Positions 1 through 64,000 of a stretch of DNA of 64,000 nucleotides are shown in pieces. The stretch lies in the NCBI GenBank assembly GCA_011174825.1, contig DUEZ01000006.1, positions 1 through 64,000 on the forward strand, in the 5' to 3' direction. The notes beneath the pieces are model-generated. The model saw only the letters and a list, made by a program, of their open reading frames with translations. It was not told the origin of the DNA and did not search any database. This DNA is from Anaerolineae bacterium (GTDB taxonomy: Bacteria > Chloroflexota > Anaerolineae > Anaerolineales > E44-bin32). Position 1 is the stretch's first letter. Each line of letters begins with the position of its first letter. The position numbers were made by a program, and so were the translations under genes.

Positions 1-94
1 GCGGGGAGGTATCCTTTGGGTCATCCGTAAATATGGGCGCACGGGCAGGGAAGATCACCCTGCATCTTCGACCGTGCGCCCCTACCACATGTAA

Positions 95-222
95 ATGTCA
101 TTCTGAGTGAGCGAAGCGAGCGAAGAATCCCTATGATGAGACTCTTGTCTTCCTAACATCTCAGGGATTCTTCGCGCTGAGAGCCTGTCCTGAGCTTGTC
201 GAAGGAGCGCTCAGAATGACAT
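95..222. repeat. Imperfect inverted repeat of the GTCATTCTGAG type
   Basis: The outer arms, TGTCATTCTGAG at 96-107 and its near complement ending at 222, enclose GCGAAGAATCCCT and AGGGATTCTTCGC. The whole unit could fold into one long hairpin. Related fragments containing 'gacaagctcaggacgaag' or 'ctcagaatgac' recur near 16705, 38260, 45632-45730 and 50484-50640, so this is a dispersed family. It has no coding potential. Confidence 0.7.
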
Positions 223-241
223 CTGGGTAAATGACATTTCT

Positions 242-295
242 GTAGCCGCAAACTTTAGCCTGCGTTTCTCAGCGCACCCTAAAGGGCGCGGCTAC
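242..295 (+). repeat. Dispersed 54-bp repeat, copy A
   Basis: The element begins GTAGCCGCA, carries CTTTAGCCTGCG and then GCACCCTAAAGGGCGC, and ends GGCTAC, so its ends are complementary. A near-full copy lies in inverted orientation at 43054-43104. Half copies lie at 20436-20461 and 51853-51878. The inner segments are themselves palindromic. Confidence 0.75.
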
Positions 296-506
296 AACAA
301 ACAATCTCCTGCTGGGAACGACCATGCACTACCACGCTGTACCCAACTGGGTTGGCCGTGGTTCGGATTCGAAAGTGGTATTCTGGACATGGTTCTTGAC
401 CGTATGCGACGTGCCCCGAACACAGCTTGGGGTTATCATTCCTCTAAGGCTGTGCAGGATCGATCTAACACTCGAGGATCTTCAGCTATTCAACTGAGAG
501 GTAGAT

Positions 507-1151
507 ATGCGAAGGATCAACAAGCAAACATATCCACGACGTGAACACTTCAAAGTCTTTAGCGCCTTCGACCAACCACACTTCAACATGTGCGCGAATG
601 TAGATTTGTCGACATTCTACCCAGCTGTAAAGCGGCGTGGCTTTTCCTTTACCGTGGCTTTAGTGTACGTGATCTCACGCGCCTCGAATGACATCCCCGA
701 GTTCCGTCAACGGATTCGAGAAGGAGAAGTGATCGAACACGAGATCGTGCACCCCTCTGGAACCATTCTCGTGGATGAGGATCTGTTCAGTTTCTGTACG
801 TTTGACTACTATGAGGATTTCTCAGAGTTTGCACCACGCGCTGCCGAGATGATCGCTCAGGTGAAAGAGAACCTCACCCTGAAAGACGAGCCAGGAAGAG
901 ATGATTTATTGTTCATGACCGCCATTCCTTGGGTGTCCTTCACGAGCTTTATGCATCCACTCCATTTGTCTCCGGCGGATTCTGTGCCCCGGTTTGCTTG
1001 GGGCAAGATATTCGAAGACGGGGAGATCTTGAAAATGCCGTTGAGTGTGCAAGGACATCATGCACTCATGGATGGGATACATGTGGCTAGGTATTATGAA
1101 AATGTGCAAGATTACTTTGATCATCCAGATATCACTTTAGGTGAAGGATAG
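507..1151 (+). CDS. Chloramphenicol acetyltransferase-like protein (CAT family)
   Basis: This 214-residue protein has the usual length of the classical trimeric CAT family, which transfers acetyl from acetyl-CoA to the 3-hydroxyl of chloramphenicol in the cytoplasm. The signature HHALMDGIH lies near the C-terminus. His185 and Asp189 match the catalytic His and structural Asp of the family's HHxxxDG motif. A GAGAGG ribosome-binding site lies a few bases before the ATG. The gene stands alone after a repeat-rich intergenic stretch, which suits an accessory gene. Many chromosomal CAT-like proteins have not been shown to confer resistance, so the substrate is inferred from family only. Confidence 0.88.
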   Translation: MRRINKQTYPRREHFKVFSAFDQPHFNMCANVDLSTFYPAVKRRGFSFTVALVYVISRASNDIPEFRQRIREGEVIEHEIVHPSGTILVDEDLFSFCTFDYYEDFSEFAPRAAEMIAQVKENLTLKDEPGRDDLLFMTAIPWVSFTSFMHPLHLSPADSVPRFAWGKIFEDGEILKMPLSVQGHHALMDGIHVARYYENVQDYFDHPDITLGEG

Positions 1152-1273
1152 ATACACAATTTACCTGCTCACTGCGTAGAATGGTTTATCCGTTAAAGCT
1201 GTGTGACACCTATGGCTTCACAACGCTAAGCCGATAAGCGCTATTAAAATCGGTCCCATGAGAGGATTGGATC

Positions 1274-1897
1274 ATGAAGTTCGAGGCATCCCACGACTTT
1301 AGCTCCCACAGAGAGCACTTGAAATCGATACGCGAAGTCTGGCTAAACCATCCATTGAGAGACGACGATATCGATGAAGCGTTATCTCGGGTGGTGGTCC
1401 TCTTGCAGCCTTCAATTATCTTCGGACTTAATATCACGGAGTACCCCTTCTATTCGCTCGGTATTCCAGATTCGGAGGAACAGGTGGATCCTGAGCTTGT
1501 AGCCGCGTTGACACACGAACTCACACGACTCATTGATCGACATGATCGCCACTTCACCGTGGGTCTATTGTCAGAGGAGATTGACACAGCGATAAAACAT
1601 CTACCCGTTCGACGGTTTGCCTCGGTCCGAAGGTCGCTTCGGTGCTTCTGGAACACGTATATCGATGGTCGCTTGGAACGGCGAGGGATGGCGGTCCACA
1701 GCCTGAACGATCGTTTTGAGGAGAAGATCGGAACAACGCGTCTCTTAACCGGAAGATATGAGGGTCATGAAGTCGCAGCTCTTTCGAAAGTGCGGCACTC
1801 TGAACCTCACACATTCGTTGAGTTATCCTTGCTTGCGTGGATCTTTCCCTACTATAGGGCTCCGGAGTATCGAAATCCAACTGAACCCACTACCTGA
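1274..1897 (+). CDS. Hypothetical protein, 207 residues
   Basis: I do not recognise this protein. It is a soluble, charged polypeptide with no signal peptide or membrane segment, and it is rich in Arg, Glu and His. An AGAGG ribosome-binding site sits just before the ATG at 1274. Open frames on the opposite strand are shorter and fragmented, so the plus-strand reading is preferred. It lies between the CAT-like gene and a methyltransferase, all on the same strand but with gaps of over 100 bp, so a shared operon is not evident. Confidence 0.55.
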   Translation: MKFEASHDFSSHREHLKSIREVWLNHPLRDDDIDEALSRVVVLLQPSIIFGLNITEYPFYSLGIPDSEEQVDPELVAALTHELTRLIDRHDRHFTVGLLSEEIDTAIKHLPVRRFASVRRSLRCFWNTYIDGRLERRGMAVHSLNDRFEEKIGTTRLLTGRYEGHEVAALSKVRHSEPHTFVELSLLAWIFPYYRAPEYRNPTEPTT

Positions 1898-1913
1898 GGT
1901 CTCGCTTGAGAAT

Positions 1914-1947
1914 GAAACAGATCGTTGCATGGGCAAGGAGCTGTTTC
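1914..1947 (+). terminator. Weak stem-loop after the hypothetical gene
   Basis: GAAACAG at 1914-1920 pairs with CTGTTTC at 1941-1947 across a 20-base loop. It begins 17 bases after the stop codon at 1897. No run of T follows, so it is only a possible terminator. Confidence 0.25.
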
Positions 1948-2111
1948 GTTGTATGATCCTTATGAAACCCTTAGCAGTACAATTCATAAGTTAATAGGTC
2001 ATAGCTTCAGCTTCAAATCATGGACAAAGATTTTAGTTTGTGGACTTCAAGTGGCTGCTCTAGTTTGATGATGCACCGTGATCGAACTAACCACATGAAA
2101 TAAATGTAGAG

Positions 2112-2873
2112 ATGACAATGGAAATCTATCGCGAGATCCGGGAAGGCGTGCGAGTAGAGAAGGAAGCGCGCCTCGTCTACACCCGGGAGGCATATCATAA
2201 GATCCCCGAGATAAGCGCCCCTCGGATCCTTGACATCGGTTGCGGTCGGGGTGAAGTGACCTTGGAATTGGCTCGGTTAAGCATGGGTACTGTCATTGGT
2301 TTGGATATCAACCAAGCTTCATTGGACGAATTGATCGAGAAGGCTGAAGAGCGTGCATTATCTGATCGAGTCAACATCATGAACCGTTCAATGCACGACA
2401 TGGATTTCCCAGAAGAAAGTTTCGACATTATCTGGGCTGAAGGCTCGATTTTCGTGGTCGGATTTGAGAAAGGCCTCGTTGCATGGAGGAGATTCATTAA
2501 ACCCGGTGGATTTCTTGTGGTTCACGAGATGACATGGTTGCAGGAAGATCCTCCACGGGAGATCCTTGATCATTGGGTGAAGGTTTGCCCTGGGATAAGG
2601 ACGGAGGCTGAGAATATCCAAAAGATCAAAGATTGTGGATATGAACTCATCGATCACTTTCAAGTACCAGAGGAAGTCTGGTGGCACGATTATTATGACC
2701 CTCTAGCGACCCTCATTCTCCAATTGCGTGAGAAGTACGCGTCGGATCCTGAGGCGTTGAAAGTTCTCGAGAAGGAACAACACGAAGTTGACTTGTACAG
2801 GAAGTACTCGAAATGGTATGGTTCAGCGTTTTATGTCATGATGAAACCCGCCAGTGCTAAGCCATCGTTATAA
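2112..2873 (+). CDS. SAM-dependent class I methyltransferase
   Basis: This 253-residue protein transfers a methyl group from S-adenosylmethionine to an unknown acceptor. The SAM-binding motif I, ILDIGCGRG, is at residues 39-47. An acidic motif II follows (VIGLDIN), then the post-II segment FDIIWAEGS, and KPGGFLVVHE is the usual motif before strand 5. Two in-frame ATG codons (2112 and 2118) are possible starts. The fold is secure. The substrate could be a small molecule or a lipid-like compound, and no neighbour decides it. A metallophosphoesterase gene follows 24 bp downstream on the same strand. Confidence 0.88.
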   Translation: MTMEIYREIREGVRVEKEARLVYTREAYHKIPEISAPRILDIGCGRGEVTLELARLSMGTVIGLDINQASLDELIEKAEERALSDRVNIMNRSMHDMDFPEESFDIIWAEGSIFVVGFEKGLVAWRRFIKPGGFLVVHEMTWLQEDPPREILDHWVKVCPGIRTEAENIQKIKDCGYELIDHFQVPEEVWWHDYYDPLATLILQLREKYASDPEALKVLEKEQHEVDLYRKYSKWYGSAFYVMMKPASAKPSL

Positions 2874-2897
2874 CCTGTTAGCTCTTGAGGATCCATA

Positions 2898-3524
2898 ATG
2901 TCCATCAGGATTGTAGCCATCTCCGATACCCACGGTAACCATTGGGCTCTCAATGTCCCGGATGGGGACATCCTGCTCCACGCAGGAGACATGACGGTAA
3001 GGGGTTCCATTGAAGACGTTAAAGATTTGGATGCTTTCCTGGGGCAATTGCCCCATCCGGTGAAGATCGCCATCGCCGGTAATCACGATTTCTGCTTCGA
3101 GCGGGATCCTGAACGCAGCGCAGCGGTGCTCACGAACGCCATCTATCTTCAGGATCAATCTGTGGCGATCGAGGGGATCCGCTTTTATGGGAGCCCCTGG
3201 CAGCCTTGGTTCCATGATTGGGCTTTCAACCTCCAGCGCGGACCCGAGATCCGAGCAAAGTGGGATCTGATCCCAGAAGGGATAGATGTCCTCATCACGC
3301 ACGGACCACCTTATGGTCATGGTGATCGGACGTTCCGAGGGGAGGTTGTTGGATGCAGAGATCTCTTAGAAGTGGTGGTCCGGATCCGTCCGCGATTTCA
3401 CATCTTCGGTCACATCCACGAAGGTGTTGGGGTAACGGCGAATGAGCATACAACTTTTATCAATGCGAGCAGCTGCAATCATTATTTCGAGCCGGTGAAT
3501 GAACCACTTGTATTCGAGATATAG
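2898..3524 (+). CDS. Calcineurin-like metallophosphoesterase
   Basis: This 208-residue protein carries the full metal-binding signature of binuclear metallophosphoesterases: SDTHGNH (Asp10, His12), HAGDM (Asp31), GNHDF (Asn62, His63), a THGPP segment and a C-terminal GHIHEG. It should hydrolyse a phosphomonoester or phosphodiester with two bound metal ions. The length and motif spacing resemble the small UPF0046/MPPED-type branch rather than nucleotidases. GAGGATCCATA before the ATG gives a good ribosome-binding site. The gene follows the methyltransferase by 24 bp and may be co-transcribed with it. The natural substrate is unknown. Confidence 0.88.
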   Translation: MSIRIVAISDTHGNHWALNVPDGDILLHAGDMTVRGSIEDVKDLDAFLGQLPHPVKIAIAGNHDFCFERDPERSAAVLTNAIYLQDQSVAIEGIRFYGSPWQPWFHDWAFNLQRGPEIRAKWDLIPEGIDVLITHGPPYGHGDRTFRGEVVGCRDLLEVVVRIRPRFHIFGHIHEGVGVTANEHTTFINASSCNHYFEPVNEPLVFEI

Positions 3525-3568
3525 CTACGAGCAGGGATTGAACATCAATCAGGCCTCGGAGAATGGAA

Positions 3569-4249
3569 ATGCCCCATAGCAGCGGTCAAATGAGTCGGGT
3601 CACCCGTACAAAAGAAACGGCGAAAGTAAGCTATGATCGGATGAGCCGATGGTACGATCTGCTCGCGGGGACGAGCGAGTGGAAATTCGTAAAAGTGGGC
3701 CTGGATCTTTTAAGGGCAGATGAAGGCGAGAGCATTCTCGAAATTGGATACGGAACTGGAAAAGCGATCCTGGCGTTAGCAAATGCCGTTGGTGATGGTG
3801 GTCGAGTCTATGGAATCGATCTCTCAGAGGGGATGCATCAGATTGCCAGCGAACGAGTCAAGGCCGCAGGTCTTTCAGATAGGGTTGAACTTAGATGTGG
3901 CGACGGCGCAAAACTTCCCTACGAGGACCATCGTTTTAATGCAGTCTTTACCAGCTTCACCCTGGAACTGTTCGACACCCTAGAGATTCCCATCGTGCTC
4001 CTGGAGTGTATGAGAGTACTTCGTCATGACGGACGATTGGTCGTGGTATCCATGGCGAAGAAAGACGTGACTGGTTTTGCAGTTCGATTGTATGAGTGGG
4101 CACACGAAAGGATTCCCAATTATGTGGACTGCCGTCCCATATTTGTCTCCCAATCCATGTCAGATGCTGGATTTGATATCGTTGAGTGCATCGAGATGAA
4201 GATGTGGGGCTTGCCGGTTGATGCTGTGCGAAGCCGGATAAGACCATGA
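3569..4249 (+). CDS. UbiE/COQ5-like SAM methyltransferase
   Basis: This protein of about 226 residues begins with the SYDRMSRWYDLL segment that precedes the SAM fold in UbiE-like enzymes. Motif I is ILEIGYGTG, with VYGIDLSEGM and RVLRHDGRLVVVSM further on. The start at 3569 is preferred over the ATG at 3563, because GGAG at 3556-3560 is correctly spaced only for the later codon. Its stop overlaps the next start by the ATGA tetranucleotide, so it is translationally coupled to a secreted hydrolase-like lipoprotein. The acceptor is unknown, and nothing here points to a quinone pathway. Confidence 0.85.
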   Translation: MPHSSGQMSRVTRTKETAKVSYDRMSRWYDLLAGTSEWKFVKVGLDLLRADEGESILEIGYGTGKAILALANAVGDGGRVYGIDLSEGMHQIASERVKAAGLSDRVELRCGDGAKLPYEDHRFNAVFTSFTLELFDTLEIPIVLLECMRVLRHDGRLVVVSMAKKDVTGFAVRLYEWAHERIPNYVDCRPIFVSQSMSDAGFDIVECIEMKMWGLPVDAVRSRIRP

Positions 4250-5373
4250 AATACATACAAACCTCACGGACCACCCTGGTCAAAATCATCTGTCTTTCCA
4301 CGATGATTTTCATCATTTCCGGCTGCAGCGTTCTATCGAATGCACCCACACAGACCGCCTTAAAAGAAACCCATCCCCCGACCTCCCCTTCAACTTCAAT
4401 CAGCCCAACTGTTGTTGAAGGTACAGAAGGTCTATCCAATGATGAGATTGCCACCCTCAGTAGCCTGGAAAAGGCGGACGATTATCCCCTCTACACGATG
4501 CATTACTACGGGACGTATGGACAAAGCTCGGCCATGAGATCACCCAAGTGGTCTTTACTCGAGATGACAGAACCATACCCCAGCCCATGGGCTTGTTCGC
4601 TTTTCGCAGCTCTCGGTGATGCGGAGAGCATGCTTTATGGACGCAACTTTGATTGGGAATACAGCCCGGCGCTGCTCCTGTTTACCAACCCACCGGATGG
4701 CTATGCTTCAGTCTCGATGGTGGATATCGCCTATTTAGGCTTTGGAGGAACAAACGCTGGAACCATTCTCGAGCTCCCGCTACTTGAGCGTCAAGCGCTC
4801 CTTTATGCTCCATTCCTCCCTTTCGACGGCATGAACGAGCATGGGCTAACTATCGGGATGGCAGCGGTCGCGCCAGGTCTCATGCGTCCTGATCCAGAGA
4901 AAGAAACCATTGGCTCATTGATGGTGATCCGAGAGATGCTCGATCGAGCCAAAACTGTAGCTGAAGCCGTGGATATCCTAAAAACCTACAACATCGACAT
5001 GGAAGGCGGACCACCTCTTCACTATCTGATCGCCGATCGATCGGGACGCTCAGCTCTGGTGGAATTCTATCAAGGTGAGATGGTCATCATCACAAATGAC
5101 AAGCCTTGGCATCAAGCGACCAATTTCCTGCGAGCTGCATCTGGCGAATCTACGGAAGGTGTTTGTTGGCGATATGATCTGATCATTCATCAACTTGAAA
5201 ATCGTGAGGGCCGGCTCGACATGGGCCAAGCGATGGATCTGCTGCATGAAGTGTCCCAAGACGGGACTCAGTGGTCTATTGTATATGGCATCATTACCGG
5301 TGAAGTAAATGTGGTCATGGGACAACGGTATGAAATGATCCTGATATACTCGTTAGTTGCCTCAGAAGAATAA
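4246..5373 (+). CDS. Lipoprotein with Ntn-type linear amide hydrolase domain (choloylglycine hydrolase/C45-like)
   Basis: The 375-residue product starts with a basic segment, a hydrophobic core and the lipobox IISGC (Cys near residue 27), so it should be exported and lipid-anchored. A Ser/Thr/Pro linker follows. The catalytic domain has WACSLFAALG followed by MLYGRNFDW, the pattern in which an internal Cys becomes the N-terminal nucleophile of penicillin V acylase, bile-salt hydrolase and C45 enzymes. DGMNEHGLTIGM is a further family segment. It would cleave a linear amide outside the cytoplasm. The substrate is unknown. The start overlaps the upstream methyltransferase stop. Confidence 0.8.
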   Translation: MKYIQTSRTTLVKIICLSTMIFIISGCSVLSNAPTQTALKETHPPTSPSTSISPTVVEGTEGLSNDEIATLSSLEKADDYPLYTMHYYGTYGQSSAMRSPKWSLLEMTEPYPSPWACSLFAALGDAESMLYGRNFDWEYSPALLLFTNPPDGYASVSMVDIAYLGFGGTNAGTILELPLLERQALLYAPFLPFDGMNEHGLTIGMAAVAPGLMRPDPEKETIGSLMVIREMLDRAKTVAEAVDILKTYNIDMEGGPPLHYLIADRSGRSALVEFYQGEMVIITNDKPWHQATNFLRAASGESTEGVCWRYDLIIHQLENREGRLDMGQAMDLLHEVSQDGTQWSIVYGIITGEVNVVMGQRYEMILIYSLVASEE

Positions 5374-5446
5374 CCGCTTCAAGCCCTTTTGAGTTGCAGC
5401 TCACCAACTCGGGAAGCAATGATTTTTCAAACAGGATTAAAAATCT

Positions 5447-5938
5447 ATGGTCACTGAAAATCGATCATCATCGGAAGGACTGCCAAAGCTCGTAGTGTGC
5501 GTGGGTGCGGTTGTCCTCCAAGGGCATCGGGCGCTTTTTGTGCGGCAAGCCCGAGGTCACCCACTCGAAGGACAATGGAGCATCCCGTGGGGATTTGTGG
5601 ATCCTGATGAGTCGCCTGACTCAGCAGCTTTACGGGAGACCCTAGAGGAGGGTGGCGTTGAAGCCAATATAGAAGGGTTGCTTGGGATACAACAGTTGCA
5701 TCAGGAAGGCTGGGTCGCGATCGTTTTCTTATGCCAGCACCTCAGTGGTGTTCCGAAACCCGATGGTGGAATCGAGACCGATCGGGCAGCTTATTTCTCC
5801 GTCCAGGAGATGGAGAGCTTTGACGAGCCCTTCGAATCGTGGTGCGAGTGGCTGGTTCGTCGTATCTTAGGAGGTGAATACAGGATCATCCCGCCAGAAC
5901 CCCTAAACCCATATCGACCGCTCGCGGCTTACTTGTGA
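5447..5938 (+). CDS. NUDIX hydrolase
   Basis: This 163-residue protein has a complete Nudix box at residues 49-71, reading G-x5-E-x7-RETLEEGG-V, which binds the divalent metal and cleaves nucleoside diphosphates linked to another moiety. The preceding VCVGAVVLQGHRALFVRQ matches the first strand of ADP-ribose and NADH pyrophosphatase-like members, and WSIPWGFVDPDES places it near MutT/ADPRase types. It lacks the Cys4 zinc ribbon of NudC. The substrate cannot be chosen from sequence alone. The gene stands alone, 73 bp after the lipoprotein gene. Confidence 0.9.
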   Translation: MVTENRSSSEGLPKLVVCVGAVVLQGHRALFVRQARGHPLEGQWSIPWGFVDPDESPDSAALRETLEEGGVEANIEGLLGIQQLHQEGWVAIVFLCQHLSGVPKPDGGIETDRAAYFSVQEMESFDEPFESWCEWLVRRILGGEYRIIPPEPLNPYRPLAAYL

Positions 5939-6057
5939 TGTTTTGGTTCTCCTCAAAATCATTAGGGGAATTAGAATTTGTCTGCAATGACCTCCATCAC
6001 AGCGGATCAGGATACAATTCCCGATCCAACACATTTCTCGAGAAATTATCCAGTATG

Positions 6058-6132
6058 TCAGGCTCCCACGCCTGATCATTAACCAGTAGACCGGGCTCCC
6101 ATGCCCGGTCATACGGCGGCATGGCAGCCGCC
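6058..6132. repeat. Three consecutive short hairpins
   Basis: Between the Nudix and CPBP genes lie TCAGGC/GCCTGA (6058-6075), GACCGGGC/GCCCGGTC (6089-6110) and GGCGGC/GCCGCC (6115-6132). The first two share the loop core ggctcccaYgcc. They look like partial units of a dispersed palindromic repeat, although the first could also help end the Nudix transcript. Confidence 0.6.
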
Positions 6133-6154
6133 TCCACTGGAATAGGTAGATCGG

Positions 6155-7093
6155 ATGAGCACCCTCGCTGCTTGGTTTCTGCTACTGACTTACTTGGCTT
6201 TCGCCTATTCTCCCTGGCGAGCAGCATTATCGCAGTTGAATAAAAGGTTGGGGGACTGGACGGTGGGATTTCTCCTGATCCCCTTCTTATTAGCGTCGGC
6301 TTTTCAACCGGACTTGGGCGACATCATACGCGTTCTGATATTCCTCACGTTGCCTACCCTGCTCCTTCGATTGCGTCCGGAACGGAAGAAACCCTTTGAC
6401 CTTTTCCATGTCCTGGCCATTCTAGCGATCTGGGTGCCCATCGAACCCGATCTGTTTGTACTGGTGGTGGACTTCTTCGTTCCGGGTGTGGACTTGAATT
6501 CACAGCTAACCAATCTCTCCCTCCTGCCCTCGATCGATGCGCTGCTCCTACCTGGCGTTCACTTGCCTGTTCAAACGTTAATCGCAGTGGCGCTTGCGTT
6601 GTATCTTTTCTTGGTGCGTTATCCCTTGAACGGCGTGGGATTCACATTCCAGTTAGGTATACAAGATTTTTGGAATGCACTTCGAGGACTCTTAGCATAT
6701 TCCGTCTTCGGTCTCCCGATAGGACTCGGGATACAATTTCTGCATTACAATCCTGCTTTTCCGGGTTTAGTTGAGTTACTCCTAGGCGCATTGGGTGGTT
6801 ATCTGCTCATCGCCTTGATCGAGGAGGTGCTCTTCCGCGGTTTGATCCAGAACCTTCTATCAGAACGGATGGTGAACAAGTGGGTCGCGCTGGTGGCCGC
6901 CTCGCTGATTTTTGGGGTCGCGCACCTGAACAACACAACTGCAGGGTATTCGACTCCGAATTGGGCGTATGCGCTCATGGCTACCATGGCTGGTGTGGCT
7001 TATGGATGGGTTTGGATGCGGACAGGTAAAGTAACGGCTTCTGCTTTAACGCACATGTTGGTTAATCTTATTTGGGGCACATTATTCGCCTAG
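6155..7093 (+). CDS. CPBP-family intramembrane protease (Abi/CAAX-type)
   Basis: The 312-residue protein is highly hydrophobic with about eight predicted membrane segments. The CPBP signature is clear: the EE pair at about residues 223-224 in EEVLFRGLIQ, the second motif FGVAHLN with His257, and a third His near residue 300 in THMLVN. In CAAX-protease relatives these residues hold the active site within the membrane. It may process membrane peptides or prenylated proteins, but most bacterial CPBP proteins have no known substrate. A second, shorter CPBP protein lies at 50678-51325. Confidence 0.88.
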   Translation: MSTLAAWFLLLTYLAFAYSPWRAALSQLNKRLGDWTVGFLLIPFLLASAFQPDLGDIIRVLIFLTLPTLLLRLRPERKKPFDLFHVLAILAIWVPIEPDLFVLVVDFFVPGVDLNSQLTNLSLLPSIDALLLPGVHLPVQTLIAVALALYLFLVRYPLNGVGFTFQLGIQDFWNALRGLLAYSVFGLPIGLGIQFLHYNPAFPGLVELLLGALGGYLLIALIEEVLFRGLIQNLLSERMVNKWVALVAASLIFGVAHLNNTTAGYSTPNWAYALMATMAGVAYGWVWMRTGKVTASALTHMLVNLIWGTLFA

Positions 7094-7285
7094 GAATCTT
7101 CATTCGTGCTGTGAGTATTGTCCATCTTAAATTGATCGTATTGTATATAAATGGAGACCAACCATGGATGTTTTTCGCATTCATCCCTTTCATCATAACC
7201 ATGTGGTTTACACAAAGGCGAAGGCAAACGAGAACGGTTGTCGCCAAAGCTGATTAATCTCGATCAAATCCTATCTCGTATAAAA

Positions 7286-7319
7286 AAAGGAGCAGCGATG
7301 ATCAGATCGCTGCTCCTTT
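7286..7319 (-). terminator. Perfect 14-bp stem-loop with a minus-strand T run
   Basis: AAAGGAGCAGCGAT (7286-7299) is exactly complementary to 7306-7319 around a 6-base loop. On the minus strand it is followed by seven or eight T, the form of an intrinsic terminator. On the plus strand the same arm contains the AAGGAG ribosome-binding site and ATG of the broken EamA gene, so it could equally hide that start. No minus-strand gene ends directly upstream of it. Confidence 0.6.
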
Positions 7320-7728
7320 CCGCATTGATTGCCACCAGCGATGAATTAACCCTATCCAAAAGAAATCACTCCCACCAATCGATAGGAAATGCGAACACTT
7401 CGTCGTCACTTATGCGACATCCATGCTGTTGAGTATATTGCTGATCCCATTATTCCCCGTATCAATCAGCTTCGTTGAAATGATCAAAAAAGTCAATTGG
7501 GTCAGCATTGCCTTAGGTATTGCGATTGTGGGGGTGGAGGTGGGGTATTTGTTGGCTTATCGCGCAGGTTGGCAGATCAGCCTGGGAGCGATCGTTTCAA
7601 ATGTGGCCGTGGCGGTCTTACTCCTTCCAATCGGGATCCTTCTGTTCCGGGAGAAACTGAGTACGGTGAATTATGTGGGTATCGTACTCTGTGTACTGGG
7701 CTTGGTGATGACCAACTGGAGAGGGTAG
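7298..7728 (+). pseudogene. EamA-type (DMT superfamily) transporter, frameshifted
   Basis: The 3' part (7423-7728, extending in frame back to about 7345) encodes two to three membrane helices of an EamA protein, with VGYLLAYRAGWQISLGA and FREKLSTVNYVGIVLCVLG. The natural N-terminus is in another frame: an AAGGAG site at 7287-7292 and ATG at 7298 start MIRSLLLSALIATSDEL, and the continuation IQKKSLPP lies one frame away after a stop at 7342-7344. A frameshift near 7340-7400 therefore breaks the gene. In intact form it would be a single-EamA-domain integral membrane protein of about 145 residues. Sequencing error is an alternative to true decay. Confidence 0.65.
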
Positions 7729-7747
7729 TGTAAAGAATGGATCACAT

Positions 7748-7782
7748 CACCTCCCCTCGAGCTTTGAGCTCGCGGGGAGGTA
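7748..7782. repeat. Hairpin repeat with GGGGAGGT arm
   Basis: ACCTCCCCTCGAGC pairs with GAGCTCGCGGGGAGGT across a three-base loop with one mismatch. The right arm GCGGGGAGGTATC is identical to the first 13 bases of the window, so this is a dispersed repeat. A degenerate run of 'gcttgaggcttatgacttgtgacttgaa' follows at about 7800-7835 and resembles 20394-20428. Confidence 0.6.
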
Positions 7783-7900
7783 TCACATTGCTTGTAGCTG
7801 ATAGCTTGAGGCTTATGACTTGTGACTTGAAACCTGCACCTTTCTTCTCACCCAAAAGGGTACACGTATACCTTTCTTGTATCCCACCAACTATCATCGT

Positions 7901-9151
7901 CTACTTATCGAAATGCACGTGCGAGTACACCATACTGTGCCAGTAATATTCACCGCTATCCTGAACGATGTATAGGAGAGCCGCCCCTCCTCCATCTCCT
8001 CCCCAACCTTCACTGTAGATAATGAGGGCGACATCAATATCCGGTCCAAACATCCTCTCCGGTGGCATACCTTGAAGCGGTGGAAATACGTTGCGGTCGG
8101 TGGTGAAGGTCAACCCACTTGTATCTGCAGGCAAGCGGTTGTGACTTATTTCATTGACCATGTCCATCGGGTTGGCCCAGCCGCCCTCTGATCCCCAATA
8201 GCCTATGGTGAATGGATCGCTCATCAGAGATGCCAGTGTCTGCATGTCTCTCACCAACAAAGCTGCTTGGATATGGCACGCAAGTTCTTCGGCGGAGCCC
8301 ACCTCGGCAGCTTGACACGACAAAGTGCCGGATAAATCCGTTTGATCTGATGTGGTTTCAAACCCCTTCAAGCAGGGCGCCGGCACGCCAAGTGGAGGAT
8401 TCCCCGGGATGATCTGTGGGATCTGGACATTAACCTCGCGGGCGATGGCGATCGAATTTAGCACGCCACGAACATCCGGTGTAGCCAGCGCACTTTGAGG
8501 CCACACACTAAAGAGCAGAATCAAATCATCTGAAATCCCGAAAAGGTGATACTGGTAAGTTGAATCATCCCGTGTGTCTCGATTGGTGACCAACAAAGCC
8601 TGTTGATGGTTCACCAAAACCTCCTCCGTGTCCAGGAGTTCGCTGAGCTCGTCATCCGTGATGGCAAGTGCAAACTCACCTAAGTTCGTATCCGTAGGGA
8701 GACTCAAGGAAGAAGGTTGGAAATAGGCCATGTCGATCTTGATCGCCCCCTCGTCCTCCGAGATGTGACTTCTTGGATGTGCAAGCACAAACGCTTCGTC
8801 GTAATTACGTATCGAGAACGCACCCAATCCTCCGGGATCTAGGTCAGGAAGGTTCACCTGCCAAAAGCACGGCACAGCAAATCTCAACCCGGTGCGATCG
8901 TCGATCACTTCGCTCCAAAAGAGGGATCCGTCGATCACAGGCTGTTCTTCATTCGCCATTGGATCCTCAGTAGGAAGCGGTTCAGCCTCTGTTTGATCTA
9001 CTTGATCTCTGTTTTCATCGACCTCTGACGTGGGTGTGTCGACATCACCTACCTTCCCGAAATCAGACTCAGAAATCAGCTGCCCACATGCCGTTATAGC
9101 CATTGTGAGAATAACGAGGACTAAAGCTGCGCGGTTAAATGTTGTATTCAT
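7901..9151 (-). CDS. Secreted lipoprotein of unknown function, 416 residues
   Basis: The start at 9151 is chosen because GGAGG lies seven bases before that ATG and because it begins a lipoprotein signal peptide (MNTTFNRAALVLVILTMA, then lipobox ITAC with Cys near residue 22). The mature part starts with an acidic Ser/Thr/Glu-rich linker. It continues with a globular domain of about 180 residues and a Cys-containing C-terminal domain with SDPFTIGYWGSEGGW and EGWGGDGGGAALLY. I do not recognise a family with confidence. It is probably exported and lipid-anchored. It is transcribed toward the EamA pseudogene and stands alone. Confidence 0.8.
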   Translation of the reverse strand: MNTTFNRAALVLVILTMAITACGQLISESDFGKVGDVDTPTSEVDENRDQVDQTEAEPLPTEDPMANEEQPVIDGSLFWSEVIDDRTGLRFAVPCFWQVNLPDLDPGGLGAFSIRNYDEAFVLAHPRSHISEDEGAIKIDMAYFQPSSLSLPTDTNLGEFALAITDDELSELLDTEEVLVNHQQALLVTNRDTRDDSTYQYHLFGISDDLILLFSVWPQSALATPDVRGVLNSIAIAREVNVQIPQIIPGNPPLGVPAPCLKGFETTSDQTDLSGTLSCQAAEVGSAEELACHIQAALLVRDMQTLASLMSDPFTIGYWGSEGGWANPMDMVNEISHNRLPADTSGLTFTTDRNVFPPLQGMPPERMFGPDIDVALIIYSEGWGGDGGGAALLYIVQDSGEYYWHSMVYSHVHFDK

Positions 9152-9706
9152 ACCTACCTCCATGTTGTTAAACAGGTACTCAAAACGATTTGGCACCTCC
9201 CAAGAGATGCACACGAACAATCCAAAATTCCATTAACGACGACCTTGACCAATTTGTTCCTCGATAAAGGTCATGATCCCGGGGAAACTTGAGTGCGATT
9301 TTAGATTTACCCCACGAATCATACGAGCAATGCATCCTGTAAACATCCGCCAGGTGGTCTGGTTGGATAAACCTAGATGGTGAGTATTTTCCCCTGCCAT
9401 GTGGCCAGGTGGAGCAGAGCGTGATCTCCCTTCTACCTATATGTCACCGCGTCTTAAAGTTAAAAAGAGGGTAGAGGGTATCTCTCATCGAAACTCTCCT
9501 GCCTGACACCAGCATTAGATCTAGGTAATAATTTAACCAGGTCTTCATGAGACAAACATTAAATAGGATTAGAATTAGACATACAGTTTTTTTCCAATTT
9601 CAGATCTGGTCGACCTTTTGTGATTAAAAAAATCATAAAAACTCGCTAATCGATACACGAATTCATCTCGGTGATCACAATCTCGAAAGATCGGGAGAAC
9701 AGGGAC
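9152..9706. other. Intergenic region, 555 bp
   Basis: I see no gene, tRNA or clear repeat here. The last 130 bp are AT-rich with short A and T runs (9586-9650) and probably hold the promoter of the UDG-like gene, but no convincing -35/-10 pair stands out. Confidence 0.5.
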
Positions 9707-10312
9707 ATGCGAGTAGACAAGTGCATACAATGCATTGAGTTTCCGTGTCAGGATGTGAAGCATGAGAGCTATATCGTGCCGAACGTCGAAATCATTCCGG
9801 AGGAGATATCGATCATATTGATCTCCGAGGCCGCACCTCCAGACGCTAGCGACTACTACTATGCGGCAGGTGATCCTTTATTCCAGCAAACAACGGTACA
9901 AGCCTTCAATGATGCCGGCGCAGATGTCGCTTCGATGAAGGAGATCCTCAATCTGGGCGTGTACCTCACGACCGCGGTGAAATGTGGGAAGACCGGATAT
10001 GGGATTAAAGCGGCCACGATCAAGGAGTGCTCGCGCATTCTTCAACAGGAGCTTGACCTCTTTCCAAATGTGAAAGTTCTCCTGTTGATGGGTGATGTGG
10101 CGATCAGAGCAATCAATTACATCGCAAAATCTGTTGGTGAGGACAGGGTTATCCCTGCAGGTTCTACCTACAAGATCCGAGGGCATGACTATACCTTCCG
10201 TGGCATGAGAGCCTTCCCTTCTTACCTTCAGGCGGGTCCAAGTTTCTTTATCGAGAAAAGCAAGCGCAGGATGATCGCTGAGGACATCGCCGAAGCGTTG
10301 AGACTATTGTAG
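9707..10312 (+). CDS. Uracil-DNA glycosylase superfamily protein
   Basis: The 201-residue product (start at 9707, GGGAG nine bases upstream) resembles the UDG/MUG fold. ISEAAPP at residues 39-45 sits where family members bind water and uracil, VKCGK follows, NVKVLLLMGDVAIRAIN matches the central strand-helix unit, and FPSYLQAG is in the place of the HPS-like motif II. The N-terminus has three cysteines (Cys6, Cys9, Cys14) in a CxxCx4C array, reminiscent of the cluster ligands of family 4/5 enzymes though the spacing differs. The motif I and II residues are not canonical, so uracil excision is not assured. Confidence 0.6.
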   Translation: MRVDKCIQCIEFPCQDVKHESYIVPNVEIIPEEISIILISEAAPPDASDYYYAAGDPLFQQTTVQAFNDAGADVASMKEILNLGVYLTTAVKCGKTGYGIKAATIKECSRILQQELDLFPNVKVLLLMGDVAIRAINYIAKSVGEDRVIPAGSTYKIRGHDYTFRGMRAFPSYLQAGPSFFIEKSKRRMIAEDIAEALRLL

Positions 10313-10425
10313 AAATGAGAGCGATAGAGGCAGGTGCCAGGTTCCCTCACCTCACATTTATAGCTATGCGCATTGGCTTCACTTAGATCCAAACAACCAT
10401 CCTTCACCTCTCAGAGGGATTTAAA

Positions 10426-10458
10426 TGCATCAGGACAGGTTTGACCTGCCCTGATGCA
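10426..10458 (-). terminator. Strong stem-loop, probable terminator
   Basis: TGCATCAGG-A-CAGGT and ACCTG-C-CCTGATGCA form a 15-position stem with one mismatch and a TTG loop. It lies 31 bp beyond the stop of the minus-strand 81-residue gene and is followed on that strand by TTTAAAT. It may also end convergent transcription from the UDG-like gene. Confidence 0.6.
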
Positions 10459-10488
10459 GTAGGAGGTTAAAGTTCATTACCGTTGGGA

Positions 10489-10734
10489 TTAGATCTTGGT
10501 CTGATAAGCCTCACATGGGCTCGATATCGTCGGTGTGTACCGATCCCGCAACTTCTCACCGATAGAAACAAGCGTGGCACCAACACCATACAATATCCGC
10601 TCAAGGAAAGTCTGATGTACAGGATGGATTGACTTGAGCAATCGGGAAACTTTTACGTCCTCCAAGATCTCTGCTTCCCGCATTCGATACATTCCCATCA
10701 CATAAAATCTCTCAGGAACCATTGGACCTAACAT
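10489..10734 (-). CDS. Small hypothetical protein, 81 residues
   Basis: This short protein has no recognised domain. It contains Met-rich N-terminal and basic central parts and no membrane segment. Support for its reality is a strong ribosome-binding site (GAGAGGAG about seven bases before the ATG), a downstream stem-loop at 10426-10458, and no competing frame. It lies after the ArsR-family gene in the same direction with a gap of about 77 bp, so the two may be co-transcribed. Confidence 0.6.
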   Translation of the reverse strand: MLGPMVPERFYVMGMYRMREAEILEDVKVSRLLKSIHPVHQTFLERILYGVGATLVSIGEKLRDRYTPTISSPCEAYQTKI

Positions 10735-10811
10735 TGTATGCTCCTCTCGTACTGTCTTGATGATTACCTACCACAACCCTATCTTAGACATCTCCAGAAT
10801 TACCACAGTGA

Positions 10812-11906
10812 CTACTTCAGAAAGGCCTCAATCGCATCGGTCGTGGCTTTGACGCGATCTTGATTTAGACGGTAGTACTTTGCGCCGTCGCGACGCCCCT
10901 CGATCAGGTAACCCGTGACGCTGAGCTGGCGTAGATGGCGTGATGCGGCCGATTGACTGAGGTCGAGGCGGGACATGATGTCCTTCGCGCCGAGTTCGTC
11001 CTCCTGGGTCAGGAGCTCCAAGATGTGCAGCCGGGTCTCATCCGCCAGTGTGTTGAGACGCATGAGGAGTTCTGTTCGCTGGAGTGCAGGGGAGGCGACG
11101 GTTGCACCCTTTGGGACGCGAGCGCCGAAGACCATCCTGGCGGTTTTCTGGCTGAGATCAATCATAAGGATATAGGGCCCGATATGTGCGGAGGGGATAA
11201 AGATGATCCTCTCGATCTCTTCAAGCTTTTGATCCCACCCATCAGGCAGACGATCTCGATCGATGATTTGGAGCACAGCTTCTGTTGTAGACTTCTCTGA
11301 AAAATCAATCGTCTCAAAAGCTGCAATGGATTCCTGCAACATCGGCAGGTTACGCTTCCAATCTTGCTCCAGGTATAAGTCCCACATCTCTCGTAAGTGG
11401 GAGAGAAGGGCATCCTTCCTGGCCGGAGGGTCGTTGAGCAATTGGAAGTCCAATTCATACTCTTCCTGGTTGAATACCTTGCCCTTACCCTTATGAGTCA
11501 TGATGGATTCAACAATGGATATGAAAAGCTCACGATCAGCCAAGAACTCTTCCGCTGAGGGCACAGGATCTTGTTCATCACTCCAATGCATTTCCACCTT
11601 CTCGAGAAAGAGAGCCACCTCTCGATCGCGCATCGCAGTTGGATCTAATGTATCCAGGTGATCCATCCACGCTTCAAAGCTGGGCCATTGCTTCCCCTCG
11701 AGAAAGATGGGAACCGAACCACACACGAGACTATTAACAAGCCTCTTCTCTGGCGATAGTTCACTCGTCGTTTGCTGGACCCACTCACTAAAACCAGATA
11801 GCCCCTCGCAAATAAGATGCAAACTTGCCACCGTGTTATAGGCCGGTTCGAGCGAGAAGGAGATCGTTGCTACCTTGGGTGGTGCGATGAATTCTAGGTC
11901 TGCCAT
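10812..11906 (-). CDS. ArsR-family transcriptional regulator with long N-terminal domain
   Basis: The 364-residue protein has a C-terminal winged helix of ArsR type at about residues 275-362: LADETRLHILELL, then the recognition helix region LDLSQSAASRHLRQL, then the wing DGAKYYRLN. The first 265 residues form a large domain with no metal-binding Cys cluster. This architecture is found in long ArsR proteins whose sensing function is unknown. It should act as a cytoplasmic repressor. Its upstream region has two identical-format palindromes (11950-11965 and 12024-12039), the first covering the likely -10 box, so autorepression is likely. Confidence 0.85.
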   Translation of the reverse strand: MADLEFIAPPKVATISFSLEPAYNTVASLHLICEGLSGFSEWVQQTTSELSPEKRLVNSLVCGSVPIFLEGKQWPSFEAWMDHLDTLDPTAMRDREVALFLEKVEMHWSDEQDPVPSAEEFLADRELFISIVESIMTHKGKGKVFNQEEYELDFQLLNDPPARKDALLSHLREMWDLYLEQDWKRNLPMLQESIAAFETIDFSEKSTTEAVLQIIDRDRLPDGWDQKLEEIERIIFIPSAHIGPYILMIDLSQKTARMVFGARVPKGATVASPALQRTELLMRLNTLADETRLHILELLTQEDELGAKDIMSRLDLSQSAASRHLRQLSVTGYLIEGRRDGAKYYRLNQDRVKATTDAIEAFLK

Positions 11907-11949
11907 CTTATCCTCCCATTCCTATTCATAATTCCCGTTTATTTGCATT

Positions 11950-11985
11950 ACCCGTATTATCGGGTTTCGCGGTTTCAGTATACAA
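11950..11985 (-). promoter_or_regulatory. ArsR gene promoter with overlapping operator 1
   Basis: ACCCG-N6-CGGGT occupies 11950-11965. On the minus strand a -35 TTGTAT (11980-11985), an 18-bp spacer and a -10 GATAAT (11956-11961) place the -10 box inside the palindrome. A protein bound there would block RNA polymerase. Confidence 0.55.
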
Positions 11986-12023
11986 CTAAAACAAAGGCAT
12001 GTCAAGCCCCATTTTTTCGCGTT

Positions 12024-12039
12024 ACCCGTTAATGCGGGT
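12024..12039. promoter_or_regulatory. Operator 2, ACCCG-N6-CGGGT palindrome
   Basis: This has the same half-sites and the same six-base spacer as operator 1, with centres 74 bp apart (about seven helical turns). It lies upstream of the ArsR promoter and fits cooperative binding or looping by the ArsR-family protein. The flanking T and A extend it to an 18-bp inverted repeat at 12023-12040. Confidence 0.5.
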
Positions 12040-12205
12040 AAAGCCTCTCCACACATCTCTAGATTGCTCGAACAATCGAGCTTGATTGTGGTCGAAGGGC
12101 GCGAAATCTTTGCTGCTGTGGTTGTCTATGATTGGAGGTCCGGATGCATGTTCTTATGATCGTCAGAGGGATGGTTTTCCTCACAATACGCGCACGCCCT
12201 ACCAT

Positions 12206-12326
12206 TGAGGAGATTGCTTCGTCCCTGCTGGGCTCGCAATGACATTAAAAAGATCGTGCTTGGGCAACTGTGCCCTCCCTCAATCTGTCATTGTGAGGGG
12301 CATGTCAGTGCGACGAAGCAAACTTA
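12206..12326. repeat. Imperfect inverted repeat of the GATTGCTTCGTC type
   Basis: The left arm carries GATTGCTTCGTC and GCAATGACA (12212-12245). The right arm carries TGTCATTGTGAGGGGC and GCGACGAAGCAA (12287-12321). The ends are complementary and no gene is inside. It is a MITE-like palindromic unit between the ArsR and TetR genes. Confidence 0.65.
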
Positions 12327-12329
12327 CCA

Positions 12330-12378
12330 TTGAAGAGATCCCTTCCTCAGATTATAATACATACCGACCGGTCGGTAT
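12330..12378 (+). promoter_or_regulatory. TetR gene promoter and operator
   Basis: A -35 box TTGAAG (12330-12335), a 17-bp spacer and a perfect -10 TATAAT (12353-12358) are followed by an 18-bp perfect palindrome, ATACCGACCGGTCGGTAT (12361-12378), which would cover the transcription start. The ACCGACCGGTCGGT core is a common TetR-family operator form. The TetR gene starts 18 bp later, so this is very probably its own operator. Confidence 0.8.
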
Positions 12379-12396
12379 TGTGGAGATTGGATCAGG

Positions 12397-12996
12397 ATGA
12401 ACAGGCATCAGAAACGATCCGAAGAGACTCGGGCTCGTTTATTAGAGGCGGCGGAGCGCTCCTTCGCCCAACAGGGGTTCGACGCAACCGGCGTCGCGAC
12501 GATCTGCCAAGTCGCCGGCGTGACGAAGGGGGCTTTCTACCATCATTTCTCTAGCAAACAGGATGTCTTCATGGAATTACTCCGTCGGTGGTTAGAAGGG
12601 CTCGATCTTCAAATGACGAGACTTCGTGAAGATACCGCAAGTATCCCCGAGGAGCTCCTTTCCATGACAAGCCTCATCCAAGAGGTTCTCCAAACCACTG
12701 AAGATCAGTTCCCCATCTACCTCGAGTTCTGGACCCGTGCGATGCGCGATCCAACGATCAGGCAAGAGTTGATCAACCCCTTCTATCAGTATAAGGATCT
12801 CTTCTCTGAGATGGTCTCGAACGGAATCTCAGAAGGTACGTTGAAAGACGTTCCTCCCGAGATCACCGCAAGGCTGATCCTCGCAGTAGCGTTGGGTTTA
12901 CTCATCCAAGCCTTGATCGATCAACATAGGGACGATTGGGGACAAGTGACCCAAGAATGTCTACACATTCTGCTCAAGGGTATTGCGGAGAATTGA
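12397..12996 (+). CDS. TetR/AcrR-family transcriptional repressor
   Basis: The 199-residue protein has the N-terminal TetR helix-turn-helix at about residues 8-54: RLLEAAERSFAQQGFDATGVATIC, then VAGVTKGAFYHHFSSKQDVF. The C-terminal helical domain should bind an unknown ligand. It is preceded by a strong promoter with a perfect palindromic operator and followed after 4 bp by an SDR-type NAD(P)-binding gene. The likely logic is that ligand binding releases the repressor and induces both its own gene and the downstream reductase/epimerase-like gene. Confidence 0.92.
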   Translation: MNRHQKRSEETRARLLEAAERSFAQQGFDATGVATICQVAGVTKGAFYHHFSSKQDVFMELLRRWLEGLDLQMTRLREDTASIPEELLSMTSLIQEVLQTTEDQFPIYLEFWTRAMRDPTIRQELINPFYQYKDLFSEMVSNGISEGTLKDVPPEITARLILAVALGLLIQALIDQHRDDWGQVTQECLHILLKGIAEN

Positions 12997-13000
12997 GAAG

Positions 13001-13969
13001 ATGAAAATTTTATTAACTGGCGCATTTGGAAATATCGGAACCAGCGCATTGGAAGAACTCCTCAAGCGAGGCCATTACGTCACCTGCTTTGATCTCAAGA
13101 CAAACTCGAATGAAAAAGTCGCTCAAAATCTGGATGGAAATGTGGAGGTCTTCTGGGGTGACCTCCGGCTCCGCGAGGACGTTGCTGCTGTGGTCTGGGA
13201 CCAGGATGCCGTGGTCCATCTGGCTTTCGTTATTCCAAGACTGTCGGCCACCGGTGTCAGCAGCGAGGACGATCCAGATTGGGCCAGAGCGATTAATGTC
13301 GGTGGGACACGCAATTTGATCGAGGAGATGGAAGCTCAACCCTTGCCGCCTAAGCTTCTCTTCTCATCGTCTTTGCATGTGTATGGAAAAACGCAAGATC
13401 AGCCTCCCCCACGTACAATACACGACCAGCCGCAGCCGATCGAACATTACGCAAAGCACAAGATTGAGTGCGAAGAGTTGATCAAGGATTCCAGATTGGA
13501 ATGGACAATTTTCCGCCTGGGAGCCTCCCTACCGGTACGCTTGGTGCTCGACCCGGGAATGTTTGAGGTCCCCTTGAATAACCGCATCGAATTCGTCCAT
13601 AGGAAGGATGTCGGAGTGGCCATCGCTAACGCGCTGGAGTCCGATGAAGTGTGGGGCAAGACCTGGCTGATCGGGGGAGGGTCGAGTTGTCAGCTCTATC
13701 AGCGCGAACTCGTCGCTAGCGTGCTGGATGCGGTTGGTGTCGGAATGCTGCCGGAGGAGGCCTTTCCTGATGAACCCTACCCCACCGATTGGCTGGACAC
13801 GATTGAAAGCCAAGAAATCCTGGAATTTCAACGTCATACACTCGATGACTACGTTCAGGAATTGAAAGCAAGGTTAGGTTTCAGACGCCATTTGATCCGG
13901 TTCTTCCGTCCGATCATTCGCGCCTCGCTTCTCAGTAAATCTACCGCATGGGGAAACAGAAAAGGGTGA
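13001..13969 (+). CDS. NAD(P)-dependent epimerase/dehydratase (extended SDR)
   Basis: The start is the ATG at 13001, four bases after the TetR stop, with GGAG upstream. An in-frame TTG at 12983 is less likely. The roughly 322-residue protein begins with the Rossmann motif LLTGAFGNIG. Further SDR features are the SSSLHVYG segment with the catalytic Ser, and YAKHK, which fits the YxxxK pair. The C-terminal 40 residues are basic and hydrophobic. It likely acts on a nucleotide-sugar or small carbonyl substrate in the cytoplasm. Its place in a TetR operon suggests an inducible detoxification or modification role. Confidence 0.83.
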   Translation: MKILLTGAFGNIGTSALEELLKRGHYVTCFDLKTNSNEKVAQNLDGNVEVFWGDLRLREDVAAVVWDQDAVVHLAFVIPRLSATGVSSEDDPDWARAINVGGTRNLIEEMEAQPLPPKLLFSSSLHVYGKTQDQPPPRTIHDQPQPIEHYAKHKIECEELIKDSRLEWTIFRLGASLPVRLVLDPGMFEVPLNNRIEFVHRKDVGVAIANALESDEVWGKTWLIGGGSSCQLYQRELVASVLDAVGVGMLPEEAFPDEPYPTDWLDTIESQEILEFQRHTLDDYVQELKARLGFRRHLIRFFRPIIRASLLSKSTAWGNRKG

Positions 13970-14227
13970 TAGGGATCCTACAGAAGCGTGGTTTTGAGCT
14001 CGGATCCACCTGAATTTCTATTCAAATCTTCGACTCGATCCACGCCCAAACCCGTTCAAAATCCATCTACTTGTCCTCTCATGTGAGTGTCATATTAAAG
14101 CCGCTGCTTACTCTTTTTACACCTATTCAAGAGACACCCCCAATGTGGTGCAAGCAGATATAGGACATGCTATCATCAGAGGCCTCGATGCTTGGGTAGA
14201 GCAGGTATAACCGATAAGGCTAAAAGA

Positions 14228-15622
14228 ATGAACTCCGTTGAAGAAGGACTCCTCCCCCCTGTCCTGATCACAGGTGAACCAACGCCATCGATGCTCCTTT
14301 CCGAGCGGATGGAACACTACAACGTCCCCGGGATCTGCATCGCGCTGATAAACAACAGTGAGATAGAGGGGGTTATCTGCCATGGAACTCGCCGCGCGCA
14401 GACCGACAACCCCATCAACCCCGATACCTTATTTCAAGCGGCCTCCATCAGTAAACCTGTCACGGCGATGGCTGCGCTACGTCTTGTCCAGGAGGGGAAG
14501 CTCGAACTTGATCAAGATGTGAACGAGGTCATCCGATCGTGGAAAGTGCCGGAGAGCGTTCTCACCTTTGAAGAGAAAGTCACCCTGCGGCGACTTCTGA
14601 GTCACACCGCTGGGATGACTGTACATGGCTTTGATGGTTACTCGATGGAGGAGGAGATCCCCACTGTACTCGAAATCCTTGACGGCAGATCACCTGCGAA
14701 CTCAGCGCCCATCCGAGTGGATCTGGTCCCGGGAAGTAGATACCAATACTCAGGGGGTGGATACATTGTGGTCCAACAACTGCTCACGGACCTCACTTCC
14801 GTGCCATTTCCGGATTTGATGATGGAACTGGTATTAGAACCACTCGTAATGAGTAACAGTGCTTTCCTCCAACCCCTCCCCGCGGCAGATGTCTCCCGTG
14901 CGGCTCTAGGCCACAGTATTACAGGCGAGCCGCTTAGCGGAGGCTGGCACATCTATCCCGAGCTGGCGGCGGCGGGTCTCTGGTCAACATCCTCTGACCT
15001 GGCGATCTTCCTGATTGAGGTGATGACATCCACAAAAGACCAATCGAACAAGATCCTGTCCCAAAGCATGATACAGGAAATGCTTCATGCCCAGGGTGGT
15101 GAGGGTAACTGGGGGTTCGGAATGGGGTTCCTACGTGCTGGAGAAGGGAGCACCGCTCATATCCTAATCGGAGGGTCGAATCAAGGCTACCGAAGTCAAA
15201 TGATCGCTTTCCCGGAGACTGGGCAAGGAGCGGTGGTGATGGCGAACGGTGAAGGCGGAGAGGAATTGAATAACGAAGTACTACGAGGCCTTGCTCAAAT
15301 TTATGGATGGCCTGCCCTCAGACCGATCGAGAAATCGGTGGTCGATGTCGATCCCCTGATCCTTGAACAGTTCGCGGGTGAATACGTTCTAGCAGACTAT
15401 CCCGATTTCCCGATCAGCATCAGAACTGAGAAGGACAAACTTGTTCTAAATACCGCGGCTGACGGCGAGACACGTGAACTTCATCCTGAATCCGATACGC
15501 GCTTCTTTTCAACCGTAAGCACCCGAGAATACACCTTCATCCGAGATGATCAGGGGAAAGTGGTCGCGCTGGAAACCTCCGGCGGAGGTGGGCAGATCAT
15601 TATCGTGCGGAAGGTGAAGTAG
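14228..15622 (+). CDS. Serine hydrolase of the beta-lactamase (class C)/penicillin-binding family
   Basis: The ATG at 14228, preceded by AAGG, is preferred over an in-frame TTG at 14192, giving 464 residues. The acyl-enzyme motif SxxK is SISK in the segment FQAASISKPVTAMAAL. YSG in YQYSGGGYIV takes the Y-x-N place, and HILIGGSNQG is the probable H-x-G third motif. A C-terminal lipocalin-like segment of about 110 residues follows, as in many DUF3471-type esterase/peptidase relatives. No signal peptide is evident, so it is probably cytoplasmic. Activity could be as an esterase or D-aminopeptidase rather than a true beta-lactamase. Confidence 0.85.
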   Translation: MNSVEEGLLPPVLITGEPTPSMLLSERMEHYNVPGICIALINNSEIEGVICHGTRRAQTDNPINPDTLFQAASISKPVTAMAALRLVQEGKLELDQDVNEVIRSWKVPESVLTFEEKVTLRRLLSHTAGMTVHGFDGYSMEEEIPTVLEILDGRSPANSAPIRVDLVPGSRYQYSGGGYIVVQQLLTDLTSVPFPDLMMELVLEPLVMSNSAFLQPLPAADVSRAALGHSITGEPLSGGWHIYPELAAAGLWSTSSDLAIFLIEVMTSTKDQSNKILSQSMIQEMLHAQGGEGNWGFGMGFLRAGEGSTAHILIGGSNQGYRSQMIAFPETGQGAVVMANGEGGEELNNEVLRGLAQIYGWPALRPIEKSVVDVDPLILEQFAGEYVLADYPDFPISIRTEKDKLVLNTAADGETRELHPESDTRFFSTVSTREYTFIRDDQGKVVALETSGGGGQIIIVRKVK

Positions 15623-15639
15623 ATCGTCTAAGCCCTCGT

Positions 15640-15733
15640 TCATCGAGACGATCTCTAGCTTGCGCACTTCTACTGGGCAAACACTGACACACCCTCCGCA
15701 ATATATATATCGCTGAGAATCAACCCTGACCAT
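15640..15733 (-). pseudogene. Remnant of a 4Fe-4S ferredoxin gene
   Basis: On the minus strand an AGGAGGGG ribosome-binding site precedes an ATG at 15731-15733 that starts MVRVDSQRYIYCGGCVSVCP. This matches the first cluster-binding loop of a bacterial ferredoxin (CxxCxxCxxxCP), except that the first Cys is replaced by Tyr. The similarity fades after about 28 residues, where the frame runs into the antisense of the serine hydrolase gene. It is best read as a 5' fragment left after deletion or overwriting. Confidence 0.5.
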
Positions 15734-15739
15734 TCACCC

Positions 15740-15976
15740 CTCCTCCATCGTGCTCACAATATCTCTAAAAGCTAGATCCGTTGTTCATTACGTAATCCCC
15801 CAACACAGGCACTCAAAGCATAATTTAAATTCTGCTGTGGTCAATCGAGCATACCCATCAGCCTGATTCATCTTTACACGTAATTGAACCCGCTTCAATA
15901 CCTAATCGAAGCAAGGAGGGCCATTTTAAGCCTAAAAAAAATCCAAGTTGCATCAATCTATGCAATCGAATATAAA
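15740..15976. other. Intergenic remainder before the RHH-gene terminator
   Basis: I see no gene here. It is AT-rich with no recognised repeat. Together with the ferredoxin fragment and the terminator it fills the 512-bp gap between the convergent hydrolase and RHH genes. Confidence 0.5.
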
Positions 15977-16012
15977 AACGCTCTGGGGCGTTCTCCTGGG
16001 CTCCAGAGCGTT
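15977..16012 (-). terminator. Rho-independent terminator of the RHH gene
   Basis: AACGCTCTGG (15977-15986) pairs perfectly with 16003-16012, and the minus strand continues with TTTTTATA. It lies about 120 bp beyond the stop of the minus-strand RHH gene. Confidence 0.75.
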
Positions 16013-16134
16013 GTTGGGTAGGTTTTTCTATCGACAGTCCCAAAATACGGTTGAAAAATGGTATGAAAAGCCAGTTTTTTCGCTTCTACAGGGATTTTTC
16101 CGGTTTTTGATATGATCTAAAATTCAACATGAAC

Positions 16135-16521
16135 TTACGTCTCAGCCTGCGCTCGCGCTTTCCTGACCCTTTCCAGTGTCTGTAAAGCCTCCGCCATCTC
16201 GGACTGCAAAGTCTCTATGATTTTCGGATCTGGATATTGACCTAACCTTTCTGCTATCTCCGCGAATTTCGCGGCAGCTAATTCCAATTCGGCTAATGTT
16301 TTTAGCTGTAGTTCGGTGTCCCGTAATGTCTTCTCCAGCTCCATCCGCTTTGCTTCGGCTTTGGCTAATTTCTCCTGCCCGATCATGTATCGCTCATATT
16401 CCCGATCGAGGGCCTGGGCTATCACGTGGGCCTTCGTCTCCCCCTGTGCTTCTGCCAGCTCGTTCAGTTGTTCGTCTGTCTTCTTGGTGACTCTCGTAGA
16501 GATTAATTTCTTTGGGGACAT
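16135..16521 (-). CDS. Ribbon-helix-helix-type DNA-binding protein with coiled coil
   Basis: The 128-residue product has an N-terminal strand with ISTRVTKKTDEQLNELAE and then GETKAHVIAQALDREYERY, the pattern of an RHH (CopG/MetJ-like) fold at residues 5-45. The remaining 80 residues are a long charged coiled coil. GGAGG spacing favours the second Met (16521) over 16524. It should bind DNA as a dimer or higher oligomer. It has its own strong promoter with two palindromes and its own terminator, so it is a self-contained, probably autoregulated unit. No partner toxin is adjacent. Confidence 0.75.
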   Translation of the reverse strand: MSPKKLISTRVTKKTDEQLNELAEAQGETKAHVIAQALDREYERYMIGQEKLAKAEAKRMELEKTLRDTELQLKTLAELELAAAKFAEIAERLGQYPDPKIIETLQSEMAEALQTLERVRKARAQAET

Positions 16522-16543
16522 CATGCCCTCCTCAGCAAAACGC

Positions 16544-16595
16544 GTATGTCATATTGACATACGAATTGTATATCAGTTTGATGTACATGTCAAAC
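16544..16595 (-). promoter_or_regulatory. RHH gene promoter with two palindromic sites
   Basis: On the minus strand, a perfect -35 TTGACA (16588-16593), a 17-bp spacer and -10 TACAAT (16565-16570) form a strong promoter. GTTTGA-N8-TCAAAC (16576-16595) covers the -35 region, and a perfect 19-bp GTATGTCA-tat-TGACATAC (16544-16562) lies just after the -10 box. Confidence 0.8.
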
Positions 16596-16940
16596 GGATA
16601 CGCAATTGTTGGCATCTATTCTCCCTCAAGACTAGAGCGTAATTCCCCACCATGAACTCCCTGCCAATCATTTCATTCTGACGTGCGCAAGCTCTATTTG
16701 CGCCTCCTTCGACATGCTCAGGACGAGGCAGAAGCAGAGCTTCTGGACTCCAAAACGCTACCATGAGATGTATTTGTATGAATCTTGAGATCTTGTGCTT
16801 ATCATTGTAGGGGTGGGGTAATCCCACCCCTGCACCATAGAAATCAGGTTCCTCTTGATAGATAATCAAAACTCGCCACCTATTCAGTCCTCCTCCGAAC
16901 ATCAATAGATGACGAGAATTTCGTGTTTCTACAATTCAAA
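16596..16940. other. Intergenic region with dispersed repeats
   Basis: No gene is seen. A fragment at about 16676-16757 (gcgcaagctc, then ctcaggacgaggcagaagc and gcttctggactcc) is shared with 38220-38302. A hairpin GTAGGGGTGGG/CCCACCCCTGC occupies 16807-16832 and resembles the palindromes at 35-85 and 50550-50577. Confidence 0.65.
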
Positions 16941-18080
16941 TCAGTCAACGGCTTCGACGCGCCACCTTGTTCGTTCAATACTCAGATCACCGGGATCCCC
17001 GCTTCCCCAATACCACCAGAGTGGAACCTGCAGGAAAGCGGCAATATAGTTATCAGGACCACGTGGATCCAATGTTATGTTGAAGCCCTTGTTCAAGATG
17101 ACGCGCTGATTGTCCATGTTACTAAAATAGTAATCCCGTTTGTCGGACTCGATTTGACCAATCGTTGGGTCAACGGGAATCCAGCCGAAGGGTTCCACAT
17201 AGAATTCAGCCCACACATGTGTCTGGTCGATTCCGGAGATCGCCCAATATCCCACAATCGGTCTTGCCGGTATCCCTTTCGCCCGACAAAGTGCTACAAA
17301 AAGAGCCGAATAGTCACCACATTCACCCGTGCCGCTTGTACAAAGTTCCTTCGCTCCGGCCAATCCTTGACCGAGCAGATTATATTTCGCGTTATCAACA
17401 ATATAATCATAGAAGGATCGGGCCATAAGATATGGATTTGTTTCATCCCCGGCTACTTGATCAGCAAGATCCGCGATCTCTGGATCTGATACTTCGATAA
17501 ACCGCTCGGGGCGAGTATACAAGATGTATTGCGGATCGCTTTCATCGTACGGTTGGACGTCATTGGGAGCTATATTGGTCCTCGTTTCGTAAGCGGTGAA
17601 GGTGAAGCGTAATGCAAAAGTGAGGGACTTGCCACTCTTAGGCTCCCCGAGGATCTTCCAGTAATATATCCCATTTCCATGTTCTGAGTCTTCACCTTGT
17701 ACACTTGGAGCAGGAAGGACCTCTTCAATCTCAACTTCAGTTTGAGCGTCCCACGCAACAGGTCTCGGTTGGTACACCCGAAGCTCCGTTAAGTTGAACC
17801 CACGATTGTCGACCTTAACGAGATACTCCACAAAGTATTTTTGCGGATTCAGGTAATTAATCGCTTCTGGAAGAGCCGTTTCCGTGGGCGTAGGCGGGAT
17901 CGGAGATGATGTGGGCGGGAGGGGTGTATCTGAAGGTAACGTCTCGGTAGGTGTTTCAATAGGCAGATCCTTTGTTGGTAGGGCTGTCGGAGCTGCTGTT
18001 GTTGCTGACCCGCAAGCGACCAAAAGGAAAATCACAATTAAGTAGCCAAGGATGTTTGATCGTAGAGTGCGATGGTTCAT
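16941..18080 (-). CDS. Transglutaminase-like lipoprotein
   Basis: The start at 18080 (AAGGAAG eight bases upstream) begins a signal peptide ending in the lipobox LLVAC (Cys near residue 23), so the 379-residue protein is exported and lipid-anchored. A Thr/Pro-rich linker of about 55 residues follows, typical of Chloroflexota surface proteins, and then a beta-rich domain. The transglutaminase core has the catalytic Cys in TGECGDYSALFVALCRAKG, His in THVWAEFYV and Asp in PVDPT. It probably acts as a surface peptidase or amidase rather than a cross-linker. The gene ends at a 102-bp gap before glmS stops. Confidence 0.9.
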   Translation of the reverse strand: MNHRTLRSNILGYLIVIFLLVACGSATTAAPTALPTKDLPIETPTETLPSDTPLPPTSSPIPPTPTETALPEAINYLNPQKYFVEYLVKVDNRGFNLTELRVYQPRPVAWDAQTEVEIEEVLPAPSVQGEDSEHGNGIYYWKILGEPKSGKSLTFALRFTFTAYETRTNIAPNDVQPYDESDPQYILYTRPERFIEVSDPEIADLADQVAGDETNPYLMARSFYDYIVDNAKYNLLGQGLAGAKELCTSGTGECGDYSALFVALCRAKGIPARPIVGYWAISGIDQTHVWAEFYVEPFGWIPVDPTIGQIESDKRDYYFSNMDNQRVILNKGFNITLDPRGPDNYIAAFLQVPLWWYWGSGDPGDLSIERTRWRVEAVD

Positions 18081-18182
18081 TGTTCTTCCTTTCTGGTGCT
18101 TGAGGAAATCACGAAAATTCACTTATGGGCGTTTAGGTTAAGATCGTACGCGACTAGACCAACAGGGATACACCCCTCAAAA

Positions 18183-20024
18183 TTACTCCACCGTCACACT
18201 TTTCGCCAGATTGCGTGGTTGGTCAACGTCCGCGCCGCGTATCACGGCAATGTGATAGGCCAACAATTGTAGGGGAATGGTCGTCGTCACAGGACTCAAC
18301 AGCCAAGGTGTTTCCGGCACCCAGAGGATATGATCCGCAAGCGAGGGAATAAGCTCATCTCCGTCGGTAGCGAGCGCAACGACAATCCCTCCGCGTGCCT
18401 TGGTCTGTTCGATCTGGGCGAGCATCTTCTCATACCAGGGATCTCGTGGGCAAATTGCGATCACGGGCATCTCCTCATCAATGAGCGCAATGGGCCCATG
18501 TTTCATCTCTCCAGCCGGGTAAGCTTCAGCATGAATGTAAGAGATTTCCTTCAGCTTCAAAGCCCCTTCATAGGCGATGGGCATATTGATCCCTCTTCCG
18601 AGGTAGAGGCAGTGAGCGACGTCTTTCAATGCCCAGCCGATCTTCTCAACCTGATCTGCTCGATCCAAACATTGCCCCACCAAATCTGGCACTAGCCTTA
18701 GGTCGAGAGCCAGTTCCCTTCTCCGCTGCGTGTTCAGGATTCCCCTCAAGTCACCGAGCAAGATTGCCAGCATGTAGAGATCGATCAAGGGCGCGGTGAA
18801 CGCCTTGCTCGATGCCACACTGATCTCCGGACCGGCGTGCATACTAATGTATCCGTCAGCCATACGCATCGCCTGTGATCCGATCACATTCACAATGCTC
18901 CAAAGTGTGGCTCCGCGATTTCGGGCTTCGTTCATCGCCGCTAATGTATCTGCGGTCTCACCCGATTGACTGATGGCCAATACAACCGTTCGATCGTTCA
19001 CCAATGGCTCTCGGTAGCGAAACTCAGAAGCGATGTCCACCTCAACAGGGAGCCGCGCGATACGCTCGATGAGGATCTTCCCGACCATGGCCGCGTGGGC
19101 CGCCGTACCGCAAGCGGTGATCACGATCCGCTCGATTCGACCAGCTAGATCCTGCGTAAGATTGAGATTCGGGAGACGGACCTCCCCAGTCTCAAAATCC
19201 ACCCGTCCGCCGATCGTATCAGTTGATGAGCGAACCTGCTCCGAGATTTCCTTCAGCATGAAATGCTTGTACTCCCCTTTCTCAGCCGAGACCGGGTCCC
19301 AAGGTACGGATTGAATGTCTAGATTTACGAGTTCCCCCTCCATCGATTTCACTTGAAAACCGCTTTGGGTGACGATCGCGATTTGTCCCGATTCGAGGAA
19401 AGCCATCCGGCGGGTATGCTCGAGGATGGCGGGGATATCGGAGGCGATGAACATCTCCCCCTCCCCCAAGCCGACGACCACACCCCCCGCGTTCCCGATA
19501 CGTGCGGCGACGATTTTGTCCGGTTCACGAAGGCTGAGCAGTACGATACCGTGCGCACCTTTCAGATGTGCGATGGCCCTACGAGCCGCTTCTGCCAGGT
19601 CGTGTCCCATTGCGAGGAATCGCTCCACCAAATGCACAATGATCTCCGTATCGGTGTCCGAATTAAAACGTACCCCCTCGGCCTCCATTTCTTCTCTCAA
19701 ATTAAGGAAGTTCTCCACGATGCCATTATGGACGATCACAACTTCGCCTGAAGCGCCGAGGTGCGGATGGGCATTACGGGCGCTTGGCTCACCATGGGTC
19801 GCCCAGCGGGTGTGCCCGATACCAATTTGCCCTTGGACCGGATCCTGAAGGAGGAGATCGCCTAGCCGCTCTAGTTTACCGGCGTCACGACGGACTTCGA
19901 TCACACCATCTTGGATGATGGCCAGTCCAGCCGAATCATATCCGCGATACTCAAGGCGTTTGAGTCCTTCATAGATGATCGGTGTCGCGTCTCGGTCACC
20001 GACGTAACCGACGATACCACACAT
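18183..20024 (-). CDS. glmS: Glutamine-fructose-6-phosphate aminotransferase (isomerizing)
   Basis: The enzyme makes glucosamine-6-phosphate from fructose-6-phosphate and glutamine, the first step to UDP-GlcNAc for peptidoglycan and surface glycans. The start at 20024 gives MCGIVGYVG, whose Cys becomes the N-terminal nucleophile after Met removal. GGGAGGG precedes it. The 613-residue protein has a class II amidotransferase domain (RLEYRGYDSAG, WATHG) to about residue 240, then two SIS isomerase domains, and ends PRNLAKSVTVE, the conserved GlmS tail. The long leader contains a glmS ribozyme, so expression should fall when glucosamine-6-phosphate accumulates. Confidence 0.97.
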   Translation of the reverse strand: MCGIVGYVGDRDATPIIYEGLKRLEYRGYDSAGLAIIQDGVIEVRRDAGKLERLGDLLLQDPVQGQIGIGHTRWATHGEPSARNAHPHLGASGEVVIVHNGIVENFLNLREEMEAEGVRFNSDTDTEIIVHLVERFLAMGHDLAEAARRAIAHLKGAHGIVLLSLREPDKIVAARIGNAGGVVVGLGEGEMFIASDIPAILEHTRRMAFLESGQIAIVTQSGFQVKSMEGELVNLDIQSVPWDPVSAEKGEYKHFMLKEISEQVRSSTDTIGGRVDFETGEVRLPNLNLTQDLAGRIERIVITACGTAAHAAMVGKILIERIARLPVEVDIASEFRYREPLVNDRTVVLAISQSGETADTLAAMNEARNRGATLWSIVNVIGSQAMRMADGYISMHAGPEISVASSKAFTAPLIDLYMLAILLGDLRGILNTQRRRELALDLRLVPDLVGQCLDRADQVEKIGWALKDVAHCLYLGRGINMPIAYEGALKLKEISYIHAEAYPAGEMKHGPIALIDEEMPVIAICPRDPWYEKMLAQIEQTKARGGIVVALATDGDELIPSLADHILWVPETPWLLSPVTTTIPLQLLAYHIAVIRGADVDQPRNLAKSVTVE

Positions 20025-20053
20025 GGAATCCCTCCCGAGTTGATGCATTGTGA

Positions 20054-20282
20054 GATGATCGCCACTCCCAACAGTTTTGTCCACGCTGTTACCAACATGG
20101 TATTACCTGTAGGATTTAATGGAGGGGAAGTTTCGGGCCGTGGCACGCCCGGAGGGCATCCGCTGATCTCTCGATTTTCCCGGTGTGACGGTTGGGAGCC
20201 GTCAGCATTATCCGGTTGACCCCACCTCGCAGTAGGGAACCCTCGTCCTCGTCACCCCGATGATCTCGGGGCCTTGCGCTGA
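20054..20282 (-). ncRNA. glmS ribozyme (glucosamine-6-phosphate-activated self-cleaving RNA)
   Basis: Reading the minus strand upstream of glmS, the expected elements occur in order. These are the cleavage site A|GCGC (between 20280 and 20279), a P1 hairpin CCCCGA/TCGGGG, the core strand TGACGAGGACGAGGGTT, ATCGAGA, GCGGATGCCCTCC (pairing GAGGG with CCCTC as P2), a P3 hairpin CGGGC/GCCCG (20134-20151) and a 3' segment GTGGACAAAA. About 60 extra bases, able to form a TGACGG/CCGTCA hairpin, lie between GAGGGTT and ATCGAGA. Position and sequence fit the family well; the insertion is unusual. Confidence 0.85.
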
Positions 20283-20342
20283 TCCTCCCCAATACCTCTC
20301 GTGATGGTTACCCGGTCTACCTCCTGATCATGTGATAAGACC

Positions 20343-20348
20343 ATTATA
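20343..20348 (-). promoter_or_regulatory. Probable -10 box of glmS
   Basis: A perfect TATAAT on the minus strand lies about 60 bp upstream of the ribozyme cleavage site. A matching -35 box at the right distance is weak (GTCTTT). Confidence 0.45.
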
Positions 20349-20393
20349 TTCTAAAAGTCCGCTGAAAAGACTAGCTTGAATTAGACACAAGTA

Positions 20394-20461
20394 TCAAGTC
20401 GCAAGCTTCAAGCTGCAAGCTTCAAGCCTCATGCTGTAGTCGTAGGCTTTAGCCTGCGCAG
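20394..20461. repeat. Short tandem repeat followed by a partial dispersed repeat
   Basis: GCAAGCTTCAAGCT is repeated head to tail at 20401-20414 and 20415-20428 with one difference. GTAGTCGTAGGCTTTAGCCTGCG at 20436-20458 then matches the left half of the 54-bp dispersed repeat at 242-295. The rest of 20349-20583 shows nothing recognisable. Confidence 0.6.
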
Positions 20462-20583
20462 AACTATGAATTACCTTGAATACGTAGGGATCGACTTAAT
20501 CGAAGGAGCCAGCTTAACCCACACCCCCACAGCTACCGACTTTATTCTCGTTGTTGATGACATTCAGTGGAGCCTTTCCAGGA

Positions 20584-21318
20584 TCAGATGAATTGGATCG
20601 TATCCGTTGTCGCCTGACTAAGATCCGCGTACGCACCTCGTCTCGCATCGGGCAACATCCCCGCTAAAATATACATCGCTTCGTCCGTCATTTTTCGTAA
20701 CTCATCGCGCTTCGGTCGCTTGGATACTCCATGGAATTTGAACGGCCTCCCCAGCTTAATCACGGCTCCACCCTGACGCCACCTTGCAGGATTGAGGGAA
20801 GGATATCCCTTTGTCCCTTCAACAGCCACCGGGATCACCGGCGCCCCGCTTCGAGAAGCTAGATAAGCAACCCCTACCTTCCCTCGTTTGAGATAAGGAC
20901 CGCGAGTCCCCTCCGGCGCGACCAAGATGACTTCACCCGCTGAGAGCACCTCAAGCGCCATTCTCAGGGCACGACGATCCACCTCGCCCCTGTGTACTGG
21001 GATCACATGCCAGATCCGGGGAAAGATCCCCCATCCTGGGATTCGATATACCTCCACCTTCGCCATGGGAACGATATTTCGCGGCACACACGCGAGCACG
21101 ACGATCGGATCGATGAATGCAATGTGATTGATCATCAGAATCGCAGGACCTTCTTGGGGAAAATTCTCCAAACCCTCCACGCGATCAAATTTCGCCAGTA
21201 TGTGAAATGCAATATGATCGATCAACCAACGTAGAAACCAGCGTCGGCGTTCAAAACGTTCGTGCTCGTAGGTCCATGGTTTTTTTCCCCCGACGCCTCG
21301 CTCAGCGAGCGCGGTCAT
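20584..21318 (-). CDS. plsC: 1-acyl-sn-glycerol-3-phosphate acyltransferase (PlsC family), downstream copy
   Basis: The enzyme acylates lysophosphatidic acid to phosphatidic acid at the inner membrane face. The catalytic NHxxxxD motif is NHIAFIDPIV, the glycerol-phosphate-binding motif is APEGTRGPYLKRG, and PVIPVAVEG is motif IV. GGAGGG supports the start at 21318 (244 residues) over 21333. A Phe/Ile-rich segment at about residues 30-50 probably attaches it to the membrane. It follows another plsC and cmk, a common bacterial order. It could use a different acyl donor or position from its neighbour. Confidence 0.92.
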   Translation of the reverse strand: MTALAERGVGGKKPWTYEHERFERRRWFLRWLIDHIAFHILAKFDRVEGLENFPQEGPAILMINHIAFIDPIVVLACVPRNIVPMAKVEVYRIPGWGIFPRIWHVIPVHRGEVDRRALRMALEVLSAGEVILVAPEGTRGPYLKRGKVGVAYLASRSGAPVIPVAVEGTKGYPSLNPARWRQGGAVIKLGRPFKFHGVSKRPKRDELRKMTDEAMYILAGMLPDARRGAYADLSQATTDTIQFI

Positions 21319-21391
21319 ATCTCGTCCCTCCATTCGCTTAAGAACTCGGGGAAGCTATTCGGATCCCCAATATTCCCACCAACAGTGCCGT

Positions 21392-22072
21392 TTACCCATA
21401 GATGCCGCGATACTCCACTGGCAACAGATCAGCAATGGCTTTCATAATCAGGTCCGTATTGGCTCGCAATGCCTGCCTTCGATTCGCGGCGCGCGTATTA
21501 ACCGCCGGCAGTTCCAACGGTCGCCCAACCAACATCCTTAACTTCGCCCTCACACCTTGTCTCAACGATGTGAAAATATCTTCCGTGCCGATCATCCCCA
21601 CAGGTACAACTGGTACCTCCGCTTTCGCGACAATATACGCAGCGCCATGGTGAGCATGTTGCATACCTGGAACGTGAGAACGAGTCCCTTCAGGGGCTAT
21701 ATACACTGGGAGACCGCTCTTTAATCGATCGATCATCGCACGGAGCAATGTTCGATCCACCTGCCCTCGATGAACTGGAATACCCCCATAACAACGCATC
21801 AAGATGTTCTGCCCAGGGCGATCGAGAATGTCTACCGCCCCCGCCGCTTCGAGATCTCGCGGCCAAAAAGCAAGCACGAAAGCCGGATCGTACAAAGAAA
21901 CATGGTTGCCTGTTACCAGGTAGCCCCCCTCACCTGGAATCTGGTTAAAACCTTGAAGCTCCACATGGCTCAAGATGTGAAACAGCATACGAAAAAAAGG
22001 TTTTCCTATACGACGGAAGATGCGATTACGGAATGGGATCTGCACTTCAGAGACCACAAGCTCCTGCTCCAA
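21392..22072 (-). CDS. plsC: 1-acyl-sn-glycerol-3-phosphate acyltransferase (PlsC family), upstream copy
   Basis: This 226-residue PlsC-type protein has NHVSLYDPAF as the catalytic motif, IPVHRGQVDR, IAPEGTRSH and VPVVPVGMIG. It shares the IPVHRG and EGTR segments with the neighbouring copy at 20584-21318, so the pair is paralogous. The start codon is uncertain: TTG at 22072 opens the frame, and GTG at 22057 is an alternative. It sits 50 bp after cmk and 73 bp before the second copy, consistent with one lipid-synthesis transcript. Confidence 0.9.
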   Translation of the reverse strand: MEQELVVSEVQIPFRNRIFRRIGKPFFRMLFHILSHVELQGFNQIPGEGGYLVTGNHVSLYDPAFVLAFWPRDLEAAGAVDILDRPGQNILMRCYGGIPVHRGQVDRTLLRAMIDRLKSGLPVYIAPEGTRSHVPGMQHAHHGAAYIVAKAEVPVVPVGMIGTEDIFTSLRQGVRAKLRMLVGRPLELPAVNTRAANRRQALRANTDLIMKAIADLLPVEYRGIYG

Positions 22073-22122
22073 TACAATTGTAACCGCATATTAAAACCGG
22101 AGGTAGTTGCTTTGGATGACCG

Positions 22123-22827
22123 TTACGCTTTAGCTAGTTCGATCACACGCTCGAAAACTTGATCAGCGTTAAGAGAGGTTGTATCAAGGACGATCGCATC
22201 TGGAGCCGCACGAAGAGGGGCCAAGTCACGCGTCGAATCGAGTTCATCTCGCATACGCAATGAACGCAGGATCTCCTCCAGAGATTCACCCTCGCCCCTC
22301 TCCTGACTTTCGAGATAACGCCGGTGAGCACGTTCTTCCGTTGATGCATCGAGGTAGATTTTCAGGTCGGCCTCCGGGAGAACGACTGTCCCGATATCCC
22401 TACCGACCATCACCACATCCCCCCTAAGACCGATTTCCCTTTGTCGCTGCGTCATCGCCTGACGGACCCCAACGTACATCGACACTTGAGAGACATGGGC
22501 ATCGACTTCCGGTGATCGGATAGCCCATGTGACATCTTCTCCGCCCATCAGGATGTCATATTTCCGACCGTCTTGGACGGTTGGAGGTCGGACATCAATG
22601 GGAAGGCAGCGAGCGATCTGTGTGACCGCCTCCTCATCATCAATGGGCACCTCATGCCACAGGGCGGCCAAGGTCACGGCTCGGTACATCACACCGGTAT
22701 CAAAGTAAAGATGACCCAGCTCATCCGCTAATCGCTGCGCCAAAGTTGATTTTCCAGCTGCTGCAGGGCCATCAATGGCGATCATCCTCGCAGGAGACAT
22801 ACTTTGCTCAAGTCCTTCATGGCGCAT
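22123..22827 (-). CDS. cmk: Cytidylate kinase
   Basis: The enzyme phosphorylates CMP and dCMP with ATP, recycling CMP released by phospholipid and RNA turnover. The P-loop IDGPAAAGKST opens the fold, and YFDTGVMYRAVTLAA is the CMP-binding segment typical of Cmk. GRDIGTVVLPEADLKIYLDAS and a C-terminal RDxxPLRxAPDAIVLDT-type region complete it. About 234 residues is normal. The ATG at 22827 overlaps the end of the upstream glycosyltransferase-like gene. Later starts at 22800 and 22785 are possible. Co-location with two plsC genes is common and links it to phospholipid synthesis. Confidence 0.95.
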   Translation of the reverse strand: MRHEGLEQSMSPARMIAIDGPAAAGKSTLAQRLADELGHLYFDTGVMYRAVTLAALWHEVPIDDEEAVTQIARCLPIDVRPPTVQDGRKYDILMGGEDVTWAIRSPEVDAHVSQVSMYVGVRQAMTQRQREIGLRGDVVMVGRDIGTVVLPEADLKIYLDASTEERAHRRYLESQERGEGESLEEILRSLRMRDELDSTRDLAPLRAAPDAIVLDTTSLNADQVFERVIELAKA

Positions 22828-24592
22828 CAAGGCCTGAGGATTCTATCTCTCCCAGGCTTGCGATATCCGTTCGGACAAGAACTACCCAACTCTCATCAAC
22901 GATGGGAGCCGATCGTTGAATCCACCAAGTGATCGGATCTGGTGGCAGAACTCCCTCCCAGCCCCAACGTTCTAGAACGTTTAAACTCTGCCCAGTATAT
23001 TCCGCCATGAGGGGCGGCATATCCTGCTCTTCACTTGCGATCACGACCGGGATAGCTACCTCTCCCACTGCTACGCCACTACCAGCTTTAGGAAAGGCGC
23101 GTAAAGCCCAAGCCATCGAGGGCGGGATTTCCCCGTATACGCTCACCTCCAATGTATCTGGACGTCTCATATAGGACTGCGACATCGTTTCCAGCGTCTC
23201 TACCATCAACCGCATACTATATGTACTTACTTTAGGTCGCCACAATTCCTGAGCGTTTGAGATTGTTGGGGCGAAATTAAGCCGCCATAGCGCAGAGATA
23301 TTAAGGATAATGAGAACTATGCAACCAGCGAGTCCTAAGCTTTCACGAGGGATCGACCAATTCCACCCAAGACCGAAAACGATCAATACGGCGCCCCCAA
23401 GCAAAAGCACGCCCAAAGCCAGCCACAATCTCAGATTCCGGTTCATTACATCAAACGCAGGTCCAAGCCCGGAGCTAAAGGCAGCGATTTGAAAATAAAA
23501 GAAAGTGAAAAGGACCAGGAGCAAACAGGTCAGCCCAAGGAACTCCTGCCAATCTACTCGCCGCGCGATTTGACCAGCAAGTTTCACAATTGTCTGAGCA
23601 GCGAAGACGCTCAGTGGAATGATCACCCAAGTCAGATCAGCCCCGCCACGAGAAGGATACATTACCATCCCTAGCAGTCCTCCAAAAACCCATGAGGATG
23701 TGGCCATTCCAAATCGATCTTTTTGTTTCCATGCGAGGATCACACCGAGTAATCCAAAAATTAACACAAGCGGTTCATACAGGGGTAACATCGCTAGTGT
23801 GGTCAACGCAGGGATCTCAACCGGACCACCCCACCCAGAGAGCCAGGAGCCGATGGCCTCAGCCAAGCCGGCGATATTTGTGATCGAGAATCCAAAACCA
23901 GTTGCAAAAAGGATCGTTGCCCCAAGTGTGATCAGAAGGATTGATCGACTTTCTCTCCAGACATCTGGGATGTGCAGATTCTCGCTTCGAGAACGAAGTA
24001 TGAGCAGTATCAGACCGCTGAATCCTAGAGTGAGCAACCCATGAAATACGAAGGGGCCGGACGCCAATGCCAAGCCGAAAGCAACACCTGCCCACTTGGC
24101 CCGCAACGATGTCAACTCACCCTTCTCTTCTCCCAGCAGCAACAAAAGCCCGATAACAAATCCCGCTAATGCCAAGGATTCCCCGCCAGCGGTTCGAGAG
24201 GTTGTTACAAGCGATGGTGAGATTGCAAAGAGAAGCGAGAGTACGAGCGCCACAGAAGACCCAAATCTTTTTCTAAGGAGAAGTGGAGCGATGACCAACG
24301 CGAGTCCTGCCAACGCAGGCATAATCCGGGCGCTGACCTCTGAGGTCCCAACCATGTAGAAAACCGGCGCAGTAAAGCTGAGGTATGCAGGGCTAAGTGG
24401 AATGGTCCCCTCACCATCATTCCAAAAATGAGAGGCTTGACTCGTGAAACTCGCAGCAGAAAGCGCGTACTCAGATTCGGAATCCGTCAACGGCAAGGTT
24501 CCTAAATTCGAAAGCCGTAATGCAGCCGCGATCGCAATGATCACGATGTAGAGCAGCGTCTCTACTGTGATAGTGGCTTTGCCTTCCTTCAT
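22817..24592 (-). CDS. GT-C type membrane glycosyltransferase-like protein (PMT/GT39-like)
   Basis: The 591-residue protein has about twelve membrane segments. Its first loop reads LRLSNLGTLPLTDSESEYA, the position at which PMT/ArnT-type enzymes carry their acidic catalytic motif, here Asp-Ser-Glu-Ser-Glu. It is expected to move a sugar from a polyprenyl-phosphate carrier onto an extracytoplasmic acceptor. The C-terminal part (last 130 residues) is a soluble outer domain. Its ATG overlaps the stop of the upstream DUF2298 gene (ATGA), with GGGGAG as ribosome-binding site. Acceptor and sugar are unknown. Confidence 0.75.
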   Translation of the reverse strand: MKEGKATITVETLLYIVIIAIAAALRLSNLGTLPLTDSESEYALSAASFTSQASHFWNDGEGTIPLSPAYLSFTAPVFYMVGTSEVSARIMPALAGLALVIAPLLLRKRFGSSVALVLSLLFAISPSLVTTSRTAGGESLALAGFVIGLLLLLGEEKGELTSLRAKWAGVAFGLALASGPFVFHGLLTLGFSGLILLILRSRSENLHIPDVWRESRSILLITLGATILFATGFGFSITNIAGLAEAIGSWLSGWGGPVEIPALTTLAMLPLYEPLVLIFGLLGVILAWKQKDRFGMATSSWVFGGLLGMVMYPSRGGADLTWVIIPLSVFAAQTIVKLAGQIARRVDWQEFLGLTCLLLVLFTFFYFQIAAFSSGLGPAFDVMNRNLRLWLALGVLLLGGAVLIVFGLGWNWSIPRESLGLAGCIVLIILNISALWRLNFAPTISNAQELWRPKVSTYSMRLMVETLETMSQSYMRRPDTLEVSVYGEIPPSMAWALRAFPKAGSGVAVGEVAIPVVIASEEQDMPPLMAEYTGQSLNVLERWGWEGVLPPDPITWWIQRSAPIVDESWVVLVRTDIASLGEIESSGLDAP

Positions 24593-27246
24593 GGTCTCCC
24601 CTCGCTACGCAACCCGAAAATACTCACCTCAGAATTCTCATAAATCAAATCCATGAAAATCTTAAATTTCTCCACATCGATCGAATTGTAAGTCGACCAT
24701 TCCAAGGGTCCAATATACACATAATCAATTTCGTAAAGGTCGATTATCGTGTGCGCCTCCATCCAATCCCGAGATTGGTAGAGCTGCTGCACATCGTTAA
24801 TTCGCGAACCTTGTTCTTCTGAGCCACCACGCCACTGGCTTTCATGACCCGGCCAACCGATGACGGTATCAAGATTCGTATGGGTTGAAATGCGTGAATA
24901 GTATTTATAACTTGCTGGCCCAATGATGGCTTCAGCGACAATGCCTCCATCCAAATGATCGTTTATCCACTGCATCGCAGCGTAATCAGAAGGTTGATAT
25001 AAAGCCAGGTAAGCGCTCCCGTCCAATGTACGTCCATCTGGTGGATTAAACCCGTTCGTCTTCGTCCATGTCGTCATAATGGGATAGAAGAGTCCCATCA
25101 AAAGGGGGATGATCACCAACGTACGTAATACACCTCCCCAGGAAAAGCTTCTGGGCCACAATTCACAGGTCGCGTAAGCCGCCGCCAATCCCCACAGGAT
25201 CCAAGCCGCGAAGTAAAACTTGAAGATGGTGTTCATACGGGTTCCGAATTGATCCTTCAAATAAAGAAATTCTGGAGCTAGGATGAGCAACGCCCCAATC
25301 ATGATCATCATCAGGACAAATGGCCAGTTTCCATCAATTTCACCATCCGTTTCTTTCGCATCACGTATACGCCTGATGAAGAGAAGACCGCTGGCTGCAA
25401 TCGTAGCACCTAGAATAAGCGCGGTCCAGGAATTTGTTATTCTTTTCTCTACGACGGCTCTGATTATGGCTTGTGTATCCACAGCGCCCATGTGGGAGAG
25501 CATGTCTCCCCACATCATCGGGTCACTACCTTGCAGCAAGAAGGCGATCACGACACCTAATGCTAAACTGAGCAGCAATAAAAACAACGGCAATCCAACG
25601 CTTATTAGGGTCATCCAACGGATTTCTGACCTCCGCCAATTATGCCTCACCCTCACCACGAGCCACACCAAAATCGGTATGAAAGCGGTCGCAAACATGA
25701 TCAAAAAATGAGGCAGCCGAGTTGGAAAGATCACATTGGGCAGGACACCACCGGCTTGTCTTGGGCCAAATCCTGGGAACCAGGGCAAGTAAAGGATCAC
25801 ACCCGCAATCGTGACACCGAGAGTCGTCCACAATGCTCGTTTCAGGATCAAGCTTAACTTCTCACCACGTGCGGACCATAAGATCACCGCCAGTAGTATG
25901 AAGAAATAGATAGGAAAATCCCATGTATTGAGGAAGATTAGCCCTCCGAATAACCAAGCGCCTAACCAAAACTCACTTTGGGAGAGGCTAGATGGGAGAC
26001 GCCCAGTGAGGAGGAGAAGCAGGACGACCAACAGCCCAATCAAAACGAGACCAATCATCGTGGCTTTAAGCATCGCGAAAAAAACTTCTGAGGATTCTAG
26101 ACCTTCGGCTGCTGCTGAGCTTGTACTTATCCCCACGAAAATGAGTAATACGATCAGCAGACCGATGATCGCATTCCTAAGGATGTGTCTCGGTAACTCC
26201 ACCTCGCCTAGCCTTATCTCAGACCGTATGCCGGTCTTGTAGAGCTGAAGCGCAAACCCGATGACGAGAAGGACAAATGGCAAAGCTAAAACATGGGGAT
26301 GATTGTCTGCTAATAGGAAGGAGAAAAACGGGAACTCATCGATCACCTCGATCGATGCCCCCGACAAGTTTACATCATGGACCACCCGCGAGGCTCGCCA
26401 CCACCACCAATTTCGTGCAGGGATCGAACTCACCTGAGCCAGAGGCGGGTTTACGAGATTCTCCAGATTGAGCCAATTCCAAAAAGAAGAAATGAAATTG
26501 CCACTTGCATCTTGTCCCCAAAAGACATGCCGCGTGTGCAGGAATTCCAAGAAACCTTCGATATTGCCACTGACGATCACAAACAGCGGTCCCATAAAGG
26601 CTGCGGCCAAACGAGGGCGCTCACCACGCCGTGTCAGCAGGTTGTATAACAACGTATATGTTCCTAGTATGCTTAAAGCAAACCACATGCTGTTTGTCAG
26701 GTTGAATGCCACACCAGCCAACACACCGGTTAATCGGGTTAGTAATCCCATCTGGACATAACCGAAGTAGTAATACGAAATCGCATAACCCGAGAGCCAT
26801 GGGTCACGTGGGGGAAAGGTGTCTGAACTCAGGATGCCATTAAGGAATGCCAGCTCCATGGGCTGTTCGGTGTGGTTGATCTTGGGATCGTTTGCACGTA
26901 CGAATGACCAGAAGACAAAGGCGACAAGGAATAGAAGCTCCATAACAAGAATCGTGCGCCATTCTGCTCGCAGCCAACGACCGATCTCTCGCCATCGTTT
27001 CGAGCCCATCCATAGACTCATGACGGCGAGGATCACCACTGCACCAATCGCGCCACCGAGAGTGTTTCGCAGCCATCCCAAGGAGGTGCCTATCCACAAA
27101 AGATAACTGGTAGCCATGATGCCTAACACACGGCTAAAGCCATACCCTCGATCGGACAATTGACCAAACAATCGCCAAGCGATGGGCAGAGCAACCCATC
27201 CCAGAATGCTGGTTACCACCCACCAAGCCAAGACGGAACCGATCAT
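24589..27246 (-). CDS. DUF2298 (Chlor_Arch_YYY) membrane protein
   Basis: The 885-residue protein has some twenty membrane helices and the Tyr-rich loop ISYYYFGYVQMG that gives the Chlor_Arch_YYY family its name. Other family segments are PFFSFLLADNHPHVLALPF, NTWDFPIYF and TRMNTIFKFYFAAW. The family occurs mainly in Chloroflexota and archaea and is thought to be related to GT-C glycosyltransferases; its reaction is not established. It is a clear paralogue of the C-terminal half of the next protein upstream (27243-32210). Overlapping ATGA junctions on both sides, with GAGGTAAGCCA before the start, show translational coupling. Confidence 0.85.
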   Translation of the reverse strand: MIGSVLAWWVVTSILGWVALPIAWRLFGQLSDRGYGFSRVLGIMATSYLLWIGTSLGWLRNTLGGAIGAVVILAVMSLWMGSKRWREIGRWLRAEWRTILVMELLFLVAFVFWSFVRANDPKINHTEQPMELAFLNGILSSDTFPPRDPWLSGYAISYYYFGYVQMGLLTRLTGVLAGVAFNLTNSMWFALSILGTYTLLYNLLTRRGERPRLAAAFMGPLFVIVSGNIEGFLEFLHTRHVFWGQDASGNFISSFWNWLNLENLVNPPLAQVSSIPARNWWWWRASRVVHDVNLSGASIEVIDEFPFFSFLLADNHPHVLALPFVLLVIGFALQLYKTGIRSEIRLGEVELPRHILRNAIIGLLIVLLIFVGISTSSAAAEGLESSEVFFAMLKATMIGLVLIGLLVVLLLLLTGRLPSSLSQSEFWLGAWLFGGLIFLNTWDFPIYFFILLAVILWSARGEKLSLILKRALWTTLGVTIAGVILYLPWFPGFGPRQAGGVLPNVIFPTRLPHFLIMFATAFIPILVWLVVRVRHNWRRSEIRWMTLISVGLPLFLLLLSLALGVVIAFLLQGSDPMMWGDMLSHMGAVDTQAIIRAVVEKRITNSWTALILGATIAASGLLFIRRIRDAKETDGEIDGNWPFVLMMIMIGALLILAPEFLYLKDQFGTRMNTIFKFYFAAWILWGLAAAYATCELWPRSFSWGGVLRTLVIIPLLMGLFYPIMTTWTKTNGFNPPDGRTLDGSAYLALYQPSDYAAMQWINDHLDGGIVAEAIIGPASYKYYSRISTHTNLDTVIGWPGHESQWRGGSEEQGSRINDVQQLYQSRDWMEAHTIIDLYEIDYVYIGPLEWSTYNSIDVEKFKIFMDLIYENSEVSIFGLRSEGRP

Positions 27247-30200
27247 TGGCTTACCTCGTAGATCCTGGTCTCACCCTCGCGGTAAACTTCACTCAGCATA
27301 CCGGACGCGACCATAACTTCGAATTTTTCCAAACCATGAGTGGGGCATCGAAGAGAGGTATCCTCTGAATTGGGGTCCAATGGTTTACACTCCGAGGGTG
27401 GCACATCAGGATTTGGCATCCCCCAAGGCCAGCCGCGGAGATCACACGTCACGCTTGACCCATCTCCAGATGGATCGCAGGGTTGGACTTCTTCATAAAA
27501 GATGTGCTCCAATCGACCCAGGACAACGTATTGCACATTGTAGCGTTCCAGAAATGCCCACGCGTCCTCCGCCGAGCGAGTGAGATAGAAGTCCAGGATA
27601 TCGCTGGCGCGTTCTTCAACCATCCCAGGGACTCCTGTAACGCGTTGCTGACGCTGATGATGGTTCCACCCCAACACTCCGGGCAGACCAGTGTAGATCG
27701 TGAAGCGGTTCCCCCAACGATATTCGGGGATATTGGCCTCGACGATCACTGGGGAGCCTTGTATGTTGTCTTGCACCCATTGTATCGCCCGGTAGTCTTC
27801 ATCGAGCATCATGGATTTGCCTAAATCATAATAGTTGTCCACATATGGCATGAAGGCCATGCCATCCAAAGTATGGGGTGCATCCATGGCAAATCGGTCG
27901 CGGATTTTTGCAGGAGTAGCGGTAATCGTATAAAACGCGGCCGAGAATACGAGTATCGAAAGCACCAATGTCCAGCTGCGTCGCCAGCCAGTTAGCCATG
28001 AGGGTACATCGACCAAGATCCATGCGAGGGCTGCGCCAGCAGCTATGCTGAATATCTCCCACACTTGGAGGTAGAACTTAAAAACCGTGTTCATGCGGCT
28101 GATATCACCCCTGAGAACCACAACCTCAACCAGGAAGGTTAGCGCAAGTCCGATTCCAGTCAGGGACAGCACAACACGTTTTTCTATGGGCAATCCGGGT
28201 TGTAGGATTAAAATGCCACACCATACTATCAGTGGAATCACAAGCACTGCTACATCATACCCACTCCCGATGAGTAAGCCCGTGGCCGCTATAATGATCA
28301 ACGTCCCTAGCAAGATCGGCCCGAAGTAAGGTCGCAGATTCTGAAGCTTGGATAATGGTGTGGCGGCCATCCAATTACGTGTCTCCCAGATCATCCAAGA
28401 GACAATCAAGAAAAGAAATAATCCGTGGACCGTTAGGTATGCGCTAATAGAAGTGCGCGATCCCATCCATTCATCTACCTCCACATATCCCTGACCGTAC
28501 CATTGGTGATAAGGTTGGAAGAGGAACTGAGCTAAACCGATCAAGATAACCACAGCCAGTACTGCTTCAAGTACGCTTCGAATCTCGAGCTTCTCATATC
28601 GAAGCCAAGCCGCATAGAGGACCGAAATTACGCCAAGAACCCAATAAACCGGGTAGTCCCAGGTATTGGTTGGCTTAAGGGCACCAAGGATCAACCCCCC
28701 GATGAATATCGCGATGGCAAAATCGAGCCACCGCCGTTGGTGACGCCGTTTCGCTGCCAATAACCAAGATAATCCCCAACCAACCGCCAGGACTGTTAGA
28801 GGTCGGCTGATCATATGCGCGTGCAGGTCCGCATAGAGGAAGGTGAAAAATGGAAATTCTGTGATGGGACCTGCTTCGCCAGGACCAGGCGGGATCGCCC
28901 GGCTTGGATTCCAATACCAATGATCCATGGCAATAGGTAATTGCCGATCAAGGGTAAGAAATTCACCAATACCACGAATAACCTGCCCCACGCCTACAAC
29001 GAAGGTGGCAGGCTCCGTACCTGGCTGCGTGCCGATGCGTTTAAATCCATCGTAGAGCATCCTCGCCGTACCAAGGTTTCCCAGGACGACAAGCATCAGC
29101 GCGACCGCAAGACCTGCAATTCGTGGGTTAGGATACCTAGCAGATTCTTTTTTCTCCTTGAACCACGCCACCAGGTTGTAGCCTACAGAGTAGGCGACAA
29201 GCGCCAAGGTCGAGAAGAGGGTGGGGATAATTAAGTTATATGCCACTGAGGGGATCATGCCCAGAAGCTTTATAGGCATACCAACAATCACAAAACCGAA
29301 ATAGTAATAGTTGATGTAACCTCCAGCGAACCAGGGGTCATAAGGTGGGAAGGTTCGGGATTTGATCACAGCATTGAGGTACGAGAAATCCATAGGTTTC
29401 TCGCCACCCTTCGCTGGGTGCCAGAGATCGGGATTGCCAATTCGAATACCAAAATCGAAGATAAAGAACGACAGAGCCAGAATTTCTGTCCACAGGATCT
29501 CCCTGCGGTGCTCTCGTATATAAACGATCAACTCCTCACGATCGCGATAGGCGAGAGCGAGAGAAAGGGCCGTCATCATAAGAAGCACAACGATTATGGT
29601 TAATCGGGTAACCGGAACGCCAATGCTTCCCAGGAGCCAGCTGCCCCAAGCCATGATCAGCAAACCAATAACCCGCGCCAAGGGATATCCACCATCCCGC
29701 AGACCAGGAAACGCGACACGTGTGATCGGAAAAGCCAGCAAGCCAATGATGCCTATGGCAATCCACCAGACAACGACACCGATGAACCCTGATCGGTTGA
29801 TCAAACCTTGACGATTGAAGAGGTCTGACCAAGAGCCCGACTCCTGTTGAGCTTCCCAACGATCCGAGGGCAGCATAAGATCAGTCGTTATTTGAGTAGA
29901 ACCGACATCTTTTGGCAGGATGTGTACGACGTTGCTGATGTCCACCTGACCCAGAATTTCCCTGACTTTATCCTCAGAGTAATCCTGAGTTTTTTGGAAG
30001 ACCAAGACTTTGGGGTGGTCATAGACCGTGAAAGTCTCTTCTGCAGATTGGTCGTTTATCTCAAATGGACCCAGCTTAGGATTGCTCTGAAAGATCTCGA
30101 CAAGTTCATATCCTAATTCACCTTGAATCTCGCCAGGCTTTGCAACCGATGCACAGCGCAAAACATCTTCTGGTTCCGGACAACCTAAGAGCGCTCGATA

Positions 30201-32210
30201 ATATGCGGTGGTTAACGGATAACGAATTGGTACACGAGGGATTGAGCCGTATTGCCTCTTGGAGGAAATGATCAAGTAATCACCTTCAGTCAAGGTGTTA
30301 GCAATACGATCCAGCTTATCCGAGATCCCATCCTCGTTTTGGTCTTCGTTATCGGCCCAATACAATTCTTGATTTAGACCGACGTAACGCCCGCTCATGC
30401 TTCGACCGTCAACGCTCCATGGCATCCCATCGTCCCAGGTCGTCTCGTGAACGATTCTCGTACCGCGCATGGTGAGCGGCCCACCCTGCTCTAATTCCAA
30501 TCGGATGTAATAGATTCTGTCGGTTGTAAGTTGGATTGGTCGATGGAGAGGGATCTCCAAGAAAGTTTCGTTGCCTGGGGGGAGGCTTGCGTCGAACACC
30601 GCAAAACCCAGAGCATCCTCAGCATCTTCAAATTCGAGCAAACTGATCGTGAGATCGACAAAATCATCCCCCTGATTCAGGTTCATCACATAAGGAAGCC
30701 TGATTGCGTTTGCTAAGCCCTCCTGAAAGATTTTGAAAGAAGTAACGTGGGGATTTTCTAGGCTGAGTGTAAACTCCGCTGGCATGGGTACGGGTTCTAA
30801 AAATTCCTCATCTACGCCCTGAATGACCACGTTGACCGTCCCAGGGAGATGGGAATAGATCCAACGGGAAGCTGCTACGCGTGTTAACGGTTCTCTGTAG
30901 ATATTGGTAAACGCCAACGCCCAGTAGAGGGTTCCTAGGATGGTCACCCCAGCTACGAACCCCGTGAGAATTCGAGCCGCCTTTCGCCATTCGATACGTA
31001 CTTCTACCGAAGTGTCCCATGCGCGCCACAAGGCCCAAGCAGCCAGAAGGGCGAGGATCGGATAGATCGGCATCTGATAGCGCATCGCCGGCGTGAAGCC
31101 AGTGGATTGCCACACAAAATACACACCTGACCACACAACGGGCAGGAGGTGACGATAATTACGATTTCGGATGATCTCCCATGCTGCCCATGCCCATCCC
31201 ACCCAGACGAGGATACCGAGTGGCAACCCCATTCCCCAAAGGAGCATATTCTTCAAGGAGTGCAAAATGGGTGGGCGATCCGCCCATTGAAGTGCGTACG
31301 GCGCGTCTGTATTTCCCCGGTTCAGCTCATTGATCTCACGCATGTTTGAGAGCCACTTAGGATTGAGCTTCACATCGAAGAAAGATGGTCCTTCGAATGC
31401 ATAAGGCTGAAGGACTCGGAATGTGAGCAGGGAAACAATCGCAGCTGCTATGAGTAGGGCAAAGGTCTTATATAGTTCCCTTTGTCTTGAATCTTGATCT
31501 GCTTTCCAAACCCGGTGCAACCCCGCTAGAGCGACGACCCCTGCCAGAGGAGCAGTGTTGATCTTTGACGCCACGGCCATGCCCAGAGCAAGACCGAAGA
31601 GGAGATAATCTGCTGGGCGACCCTCATCCAACACCAACAGGGCGAAATAGAAACCGGCAAGGACAAATGTGTTGGCGATTGAATCAACGACAAAAAAGTG
31701 GGCATGCTGGATGAGCAGAACGGATAGCCCGGTGAAAAGGGCAGCGATCAAACCCACCCTGCGACGATAGAGGCGTTTTCCGATGAGGTAGATCAAGAGA
31801 ATCGAGATCAGATCAAAGGTTGCTGAAACCCCACGACCGATGATACGGATATCGCCGTTTCCGATCTCCCCAATCCATTCCACCACATAACGTACGATGA
31901 AGATCGGGAATGTTCCGTAGACGAAGAAACCATGCCCAACGTTATGCGGGTTTAATTTGGATACCTCGGTGTTGAAGTACTCTCCCAACGATGAGGGCAA
32001 TTGAAGAGCGCCCTCGACCATCAATAAGAAACGTTCATCCGGGTGCAACTGAGTTCCCTCATCCCAATTAAGGCCTTCGAACCGTAAGTACGCGGCCAGA
32101 ATGAGGACCACAATCAACGCCAATTCCGGCAAGCGATTACGCATACCATTCCAAGCATGCGCAAGAGGGGTCGTAGTTTTAAGCGAGGGCTTTTCGGCAG
32201 TCGTTGACAT
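27243..32210 (-). CDS. Giant fusion protein: GT39-like glycosyltransferase plus DUF2298 domain
   Basis: The 1655-residue protein joins two membrane enzymes. Residues 1 to about 430 are a PMT-like GT-C domain with the acidic first-loop motif LNWDEGTQLHPDERF. About 430-790 is a soluble beta-rich region with jelly-roll-like and outer-domain character. From about 830 to the end is a DUF2298 domain with INYYYFGFVIVG, EFPFFTFLYADLHAHM, NTWDYPVYW and SRMNTVFKFYLQVW. The start is the ATG at 32210, with GGAG five bases upstream, one base past the upstream stop. The fusion suggests the two domains work on the same glycan path. Confidence 0.85.
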   Translation of the reverse strand: MSTTAEKPSLKTTTPLAHAWNGMRNRLPELALIVVLILAAYLRFEGLNWDEGTQLHPDERFLLMVEGALQLPSSLGEYFNTEVSKLNPHNVGHGFFVYGTFPIFIVRYVVEWIGEIGNGDIRIIGRGVSATFDLISILLIYLIGKRLYRRRVGLIAALFTGLSVLLIQHAHFFVVDSIANTFVLAGFYFALLVLDEGRPADYLLFGLALGMAVASKINTAPLAGVVALAGLHRVWKADQDSRQRELYKTFALLIAAAIVSLLTFRVLQPYAFEGPSFFDVKLNPKWLSNMREINELNRGNTDAPYALQWADRPPILHSLKNMLLWGMGLPLGILVWVGWAWAAWEIIRNRNYRHLLPVVWSGVYFVWQSTGFTPAMRYQMPIYPILALLAAWALWRAWDTSVEVRIEWRKAARILTGFVAGVTILGTLYWALAFTNIYREPLTRVAASRWIYSHLPGTVNVVIQGVDEEFLEPVPMPAEFTLSLENPHVTSFKIFQEGLANAIRLPYVMNLNQGDDFVDLTISLLEFEDAEDALGFAVFDASLPPGNETFLEIPLHRPIQLTTDRIYYIRLELEQGGPLTMRGTRIVHETTWDDGMPWSVDGRSMSGRYVGLNQELYWADNEDQNEDGISDKLDRIANTLTEGDYLIISSKRQYGSIPRVPIRYPLTTAYYRALLGCPEPEDVLRCASVAKPGEIQGELGYELVEIFQSNPKLGPFEINDQSAEETFTVYDHPKVLVFQKTQDYSEDKVREILGQVDISNVVHILPKDVGSTQITTDLMLPSDRWEAQQESGSWSDLFNRQGLINRSGFIGVVVWWIAIGIIGLLAFPITRVAFPGLRDGGYPLARVIGLLIMAWGSWLLGSIGVPVTRLTIIVVLLMMTALSLALAYRDREELIVYIREHRREILWTEILALSFFIFDFGIRIGNPDLWHPAKGGEKPMDFSYLNAVIKSRTFPPYDPWFAGGYINYYYFGFVIVGMPIKLLGMIPSVAYNLIIPTLFSTLALVAYSVGYNLVAWFKEKKESARYPNPRIAGLAVALMLVVLGNLGTARMLYDGFKRIGTQPGTEPATFVVGVGQVIRGIGEFLTLDRQLPIAMDHWYWNPSRAIPPGPGEAGPITEFPFFTFLYADLHAHMISRPLTVLAVGWGLSWLLAAKRRHQRRWLDFAIAIFIGGLILGALKPTNTWDYPVYWVLGVISVLYAAWLRYEKLEIRSVLEAVLAVVILIGLAQFLFQPYHQWYGQGYVEVDEWMGSRTSISAYLTVHGLFLFLIVSWMIWETRNWMAATPLSKLQNLRPYFGPILLGTLIIIAATGLLIGSGYDVAVLVIPLIVWCGILILQPGLPIEKRVVLSLTGIGLALTFLVEVVVLRGDISRMNTVFKFYLQVWEIFSIAAGAALAWILVDVPSWLTGWRRSWTLVLSILVFSAAFYTITATPAKIRDRFAMDAPHTLDGMAFMPYVDNYYDLGKSMMLDEDYRAIQWVQDNIQGSPVIVEANIPEYRWGNRFTIYTGLPGVLGWNHHQRQQRVTGVPGMVEERASDILDFYLTRSAEDAWAFLERYNVQYVVLGRLEHIFYEEVQPCDPSGDGSSVTCDLRGWPWGMPNPDVPPSECKPLDPNSEDTSLRCPTHGLEKFEVMVASGMLSEVYREGETRIYEVSQ

Positions 32211-32212
32211 CA

Positions 32213-34396
32213 CTACTCCGGCTCGGGGATCAAATTGCGATCTGTACCAATCTCAGGAGGCACAAAATACATCAAAAAATCTTTCCCTTCAAGTTGGGAG
32301 AACCAGCGCGATTCCTTTCCCGAGGGGAAGAGCTCTCTGAGTTTCTCGAGCGCCTCAACATCGTTTACATTCACGATGAACAATTGTGCTCTCTGCTCCC
32401 CGAGGACCTCCTCGAAGTTCTCCGGCCATAACGCGTAGTCTTTGGTAGGTTTCCCTGCGACCATCCCAACCAGACGCGTATCCATCCAGTGGGGATAGGG
32501 AACAACGTAAGCCGTTTCATACGATCCTACCGACTCAGCGAACCCCCGAATTACATGTCCCACATCGGAGGTATTCCATGTGCCGGCCCGATGCATTGTC
32601 GAGAAATCTTCTAGCACGAGGCGATAATTCATGTCCGCTGAGATGAGGAACATTCCCACTACAACAATCAGACTCATCCCATAAGCACGTCGATCATCCC
32701 AATGCTTGCGAACCCATTTAGGGATCATAGCCAGCGGTATGGCGGCCAGCGTAAACACAGGGACCATCACCCCTGAAGCTCGATTGGGTGCAGGGTTCTC
32801 GTCCGGAAAAGCAATGGACAAGGTTGAGGGTAACATAAGGATGGGGATACTCACCAAGAGGAAAAGGTCCATCCAGTTCCTCTGTTTGATGTAGCGAACG
32901 GCAACAAGTGCAATCCCAAGATGAAACAGAGCGCCTGTTATCCAATCCAGCGCGGGTCGATTAGGAATCGAGATCACCCAAATTTTCCCATTATCCCAGC
33001 CGAACATGGTCAAACCGCGCCAGATGTTTTCAAGTAAGATCCTCCATGGTGAACCCTGGATGGCCTGCTCGGCGCCAGTCATACGCGTGACAGTTCGAAG
33101 GAGAAACAAATCCGGTTGAATTATCGCTATCCGAATGAGGGGCATAAAGACTACTAGACTGATCAATCCTGCAGCGATCAACCAATTGAAGATCTTTTTC
33201 CGCTGATTTCGTGCTTCACGGTGAAGCGCATAGATAGCAATCCCTACTGCAAAAGCTATGGGGACAACCCGTGCAGGAGAATATCCATGAAGGCCAATTC
33301 CAGCGAAAAGGCCAGCCAAAAGCAGCTGATTACGTTTTTTGAGGCGCAACCCACGCGCCATATAATAAAGGACCGGCGCGGTAAAAACCGGATAAAGAGG
33401 AAAGCGGAGGCCAAGCCTGCTGATGGTGTTCGGCCAATACGCGACGCCAGCCAGTAGTAAAGCCGCCAATCCAACCTCTCGCCCTCCTACTTCGCGAGCG
33501 AAAAGGTAAATGTATGGAAGCGTGATAAATCCGATAAGCGCAGTGCCGATCTTTAGTGTAAGAAAGGATATCCCCGTCCCTAGAACTTTTGCTGTAGCTG
33601 CAGCGAGATAAAACTGGATCGCCTCCCGACCTGTGTTGCGTGGGAAATAGATGGAGTGTTTTCCGTTGAGAACATCGGTCACATCCAAGAGTTTCTCAGC
33701 TTGATCGCTCCACATCTCATAGGGAACACTGTTGAGATCTACAAATCGGAAATATGCGATCAAGATGAGCGACAGGAGGACCAGTATTTGCCAGCCATCG
33801 AACTTAATATTGACTTTGGGGGTGGAAAGCCATTTACGGATTTTATCCCAGATTCGACGGGGTTCGATCTCCCCTTCCCATAATGAAAACGTGATGCAAA
33901 AGATCGACCCGATCCAGACCACCAACGTCATCGTGTCGAAGCGGTTATCGCCTGAGGCAATGAAAGTGAGAACGGAAAGGAACAAGCTAGCGGTTAAAAA
34001 GGGCACCCTCACGGTGATCGCCCTGAACCTCTTCCTGCTCTTTAACTCGCTTGCTGCAGGGATATCACCGACCCAGAACGCCCATCCGAGCAACCCTGCC
34101 GCAATCACATAGAGGACAATGGAGGTCGTAACACTTCCAGAACGTTGTTCCAATCCGAATTGCGCCATCAAGGCCAAAAAGAGAGCGATCGGAATTCGTA
34201 AGTGAGCGGCCGTTACACGGATAGTTGGTCGTTCTTTCACCACAGGTATAACGGGTGGAGCTGGTTTTACCTTCGGCTTAACCTTGGGGACGACTTCCTC
34301 TGGAATGGGAATCGGACGCAACCGAAAGAGAGACTTGAACCAATCAAGTACGGTTGGCTCCAGATGTTCATTCTCTCTGCTGTGGTTCTCTTCCAT
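32213..34396 (-). CDS. GT39-type (PMT/ArnT-like) membrane glycosyltransferase
   Basis: The roughly 727-residue protein begins with a cytoplasmic Pro/Lys/Val-rich stretch of about 65 residues, then about fourteen membrane helices. The catalytic loop region reads VPYEMWSDQAEKLLDV and is followed by YFPRNTGREAIQFYLAAA, as in family 39 and ArnT-like enzymes using polyprenyl-phosphate sugars. The C-terminal 130 residues form a soluble outer domain. GGGGAG precedes the ATG at 34396. It is the first gene of a coupled run of four large membrane proteins ending near 22817. Acceptor unknown. Confidence 0.82.
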   Translation of the reverse strand: MEENHSRENEHLEPTVLDWFKSLFRLRPIPIPEEVVPKVKPKVKPAPPVIPVVKERPTIRVTAAHLRIPIALFLALMAQFGLEQRSGSVTTSIVLYVIAAGLLGWAFWVGDIPAASELKSRKRFRAITVRVPFLTASLFLSVLTFIASGDNRFDTMTLVVWIGSIFCITFSLWEGEIEPRRIWDKIRKWLSTPKVNIKFDGWQILVLLSLILIAYFRFVDLNSVPYEMWSDQAEKLLDVTDVLNGKHSIYFPRNTGREAIQFYLAAATAKVLGTGISFLTLKIGTALIGFITLPYIYLFAREVGGREVGLAALLLAGVAYWPNTISRLGLRFPLYPVFTAPVLYYMARGLRLKKRNQLLLAGLFAGIGLHGYSPARVVPIAFAVGIAIYALHREARNQRKKIFNWLIAAGLISLVVFMPLIRIAIIQPDLFLLRTVTRMTGAEQAIQGSPWRILLENIWRGLTMFGWDNGKIWVISIPNRPALDWITGALFHLGIALVAVRYIKQRNWMDLFLLVSIPILMLPSTLSIAFPDENPAPNRASGVMVPVFTLAAIPLAMIPKWVRKHWDDRRAYGMSLIVVVGMFLISADMNYRLVLEDFSTMHRAGTWNTSDVGHVIRGFAESVGSYETAYVVPYPHWMDTRLVGMVAGKPTKDYALWPENFEEVLGEQRAQLFIVNVNDVEALEKLRELFPSGKESRWFSQLEGKDFLMYFVPPEIGTDRNLIPEPE

Positions 34397-34524
34397 CAAG
34401 GTCTCCCCGTTCTGAAGCTGCTCATTAATCTTGACGATAAGGTGTAAGGACTGTTTATCATCGATCGAATAACTTTCTATATATGCTCAACAAACAACTA
34501 CCAATGGTAACTTCGTCCAGTCAC

Positions 34525-35325
34525 TCACCGCCTGACCGCGATATAGAACGTGTAAGTCCCTTCGCTGCTATAGGTTTCATCATAATAGGATCTAATCCGT
34601 CGATCTGTTAACCATAGATTCCAACGAGTGGGTACCAGGATCCAACGCCCAATAAACCATCGCGGAAGGTAGCAGGGTATCCCAAAATAGTGACCCCACT
34701 CTAATGTACGAAGCGCTGCCGGTGAAAAATATCTCTGACTTCGCTCAACGCGATAACCAACGCGCTCAAGGAGTGTTTTCCATTCTTCTTCATCGAATAG
34801 TGTTTTCGTTCTTGTGACTCTCATAAACCATTCTTCGTATGCGACGGCCAGCCGCTTCAACGAGAGACGCCGTAGGAAACGAGGGATACTCAACTGCGAT
34901 CGGTAGCCCGGATTGGGCACCGTAAACACCAATGGAGCTCCAGGTTGCAGCACTCGTCTGATATCCGTTAGCACTTCCTCCAAGTGATCAACGTGCTCAA
35001 GCACTGAATTGCTCACCGCGCTTGCAAAGCTACTGTTCGCACAAGGAAGCCTTTCGCCTTCGGCTAAAACCAAGAACTTGTAGGCTCCTTTCTGTATTGC
35101 TTCATAAGTAGGCTTGATGGCTGGATCGATCCCTAGGTCGATTTTTTTATTAAAAGTAACGGATGCGAAGTGTCCATCCCCACTGCCAATATCCAAAACG
35201 GGTGGTGGTAAAGTTACCTCCTGCATTAAACGCGATTCAACCGCACGCAGAAGTGCACGGAAGTACGGTAAATCACGTAAGTGTGACCAGAGATAATCTC
35301 GTGTCATAAAGCTCAATCGTTTCAA
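34525..35325 (-). CDS. SAM-dependent methyltransferase (Methyltransf_11 type)
   Basis: The 266-residue protein has motif I VLDIGSGDGHF, an acidic segment LGIDPAIKP, and FASAVSNSVLEHVDHLEEVL, then VLQPGAPLVFTVPNPGY. This is the layout of class I methyltransferases that act on small molecules or sugars. It may start at a TTG (35325) overlapping the glycosyltransferase stop, or at ATG 35307. Coupling to the GT4 gene suggests that it methylates a glycan, lipid-linked sugar or related precursor, but this is inference. Confidence 0.83.
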   Translation of the reverse strand: MKRLSFMTRDYLWSHLRDLPYFRALLRAVESRLMQEVTLPPPVLDIGSGDGHFASVTFNKKIDLGIDPAIKPTYEAIQKGAYKFLVLAEGERLPCANSSFASAVSNSVLEHVDHLEEVLTDIRRVLQPGAPLVFTVPNPGYRSQLSIPRFLRRLSLKRLAVAYEEWFMRVTRTKTLFDEEEWKTLLERVGYRVERSQRYFSPAALRTLEWGHYFGIPCYLPRWFIGRWILVPTRWNLWLTDRRIRSYYDETYSSEGTYTFYIAVRR

Positions 35326-36473
35326 ATCCCATCGAGCAATTCCAGGAAAAGGCGCTCATACCCCTCGGCAGTAGCCGTAGGAGAGTATTGTTGAGCGATT
35401 TCTTCTGAGTCGCCCTGGAAGACATCAGGGTTTCCGATCACCTCGAGAACAGCCTCTGCCAATGCGGAGGAATCTCTCAACGGAATGACTTTTCCCATCC
35501 CAGTCCTTCGGACAGGCTGGCGTACTCCTGGTAAATTTGAGGCCACAACTGGCGTCCCACAGATCATTGACTCGATCTGGACAAGACCAAAACTCTCCGT
35601 GCTATTTACGCTTGGAAGCACCGTCACATCGCATGCTTTGAAGAATGCCGACATTTGCCGAGGATCAAGCACATCGAGAAAGCTCCAATGATCTTGGAAC
35701 CGCTCTAACATCGGCGCCAACTGACGAGCGTAAGCTTCCTCCCCGAGAACGTCCTGATACTGGCCGGCGAAGAGCACCTCTGTTTGGGGATGACGTTTCA
35801 GGATCTCCTCCATCGCGCCTAGAAGATACTCCACACCCTTCTCAGTTGCCAAGCGCGCAGCCATGCCAATTGCTGGACCTTGTGTCTTGCGATGCTGCTG
35901 AATGAAATCGGCCACCTCCTCTTCCTGGATCGGATGTACCACAACCGGTGGGGTGATCACACGTAACTTTGCCAGATATCGTGAAAGGAAAGGAGAATGC
36001 TGCGCGAAATCCTCGGTATACGCGATCACGACGTCGGAAAATGAAGCCGCAAGGCGATTAGCTACCTTAACCACCTGGTTAGCTAGCGCATTGATCCCAC
36101 CTTTGGGTAATGTAAGGTCACAATGATAAGTCAGTGTAACGGGTCGACCGAAGAGACGACCGCGTAATGCGATGCCCGCAGCGTCTAGTTGAGGCAAGTG
36201 TAAACTGATCACATCGTGGTTCAACACCTGTCGTGTGGATTCCAAACCGATCGTAGGCATCACCACACCCTTGCTCACACGGAAAGCCACGGGCACCCTT
36301 AAAACCTTGACGCCATCCAATCGCTCGTGACGAGGCAGTCGTCTTTCGTATTGAGAAGTTAATACTGTAACTTGATGGCCACGCTCCACAAGTGCGTGCG
36401 CCAATCGTTCCACATAAATCGTCAATCCGGAAACGTGGGGTCGATAATACGTCAATACAAACAAGATCTTCAT
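35322..36473 (-). CDS. GT4-family glycosyltransferase
   Basis: The 383-residue GT-B enzyme has an N-terminal donor-independent half starting MKILFVLTYYRPHVSGLTIYVERLA, with the Gly-rich loop seen in retaining GT4 enzymes. The C-terminal nucleotide-sugar half has GMAARLATEKGVEYLLGA and the EX7E motif in STESFGLVQIESMICGTPVVAS. It should add a hexose from a nucleotide-sugar to a lipid or glycan at the inner membrane face. It overlaps the downstream methyltransferase by 4 bp. A nucleotide-sugar epimerase gene lies upstream across a 450-bp gap. Confidence 0.92.
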   Translation of the reverse strand: MKILFVLTYYRPHVSGLTIYVERLAHALVERGHQVTVLTSQYERRLPRHERLDGVKVLRVPVAFRVSKGVVMPTIGLESTRQVLNHDVISLHLPQLDAAGIALRGRLFGRPVTLTYHCDLTLPKGGINALANQVVKVANRLAASFSDVVIAYTEDFAQHSPFLSRYLAKLRVITPPVVVHPIQEEEVADFIQQHRKTQGPAIGMAARLATEKGVEYLLGAMEEILKRHPQTEVLFAGQYQDVLGEEAYARQLAPMLERFQDHWSFLDVLDPRQMSAFFKACDVTVLPSVNSTESFGLVQIESMICGTPVVASNLPGVRQPVRRTGMGKVIPLRDSSALAEAVLEVIGNPDVFQGDSEEIAQQYSPTATAEGYERLFLELLDGI

Positions 36474-36925
36474 CTCTTCATATCGCCGATGATCCAGATA
36501 TCACATAATTCCTGTTTTCAATCAAAATACGTCTTCTTCTAAAGTCTTACAAAACGTGGTTGCAAGGCTCAGGCCTTTCAAGAGCTCTTAAAGAGTGAAA
36601 TGCTACACGAAATGATGCGACAACCCTACCTGAAATATCCTCCCTTGCTCCTCTTCTCTCGTCTACACCATCAATCATTTTCCCCGACCCCTGATGAAAC
36701 ACAGCTAGGTATTTGTAGCTATCTTGATGGATCGGATTTTTCGTCACCCCCTGATGTGATGAGAGGCATTCTTCGAAGCATGATAGCATGAGGACGAATT
36801 CTTCGTCGCGTTACAGTCACAGGAACGAGAGGGAATCCTCATGAACTCGTTTTGTTTATCAAAAATCTGGGGAATTATAGCATCGGGGGTGTCTGTGACC
36901 AGTCTCATTCAAAACACATACTCGT
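36474..36925. other. Intergenic region, 452 bp
   Basis: No convincing gene is present. Short frames on both strands lack family signals. A few self-complementary words (attcttcgaag at about 36770-36780, gaattcttcgtc at 36797-36808) suggest a decayed repeat. Promoter elements for the glycosyltransferase gene must lie here but are not obvious. Confidence 0.45.
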
Positions 36926-37951
36926 CTATTGAAACAACGCCCGATTTGCCTCTACCCATCGCAGGAGACGGCCTACACCTTCGCGAGGTGGAATTCTGGG
37001 TTCCCAACCGAAATCTCGATATGCTTTGGAAATATCAGAGACATAGATCTTCTGATCTCCTGGTCGCCAATCCCCATAACTGACCTCGATCTCCGTTCCA
37101 AGCAACTCGCTCAGTAATGGTCCAAAGTCGCGCCACACTGACAGACTGAAACGCATTCCCCCTCCAATGTTGTAAATCCCACCTTGCGTGCTCACAGGAC
37201 TTACGACAGCAGCCATCATCGCCTCGATCAAGTCATCAATGAAGAGCACATCACGTACTTGCTTTCCGTCCCCATAGATCGTTATCGGTCGCTGAAGGAC
37301 AGCTGCGATCACAAACCAAGCGAGCCATCCCTGATCTTCGATCCCGAATTGGCGTGGACCATAGATGCACGAGTTACGGAACACGACCGTTCGCAATCCA
37401 TACATTCGATGATAATCCCGCACGTACTGATCTGCGGCTCCCTTGGAACACCCATAAGGCGAATATAAATCCAATGGCGTGTTTTCCGATATGCCAAGGT
37501 CTAATTCAGCATAGCGATATCTACTTTCTTCTTCATCTACCCCAACATCCGATAAGGCACCGTAGACCTTGTTTGTCGAAGTGTAGAGTACGACAGGATC
37601 CAATCCCAGTTCACGAACAGCTTCAAGCACATTGAGTGTGCCAAGTGCATTTGTTTCGAAATCCATTCGCGGCGACTCTACTGAAGTTGTCACGGCGACC
37701 TGAGCTGCAAAGTGAAACAACGCGTCATAGGGCTTGTGTTTTCCGATGGCTTTCTTCAATCCGGCATACTCACGGATATCTTGAAGTTCGAAAGGGATCC
37801 CTCCTTGCCGCTCTCGCAGCCACGTTAGATTGGTTTCACTCCCATGTCGAGAGAGATTGTCCAGGATCACGACTTCATGTCCCTCGCGAAGAAGGTAATC
37901 CGCCGTGTTAATTCCGATAAAACCAGCACCACCGGTTATCAGGGCTTTCAT
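36926..37951 (-). CDS. NAD-dependent sugar epimerase, CDP-paratose 2-epimerase-like
   Basis: The 341-residue extended SDR begins with ALITGGAGFIG for NAD binding. It has YTSTNKVYGA, the Tyr/Lys pair in SPYGCSKGAADQYV, and RNSCIYGPRQFGIEDQGWLAWF followed by IYGDGKQVRDVLFIDDL. The STNKVYG and EDQGW segments are those of CDP-paratose 2-epimerase (Tyv/RfbE) and close relatives, which make CDP-tyvelose, rather than of GalE. It would supply a rare sugar to the adjacent glycosyltransferase. GGAGAATACCC before the ATG is a good ribosome-binding site. Other nucleotide-sugar substrates are possible. Confidence 0.82.
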   Translation of the reverse strand: MKALITGGAGFIGINTADYLLREGHEVVILDNLSRHGSETNLTWLRERQGGIPFELQDIREYAGLKKAIGKHKPYDALFHFAAQVAVTTSVESPRMDFETNALGTLNVLEAVRELGLDPVVLYTSTNKVYGALSDVGVDEEESRYRYAELDLGISENTPLDLYSPYGCSKGAADQYVRDYHRMYGLRTVVFRNSCIYGPRQFGIEDQGWLAWFVIAAVLQRPITIYGDGKQVRDVLFIDDLIEAMMAAVVSPVSTQGGIYNIGGGMRFSLSVWRDFGPLLSELLGTEIEVSYGDWRPGDQKIYVSDISKAYRDFGWEPRIPPREGVGRLLRWVEANRALFQ

Positions 37952-38389
37952 GGGTATTCTCCATGTATTTTTCGTTTATTAATCCACCATCACCGTTGAA
38001 ATAGGAGTTCTTCTTTCCCGATTGTATTGTTTCGACCCTAAGAGAAGAGTGTGTGAGTTGAAGTATACATGAGTCAACGATGACAGGATATATAGCGTGT
38101 TCCTAACCCATTCTTCTAGGGAGAAGAATGGGCAACAATGGTAAATGCTAAGATCATTATGTATGTATTGAGATCTAGCTTCTGGCTTGGAGGGCATTCT
38201 GATGTTGATGCGAATTTGGAGTGCGTAAGCTATGCTTGCGTTTGCTTTTGCATTGCTCAAGACGAGGCAGAAGCGGAACTTCTGACTCCCAGTCGGATAT
38301 TCCCTATTTGAGTTCCAGCAAGTATAAAGGGTTGGAGGTAACCATTGTCTTCTTGCAGTCTTGGTTGATGAACTGACGTACAGCAATGA
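37952..38389. other. Intergenic region with a dispersed repeat
   Basis: The segment 38220-38302 (gtgcgtaagc, then gctcaagacgaggcagaagcg and acttctgactcc) matches 16676-16757. A 135-codon open frame on the minus strand crosses this repeat and has no family features, so it is not called. Otherwise nothing is seen. Confidence 0.55.
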
Positions 38390-39340
38390 TTAGCGGAATA
38401 TACGAGAAACTTCATCAATGCGGGACATTTCATCCTCAGTGAGCCTAAAATTCATCACACCAGCGCTTTCTCTGGCATGGCTTGCCCTGGTCGCACCCGG
38501 AATAGCGACAACCGTATCGCCGTGATAATTAATTAACCAGTTCAATGCTATCTGTGCTGTAGTCACTTGGTGAGTTAAAGCGATTTCATCTATAACCTCA
38601 ACAATGGGTTCACTTTTCTCTAGTCGACGTTGTAGAAGAACACGACGGATAGAGGGCTTGGCCATCAGTAATTCAGGATTTTTGTGGAACTTGCCGGTTA
38701 GGATTCCAGATGCAATGGGTGACCAAGCAATAATCGTGATTCCTAGTTCTTTGGCAGTATCCAGCACTCCATTTATTTCTATGTTCCGGTGGAGAAGACT
38801 ATATTGCACTTGATTGGAGGCAAGGGGCAATCCTCGCTTTGCTAGGGCTTTATAAGCACGACGCATACGCTTAGCACTAAAGTTGCTCACTCCCACTGAA
38901 CGTATTTTTCCTGCTTCCACCAAATCAGCCATGGCATCCATCTCGTCTTCTGGTGAAGAGAAACTAAATGGATGGTGGATCTGGTGCAAATCGATTGTGT
39001 ATGGGCTTAAATATTGTTGGCGAGCCATTATTGTTTTTGGAATGTTCTTTGCAGTTCGAAAAAACGGGCTCCATTTTGTGGCCACAAGGACTTCATCATC
39101 GGCTTTTCCAGCAGCTTTCAATGCGTTAGCCAGTCCTCGTTCCGATATGCCATTTCCATACGCCTCTGCTGTGTCAAACCAGTTAATCCCCCCATCCAAG
39201 GCCATCTTGATGATTTCGTTCTTCGTATCCTGAGAGATTTCAGGAAACATTAACCTTCCCCCAGCGAATTGCATTACACCCAACCCGATTGGTGTTATTT
39301 CGATTTCAGTTTTTCCTAGTTTTCTTAGATTTTTATTCAT
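38390..39340 (-). CDS. Aldo/keto reductase
   Basis: The 316-residue (alpha/beta)8-barrel enzyme reduces carbonyls with NADPH in the cytoplasm. The AKR catalytic tetrad is present: Asp and Tyr in FDTAEAYG, Lys in VATKW, and His in DLHQIHHP. The C-terminal cofactor segment VVAIPGATRASHARESAG carries the usual Arg residues. GGAG eight bases upstream favours the start at 39340 over 39352. It resembles the YajO/Tas-type general oxidoreductases. No operon partner is evident, and the physiological substrate is unknown. Confidence 0.92.
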   Translation of the reverse strand: MNKNLRKLGKTEIEITPIGLGVMQFAGGRLMFPEISQDTKNEIIKMALDGGINWFDTAEAYGNGISERGLANALKAAGKADDEVLVATKWSPFFRTAKNIPKTIMARQQYLSPYTIDLHQIHHPFSFSSPEDEMDAMADLVEAGKIRSVGVSNFSAKRMRRAYKALAKRGLPLASNQVQYSLLHRNIEINGVLDTAKELGITIIAWSPIASGILTGKFHKNPELLMAKPSIRRVLLQRRLEKSEPIVEVIDEIALTHQVTTAQIALNWLINYHGDTVVAIPGATRASHARESAGVMNFRLTEDEMSRIDEVSRIFR

Positions 39341-39494
39341 TAAGGACTCCAAATATTCTAGCTCTTCGATTTGAAACAGTGGGGTGCCCGAATTTCTATT
39401 CCAGTCAGAATGAAATGCGCTTCTTAGGAGGAAAGATCGAAAGAATAAATACGAATCACCTACATGATAGATTTTTCATAGTACAGAAATTGAA

Positions 39495-40283
39495 TCAATC
39501 TAAGCAAATTGAAAGTTGAACGCTTTCTAGCAAGGAGTTCGTATCCACCCCATCTGCGTTCTTAATGCACCACAACAGAAATTCAAGATTGCCCTTTGGT
39601 CCTCGTAGCGGAGAGATCATGACAGCTTGCGGACCAAGGTTGGCTTCTACCGCACAATCGATCACGTCTCTCACCACCCGCTGATGAACCAATGGATCAC
39701 GGACCACACCCCCCTTACCCACGGCCTCTCTTCCCGCTTCGAATTGAGGTTTGATCAGCGCGATGACTTCAGCATCCCTATCAAGCCATCGAACCACGCT
39801 GGGAATGAGTATTCGCAGGGAGATAAATGAGGCATCGATGGTCACCAACTGGATTGGTTCTGGCAGGGATTCTATTTCACGCGCATTGACACCCTCCATG
39901 ACCACGACCTTCGGATGATTACGCAACTTCCAATGGAGGACACCACGTCCAACATCGATTGCATAGACGCGCGCCGCACCCGCTTGCAGTAAGCAATCTG
40001 TGAACCCCCCTGTGGAGACACCCACGTCTGCACAGATCTTGCCCTCTATGTCAGTAGCAAAGGTTTCCAAAGCAGAAGCTAATTTTTCACCGCCCCGGGA
40101 GACAAAACGTGGGCCACTCTCAAGGGTGATTTGCGCGTTCATAACAAACTTGCGAGAAGGTACGTTCACAACCTGATCGTTCACCCGAACTTGCCCGGCC
40201 ATGATCAAGCGTTGGGCTTGTGATCGGCTCTCTACCAATCCCCGTTCGACTAAGAGAAGATCAATGCGTGTTTTTTGCGCCAC
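39495..40283 (-). CDS. tlyA: TlyA-family 2'-O-ribose rRNA methyltransferase
   Basis: The 262-residue protein has an N-terminal S4 RNA-binding domain (residues 6-65, RIDLLLVERGLVESRSQAQR) and an FtsJ-like SAM domain with DVGVSTGGFTDCLLQAGA, YAIDVGRGVL and IALIKPQFEAG. TlyA proteins methylate ribose in 16S and/or 23S rRNA and affect capreomycin sensitivity in mycobacteria. The old name 'hemolysin A' is common in annotation. The start is a GTG at 40283. It is transcribed divergently from the prenyltransferase-mevalonate operon, with about 100 bp between. Confidence 0.92.
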   Translation of the reverse strand: MAQKTRIDLLLVERGLVESRSQAQRLIMAGQVRVNDQVVNVPSRKFVMNAQITLESGPRFVSRGGEKLASALETFATDIEGKICADVGVSTGGFTDCLLQAGAARVYAIDVGRGVLHWKLRNHPKVVVMEGVNAREIESLPEPIQLVTIDASFISLRILIPSVVRWLDRDAEVIALIKPQFEAGREAVGKGGVVRDPLVHQRVVRDVIDCAVEANLGPQAVMISPLRGPKGNLEFLLWCIKNADGVDTNSLLESVQLSICLD

Positions 40284-40384
40284 ATCTAAATTCTACTTGA
40301 TGGGAGGAAAATAAGCATGCCCCTCACCATACCTACTATCGTACCACCCCTATCAGCTTGCTTCGCAAAAATCTTCCTGCTATC

Positions 40385-41266
40385 ATGCTTAACATGCTAA
40401 AGGCACTCATCAAAGCTATGCGACCCCGGCAATGGATCAAGAATTTCCTGATCTTTGCTGCGCTCGTATTCGACCAACAGCTAACGCATATAGACCCACT
40501 CCTTCGTACTGTTATCGGATTCATTTTATTGTGCCTCGGATCGAGCACGGTCTATTTAATCAACGATCTCGCAGATTTGGAGCAGGACCGAAATCATCCC
40601 GTAAAACGCCATCGTCCAATCGCTGCGGGAGAGTTATCCATATCCACGGCCAGGGTGGCGGCAGCTGCATTCTTTGTGATATCCGTTGTGGCAGGCTTTG
40701 CGCTAAGGCCGACGTATGGGGCCGTTCTTCTCGGCTACATGTTACTTAATCTGCTTTATTCCTTCTGGTTGAAACACATTCCGATCATCGATGTGCTGGT
40801 TCTCGCTACGGGATTCGTCCTTCGTGTGGCTGCCGGAGTGGTATTGATCACCGTGCAGCGGTTCTCCCCATGGCTTTACATGTGTACAACCCTACTAGCC
40901 TTGTTCATCGGATTTGGAAAACGCAGGGCCGAAATGGTTCTCCTGGCAGAGGATGCAAACTCACATCGGCGCGTCCTTGACGGCTACACCATACCGTTTC
41001 TTGACCAATTGATGATCATCGTGTCTGGGACCACAATTGTGGCATATTCGCTCTATACATTCTCCGCAGAAAACCTTCCAGACAATAACTTGATGATGCT
41101 GACAATCCCTTTCGTGTTATATGGCATTTTTAGGTATCTGCACTTGGTCAATGTTGAAAACGCTGGTGGTGCCCCGGAAGAGATCGTATTGACTGACTTG
41201 CCATTATTGGTTACCTTCATCTTATGGGGACTCACCGCCGTAGCCATCCTCTACTTCGGCACATGA
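40385..41266 (+). CDS. UbiA-family prenyltransferase, decaprenyl-phosphate phosphoribosyltransferase-like
   Basis: The roughly 293-residue integral membrane protein has eight or nine helices and begins with MRPRQWIKNFLIFAALVF. The first Asp-rich motif, NDLADLEQDRNHPVKRHRPI, is typical of DPPR synthases, which transfer phosphoribose to polyprenyl phosphate, rather than of quinone UbiA enzymes. The second Asp-rich segment is also modified. The start is uncertain: ATG 40385 or 40394, or TTG 40358. It overlaps the mevalonate kinase gene by ATGA, linking a prenyl-phosphate-consuming enzyme to isoprenoid precursor synthesis. Confidence 0.85.
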   Translation: MLNMLKALIKAMRPRQWIKNFLIFAALVFDQQLTHIDPLLRTVIGFILLCLGSSTVYLINDLADLEQDRNHPVKRHRPIAAGELSISTARVAAAAFFVISVVAGFALRPTYGAVLLGYMLLNLLYSFWLKHIPIIDVLVLATGFVLRVAAGVVLITVQRFSPWLYMCTTLLALFIGFGKRRAEMVLLAEDANSHRRVLDGYTIPFLDQLMIIVSGTTIVAYSLYTFSAENLPDNNLMMLTIPFVLYGIFRYLHLVNVENAGGAPEEIVLTDLPLLVTFILWGLTAVAILYFGT

Positions 41267-42201
41267 CGACTGCCAGAGCTCCTGGCAAGATCATCCTTTT
41301 CGGCGAACATGCTGTTGTCTATGGGCAACCTGCGATCGCGGTACCAATACACCAAGTATCAGCCATAGTTGAGGTCACCTCAATCTCTGCCTCTCGTCTG
41401 GGAGTAATTCATGTAGAAGCACCCGACATCGGTCTCGATTCTTGGCTACACGAAATGGACCAGGATCAACCCCTGGCACGCATCATCCACCTCACCCTCA
41501 ATGAGATCGGGATCCACGATCCTCCTGCCTTGGGGATCACAATCTCATCGTCCATACCGATTGCCTCAGGACTCGGTTCGGGCACGGCTGTATCGGTAGC
41601 GATCATACGTTCGTTAAGCAATCACCTCGGTCAAAGCCTTCCACTCAAGCGCCAATCTGAGTTAGCATACGAAGTGGAAAAGATCCATCACGGAACGCCC
41701 TCCGGAATCGATAACACTGTTGTGACTTATGCTAAACCTATTTTCTATAAGCGAGGATGCGATCCAGAGATTATCTCAATTGGTGCACCATTCACACTAA
41801 TCATCAGTGATACGGGCGTACAATCACCAACTGCTGTCGCCGTTGAAAAAGTGAGACGAGGTTGGCAGGATGATCCCAATATATACGAATCACTTTTCGA
41901 CGAAATAGGCCGACTTGTCCTTCAGGCGCGATACAGCATGGAACGTGGCCAAGTGAACAAACTGGGACCGCTGATGGATCAGAACCAGGTGTTGCTCGAG
42001 GCAATCCACGTAAACTCGCCCCCACTTCAAGCTTTAATCAACGCTGCTCGAGAAGCCGGTGCATACGGCGCCAAACTTTCGGGAGCCGGTCTTGGCGGGA
42101 ATATGATCGCCATCGTTGATCCACTTAACGCCCACGCTGTTGAGAAAGCTTTGAAACAAGCTGGCGCCGTAAGTACACTGACGACTGAGGTGATTGAATG
42201 A
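41263..42201 (+). CDS. mvk: Mevalonate kinase
   Basis: The 312-residue GHMP kinase phosphorylates mevalonate to mevalonate-5-phosphate. Motif 1 is APGKIILFGEHAVVYGQPAI, motif 2 is PIASGLGSGTAVSVAI (ATP-binding loop) and motif 3 is KLSGAGLGGNMIAIV. The EHAVVYG segment and HHGTPSGIDNTV identify the mevalonate kinase branch. ATG 41263 overlaps the prenyltransferase stop, and the gene's own stop overlaps the next start, so three genes are translationally coupled. Finding this enzyme beside isopentenyl phosphate kinase indicates a modified mevalonate pathway. Confidence 0.94.
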   Translation: MTTARAPGKIILFGEHAVVYGQPAIAVPIHQVSAIVEVTSISASRLGVIHVEAPDIGLDSWLHEMDQDQPLARIIHLTLNEIGIHDPPALGITISSSIPIASGLGSGTAVSVAIIRSLSNHLGQSLPLKRQSELAYEVEKIHHGTPSGIDNTVVTYAKPIFYKRGCDPEIISIGAPFTLIISDTGVQSPTAVAVEKVRRGWQDDPNIYESLFDEIGRLVLQARYSMERGQVNKLGPLMDQNQVLLEAIHVNSPPLQALINAAREAGAYGAKLSGAGLGGNMIAIVDPLNAHAVEKALKQAGAVSTLTTEVIE

Positions 42202-42980
42202 TCTTTCTCAAACTAGGCGGTTCGCTGATCACGGACAAATCAAGACCAGAGACACCTAGGCTCAAAGTGATCGCGCGATTAACGACTGAGATCGCCCATG
42301 CCTTCAATCAACGCCATGACCTACGATTGATATTGGGCCACGGGTCAGGATCATTTGGACATCCTCCTGCTTCTCGTCATAAAACCCACCTCGGTGCTGC
42401 TAGTCAGGCTGAATGGATCGGTTTCGCTGAGGTATGGTCGGCAGCGCAACGACTCAACCGAATGGTGATCGATCATCTGATCGAGTGCGGATTGCCGGCG
42501 ATCGCTTTTCCCCCCTCGTCCTCAGCGATATCCAAGGACCATGTGATCCTCGAGATGGCGCTTGAACCGATTAAGCGAGCTTTGGATGTTGGATTGTTGC
42601 CAGTAGTACACGGCGATGTCGCTTTCGATCTCACAAGAGGGGGGACCATTATTTCTACCGAGAAAGTTTTCGCTTACATGGCGAGTCAAATTCGTCCGGA
42701 TCGAATTCTACTAGCTGGGCTTGATCCTGGTGTCTATATTGATTTCCCGGATTCGAAAGAGATCTTTGCCACAATTACTGAAGAGGATGTGCCCAAGATT
42801 AAGTTTAAGAAAGCCGATGCACCTGATGTCACGGGGGGAATGTGGTCAAAGGTTCAGGAGGCCTTAGCACTTGCACGGGAATATCCTGGTCTTGAGGTGA
42901 GGATATTTTCAGGCGAGGAGCCAGGTGCTGTAGCAAATGCGCTCCTGGATGGCAAACCGGGCACCTTGATCACGATGTAA
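42198..42980 (+). CDS. Isopentenyl phosphate kinase
   Basis: The 260-residue amino acid kinase-fold enzyme makes isopentenyl diphosphate from isopentenyl phosphate with ATP. MIFLKLGGSLITDKS opens with the catalytic Lys and Gly loop, GHGSGSFGHPPASRH includes the conserved His that binds the substrate phosphate, and VVHGDVAFDLTRGGTIIS and GLDPGVYIDFP follow. The family is typical of archaea, with scattered Chloroflexota members that use mevalonate-5-phosphate decarboxylase. The gene overlaps the mevalonate kinase stop by ATGA. The decarboxylase partner is not in this window. Confidence 0.92.
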   Translation: MIFLKLGGSLITDKSRPETPRLKVIARLTTEIAHAFNQRHDLRLILGHGSGSFGHPPASRHKTHLGAASQAEWIGFAEVWSAAQRLNRMVIDHLIECGLPAIAFPPSSSAISKDHVILEMALEPIKRALDVGLLPVVHGDVAFDLTRGGTIISTEKVFAYMASQIRPDRILLAGLDPGVYIDFPDSKEIFATITEEDVPKIKFKKADAPDVTGGMWSKVQEALALAREYPGLEVRIFSGEEPGAVANALLDGKPGTLITM

Positions 42981-43345
42981 TCCAAAGCGATGCACCCCAC
43001 CAAGTGCGCAGAATTACCTGCGGTTATCGCGGCGGCAGATATTAAAAGACAATGTAGCCGCACCCTTTAGGGTGCGCTGTGATGCGCAGGCTAAAGCCTG
43101 CTACTTCAGTGGTGATCTCAATAGACAATGTAGTCGTACCCAACAGACTATCTTGACACACAGATTTTGGAACCGCTACAGCTTGTGAATAGACTCGTCT
43201 TAACTTAGACTTACTTCTGTGCACAAACTTTACCGTGGGGGATGGATGATTTGGAATATACGCAGTAGAGAAGAGTCCGGCACTTTCGATGATAAGGTAT
43301 AACTTCACCTCATCAAGTGAACCTTGATGTAAACGGAGGGATAAC
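42981..43345. other. Intergenic region with dispersed repeat copy B
   Basis: The 51-bp element 43054-43104 is the inverted copy of the 242-295 repeat (GTAGCCGCACCC to AAAGCCTGCTAC, with GCACCCTTTAGGGTGC inside). A degenerate GTAGTCGTACCC fragment follows at 43130-43141. The rest holds no gene. The promoter of panB must lie here. Confidence 0.65.
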
Positions 43346-44200
43346 ATGTCAGAACGTAAGAAGGTCACCCTGCGAACACTGTTTCAAAAAATCGACGATG
43401 GGGTGCCAATTACATTTCTCACCTGCTACGACTACCCTACAGCCTTCTTCCAGGAACAAGCAGGGGTAGATATGATCCTTGTTGGTGACAGCCTTGGAAT
43501 GACCATGCTTGGTTACGATAGCACGCTCCCTGTAACAATGGAAGATATGATCCGACATACACAAGCTGTCAGGCGGGGTTCACCCAATGCATGGTTAATC
43601 GGTGATATGCCATACATGAGCTATCAACCGAGTGTAGAGAGCGCTATCAGAAATGCTGGACGTTTCATGGCTGAAGCAGGGTGCGATGCGATCAAACTTG
43701 AAGGTGGGATTGAGATGGCGGATCGGATTGCAGGCATTACCGCTGCTGGCATCCCTGCAATGGGACATCTAGGCCTCACACCTCAAAGCGTCAGCGCTTT
43801 GGGAGGTTTTCGCGTGCAGGGAAAAGGAGCCCTACAAGCGAAGAAGATCATCGATGACGCGAAGGCTCTCGAAGATGCCGGCGCCTTCGCCATCCTTCTT
43901 GAGTTGGTGCCAGATCGGCTCTGCAAACTAATAACCGAGCGAGTTGAAAGATGCTTCATCATCGGTCTCGGCTCCGGTCTGGATGCGCACGGTCAATTGC
44001 TCATCTATCACGATATGTTTGGGTTATATCCAAAGTTCAAACCTCGCATGGCCAAAGTTTTTGGTGAGGCCGGAGAGGTTATTCTTGAGGGGTTAAAACA
44101 ATATGTTCAGGAAGTAACGGATCGGTCTTTCCCCCAGCCAGAGAATTGGTTTGGTATGCCGGACGAGGAATACGATGAATTGCTCCAAATGCTCAATTGA
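43346..44200 (+). CDS. panB: 3-methyl-2-oxobutanoate hydroxymethyltransferase
   Basis: The enzyme adds a hydroxymethyl group from methylene-tetrahydrofolate to ketoisovalerate, giving ketopantoate for pantothenate and CoA. The 284-residue TIM barrel has FLTCYDYPTA, the Mg-binding VGDSLGMTMLGYDSTLPVT, AIKLEGG, GHLGLTPQSV and the HDMFGL segment near the end. GGAGGG before the ATG is a strong ribosome-binding site. panC and panD are not in the window. It is followed after 54 bp by an unrecognised gene on the same strand. Confidence 0.96.
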   Translation: MSERKKVTLRTLFQKIDDGVPITFLTCYDYPTAFFQEQAGVDMILVGDSLGMTMLGYDSTLPVTMEDMIRHTQAVRRGSPNAWLIGDMPYMSYQPSVESAIRNAGRFMAEAGCDAIKLEGGIEMADRIAGITAAGIPAMGHLGLTPQSVSALGGFRVQGKGALQAKKIIDDAKALEDAGAFAILLELVPDRLCKLITERVERCFIIGLGSGLDAHGQLLIYHDMFGLYPKFKPRMAKVFGEAGEVILEGLKQYVQEVTDRSFPQPENWFGMPDEEYDELLQMLN

Positions 44201-44254
44201 TCTCTTTTGAACCATGGCTATTCACACGGCAAATCAGATTATTCAGGAGGACCT

Positions 44255-45520
44255 GTGGACGAGAAACTACTAAATCTACTCAAGATACCCGCCAGTCGAC
44301 TAGAAGATATCAACTCCCTTCTCCTCGATCCAGATATGACCGTAATGAAGGAATTCCTTGATGTGGTAGCTAAATATGGCACGCCGGAGGAGATCAACCG
44401 CAAAGCAATCGAAGCGAGCAAGTTATCCTCCCTCCGTCAACAAGTTTCCGCAACCAACCCAGAGTACCTCAAAGATTTAGATTGGCTCATCGAACAACGT
44501 GATGCGGGAGCGTTTATCAGCGTAGAGGAGTACCGTCGCGCGGTCCATGGCGAGAAATGGGAGGATATCAGTTTCAATGACGAATTCGCTGTGACACTTG
44601 AGATCAGCGCTTGCCAATATTTCCCTTGGGTCATTGAGGCCGCCAAAAGGTCGATCGAGGAAGGATCACTTGTTCCAGGTCGCTTCATCAGGGTGCGAAA
44701 AATGAAAGAGCAAGAAGCTGACGGTGATCTACCGGCTTTTTCCGCCGCGATGCAGATCATTGGATCGAGTTACGTCGAAACCCTCGATACAAAAGGAACC
44801 GACGGATCCAATGTCCACCTTGGTGGTCCCGAAACCATCACCGGCTATTTCGGAGGAATAGGTCAGCCAAACGAATACGCACTGAAGTGGCTTGATGAGT
44901 ACCTGTACTACTACACCAATTACGGTGTTCGACAAGTTCTCAACGTCAACCCCGGCACCGTCCTGATTGGATACTTGCTCCATCGTCTGGGTGTGGACAT
45001 CGAGTTTAAGATTTCAGTTTATATGGGTAACGATAACCCATATGCCGCTCTCTGGACTCTCATTGGGGCAAAACTCTTCTCTCGGGACGATGGCTCATCA
45101 CCTTTGATCGGTTTTAACTGGAGCAATTCCATCAACAACCAGACGATGGAAATCACCGCACAATTTCGAAAGGCACTCGGATTCGAGGACATCGTCCGCT
45201 TCGAACACCATATTATTGAAACGTGGAAAAGCATCGTTCGCCAGCCGTATAACCGACGGGACGAACTCCTCGAGATTGCAGATCATGTGACCAATATCTC
45301 GGCCAAACATGAGGGTGGTGACCCAGATATTGATCAAACCAGGGCACACCCCTCCGACATCCTCGATTACTTCCGCGATAAGGAAGAGATCATCGCCTCT
45401 GGCGACTGGGAGCATTTGACACTCAATTTTCACGACAAATATGATGCTGTTAACCGAACGGCTAGAGAGTTAACCGAAAGAGGTCTGTCGTTCATTGCCG
45501 CCCAAAACCTCCATCTCTAA
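44255..45520 (+). CDS. Unrecognised conserved-looking enzyme, 421 residues
   Basis: I do not recognise this family. The GTG at 44255, four bases after AGGAGG, is the best start; an in-frame TTG at 44207 lacks a site. The protein is soluble and acidic, without signal peptide or membrane helices. Striking conserved-looking stretches are DTKGTDGSNVHLGGPETITG, YYYTNYGVRQVLNVNPGT, YMGNDNPYAALWTL and GFNWSNSINNQTMEI, rich in Asn, Gly and aromatic residues as in barrel-type active sites. It lies 54 bp after panB with its own ribosome-binding site and is followed by a stem-loop, so the two are probably one operon. A link to ketopantoate or one-carbon chemistry is only a guess. Confidence 0.8.
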   Translation: MDEKLLNLLKIPASRLEDINSLLLDPDMTVMKEFLDVVAKYGTPEEINRKAIEASKLSSLRQQVSATNPEYLKDLDWLIEQRDAGAFISVEEYRRAVHGEKWEDISFNDEFAVTLEISACQYFPWVIEAAKRSIEEGSLVPGRFIRVRKMKEQEADGDLPAFSAAMQIIGSSYVETLDTKGTDGSNVHLGGPETITGYFGGIGQPNEYALKWLDEYLYYYTNYGVRQVLNVNPGTVLIGYLLHRLGVDIEFKISVYMGNDNPYAALWTLIGAKLFSRDDGSSPLIGFNWSNSINNQTMEITAQFRKALGFEDIVRFEHHIIETWKSIVRQPYNRRDELLEIADHVTNISAKHEGGDPDIDQTRAHPSDILDYFRDKEEIIASGDWEHLTLNFHDKYDAVNRTARELTERGLSFIAAQNLHL

Positions 45521-45535
45521 AGAAGCTAAACTGTA

Positions 45536-45560
45536 GGGGCTCCAACTGGCCTGGAGCCCC
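45536..45560 (+). terminator. Stem-loop after the panB operon
   Basis: GGGGCTCCA (45536-45544) and TGGAGCCCC (45552-45560) form a perfect 9-bp stem with a 7-base loop, 16 bp past the stop. The following sequence (tcaatattgttg) is only moderately T-rich. Confidence 0.6.
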
Positions 45561-45624
45561 TCAATATTGTTGTGGCCATAACTAGTACTTTGTCAACTAA
45601 GATTTGAGGCATCATAGCGAAAAA

Positions 45625-45732
45625 GCACCCTGAGACCTTCGACAAGCTCAGGACGAAGCCCGTCGAAGGTTGCGTACCACCGTGATCCTTCGATCCTTTA
45701 GCGCGCTCAGGACGATACAGGCTCAGAATGAC
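45625..45732. repeat. Dispersed repeat fragments of the gacaagctcaggacg type
   Basis: CCTTCGACAAGCTCAGGACGA and CGTCGAAGG are followed by CCTTCGATCC, GCGCTCAGGACGA and CTCAGAATGAC. The same words occur at 181-221 in the opposite strand sense and at 50484-50640. Confidence 0.6.
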
Positions 45733-45776
45733 TTTCGTTTTTGGTATCCGTCGTTTTCATTGTGTTAGAGCACAAC

Positions 45777-46304
45777 ATGGACGATCGAAATTCCATAAGA
45801 ATAACGGCTCAAGACCTCAAGCTGAGTACGCTCATCTTCGGCCTTCTGGCGATCATCGTAACAATCCCACTTCATTTCGTCTTTGAACGCGACCTTTTTA
45901 GAATTTCGTTCTTGTCAATCACTCTCGCCTCGGCCATTTTCTGGGGTATCGTTAGCACGATCTTTATCAACGGATATTGGGACTTATACTATCGATACTT
46001 CTACCCCTCGTGGATACGCCCATTAGCACCTCTAAGCTTCCTGCTCTATAGCTCTTTTGGCTTCGGGATGTGGTGGCTAACATCGCTTCAGAGTCTGCCG
46101 GCTATTTTGACGTATGCTTTCCTCGGTGGATTGCAGGGTATGCTCGAACATGCACTTGCGATCCATGGATTACGAATCTTGGAAAAGGTCCCACTGTTAC
46201 AGGATTTAAAATCCGGACCGGTTCTGCTCTTCTCTTTTTTTGAGTATGCTTTCTATTGGTCACTGATTGGGTGGATAGCCCTGGGGATATCAAAATTGTT
46301 GTAA
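45777..46304 (+). CDS. Integral membrane protein of unknown function
   Basis: The 175-residue product (start ATG 45777; an in-frame start at 45741 would add twelve residues) has about five hydrophobic helices with loops rich in aromatic residues (YWDLYYRYFYPSW). No catalytic motif is visible and I do not recognise the family. It is isolated between a repeat-bearing gap and a convergent lipoprotein gene. Codon use and the absence of a competing frame support it as real. Confidence 0.62.
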   Translation: MDDRNSIRITAQDLKLSTLIFGLLAIIVTIPLHFVFERDLFRISFLSITLASAIFWGIVSTIFINGYWDLYYRYFYPSWIRPLAPLSFLLYSSFGFGMWWLTSLQSLPAILTYAFLGGLQGMLEHALAIHGLRILEKVPLLQDLKSGPVLLFSFFEYAFYWSLIGWIALGISKLL

Positions 46305-46375
46305 AAGGAGCAATCAATATTCGAGAAGTCAGCCAGGTTTCTCAGAGCGATCAGTAGGATCTGGGGAGCGTCATC

Positions 46376-46885
46376 CTACGGATTAGGTGTTGGGGGGGCA
46401 TCTCGGAGTGGTACGCTATCGATGAAACCTGCTAGATCTACTGCTTCGTACCATACCCATCCGTCTCTACCCTCCCCGATCCGCTGTATATACCACCATG
46501 TCCCGCTGACAGGGTTTTCGTATCGACCAATGATGTCCGCGGTCTGACCTTCATAAAAGATATCAATTTGGTTGTATGCTTCATCTGGACCGTTGCGTAT
46601 CTTTGCATTGTATTTCGCTATTGCAATGGGTGGGCCAAGGGTTTCGGTGGGCTCAGGGGTAGGAGTTGGGGGGGTGGCCGTAGGAGAGGGCGGTATTGGC
46701 GTCGGAGGAGGCGTTAGGGCCGTCGCTTGTCTAGTCAGCTCAGCATGGGCTTTTGCAGTACTTATCACCTCCTCGCCTGATCGTGTAGGTGTTGAATTCA
46801 TCTCATCTACGGGAGTGCATCCGAGAAGCAGTAAGCAGAGGAGAATGAATAAGAACAACCTATTGATCTTTGGCATAAGTCTCAT
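46376..46885 (-). CDS. Lipoprotein with bacterial SH3 domain
   Basis: The start at 46885 (or 46876) opens a signal peptide with a Leu-rich core and lipobox LLLGC, so the 169-residue product is exported and anchored. A Thr/Pro linker (PTPIPPSPTATPPTPTP) follows. The C-terminal 70 residues are an SH3b fold with AKIRNGPDEAYNQI, GQTADIIGR and WWYIQRIGEGRDGWVW. Such domains often bind cell wall. It is transcribed divergently from the 324-residue hypothetical gene, with about 155 bp between them. Confidence 0.82.
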   Translation of the reverse strand: MRLMPKINRLFLFILLCLLLLGCTPVDEMNSTPTRSGEEVISTAKAHAELTRQATALTPPPTPIPPSPTATPPTPTPEPTETLGPPIAIAKYNAKIRNGPDEAYNQIDIFYEGQTADIIGRYENPVSGTWWYIQRIGEGRDGWVWYEAVDLAGFIDSVPLRDAPPTPNP

Positions 46886-47040
46886 GTGAAAAACTCGGTC
46901 CAGCCCCTCCGCTGGATCTTCGTTAGTGTCATAGAAGAGCATGCCGACGAGTATACCGCAGTCCCTGGAGTGTGTCATCAAGTTGATGGTACAACCGTCC
47001 TCTCACGAAGAAAAAAGCCCCATGCTATGATAAAAAACGT

Positions 47041-48015
47041 ATGGAAAATCCATCCAAACGGGCTTGGGATTCCCCTTCGCCTTCAACCGAGGCACGGACA
47101 TCTCCTCCAGATGTCTCACAAGATGAATCCCAGAGACTGAACCCAGAGCTTGATGCCGCCATCAAACGGTTGCGGACTGCGCGTACGCAATTCATCTCCG
47201 CCGCAATCGCGTTCTGCGACGGGTTGATAAGTGACGGGCAGCTTCGGGCCACCAGGGAATTATTACGCGAGAAGGAGATCTTAGTTGAGCAGCTCGCAAA
47301 AGGTGATGAAATACCCATCATCGAAGAACCCCTTCCTGAAGGACCACCTCAAGAATTAGAGGTCGTTGACACGGGGCCACTCGAAACTGAGGTTGAGGTG
47401 GATCTCACGCTTCCAGAAGACCTCACCCCAGATCTCAAGTCAAAGCTCGAAGAGTTAAACAGAAAATATGAACGTCTAAAAGAGGATTATAAACGGGGCC
47501 ATATCAACGCAACTCAGTACAATGCGATCCGGGCGCACTATCTTGAACAACGAGAGGTTGCGCTAAGGCTTCGAGAAACACATCCAGATAGTGACCGCTG
47601 GCAAGTGGTGCTCGAAGAGGGAAAGACGACCTTCCTCATGCAATTGAACGAGGCCGCGTGCATCAGTGTGGGCATATATGACATCAAATCTCGGGAACGG
47701 ATTTTCGTTCAAGGGGACATGCCGGTACCTGCAGAGGCATCCATGTCGCTACTCAGCACTTTCGGAAGCTCCAAGATAGATCCCTCTTCAGATCGAATGT
47801 ACGCAACGCAAATCGAGGATGGTTCCGCCTTGCTGCTCATCCCCGGGGTGCATACGGTTTGCTTGGTCGCGTTCACCCAACCTCCACCCGATTGGCAGGT
47901 AAGAGCGTTGCGTGAAGTCCATCGCCATTTTGAAACCGCCAACATGAGCGCACTCGGTCAAGGCAAGCGGCAATCCCTCATCTTTCCCAACATGAAACGC
48001 TTCATACGGGCCTGA
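47041..48015 (+). CDS. Hypothetical cytoplasmic protein, 324 residues
   Basis: I do not recognise this protein. The first 45 residues are Ser/Pro-rich and disordered-looking. Residues 35-90 and 135-185 form charged helices, probably coiled coil. The last 130 residues look like a compact alpha/beta domain (VVLEEGKTTFLMQLNEAACISVGIYD, then IEDGSALLLIPGVHTVCLVAF) that could suit a GAF- or roadblock-like sensor, but no signature settles it. It has no signal peptide. A ribosome-binding site before ATG 47041 is weak. Confidence 0.68.
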   Translation: MENPSKRAWDSPSPSTEARTSPPDVSQDESQRLNPELDAAIKRLRTARTQFISAAIAFCDGLISDGQLRATRELLREKEILVEQLAKGDEIPIIEEPLPEGPPQELEVVDTGPLETEVEVDLTLPEDLTPDLKSKLEELNRKYERLKEDYKRGHINATQYNAIRAHYLEQREVALRLRETHPDSDRWQVVLEEGKTTFLMQLNEAACISVGIYDIKSRERIFVQGDMPVPAEASMSLLSTFGSSKIDPSSDRMYATQIEDGSALLLIPGVHTVCLVAFTQPPPDWQVRALREVHRHFETANMSALGQGKRQSLIFPNMKRFIRA

Positions 48016-48157
48016 TCCTCAAACGATCTTCTCCCAGCTTCTTTTCCCCCATAACATTAAACGCTCAAATCGATCTATTTGTACGTTGAAAATAGTTGTA
48101 AGTTGGTACACCACCTACAGGACTGGACCATTAAGTATATGTAGGGGCAATTCGTGA

Positions 48158-48222
48158 TGTACAACCCGGGGACATGGGTTACAGTTCGACCTCAGGACAT
48201 AGGTAACACTTTCAACATCACA
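48158..48222. repeat. Possible IS481-type element end (remnant)
   Basis: The minus strand reads AAAGTGTTACCTATGTCC, then GGTCGAACTGTAACCCATG and TCCCCGGG. Words of this kind, with repeated 'taac-c-tatgtcc' units, are familiar from the ends of IS481-family insertion sequences. No transposase frame is adjacent. The remaining 48016-48157 shows nothing else beyond a short GTAGGGGCAATTCG word. Confidence 0.3.
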
Positions 48223-48225
48223 GTC

Positions 48226-48588
48226 CTAATCTGTTAGACCCCCAGTCCACTCTTCATACGCAGTAAATTGAATCTCATCGGGATCATCTGTCAGGAACGC
48301 GGACAGGATTTCCTCCCAAGCCCGCCAATTCTCTGGATAATCATTCTTCTCTTTCGGATGCTCAGGGGAACCCCAAAGCCTCTCCCATGCCTGACGATCC
48401 ACATAGACCCAAATTCCTACGTAACATCCTCGGCGTGAACCTTTTATTCCCTTTAACATATGATAACCGAGCAGTCCCGGAAGCTGAAACAGACCCCGCC
48501 TTTCAGCCTCTTGGATGGCCTTATGAAATGATTTCTCATCTACGGTAGATTTGAGGACATATTCATGAACGCTGATAATCTTAGCCAT
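48226..48588 (-). CDS. Small protein with dimeric alpha-beta barrel-like features
   Basis: The 120-residue product starts at ATG 48588, with GGAG about ten bases upstream; the in-frame TTG at 48603 is less likely. It begins MAKIISVHEYVLK and has HMLKGIKGSRRGCYVGIWVYVDRQAWERLW, an arrangement of strand, helix and Trp-rich segment like that of antibiotic-biosynthesis-monooxygenase or EthD-type ferredoxin-fold proteins. No catalytic residue can be assigned. It stands alone. Confidence 0.65.
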   Translation of the reverse strand: MAKIISVHEYVLKSTVDEKSFHKAIQEAERRGLFQLPGLLGYHMLKGIKGSRRGCYVGIWVYVDRQAWERLWGSPEHPKEKNDYPENWRAWEEILSAFLTDDPDEIQFTAYEEWTGGLTD

Positions 48589-48759
48589 TCGATCCAACTC
48601 CAATCACGAAAACGAGCTCCACTTGAGTAGCCGCTCTCCCCCCTGACTAGAAGATCCGTTATTAGGCCGTAAACTCGTGCTTAAATCCATTTAGGATACC
48701 CATGATCACAGCCGTGGTTCTCTCTCAAGAGATGTATTCGGCAATGAGGACAAGACACC

Positions 48760-50235
48760 CTATTCAATTGGGGGATTGAAGTAGTTATAGACTGCCTGGG
48801 ATAGACCAGCGACCAAGTTTTTGGTCGGTTCCCAAATCATCTCTGGTGTATTCCATAGAAATACGGATAGGACATAATCACCACCGGGTGAGAAAACGAT
48901 CCCAGCGTCACTGACCATATCCAATGGTGAGGATGTCCAACCATGTTTGTGGGCGACACGTGTTCCCAGGGGAACACCTGCTTCGATAAGCACGGCGATT
49001 TTATTCTGAGCTAAGAGGTTGAGGAGAGTAGTACATTCCCCTTGAGTGATCTGATCCGGGAACACAGCTAAAAGCGTTCCTCCACCATTGGCACAATCGT
49101 AGATATCTCCAAGCAACATACCTATCTCTGTCGCGGTCGTTTGGTTTAAAGGATCGGGGGCAGTATTAATGTCGGCTCTTTGATTTCCTGGTGTTTCACG
49201 ATATACCCCTGATATTGGAATTGCGGGGGGATGATACCACGCGTCAAGAAAAGAACTTTCAAGACCTATCTGCATTAGGATTTCAGTCACCAAGAGAGGT
49301 CCCGTTTCTTTGTCTAGACGTTCCATCAGCCAATCAGCCGGGTCGTTTCCGGAGAGGGTTATCATCTCTACCAGCCAGCGATCAGCTTCGGGGTCAACAG
49401 GATGATCAAAATAACGCAAGAATGCAGTTGCGATACCGATCTTAATCGTTGACGCTGCGGTAAATGCAATATCGGGCTCGATAGGGATGTCTCGGTTTTG
49501 AAAATATGCAAAGTGGAGCTTCTCAGCGGTACGCAAGTCAAAGATGTAAAGAACAACCAGGCCATCAAAATCGGCAACATCGATATTCTGCTTGAGCAAA
49601 ATCTCGAGCGTTTCAAGCGTCGGTCGTGGCGCTTCATCCGGCACAATAGGTAGCGTTAGACGGCGATTGTAAGGGATTTGTAGTACTTCAGCGATGAGTT
49701 CTTCCGCCCGAGAGATATCGAGCACCTGGCCTGGTTTTCCTGCAGTGAAACTCGGACTCCCTGGGACAGGTTCGGCTGGGAGAGATGGTTCGTCATAACG
49801 AGCTGCGATGTCGCGTAATGTAAACTCAAGCTGGACAGGAGAATAATCTGCCCTCAGTGGAATCGCAGTTGCTTCTCCAGGCCTGTTCCATAGGAAACCC
49901 CAAAAACCTGACCAGAAATCAGTACCGGTACGTTCCAATTCAGCTGCAGCTAGCATAACCTCGGTATCGAGCCTGAATCCAACACTTGCTGGATTGAGCA
50001 GAATCGATTGGTCATCGTACATGATCTCTATGGGTGTGCTGTAGACTTGCAGTAGTTGCTCAAGAGCACCAGATTGGCTCAATCCCCCGACAGGGACGCC
50101 AGCGATGGTGAGACCCTCTGGCATCCGGGCGCGCTTTCGGCTGAATGCGACCAGCTCATAGAAAAATAAAGCGACAGCTGCCAGGAGCAGTCCGATGGAA
50201 ACCCACCTTAAGATGTTTGGCCCACCTCTACGCAC
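48760..50235 (-). CDS. Class A beta-lactamase-like serine hydrolase with N-terminal peptidoglycan-binding-like domain
   Basis: The 491-residue protein starts at GTG 50235 after GGAGGG. One membrane segment (about residues 10-30) anchors it outside the cell membrane. Residues 40-200 resemble the domain found beside VanW and L,D-transpeptidase domains (MPEGLTIAGVPVGGLS, then LNPASVGFRLD). The C-terminal half has SxxK as STIK in FTAASTIKIGIA, SxN as SGN in TLSGNDPADWLME, and the KTG box as KHG in AHKHGWTSSP. It likely acts on peptidoglycan or a beta-lactam. True lactamase activity is uncertain because the Glu166 region is not evident. Confidence 0.83.
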   Translation of the reverse strand: MRRGGPNILRWVSIGLLLAAVALFFYELVAFSRKRARMPEGLTIAGVPVGGLSQSGALEQLLQVYSTPIEIMYDDQSILLNPASVGFRLDTEVMLAAAELERTGTDFWSGFWGFLWNRPGEATAIPLRADYSPVQLEFTLRDIAARYDEPSLPAEPVPGSPSFTAGKPGQVLDISRAEELIAEVLQIPYNRRLTLPIVPDEAPRPTLETLEILLKQNIDVADFDGLVVLYIFDLRTAEKLHFAYFQNRDIPIEPDIAFTAASTIKIGIATAFLRYFDHPVDPEADRWLVEMITLSGNDPADWLMERLDKETGPLLVTEILMQIGLESSFLDAWYHPPAIPISGVYRETPGNQRADINTAPDPLNQTTATEIGMLLGDIYDCANGGGTLLAVFPDQITQGECTTLLNLLAQNKIAVLIEAGVPLGTRVAHKHGWTSSPLDMVSDAGIVFSPGGDYVLSVFLWNTPEMIWEPTKNLVAGLSQAVYNYFNPPIE

Positions 50236-50677
50236 TCACCCTCCAACCACGAGAGTATAACACGGCAGTAAAGAACCCGAGGTGCTAACAGTGTGGTTGT
50301 CGTCTCTTCAAGATCCTTGCTTGGTTTTTATCTTTCTACACCTTACGATACTATTGGATAGCATTTCGCATTGAGCTGTCGAGAATCGAGGTCATCACGT
50401 CCTGTCTCAATCGCTCAAGCTCCCCCAAGACGGGTTCAGAATACAAACGAGATTCCTACGCAGAATGTTTTCTATCATCTGTTAAGAACAGTCATCCTTC
50501 GCCAAGCTCAGGACGCCGACGGGGTGGCGAAGGGCTTAATTTGAATCGTGTAGGGGCGGTTCGCGAACCGCCCCTACGATGTTGTAGATTGGGAAGCTGA
50601 CTTTTAATGTCATCCTGAGTGGAACGAAACGTCTCGTGTTAGTAACTGGAAGACGATTTCCTACCATTCAAAGAAAA
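50236..50677. other. Intergenic region with palindromic repeats
   Basis: No gene is seen. A fragment CATCCTTCGCCAAGCTCAGG begins at 50490, a perfect 28-bp palindrome lies at 50550-50577, and GTCATCCTGAGTGGAACGAAACG lies at 50611-50633. All belong to repeat families found elsewhere in the window. Confidence 0.65.
50550..50577. repeat. Perfect 28-bp palindrome
   Basis: GTAGGGGCGGTTCG and its exact complement join without a loop. Related GTAGGGG-type hairpins lie at 16807-16832 and, less closely, at 35-85. As RNA it could form a strong hairpin, but no gene ends directly before it; the nearest minus-strand stop is 100 bp away at 50678. Confidence 0.8.
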
Positions 50678-51325
50678 TTACCCAAAGAAGCGGAGTACCT
50701 CCGGCAATATGTTGGCAAAACCATGCGCACCCCAAGATGCCCAGATAGAGCCACGCTTCTCCATCAACCACCCCGCCAGGATGCCAAAGAGAAAGATGCT
50801 TATCAAATGAAGATAACCTTGTGCCCAATGACCCGGGTGGAGAGCAAAGAGAATCCCTTGAACAAGGATTGCAGGCCATTTTCCGACGCGTAACCGAAGA
50901 GCCCGCCCTAAATACCCCCGGAAGAAGGTCTCCTCAACAAGGGGAATAATGACCAGCGCGCCAATCCAGCTAAAAACTCCCCAACCAATTCGAGCCCATC
51001 CAGACCAAAGATTGAACGCCATACTCAATCCACGCCAGATGCCTCCCGCGACCATTCCCCAGCCATAATCAGCCAGTCCTCGATCCCGTGTGTAACCAAA
51101 CATGGATGGAGAACCTCGGACCACAAGAAGCGTCACCCATGGGATGACGGCTAGGACGAGGCTCCATATTAGAAGGAAAATCTGAGCAGATCCTAGCCAG
51201 CCTGTAACCGTTAATAAATCAACGACCAATATAAAAATAAGGCCTGGTAGGATCGCCCAAAGCGGTAAGGCGGAATATAGGTCACCACTCCCTTTATCAA
51301 CCGATTGTTTGGTCATGGACTGCAA
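50678..51325 (-). CDS. CPBP-family intramembrane protease (short type)
   Basis: The 215-residue membrane protein has about seven helices. EE at residues 131-132 in VEETFFRGYLG, His163 in LFALHPGH and His201 in WGAHGFANIL make the CPBP active-site set. TTG at 51325 with GAGGA upstream is the likely start; ATG 51316 is the alternative. It starts one base after the stop of a 132-residue hypothetical gene, so the two are translationally coupled. It differs from the longer CPBP protein at 6155-7093, which has an extra N-terminal membrane region. Confidence 0.87.
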   Translation of the reverse strand: MQSMTKQSVDKGSGDLYSALPLWAILPGLIFILVVDLLTVTGWLGSAQIFLLIWSLVLAVIPWVTLLVVRGSPSMFGYTRDRGLADYGWGMVAGGIWRGLSMAFNLWSGWARIGWGVFSWIGALVIIPLVEETFFRGYLGRALRLRVGKWPAILVQGILFALHPGHWAQGYLHLISIFLFGILAGWLMEKRGSIWASWGAHGFANILPEVLRFFG

Positions 51326-51326
51326 T

Positions 51327-51725
51327 TCATATCCTCGAAAGGATCACTTTTTCTGGCGTGATCTCGAATTCCCAATAACCGACATCTCCGAAATCATATA
51401 TTACGCACAATGACTCTCTCTCACGCTCAACCGCATCGAGACGAATGGATCGTCGAAACTTGAATGTCACCAACGATTCATCCCACTCTCCCTGCAACTC
51501 CGGATCGTATGAGTCGGGAGGATCCAGTGCGCGCTCGATTTCACATTCATCCAGGAGAAGCCGCAAAATTGCTTCAGGAGCACTCACAGACCAGAGAAGG
51601 CTGGCCTGGGCTTGTTGCTCGATCTCCTCTCGTTTTTCCTCTTCAGATAATTCCCACTGCACTGGGGACCAGATCCCAGGCAAGTCATCGATGTACATCG
51701 TTTCCGGATCTACTACACCAGGCAT
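51327..51725 (-). CDS. Hypothetical protein, 132 residues
   Basis: This acidic soluble protein starts at ATG 51725, eight bases after GAGGAG. It has an N-terminal Pro/Trp segment (DDLPGIWSPVQWELSEEEKREEIEQQAQ), a helix with a conserved-looking ILRLLLDECEIERAL, and beta strands toward the end. I do not recognise the family. Its stop is one base from the start of the CPBP protease, suggesting that the two are made together. Confidence 0.7.
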   Translation of the reverse strand: MPGVVDPETMYIDDLPGIWSPVQWELSEEEKREEIEQQAQASLLWSVSAPEAILRLLLDECEIERALDPPDSYDPELQGEWDESLVTFKFRRSIRLDAVERERESLCVIYDFGDVGYWEFEITPEKVILSRI

Positions 51726-51852
51726 ACTCAATCTCCTCTGGGAGGACTACTTAAGGGGCATTAATGGCAACGATCACGGTGAAAGTATTTAATCCATGAT
51801 TCCCGATAGGATGGTTTATTTTCCATTGCCTCAGCTCCCCTCTATCGATAAC

Positions 51853-51878
51853 ATCGCACCCTAAAGGGTGCGGTTACA
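51853..51878 (+). repeat. Partial dispersed repeat, copy D
   Basis: ATCGCACCCTAAAGGGTGCGGTTACA matches the right half of the 242-295 element. It lies between the hypothetical gene and the 3' end of valS. Confidence 0.65.
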
Positions 51879-51926
51879 TTACGGCTGATTGACTGAGCGC
51901 CCAGGTGCCCAAGCGCCTAAATGTCA

Positions 51927-54611
51927 TTATCCCAACGATTTCAACTGACCTGTTATTTTGTCCGCGGACTCTTCGAGTGAAGCTAGTTTCTTCCGCTCCT
52001 TCTCAACTACATTCTTCGGAGCCCGTTCCGAGAAGGGCCCCGCCAACAACTCACCAATCCTTGTAATTTGCTCGTTTACCTCATCCAGTTCCTTCGTCAA
52101 TCGAGCCCTTTCAGCAGCCAGATCCACCATCCCAGCTAATGGAAGATAAGCTTCGATCGGTCCTACAACCAATGGCACTGATTCTGGTGGAGCTGTTGTC
52201 AAAGAGGGATGGATTTGGAATTGTTCCGGATCGAGCTTCGCTAAAACAGCTATCGCTTGTTGTAAGGATTTTAGAAGATCCGTAAGCTCGCTCCCAACAA
52301 TGATGGCCGCAATCTGGCGCGCGGGTTCCACTTTGCGCTCAGATCTCAGGTTACGGATCGCGCGAACCAAGTCCATGATCATGGAAAAGCGTTCAACAAT
52401 CTGATCCTCCTCTAAGACCTTCGAGGGAGGTTCTGGCCACTGCGCAACGATTAACGCCTCCTCCCAGCCATCTCCAGGTGCGTATCTCGAAGGTTTATCC
52501 TGACAGGCACCCTTCAAAATACCCCAAAGTTCCTCCGTCACATACGGTGTGAAAGGATGGAGCAGGCGGAGGCAAGTGTCGAAGATGTAAGCCATCGTCC
52601 ATGCAGTGAGCCAGGTCCGATCAGCCCCTTCATCCAATTGCAGTTTTGCGATCTCTAAATACCAATCGGCAAATTCACCCCAGAAGAACTCGTAGATCTG
52701 CCGTCCCGCCTCAGCGTACTGGTAATTGTTGAACAACCGATCAACATCACGGAGCAATCGATTGAGTCGCGTTTCAATCCAACGATCCGCAACAGTGGGT
52801 TCTGGTGAATCCTCCGGTCCGACGGGTGCCTTATCTAGTGCCATCAGAACGAGTCTACCTGCGTTCCATAATTTGTTAGCAAAGTTGCGATTGGCCTCCA
52901 CCCTTTGCAGGCTGAGGTTCATATCATTACCCGGTGTTGATCCAGTTAGTAAAGTAAAACGCAAGGCATCTGTACCGAATTCATCCATGACCTCAAGCGG
53001 ATCGATCACATTACCTATCGTTTTACTCATTTTCCGGCCTTGTTCGTCACGGACGAGTCCATGTAAATAAATCGTGTGGAAAGGAGGCTGATTGGTGAAC
53101 GCTAATCCCATCATGACCATTCGGGCGACCCAGAAAAAGAGGATGTCATATCCGGTTTCCATCATGCTTGTTGGATAGAAATATCTGAGATCCTCGGTCT
53201 CCTCTGGCCATCCAAGCGTGGAAAATGGCCAAAGTCCAGAGGAGAACCACGTATCAAGCACATCGGGATCCTGTTCAATCCTCATCGAAGCGCAGTGAGC
53301 ACATTGTGTAGGATCATCACGGGTGACGGTGATCTCCCCACAATCTAAGCAATACCATGCCGGGATCCGATGTCCCCACCAAAGTTGACGCGAGATACAC
53401 CAGTCGCGTATGTTCTCGAGCCAGTTGTAATAAACCTTGGTGAACCGCTCCGGCACAATGCGAATCTGACCTTGGCGAACGGATTCGATCGCAGGTTTGG
53501 CTAAAGGATCCATACGAACGAACCATTGTGTGGACACCATGGGTTCAACGATTTCTCCCCCCCGTTGGGTGCGAGGCACCTGCATCGTGTAGGGTTCGGT
53601 CTTGATCGTCAACCCTTCAGACTGCATATCACTCCATAAACGGTCTCTACAGAGGTAGCGATCCAAACCTTCGTAAGGTCCAGCGCTGGCACTCATCGTA
53701 GCATCGGGGTTAAGCACATTGATAATCGGTAAACCATGGCGCTGACCGATTTCATAGTCATTCGGATCATGCCCAGGAGTGATCTTTAAAGCTCCGGTAC
53801 CAAATTCCAAATCAACATAGGAATCCTCGATCACAGGGATCGGTCGCTTCAATATCGGAACCAAACAGGATTTCCCGATCAGATGCCGGTAACGTTTATC
53901 GTCTGGATGGATCGCCACGGCCGTATCGCCGAGTATTGTTTCTGGTCGGGTCGTAGCTACTGGGATTGATTCCTCAGAATCAGCGATCGGATATCGGAAG
54001 TAGTACAACGTACCCTGCTCCTCGGAATATTCCACTTCCAGATCGCTAACTGCGGTGCGTAATCCTGGTGACCAATTTATCAGATAGGCACCACGGTAGA
54101 TGAGCCCTTTCTCATAAAGCTGAACGAAGGCCTCCCTCACCGCTTGTGATAAGCCTTCGTCGAGCGTGAAACGTTCCCGCTCCCAGTCGCATGATGCTCC
54201 TAGCCGCCGCAATTGCTGCGTGATGATCCCACCGAACTTTCGCTTCCAGGTCCATGTCCGCTCGATGAAGGCCTCACGACCCAGCTCCTCGCGTGTGATT
54301 CCCTCGCTCTCCTGCAGATGTCTCTCAACTTGGAGTTGGGTCGCGATCCCAGCATGATCCGTGCCTGGAACCCAAAGTGTGGGTACACCTTTCATACGAC
54401 TATGGCGGATCATGAGATCCTCCATGGCCACAAACATAGCATGACCGAGGTGCAACTCACCTGTGACATTAGGTGGTGGAATGGAGATCACATACGGTTT
54501 CTGGTTGGGATCGATTCTCGGTTTGAAATACCCCCTTGATTCCCACCAATCATAGAGGCGTTTCTCTACAGATTTAAAGTCGTAGGCCTTGGAAAGTTCC
54601 TTTGTGCTCAT
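51927..54611 (-). CDS. valS: Valyl-tRNA synthetase, type 1 (bacterial)
   Basis: The 894-residue class Ia enzyme charges tRNA-Val. HLGH (the HIGH motif) is at residues 54-57 in PPPNVTGELHLGHAM, and the KMSKS loop is KMSKT in GRKMSKTIGNVID. The editing domain has VATTRPETILGDTAVAIHP. Zinc-ribbon Cys pairs are in YCLDCGEI and CAHC. The C-terminal 65 residues are the coiled-coil arm (AERARLTKELDEVNEQ) typical of bacterial ValRS. GGGAG before ATG 54611 supports the start. It follows a second, type 2 ValRS by 46 bp, so both are probably on one T-box-controlled transcript. Confidence 0.97.
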   Translation of the reverse strand: MSTKELSKAYDFKSVEKRLYDWWESRGYFKPRIDPNQKPYVISIPPPNVTGELHLGHAMFVAMEDLMIRHSRMKGVPTLWVPGTDHAGIATQLQVERHLQESEGITREELGREAFIERTWTWKRKFGGIITQQLRRLGASCDWERERFTLDEGLSQAVREAFVQLYEKGLIYRGAYLINWSPGLRTAVSDLEVEYSEEQGTLYYFRYPIADSEESIPVATTRPETILGDTAVAIHPDDKRYRHLIGKSCLVPILKRPIPVIEDSYVDLEFGTGALKITPGHDPNDYEIGQRHGLPIINVLNPDATMSASAGPYEGLDRYLCRDRLWSDMQSEGLTIKTEPYTMQVPRTQRGGEIVEPMVSTQWFVRMDPLAKPAIESVRQGQIRIVPERFTKVYYNWLENIRDWCISRQLWWGHRIPAWYCLDCGEITVTRDDPTQCAHCASMRIEQDPDVLDTWFSSGLWPFSTLGWPEETEDLRYFYPTSMMETGYDILFFWVARMVMMGLAFTNQPPFHTIYLHGLVRDEQGRKMSKTIGNVIDPLEVMDEFGTDALRFTLLTGSTPGNDMNLSLQRVEANRNFANKLWNAGRLVLMALDKAPVGPEDSPEPTVADRWIETRLNRLLRDVDRLFNNYQYAEAGRQIYEFFWGEFADWYLEIAKLQLDEGADRTWLTAWTMAYIFDTCLRLLHPFTPYVTEELWGILKGACQDKPSRYAPGDGWEEALIVAQWPEPPSKVLEEDQIVERFSMIMDLVRAIRNLRSERKVEPARQIAAIIVGSELTDLLKSLQQAIAVLAKLDPEQFQIHPSLTTAPPESVPLVVGPIEAYLPLAGMVDLAAERARLTKELDEVNEQITRIGELLAGPFSERAPKNVVEKERKKLASLEESADKITGQLKSLG

Positions 54612-54657
54612 CTCGCACACTCCCAATCAAGGATCATCGAATACGTATGAAAATAGG

Positions 54658-57123
54658 TTAGGTATCGCGGGTTGGATTAATGTCGATTTGGATCTCAACC
54701 GAACCTAGTCGCGGTAATGATGGATCGAGGATGTCGACCACCTCCACCTCTTTCGCTCGAGTTACGCTCATCAAATCGATCACGATATCATGTAGTTGAT
54801 CGTGTAACGTTTGGTCACTTGCTGTGATTTGCAGGCGCGAGATTTCAGTGGCGAGAGGGAGGTGACGCTCACTTTTGTATCGTCGAACGGTCGTTATCGC
54901 TTCTACCAAAGCCTCCCCAAATCTATCAGCAAGCTCATCTTCCCAGGAGGGATCCCCTTCAGGCCAATGTGATCGGTGTAGAGATATTGACGCTTCATGA
55001 GCAGCATAAAGTGTTCGATAGATCTCTTCCGTCACATGGGGCAATATCGGTGCGAAGAGTTTTATCGTCGTCAATAGCGCATGATAGAGCGTATATATTG
55101 CTCCATCCCGAAGCGCCCCACCCTGACCATAAAGACGTCCCTTCACCAATTCGAGGTAGTTATCCGCTAGATCATGCCAGAAGTAGGCCTCAGTTATCGA
55201 CTTGGCGGACGAGTAATCGTAGTCTTGAAAAGCCTCCGTGGTTAAATGAATGGTAGCTTGGGTCCGTGAGAGGAGCCAGCGGTCGGTTGGAATAAATGAT
55301 GGTGGTTTCGATTGGGGTTGGTAGTCTTTCAGAAAAGGCTCGCTGAAACGCGCTACATTCCACAACTTTGTAACGAGCTTCGCTCCAGCCTGGATTTTCT
55401 CCTCACTGATGATGGTATCTTTGCCAAGTCCTGTACTTGCAGCCCAATAGCGAACGGCATCAGCGGAATAACGGTCGACCATCTCTTCCGGCGTCGCCGG
55501 TCCACCACCGCGACTCTTGCTTATCTTCTCCCATCCATGTGGTGCTAAAGCCCACCCAGAGATCGCTGCTGCCCTCCAAGGCACAAGACCAAAATGATGA
55601 TGGGACTTAACGATCGTATAGAACGCCCATGTGCGGATGATTTCATGCGCTTGGGGACGAAGGGACATTGGATAGACCAGGTTATGGAACGCGTCGTCTT
55701 CTAAAAACCGTCCAATGATTTGGGGGGTCATCGAAGATGTTGCCCACGTATCCATAACGTCATTATCCGCGGTGAACGAAACCCCTCCACAAGCACAAAG
55801 CCGATCGGGAGATTGCTCGCGGGGATCGATCGGAAGTTGATCATCTTTCGCCAGGATGACTTCACCACAGTCGGAGCAGAACCATACGGGGAAAGGAACG
55901 CCAAAGATACGCTGCCTAGAGATGCACCAATCCCACTGTAGATTTTCAACCCAGTCTCTATAGCGTGCATGCATATGCTCAGGGTGCCACTCGACTTGAT
56001 CACCTGCATCTAGGAGATCGTTTTTGTGATCGAGGATCTTGATAAACCATTGATCGGTCACAAGATACTCAACAGGCGTATCACATCGCTCGTGAACTCG
56101 GACGGATTGCTTGAGAGTACTCTTATCAAGGAGCCTGCCTGCATTTTCTAGATTATCGAGAATCTGTTGTCTCGCCTCGAGAACCGGAAGCTCTGCAAAA
56201 TCACCGGCTGCTTCGCTCATCCTGCCGTCAAGCATAATGGCTTGAATTAATGGCAGTTCGTACTGGTACCACCATTCAATATCCACTTTGTCCCCAAACG
56301 TACAGCACATCACAATCCCAGTACCCACTTCTGGATCCACCGCACCATCGATCAATATAGGGACCTCCTGAGCGAAAAGAGGCACGCGAGCTACACGACC
56401 TTCAAGATTACGTTGATCCTCAGGATGAACGAAGACGGCCACACATGCGGGTAGCAGTTCGGGTCTTGTGGTTGCAATGGGTAAACTTTTACCGTCATCT
56501 AATTCAAAGTCTATCGTGTAGAATTGCCCCTCTCGAGTGAGATCACTCAGATCCGCCTGTGCGATTGCGGTACGGCATTCGGTGCACCATAGCGTTGGGG
56601 CTTTCTGACGATAAACTAATCCCTTTCGGTAAAGATCAATAAACGACCATTGGGCGATTCGTCGAGAGAGGTCATCAATCGTTCGATATGTGTAACGCCA
56701 GTCAATGGAAAGGCCAAGGCGCTTCCAGAGCTCTTTATATTTGATCTCCGCCTCTTCGCTGATCCTCCGACACTCGTTCTCAAACATGCCTCTTTTAACT
56801 TCGTAGGATCGCATTCCCAACTGACGTTCAACCAAGCGCTCTGTAGGTAAACCGTTGTCATCAAAACCCATGGGGTAGAAAACGTTGAATCCCTGCATAC
56901 GCCAGAAGCGTGCTAAAAAATCGGTTTGGCTGTAGGAATACACGTGACCTAAGTGCAAATCGCCAGAGACCGTCGGCGGAGGTGTGTCGATCGAATAAAC
57001 TTCTGAGCCCTGATCAGCCTCGAACGTATAAACACCCTTGGTCTGCCAGAATGATTGAAGACGGCGCTCAACATCCGCCGCGTCGTACCTCTTTGGCAAT
57101 GAGAAGTCGTTAAATTGATCCAT
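54658..57123 (-). CDS. valS: Valyl-tRNA synthetase, type 2 (archaeal/alphaproteobacterial-like)
   Basis: The 821-residue enzyme has DTPPPTVSGDLHLGHVYSYSQ with HLGH at residues 57-60, FYPMGFDDNGLPTERLVE and the KMSKS loop as KISKS in GWEKISKSRGGGPATPEEM. These are marks of ValRS type 2, seen in archaea, Rickettsiales and some other bacteria. The editing domain keeps IATTRPELLPACVAVFVHP. The C-terminal coiled-coil arm of type 1 is absent. The ATG at 57123 is preferred to an in-frame TTG at 57144. It lies just behind a T-box leader with a valine specifier and directly before valS type 1, so the cell may encode two different ValRS enzymes. Confidence 0.92.
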   Translation of the reverse strand: MDQFNDFSLPKRYDAADVERRLQSFWQTKGVYTFEADQGSEVYSIDTPPPTVSGDLHLGHVYSYSQTDFLARFWRMQGFNVFYPMGFDDNGLPTERLVERQLGMRSYEVKRGMFENECRRISEEAEIKYKELWKRLGLSIDWRYTYRTIDDLSRRIAQWSFIDLYRKGLVYRQKAPTLWCTECRTAIAQADLSDLTREGQFYTIDFELDDGKSLPIATTRPELLPACVAVFVHPEDQRNLEGRVARVPLFAQEVPILIDGAVDPEVGTGIVMCCTFGDKVDIEWWYQYELPLIQAIMLDGRMSEAAGDFAELPVLEARQQILDNLENAGRLLDKSTLKQSVRVHERCDTPVEYLVTDQWFIKILDHKNDLLDAGDQVEWHPEHMHARYRDWVENLQWDWCISRQRIFGVPFPVWFCSDCGEVILAKDDQLPIDPREQSPDRLCACGGVSFTADNDVMDTWATSSMTPQIIGRFLEDDAFHNLVYPMSLRPQAHEIIRTWAFYTIVKSHHHFGLVPWRAAAISGWALAPHGWEKISKSRGGGPATPEEMVDRYSADAVRYWAASTGLGKDTIISEEKIQAGAKLVTKLWNVARFSEPFLKDYQPQSKPPSFIPTDRWLLSRTQATIHLTTEAFQDYDYSSAKSITEAYFWHDLADNYLELVKGRLYGQGGALRDGAIYTLYHALLTTIKLFAPILPHVTEEIYRTLYAAHEASISLHRSHWPEGDPSWEDELADRFGEALVEAITTVRRYKSERHLPLATEISRLQITASDQTLHDQLHDIVIDLMSVTRAKEVEVVDILDPSLPRLGSVEIQIDINPTRDT

Positions 57124-57146
57124 CGCGTCATCCCATAGAATCAAGA

Positions 57147-57412
57147 AAACCCTTCGTCCTTGAGGACGAAGGGTTTAACCTCCGCGGTACCACCTCATTT
57201 CGCCGGGCATTGCTGCCGAGGCGCTCTCACTACCCCGACCAACATCAGGGCTTCGCTGTAACGGGCTCACCCGCGCCGTTCTACTCCCCAGTCCATCCCT
57301 GAGCGGGTTTCTTCGGCGGATCAACCGGGCGACATTCAGCGGTGGCGATTGTGGGGGCTCTCAGCCTTTAGCCACTCCTTCTCTGCCAACGCTTTACCGC
57401 TTACTCCTCCCA
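57147..57412 (-). promoter_or_regulatory. T-box riboswitch, valine (GUC) specifier
   Basis: The minus-strand leader has Stem I with the AGTA bulge, then helix AGCGGT/ACCGCT, then GAA-T-GTC-G-CCC. GTC (57331-57333) is in the specifier position and codes valine. The T-box motif AGGTGGTACCGCGG lies at 57182-57195. A terminator hairpin AAACCCTTCGTCC/GGACGAAGGGTTT (57147-57176) follows and ends in TTTTCTT. Uncharged tRNA-Val should favour antitermination and raise ValRS synthesis. Confidence 0.93.
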
Positions 57413-57440
57413 GTTATTCTGGTATCAAAATGTTTGGCGC

Positions 57441-57446
57441 ATTATA
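57441..57446 (-). promoter_or_regulatory. Extended -10 promoter of the ValRS operon
   Basis: TGCTATAAT on the minus strand is an extended -10 element with a perfect TATAAT, about 30 bp before Stem I of the T-box. The -35 region (TATCGA at 17 bp) is weak, as is common with extended -10 promoters. Confidence 0.7.
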
Positions 57447-57559
57447 GCACAGAAACATACAGCTCGATAATAGGCATCTTTGGGGTGGATGAAGATTCTG
57501 TCGATCGAACGTGAATGTTCGAGATCGCTTGATCGTCGCGAACAGGATCATGCGTTCGA

Positions 57560-60500
57560 TCAAGCACCTTCTCTTCCTTCCGGATGGCGGACTTCACTTC
57601 CAAGTAAAGGAGAGCGAATTGGGATCGCGATGGTAAAGGTGCTGCCTTCTCCCAACCGACTTTCTACAGAAATCTGTCCTCCATGCTGCTCTACAATCGA
57701 TTTTACGATCGCTAATCCAAGCCCCAATCCGGTTTCTCGATCTCCCTCCCTACGTCGAGCACGATAGAACTTTTCGAAGAGACGCGCTTGGTCTGTTGGA
57801 GCGATACCCACCCCGGTATCTTTGATCGCGATCAGCTGCAAAGAGTTTTCTTGAGTGACACGAATGGAAACTTTTCCCTCTGCTGCTGTGTAGCGAATCG
57901 CATTATCAAGTATGTTTGCAACCGCTTGACGCATGAGCGTTCGATCGGCTTCAACAGACTCCATGCCATCAGCGATGTCAACATCGATCGAGATCTGTTT
58001 GTTGACCGCTTGAGGTCGGTAGGAATCGATCACCTTGGCGATGAATTCCTCAATATCAACGGCTTCAAGATCCAATCCCAGACCCGCCTCGATTCGACCA
58101 AGATCCAGAAGATTATCTACCAGCGTTCCCATCTGATCGACACTTGTCAGAATCTTATCCATGAAATCCTTTTGTTGATCATTCATCGCCCCAACCATGC
58201 TGAGCATCGTAGCATAACCTCGCATGAGGGTTAATGGCGCCCTGAGGTCATGACTGACGGTTGAAACAAACTCTGATTTCACCGCGTCAAGTTTTTTGTA
58301 GTGCGTGATATCCCTTAGAATACACAACCTGCTGGATGATTCACCTTCCTCAGGATTGATATCTGCGATAGCAGCGAACATCACTCTTCCAGGATCGATT
58401 TCAATCTCAGCTGTTTGAATATCTTGACCAGGTGCCATCAAGAGATCCAACAACTCATCCGTCGTTAGCCAATCCGTCGCTGGCATACCGATAGCTTCAC
58501 TCACCTCTCCGCGGAACAGAAATGCGGATGCTGGATTGGCCAAGGAGATCCGTCCTTCTTGATCGATGACAATTACAGCGTCGGGCGTCCACTCAAGTAC
58601 CGCGGTTAACTGCGTTCGTTCTTGCTCCGCACGATGGTATAAATGGGCGTTGCTAACCGCGATACCAAGTTGGCTGGCGATAATTGAGAGGAGATTAATT
58701 TCATCTGGAGCATACACACGCGGAACTTGATGGCCCAACCAGAGCGCCCCAACGAATTGTTCCTCATGAGAGATTGGTAAGGCGGCCAGTGACTCAATCG
58801 ATTTTGTCAGGAAATGAACATCGATGATCGTCCGCGCTCTACTGGGATTCTCGAGGGTGAAGCGACCGCGCTGTTGACACAAATCCATGACCTGAGAGTC
58901 GAGAGAGGACCAATTGCCTGGATCTTCTCCAACCTGATACGCTTCTACCGGAACGTTTTCATCATCAATTATTGGAAGCAGGGCAAGCCGTACGACATCT
59001 GCATCTGTGATCTTTGCCACACCGTGGAGAATCGGTGGTAAGACGTCGGATAACTCGAAACCACTGGCCACATGTTGGCTCACTGACAGGAGCAGGGTCA
59101 TCTCATCCAATCTGGATTTCAACCTCTGCCGCATCTGTTCAAATGAGACAGCAAGCTGACCAATTTCGTCCTCCCCAGAACTCGTCACCGCTTCAGCAAG
59201 ATTACCCCGAGCGATAGATCGGGCGACATTGGCCATCATGCGCAAGGGTTCAGTTAATCGTCGACTGAGAGCGTAAACCATTCCAACAACCAACATACCG
59301 ACCGCGAAGAGCACGAAGGTTAAACGGGCTGCAATTTGGAGCGCTTGTCGTTGGACTTCGCGCATGGGAGTCGTGACAATAACTTGCCACGGATAGCCTT
59401 CCACTGGAAGTGTGTACACCAGAAGCCGCGTTCCATCTTGAGCGGTCTCTACCTGAACTTGTTCTTCCGAGATCAAATCGAGATCAATCGATCTCATCTC
59501 CTGTTCAGCACTTGGATGTAAAAGGATCAATCCATGTCCATCCGTAATAAATGCTTCACCCGGAAACACTTTTTCAAGGCTGCTGACTACCGGTGACATC
59601 AATGGATTCGATGCGAGGTCAGTCCAAGCTACAACTGCGCCGATGGGTCCCTCATCATCCTCAGTTTGGATTGGCGATAGAAAGGCAAGTTGTGCCGCGC
59701 GATCCAATCCATCTGGCTCAAGGACCACTTCCTCTGGCACACCCCTTAGAACGGAGCGCAGGCTCACAGTTATCTCGCGTGGGATCTCAAGACGGAGGCC
59801 ACGTGAGGCAGGATAAGACATGAGCAACTCACTCTCCGAGTCAAACACAGCCAAGCGGTTAAAGAAGGTATCCGCACGAAGCTGTGTGGCAAGGATCTCA
59901 GTGGAGAGGGATTCTTGAACGATGAACTGATTCAGCTCCCCAGCAATTCGCTGACTGTAATTCCGCCCAGTTTGGATGAAATAGGGTATCGCTCCCCCGG
60001 CTTGACTTGCCGTATGCCTCATTTGTCTTTCTACTAAATCTCTTGCAGAAGTTTGAGCTAATAACCAATCTCCATAAAGCAAGATCGTGCTAGCAATAAC
60101 GCCAAGTATGAGAAAGACCGTCACTAGCCGAGCTGCTAAGGAGCGATTATAGGGTCCTACCACAAGAGTTTGAGGACGATACCATGCATCGACCTCAGCG
60201 GATCGTATGATCTCACAGATTGCACCTGCAAAGAGAGTCTCGATTGTCGCGGCAATGATTGTTGGATTCACAAGAGTCAACGCGTAATCCAGACCGTCGT
60301 ATAAACTGCCTCCGCTGTATTCAAAAAGTTCTACGGTTTGCAACAAACCCAATACAAAGCCACCGATGATGCCAGCGACGATCGGGTTACGAGCCGCGCG
60401 ACCTGCCCACTCCATATAATCTCGCCGGAGCAACCATGCGACAAGTGCTGCCTGCAGCATGAAATGGAATGGTGTGAGGATGCGGAATGTCTCCCAGCCA

Positions 60501-60886
60501 CCCCTTGCCAGACCTCCGACAAGAGCCACAACAACTGCTTGCCACTGCCCTAACAATCCCGCTGCGAGCATCCAGGGAAGCGCGCCGAAAACCGAAAAAG
60601 ATGGGCTCTTAGGTTCAAGGGAGACTCCTGGTATGACCACTGTCTCTGATAAGGGAAGACGCACAAGGAGCGCTTCGGATGCAATCGGGGAGATCACGAT
60701 AAGAAACAGCAGGATCAACCAATGCCACCTGCTTCTGAGCTTCACTCGCCAGTTTATCCGACGGAAATGAAAGAGGATCAGGCTCAAGATCACGATGCCT
60801 TCTACAACCAGAATTACAATGCCTGACCAACGAAGGGGGATTTGGAAATTAGGTCCCCCTCCCAGCCCCCACAACTCAACCCTCAT
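57560..60886 (-). CDS. Membrane sensor histidine kinase (membrane domain-Cache-HAMP-GAF-PAS-HisKA-HATPase)
   Basis: The 1108-residue kinase starts at ATG 60886 with AGAGGG upstream. Residues 1-250 hold about eight membrane helices. A large extracellular sensor domain follows to about residue 510, then a helix and HAMP (LTEPLRMMANVARSIARGN), a GAF domain, a PAS domain (VLEWTPDAVIVIDQEGRI), HisKA with the phospho-accepting His in STVSHDLRAPL, and HATPase with the N box ANILDNAIRYT, G1 KDTGVGIA and G2 GLGLGLAIV. It should autophosphorylate in response to an external and a cytoplasmic signal. It is divergent from a REC-ParA gene, its possible partner. Confidence 0.94.
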   Translation of the reverse strand: MRVELWGLGGGPNFQIPLRWSGIVILVVEGIVILSLILFHFRRINWRVKLRSRWHWLILLFLIVISPIASEALLVRLPLSETVVIPGVSLEPKSPSFSVFGALPWMLAAGLLGQWQAVVVALVGGLARGGWETFRILTPFHFMLQAALVAWLLRRDYMEWAGRAARNPIVAGIIGGFVLGLLQTVELFEYSGGSLYDGLDYALTLVNPTIIAATIETLFAGAICEIIRSAEVDAWYRPQTLVVGPYNRSLAARLVTVFLILGVIASTILLYGDWLLAQTSARDLVERQMRHTASQAGGAIPYFIQTGRNYSQRIAGELNQFIVQESLSTEILATQLRADTFFNRLAVFDSESELLMSYPASRGLRLEIPREITVSLRSVLRGVPEEVVLEPDGLDRAAQLAFLSPIQTEDDEGPIGAVVAWTDLASNPLMSPVVSSLEKVFPGEAFITDGHGLILLHPSAEQEMRSIDLDLISEEQVQVETAQDGTRLLVYTLPVEGYPWQVIVTTPMREVQRQALQIAARLTFVLFAVGMLVVGMVYALSRRLTEPLRMMANVARSIARGNLAEAVTSSGEDEIGQLAVSFEQMRQRLKSRLDEMTLLLSVSQHVASGFELSDVLPPILHGVAKITDADVVRLALLPIIDDENVPVEAYQVGEDPGNWSSLDSQVMDLCQQRGRFTLENPSRARTIIDVHFLTKSIESLAALPISHEEQFVGALWLGHQVPRVYAPDEINLLSIIASQLGIAVSNAHLYHRAEQERTQLTAVLEWTPDAVIVIDQEGRISLANPASAFLFRGEVSEAIGMPATDWLTTDELLDLLMAPGQDIQTAEIEIDPGRVMFAAIADINPEEGESSSRLCILRDITHYKKLDAVKSEFVSTVSHDLRAPLTLMRGYATMLSMVGAMNDQQKDFMDKILTSVDQMGTLVDNLLDLGRIEAGLGLDLEAVDIEEFIAKVIDSYRPQAVNKQISIDVDIADGMESVEADRTLMRQAVANILDNAIRYTAAEGKVSIRVTQENSLQLIAIKDTGVGIAPTDQARLFEKFYRARRREGDRETGLGLGLAIVKSIVEQHGGQISVESRLGEGSTFTIAIPIRSPLLGSEVRHPEGREGA

Positions 60887-60916
60887 ACAACCCTCTTCTT
60901 CCTTCCACCGTTGAGG

Positions 60917-60946
60917 ATTATAGCATCGGCGATTCATCCTCCACAA
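60917..60946 (-). promoter_or_regulatory. Promoter of the large histidine kinase
   Basis: TGCTATAAT gives an extended -10 with TATAAT at 60917-60922. TTGTGG at 60941-60946 lies 18 bp upstream as -35. Transcription would begin about 20-25 bp before the start codon at 60886. Confidence 0.6.
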
Positions 60947-61033
60947 CTAGCGAAACTCTCCTGGTTTTTGCTATTTGTACAGTACTCAATACCCATTTTC
61001 CTAAGTATTCCCAATATCCTCCCTTAGTCCATC

Positions 61034-61062
61034 TTGCCGACCCATTAGCTTTATGCTAGACT
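61034..61062 (+). promoter_or_regulatory. Possible promoter of the REC-ParA operon
   Basis: TTGCCG (61034-61039), a 17-bp spacer and TAGACT (61057-61062) match the sigma-70 pattern at four positions each. They lie 40 bp before the start codon. The divergent kinase promoter is about 100 bp away. Confidence 0.4.
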
Positions 61063-61103
61063 GCCCTAAGATATGTCAATTATGTTCTGCCGGAGTTCGA
61101 AGT

Positions 61104-62264
61104 ATGGCGGATAAGATACTCTTTATCGACGACGATATTGACACGCTGAAATTAGTCGGGCTGATGCTAGAGAGGCAAGGCTACGAGATCGCAGTCGCGA
61201 GCGACGGTCTTTCTGGGCTTGCGAAAGCGACATCAGAACAACCGGATTTAATCCTGCTTGATGTGATGATGCCCGATCTCGACGGCTTTGAAGTCACCCG
61301 ACGTCTTCGAGCCGACCCTTCATTGGCTCATATACCCATCATCATGTTTACAGCCAAGACCATGGTTGATGATAAGGTCGCCGGCTTTGAAGCAGGTGTC
61401 GATGATTATTTGACCAAACCAACACATCCAGCCGAACTAACGGCACATGTGAAAGCGGTATTGGCTCGATCAGCACAAGCACGAGCGGCAGGCGCAGAGA
61501 AAGCCACCATCGTAGCATTAATAGGAGCACGCGGGGGTATCGGTACTACAACACTGGCCCTTAACATTAGCCTATTACTACAAAGGGATGGCCATGACGT
61601 TATCTTAGCCGAGTTCAATCCCGGCAGAGGAACCTTAGCTTTTGAACTCAACCTCACCAATCCAGAAGGTCTTGGCAATTTATTACGCCGATCATTAAAA
61701 GACATTCATCTTCGTTCAGTTGAATCGGAGATCCTAAGCCATAACGTCGGCATTCGATTGCTAGCAGCCTCGCCTCATCCAAGAGAGGTAGAACTTGAAC
61801 AGGCGATCCCCCAGATGGAGGCTGTACTAGACAACTTAGCCTCGATGTGCACAACGTTGATCTTGGATCTCGGATCTAGCCTCAGAGCCTATGCTAAACC
61901 CATCCTCAAGCTCTGTGATCGAATTGTCATCGTTGTCGAACCTGTTTACCCAACGAACATGATGGCGCAAAATCTATTGGAAGAAGTCGTGTCCGATGGA
62001 ATCAGTCGCCACAAGATCAGCCTCGCACTTATAAACCGTGTTCGAACAAGCCTACAAATACCGTGGAGACAAGTCGAGACTGATCTCGGGATTGAGTTGG
62101 CCGGAATCGTTTCACCAGCGCCAGAACAGGCACATCAAGCTTCCCAGGGAACAATGCCTCTCGTCCTATCGCATCCCGACAGCTTGGTCAGTGACCAGAT
62201 CAGAAAGCTTGCCCAGGGTGTTGCGGTTCACCTCCGCGCCGAAGAAGGGCGAGTCACTTCTTGA
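61104..62264 (+). CDS. Response regulator receiver domain fused to ParA/MinD-like ATPase (CpaE/TadZ-like)
   Basis: The 386-residue protein has a REC domain at residues 1-125: the acidic pair in LFIDDDID, the phospho-acceptor Asp53 in LILLDVMMPD and Lys in DDYLTKPTHP. After a short linker comes a ParA/MinD-type ATPase with the deviant Walker A box GARGGIGTTTLALN at about residues 137-150, AEFNPGRGTLA and ILDLGSS. REC-ATPase fusions of this form resemble CpaE/TadZ, which localise pilus or secretion machines at the pole. No tad genes are visible here. It heads an operon with Sir2 and a histidine kinase. ATG 61104 with GGAG upstream is the chosen start. Confidence 0.88.
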   Translation: MADKILFIDDDIDTLKLVGLMLERQGYEIAVASDGLSGLAKATSEQPDLILLDVMMPDLDGFEVTRRLRADPSLAHIPIIMFTAKTMVDDKVAGFEAGVDDYLTKPTHPAELTAHVKAVLARSAQARAAGAEKATIVALIGARGGIGTTTLALNISLLLQRDGHDVILAEFNPGRGTLAFELNLTNPEGLGNLLRRSLKDIHLRSVESEILSHNVGIRLLAASPHPREVELEQAIPQMEAVLDNLASMCTTLILDLGSSLRAYAKPILKLCDRIVIVVEPVYPTNMMAQNLLEEVVSDGISRHKISLALINRVRTSLQIPWRQVETDLGIELAGIVSPAPEQAHQASQGTMPLVLSHPDSLVSDQIRKLAQGVAVHLRAEEGRVTS

Positions 62265-62269
62265 CAACC

Positions 62270-63031
62270 ATGGTTCCGGATTCACGAATTTCACAAGCAG
62301 CTCAACTACTTCAACAAGCGAAACATACTGTCGCGTTCACAGGGGCTGGGATTTCAACGCCATCTGGAATCCCCGACTTCCGCTCAAAAGGGTCAGGTTT
62401 GTGGGAACGTTACAATCCGATGGAAGTAGCTTCGCTCTCCGCTTTCCGATACGACCCTGATAAGTTCTATAAGTGGATCCAACCACTTGCGCTTACCATG
62501 ATCGAGGCTGAACCCAATCCTGCACATTTTGCGCTAGCACGTCTCGAAAAAGCTGGGCTCCTTGCTGGGATCGTCACGCAGAACATCGATGACCTTCACC
62601 GCCGTGCGGGATCTGAGATTATATTCGAAGTTCACGGTCACTTGCGAGAGGCGACCTGCGTATCTTGCTACAGCTGTCATTCTACCAACGGTTTCATCGA
62701 AGAGTTCATCAACACAGGAGAAACACCTCACTGCCCCGAGTGTGGCGGTGTCCTGAAACCAAACACTGTCCTTTTTGAAGAACAGCTTCCTTATGATATT
62801 TTCATGGGAGCTGCGAATTTACTCTCTCAAAGTGACCTAATCATCATCGCAGGATCTTCACTTGAGGTGGTACCCGTTGCCTCCCTCCCAGTAGGACCAC
62901 TAAATGCCGGTGCCCGTTTGATCATCGTCAACAACTATCCAACCTACCTTGATGAACGCGCCGATGTGATTTTCCGTGAAGATGTGGCGGTGGTTTTGCC
63001 GCGCTTAGTTTCCGAGGTCCTAGGTGAGTAA
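62270..63031 (+). CDS. Sir2-family NAD-dependent protein deacylase (sirtuin)
   Basis: The 253-residue enzyme removes acyl groups from lysine, using NAD. It has FTGAGISTPSGIPDFRS for NAD binding, TQNIDDLHRRAG, the catalytic His in EVHGHL, and a zinc ribbon with CVSC and CPEC. Near the C-terminus GSSLEVVPVASLP contacts NAD. The Tyr/Arg pair of desuccinylases is not evident, so deacetylation is more likely. It begins five bases after the upstream REC-ParA stop and ends one base before the next kinase start, which suggests a common signalling operon. ATG 62270 is preferred to TTG 62261. Confidence 0.94.
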   Translation: MVPDSRISQAAQLLQQAKHTVAFTGAGISTPSGIPDFRSKGSGLWERYNPMEVASLSAFRYDPDKFYKWIQPLALTMIEAEPNPAHFALARLEKAGLLAGIVTQNIDDLHRRAGSEIIFEVHGHLREATCVSCYSCHSTNGFIEEFINTGETPHCPECGGVLKPNTVLFEEQLPYDIFMGAANLLSQSDLIIIAGSSLEVVPVASLPVGPLNAGARLIIVNNYPTYLDERADVIFREDVAVVLPRLVSEVLGE

Positions 63032-63032
63032 G

Positions 63033-64000
63033 ATGGAAGCCGACAGAACTGCTCGGGAGATCTCCGCGATCACCAATTATCCCCGTTTGCTGAAGCGGTA
63101 TGCACGTCTACTTGAAATTGCATCCGAATTGGTATCCGTGCTTGACTTGAGTACTTTGCTGCAGCACATTGTCGATGCTGCTCAAGAGCTGACTGAGAGC
63201 GAGGGGGCTTCACTCTTGCTCTACGATCCACAAACCCATCAACTCTATTTTCAGGCGGCTACAGGCCCTTTGAATGAACAAGAAAAACGAACCGCCATCC
63301 CGACCGAATCCAGTATCGCCGGTTGGATCTTCACCAACAATAAGCCATTATTAGTCGAGGATGCCAAGTCTGACCCTCGATTTTTCCGCGAAGTTGATGT
63401 GCTGACCCACTTTAAGACTCGTTCCATCCTGGGAGTCCCCTTACAAGCTAAGGAAAAAACCCTAGGAGTGATCGAGGTCGTTAATAAGCTGGAGGGCACC
63501 TTCCAGGAAATGGATCTCCGGCTACTGCAATCCTTGGCTGCTCAAGCGGCGATCGCGATCGAGAACACCCGGCTATTCCAACAAAGCGATATCGTGGCTG
63601 AAATGGTTCACGAACTCCGCACACCACTCGCTGCTTTGACGGCTGCGGCTCACCTGATTCAACGCCCCGAATTGGAGGACGACCAGCGGGATAAACTTAG
63701 CCGTACGATATATGGTGAGGTCCAGCGTCTAAACGAAATGGCGACCGATTTCTTGGATTTAGCGCGACTTGAATCGGGTCGAATATCCTTCGTGCGTGAG
63801 CCTGTTTACCTTGAAGGACTAATCCGCGAATGTTTGGAGATCATCCGCCCTCAAGCAGAAGCTGAGCGGATCACACTCGCAACAGAGATCGATCGTAGTC
63901 TGCAGCCTGTTCTAGGAGATCGAAATCGTCTAAAGCAACTTCTGCTTAACTTGCTTACCAACGCGATTAAATATAATCATCAGAGAGGCCAGGTTCTGGT
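63033..64000 (+). CDS. GAF-domain sensor histidine kinase (partial, runs off the window)
   Basis: The frame opens at ATG 63033, one base after the Sir2 stop, and stays open to the end of the window (322 codons seen). Residues 35-185 are a GAF domain (LDLSTLLQHIVDAAQELTES, then SIAGWIFTNNKPLLVEDA and SILGVPLQAKEKTLGVIEV). HisKA follows with His in AEMVHELRTPLAAL, then FLDLARLESGRI, and the N box begins as RNRLKQLLLNLLTNAIKYN. No membrane segment is seen, so it is cytoplasmic. It could phosphorylate the REC-ParA protein encoded two genes upstream. Confidence 0.92.
   Translation, partial: MEADRTAREISAITNYPRLLKRYARLLEIASELVSVLDLSTLLQHIVDAAQELTESEGASLLLYDPQTHQLYFQAATGPLNEQEKRTAIPTESSIAGWIFTNNKPLLVEDAKSDPRFFREVDVLTHFKTRSILGVPLQAKEKTLGVIEVVNKLEGTFQEMDLRLLQSLAAQAAIAIENTRLFQQSDIVAEMVHELRTPLAALTAAAHLIQRPELEDDQRDKLSRTIYGEVQRLNEMATDFLDLARLESGRISFVREPVYLEGLIRECLEIIRPQAEAERITLATEIDRSLQPVLGDRNRLKQLLLNLLTNAIKYNHQRGQVL

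Follow-up and report, generated by a model that had tools for sequence, protein, structure and literature searches.

The glmS leader in this Anaerolineae contig raises two questions: whether it encodes a genuine glmS ribozyme and, if so, what some 60 additional nucleotides are doing inside its core. An initial annotation of the window (the whole 64,000-nucleotide stretch of DNA analysed here) had proposed such an element on the minus strand, had suggested a scan with Rfam RF00234 that allowed insertions, and had treated both the extension and its occurrence outside the Firmicutes as unusual. With a probability of roughly 0.83, we believe that the element is a self-cleaving glmS riboswitch belonging to a subfamily centred on the Chloroflexota, and that its conserved accessory domain likely braces the double pseudoknot. 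The reading draws on sequence, covariation, gene context and distribution, from which we infer cleavage, ligand and the bracing role.

The ribozyme in the glmS leader

When the window was searched with all 4227 Rfam families, the full RF00234 model (positions 1-167) matched the minus strand at 20291-20057 with an E-value of 2.9e-6, accommodating the insertion by leaving 69 nucleotides unmodelled in the joint that runs from P2 to the second P2.1 strand. The score, 41.4 bits against a cut-off of 37, is only modestly above threshold; a covariance model termed R1, built without the window sequence, matched the same element with an E-value of 3.2e-18. The ribozyme sits in the 5' leader directly upstream of glmS (18183-20024, minus strand, ATG at 20024; 613 amino acids; TIGR01135, 763 bits), and the assignment of a glmS ribozyme to a Chloroflexota-type genome is thus borne out. 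RF00234 matches nowhere else in the window's genome. A promoter scan of the ribozyme leader returned nothing above chance, and short direct repeats (GAAGCTTGCAGCTTGAAGCTTGCGACTTG) lie just upstream of this leader, at 20388-20430.

All of the motifs quoted in the initial annotation were found on the minus strand in the order given there. The cleavage strand GCGCA occupies 20279-20275, with C4 at 20276, and the predicted cleavage site, between A(-1) at 20280 and G1 at 20279 as originally placed, fits both the motif and the RF00234 alignment. The P1 hairpin, GCCCCGA-GAUCA-UCGGGGU, follows at 20254-20272, as indicated by the RF00234 alignment and folding, and the P2 5' strand GAGGG (20240-20244) pairs with CCCUC at 20156-20152. 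In the family alignment, 99.7% of P2 cells and 78.1% of P1 cells are paired, with double changes in both. The P3/P4 peripheral domain, with a GUAA tetraloop and GUGGACAAA, was located at 20057-20150 by the RF00234 alignment.

In the published core, P2.2 consists of C2-G56, G3-C55, C4-G54 and C5-G53 with residue 6 bulged, G26 makes a triple with G7-C52, and P2.1 pairs C28, G29 and A30 with U43, C44 and G45, the P2.1 strand residues forming part of the cofactor pocket (PMC7125110). We assigned these residue numbers to the window sequence ourselves. On this numbering, GACGAGG (20247-20253) contains G26 at 20253 and the first P2.1 strand, C28 to A30, at 20251-20249, and AUCGA (20171-20175) therefore holds the second P2.1 strand, U43 to G45 at 20174-20172, on the side of the ligand pocket. 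CAGCGG (20160-20165), assigned by RF00234 and the family alignment, spans C52 to G57 and provides the 3' strand of P2.2. The A|GCGC cleavage strand, the GCGG of P2.2 and the CGA/UCG pairing of P2.1 are all found in the window and are invariant in 169 relatives.

The window RNA thus shares the cleavage strand, P1, P2, P2.1, P2.2, the P3/P4 domain with its GNRA loop and the position upstream of glmS with the RF00234 glmS ribozymes of B. subtilis and T. tengcongensis, whereas the two-hairpin domain that it carries between P2 and P2.1 is lacking from the RF00234 consensus. Such ribozymes have been described as regulating glmS in response to glucosamine-6-phosphate (GlcN6P) (PMC9971707). In the window RNA, plentiful GlcN6P would bind a preformed pocket built by P2.1 and P2.2 and act as the acid when the RNA is cleaved between A20280 and G20279; destruction of the glmS mRNA would follow. 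That the element is instead a relic which has lost cleavage is highly improbable: a modest score and an insert of 62 nucleotides in the core might be expected of a relic, but all catalytic and pocket positions are intact, none of P1 to P4 is missing and more than 100 genera conserve the type.

A two-hairpin domain between P2 and P2.1

The extension in the P2/P2.1 joint, estimated at about 60 nucleotides in the initial annotation, is exactly 62 nucleotides long (20237-20176, minus strand), and sequence, fold and family alignment agree in dividing it into two hairpins and two linkers. The first hairpin (20220-20237) has seven base pairs, CCCUACU/GGUGGGG, and a GCGA tetraloop; it is followed by the linker UCAA (20216-20219; NYAA in the family). 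The second (20180-20215) comprises an outer stem, CCGG/CCGG, and an inner stem, UGACGG/CCGUCA, in which 20204-20199 pair with 20191-20186, and the linker GAAA (20176-20179; GAAM in the family) completes the insert, directly adjoining AUCGA on the 5' side of the second P2.1 strand. Both hairpins are seen in the fold and in family pairing. The annotation had noticed the TGACGG/CCGTCA hairpin, which is real, but had missed the more conserved first hairpin at 20237-20220 and the conserved linkers.

The folding energy of the insert, -24.5 kcal/mol (z = -2.0), is only mildly unusual and is weak evidence by itself, so that the case for its structure comes from covariation and from the match to R1. 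Across 67 aligned cores, 98.5% of cells in the first hairpin are paired and all seven pairs show double changes; for the outer five pairs of the second hairpin the figure is 95.5%, again with double changes at every pair. Covariation was 0.799, compared with 0.248 in shuffled alignments and at most 0.208 when the pairing partners were slid.

The long form follows the pattern GGUU-[first hairpin, 7 bp, usually with a GNRA loop]-NYAA-[second hairpin, variable]-GAAA-AUCGA. Among 126 unique inserts, the first hairpin has seven base pairs in 106 and a GCGA or GCAA loop in 81, about 117 have a linker ending in YAA, and the second hairpin ranges from 8 to 90 nucleotides; the conservation of the GAAA side is overstated in this count, since it was partly required by the parsing rule. 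The same linker columns are conserved in both MAFFT alignments, A1 and A2, of the parsed loci. In a few members the GNRA loop of the first hairpin is replaced by UCCG, a triloop or other loops, and strict tetraloop docking is therefore unlikely to apply to all members. A UAA/GAN motif was considered for the linkers and rejected, as the papers gave it no support and the flanking pair is absent.

What might such a domain do? It lies at the joint into the pocket-lining 3' strand of P2.1, where one hairpin is fixed at seven base pairs and capped by a GNRA-like loop, the other varies, and the NYAA and GAAA linkers are conserved, and its most likely job would be to brace the double pseudoknot from the insert side through the linkers, possibly aided by loop docking. 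A neutral expansion, in which hairpins drifted into a tolerant joint and have no role beyond not blocking folding, would accord with the 8-90 nucleotide range of the second hairpin and with the non-conserved variable insertions that riboswitches often have (PMC2258182). We nevertheless judge it unlikely, given that the first hairpin keeps its seven base pairs and GNRA-like loop, that the insert is retained in 337 of 400 genomes, and that the unpaired linkers, which neutral inserts would not keep, are conserved across families. It is more doubtful still that the insert is a second sensor, for another metabolite, an RNA or a protein, feeding the ribozyme as part of a two-input switch. The insert does adjoin the strand that lines the pocket and folds by itself, and the family would also control nitrogen genes; against this, conservation is confined to the linkers and the geometry of the first hairpin, the sequence and size of the second hairpin are not conserved as an aptamer needs, and the Rfam scan matched no aptamer family inside the insert.

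Extra stems within the core may have a parallel: McCown, Roth and Breaker reportedly described them in 2011 in Deinococcus-Thermus glmS ribozymes. Those variants and the window RNA would be alike in having extra stems within the catalytic core. A match of ours on a Deinococcus plasmid was to 16S rRNA, and RF00234 was absent from that plasmid.

Distribution of the insert-bearing form

Neither the ribozyme nor its extension is exceptional in the phylum. RF00234 matched 125 of 400 sampled Chloroflexota genomes, so that glmS ribozymes are not uncommon there. In the window's order, R1, which represents the insert-bearing form, matched 337 of 400 genomes and, counted by genus, 115 of 130; the supposed oddity is instead the norm in this order. 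Two forms of the locus exist in the phylum, a short one (e.g. GGCUUAUCGA) and the long, insert-bearing one, the latter also present in Chloroflexia-type families. A scan of named genomes used a general pattern in which the two hairpins were not assumed; the true ribozymes that it recovered were nearly confined to Anaerolineae and Chloroflexia (Roseiflexus, Oscillochloris, Chloroflexaceae), and almost every one shared the long-form architecture. Its matches outside the Chloroflexota (Alphaproteobacteria, Mycobacterium and others) were put down to chance as, with the exception of L162, they failed the cleavage-strand and P2 checks. At four loci (L156, L165, L171 and L181) the P1 hairpin has grown to about 100 nucleotides and is internally repetitive and inverted-repeat-like.

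Beyond the Chloroflexota, R1 matched 143 of 249 Bacillota genomes, all below 60 bits. From these we fetched ten loci among the best and twenty chosen for length; the insert was absent from all 28 that were readable, and their extra length was due to long P1 hairpins. In Actinomycetota, 29 of 246 genomes were matched, and the insert is present in the best four matches, which score about 90 bits and come from genomes of 1.0 to 1.4 Mb. A different extension, in the loop after AUCGA at residues 47-50, was seen in one Chloroflexota locus (L023) and in L353, L360, L362 and L366 of Actinomycetota. On a GlmS tree of 71 rows, only 10 of them insert-less and one of these on a suspiciously long branch, the insert label needs two changes compared with a mean of 9.6 after shuffling. 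The insert is common in the window's order and absent from the 28 readable Bacillota loci, which makes it a clade-specific addition to an established class of ribozyme. A widespread subfamily with a domain beside the ligand pocket provides a natural experiment on how peripheral elements influence the core of a ribozyme.

Copies upstream of nitrogen-assimilation genes

To our knowledge, glmS ribozymes have generally been presented as almost uniform, serving a single gene and a single sugar, and McCown and colleagues reportedly found them in 2011 to be linked almost exclusively to glmS. The window's genome has a glmS-linked copy only. Many relatives carry two or three copies, and those before nitrogen genes are more surprising than the window element. 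Among the de-duplicated loci that we read, glmS is the downstream gene of 168 copies, glnA of 43, a glutamate-synthase-like gene of 10 and amtB of one. Example downstream genes were confirmed as a type I glutamate-ammonia ligase (TIGR00653) and an ammonium transporter (TIGR00836); for Glu_synthase (PF01645), L110 scored 342 bits and the L284 type only 24.7 against a cut-off of 20.4. Within the window's own family, a second copy occurs in 12 of the 24 genomes that were matched (eight before glnA, two before glutamate-synthase-like genes, one before amtB and one unassigned), giving 11 genomes with nitrogen-gene-linked copies. The small-genome Actinomycetota lineage (L347-L350; 1.0-1.4 Mb) shows the order glmM, insert-bearing ribozyme, glnA.

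Nearly all glnA-linked copies differ from the canonical ones in P2.2. C4 is lost in 39 of the 43 glnA-linked copies and in none verified among about 165 linked to glmS; it was called at 163 of 166 glmS-linked and 4 of 43 glnA-linked sites (Fisher 4e-34, for sequences that are not independent by descent), a count that does not depend on how the canonical set was defined. The glmS-linked exceptions, L056, L057 and L121, proved to be site-calling errors or unresolvable sites. All 169 canonical copies have C at residue 4, which was part of the definition of the set; G occupies position 26 in 168, and the 5/53 combination is A/A in 119 and C/G in 46, with four exceptions. By comparison, 36 of 49 variant copies have R4, C5 and A53, 12 have U4 and A5, and one has A4 and A5; G26 is replaced in 20, and all the other core positions compared, those of P2.1, the pocket and the catalytic strand included, are unchanged except for residue -1 in two. 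Although the R4-C5-A53 combination breaks the canonical 5-53 rule, it would allow a C5-G54 pair with residue 4 bulged, and the U4-A5 variants would allow a U4-G54 wobble.

Altered-residue-4 copies before glnA occur in Anaerolineae including the window's family (L038, L040, L050, L053, L094, L098, L120, L123, L126, L129, L169, L172, L187, L198, L205, L259, L270 and others). Before glutamate-synthase-like genes, the core is canonical in L110, L228, L291, L295, L306 and L323 and variant in L263, L282 and L284, an extra small gene intervening in L282. The variant before the ammonium transporter gene (L281, 486-700, plus strand) has U at -1 and at 4. Two further variants, L275 and L334, have no recognisable same-strand gene downstream.

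Variant riboswitch classes are usually recognised by changes at conserved nucleotides that go together with another target gene. It is conceivable, if doubtful, that the insert-bearing copies before glnA, glutamate-synthase-like genes and amtB form a second self-cleaving class that controls nitrogen assimilation through some other ligand or cofactor, such as glutamine or a further amine reporting on nitrogen status; this reading draws on the shifted P2.2 bulge or the replacement of C4-G54 by U-G, and on the frequent change of G26. We rather favour GlcN6P as the ligand of the variants, because the pocket is intact and four glnA-linked copies are canonical. These RNAs would then probably be retuned in activity, with GlcN6P a proxy for glutamine sufficiency. 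The pocket and catalytic nucleotides are unchanged in all 49 variants, C4 is retained in the four glnA-linked copies, the Actinomycetota RNA sits between glmM and glnA, and shifted P2.2 bulges were inferred to do less harm than mismatches (PMC7125110). Conversely, the single change C4G was described as highly detrimental to the T. tengcongensis core (PMC7125110), and changes at C4 and G26 go with the gene that the RNA precedes, which tempers our preference for an unchanged ligand.

Full-text searches of the open literature found no paper on a natural glmS ribozyme before glutamine synthetase, and a glmS-type RNA with an altered core before nitrogen-assimilation genes appears to be new. The Glutamine-I/II riboswitches control glutamine synthetase in cyanobacteria (PMC9971707) and so serve the same target, glnA, but are unrelated to the glnA-linked copies, which Rfam assigns to glmS. 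By spreading to glnA, to glutamate-synthase-like genes and to amtB while its catalytic pseudoknot changed in step, the ribozyme would define a nitrogen-assimilation regulon governed by a self-cleaving RNA. Rfam scans of L053 and L270 matched RF00234 and a 6S RNA only, and no glutamine riboswitch family; the 6S RNA match lies in L053 (298-473, plus strand), immediately upstream of the glnA-linked ribozyme.
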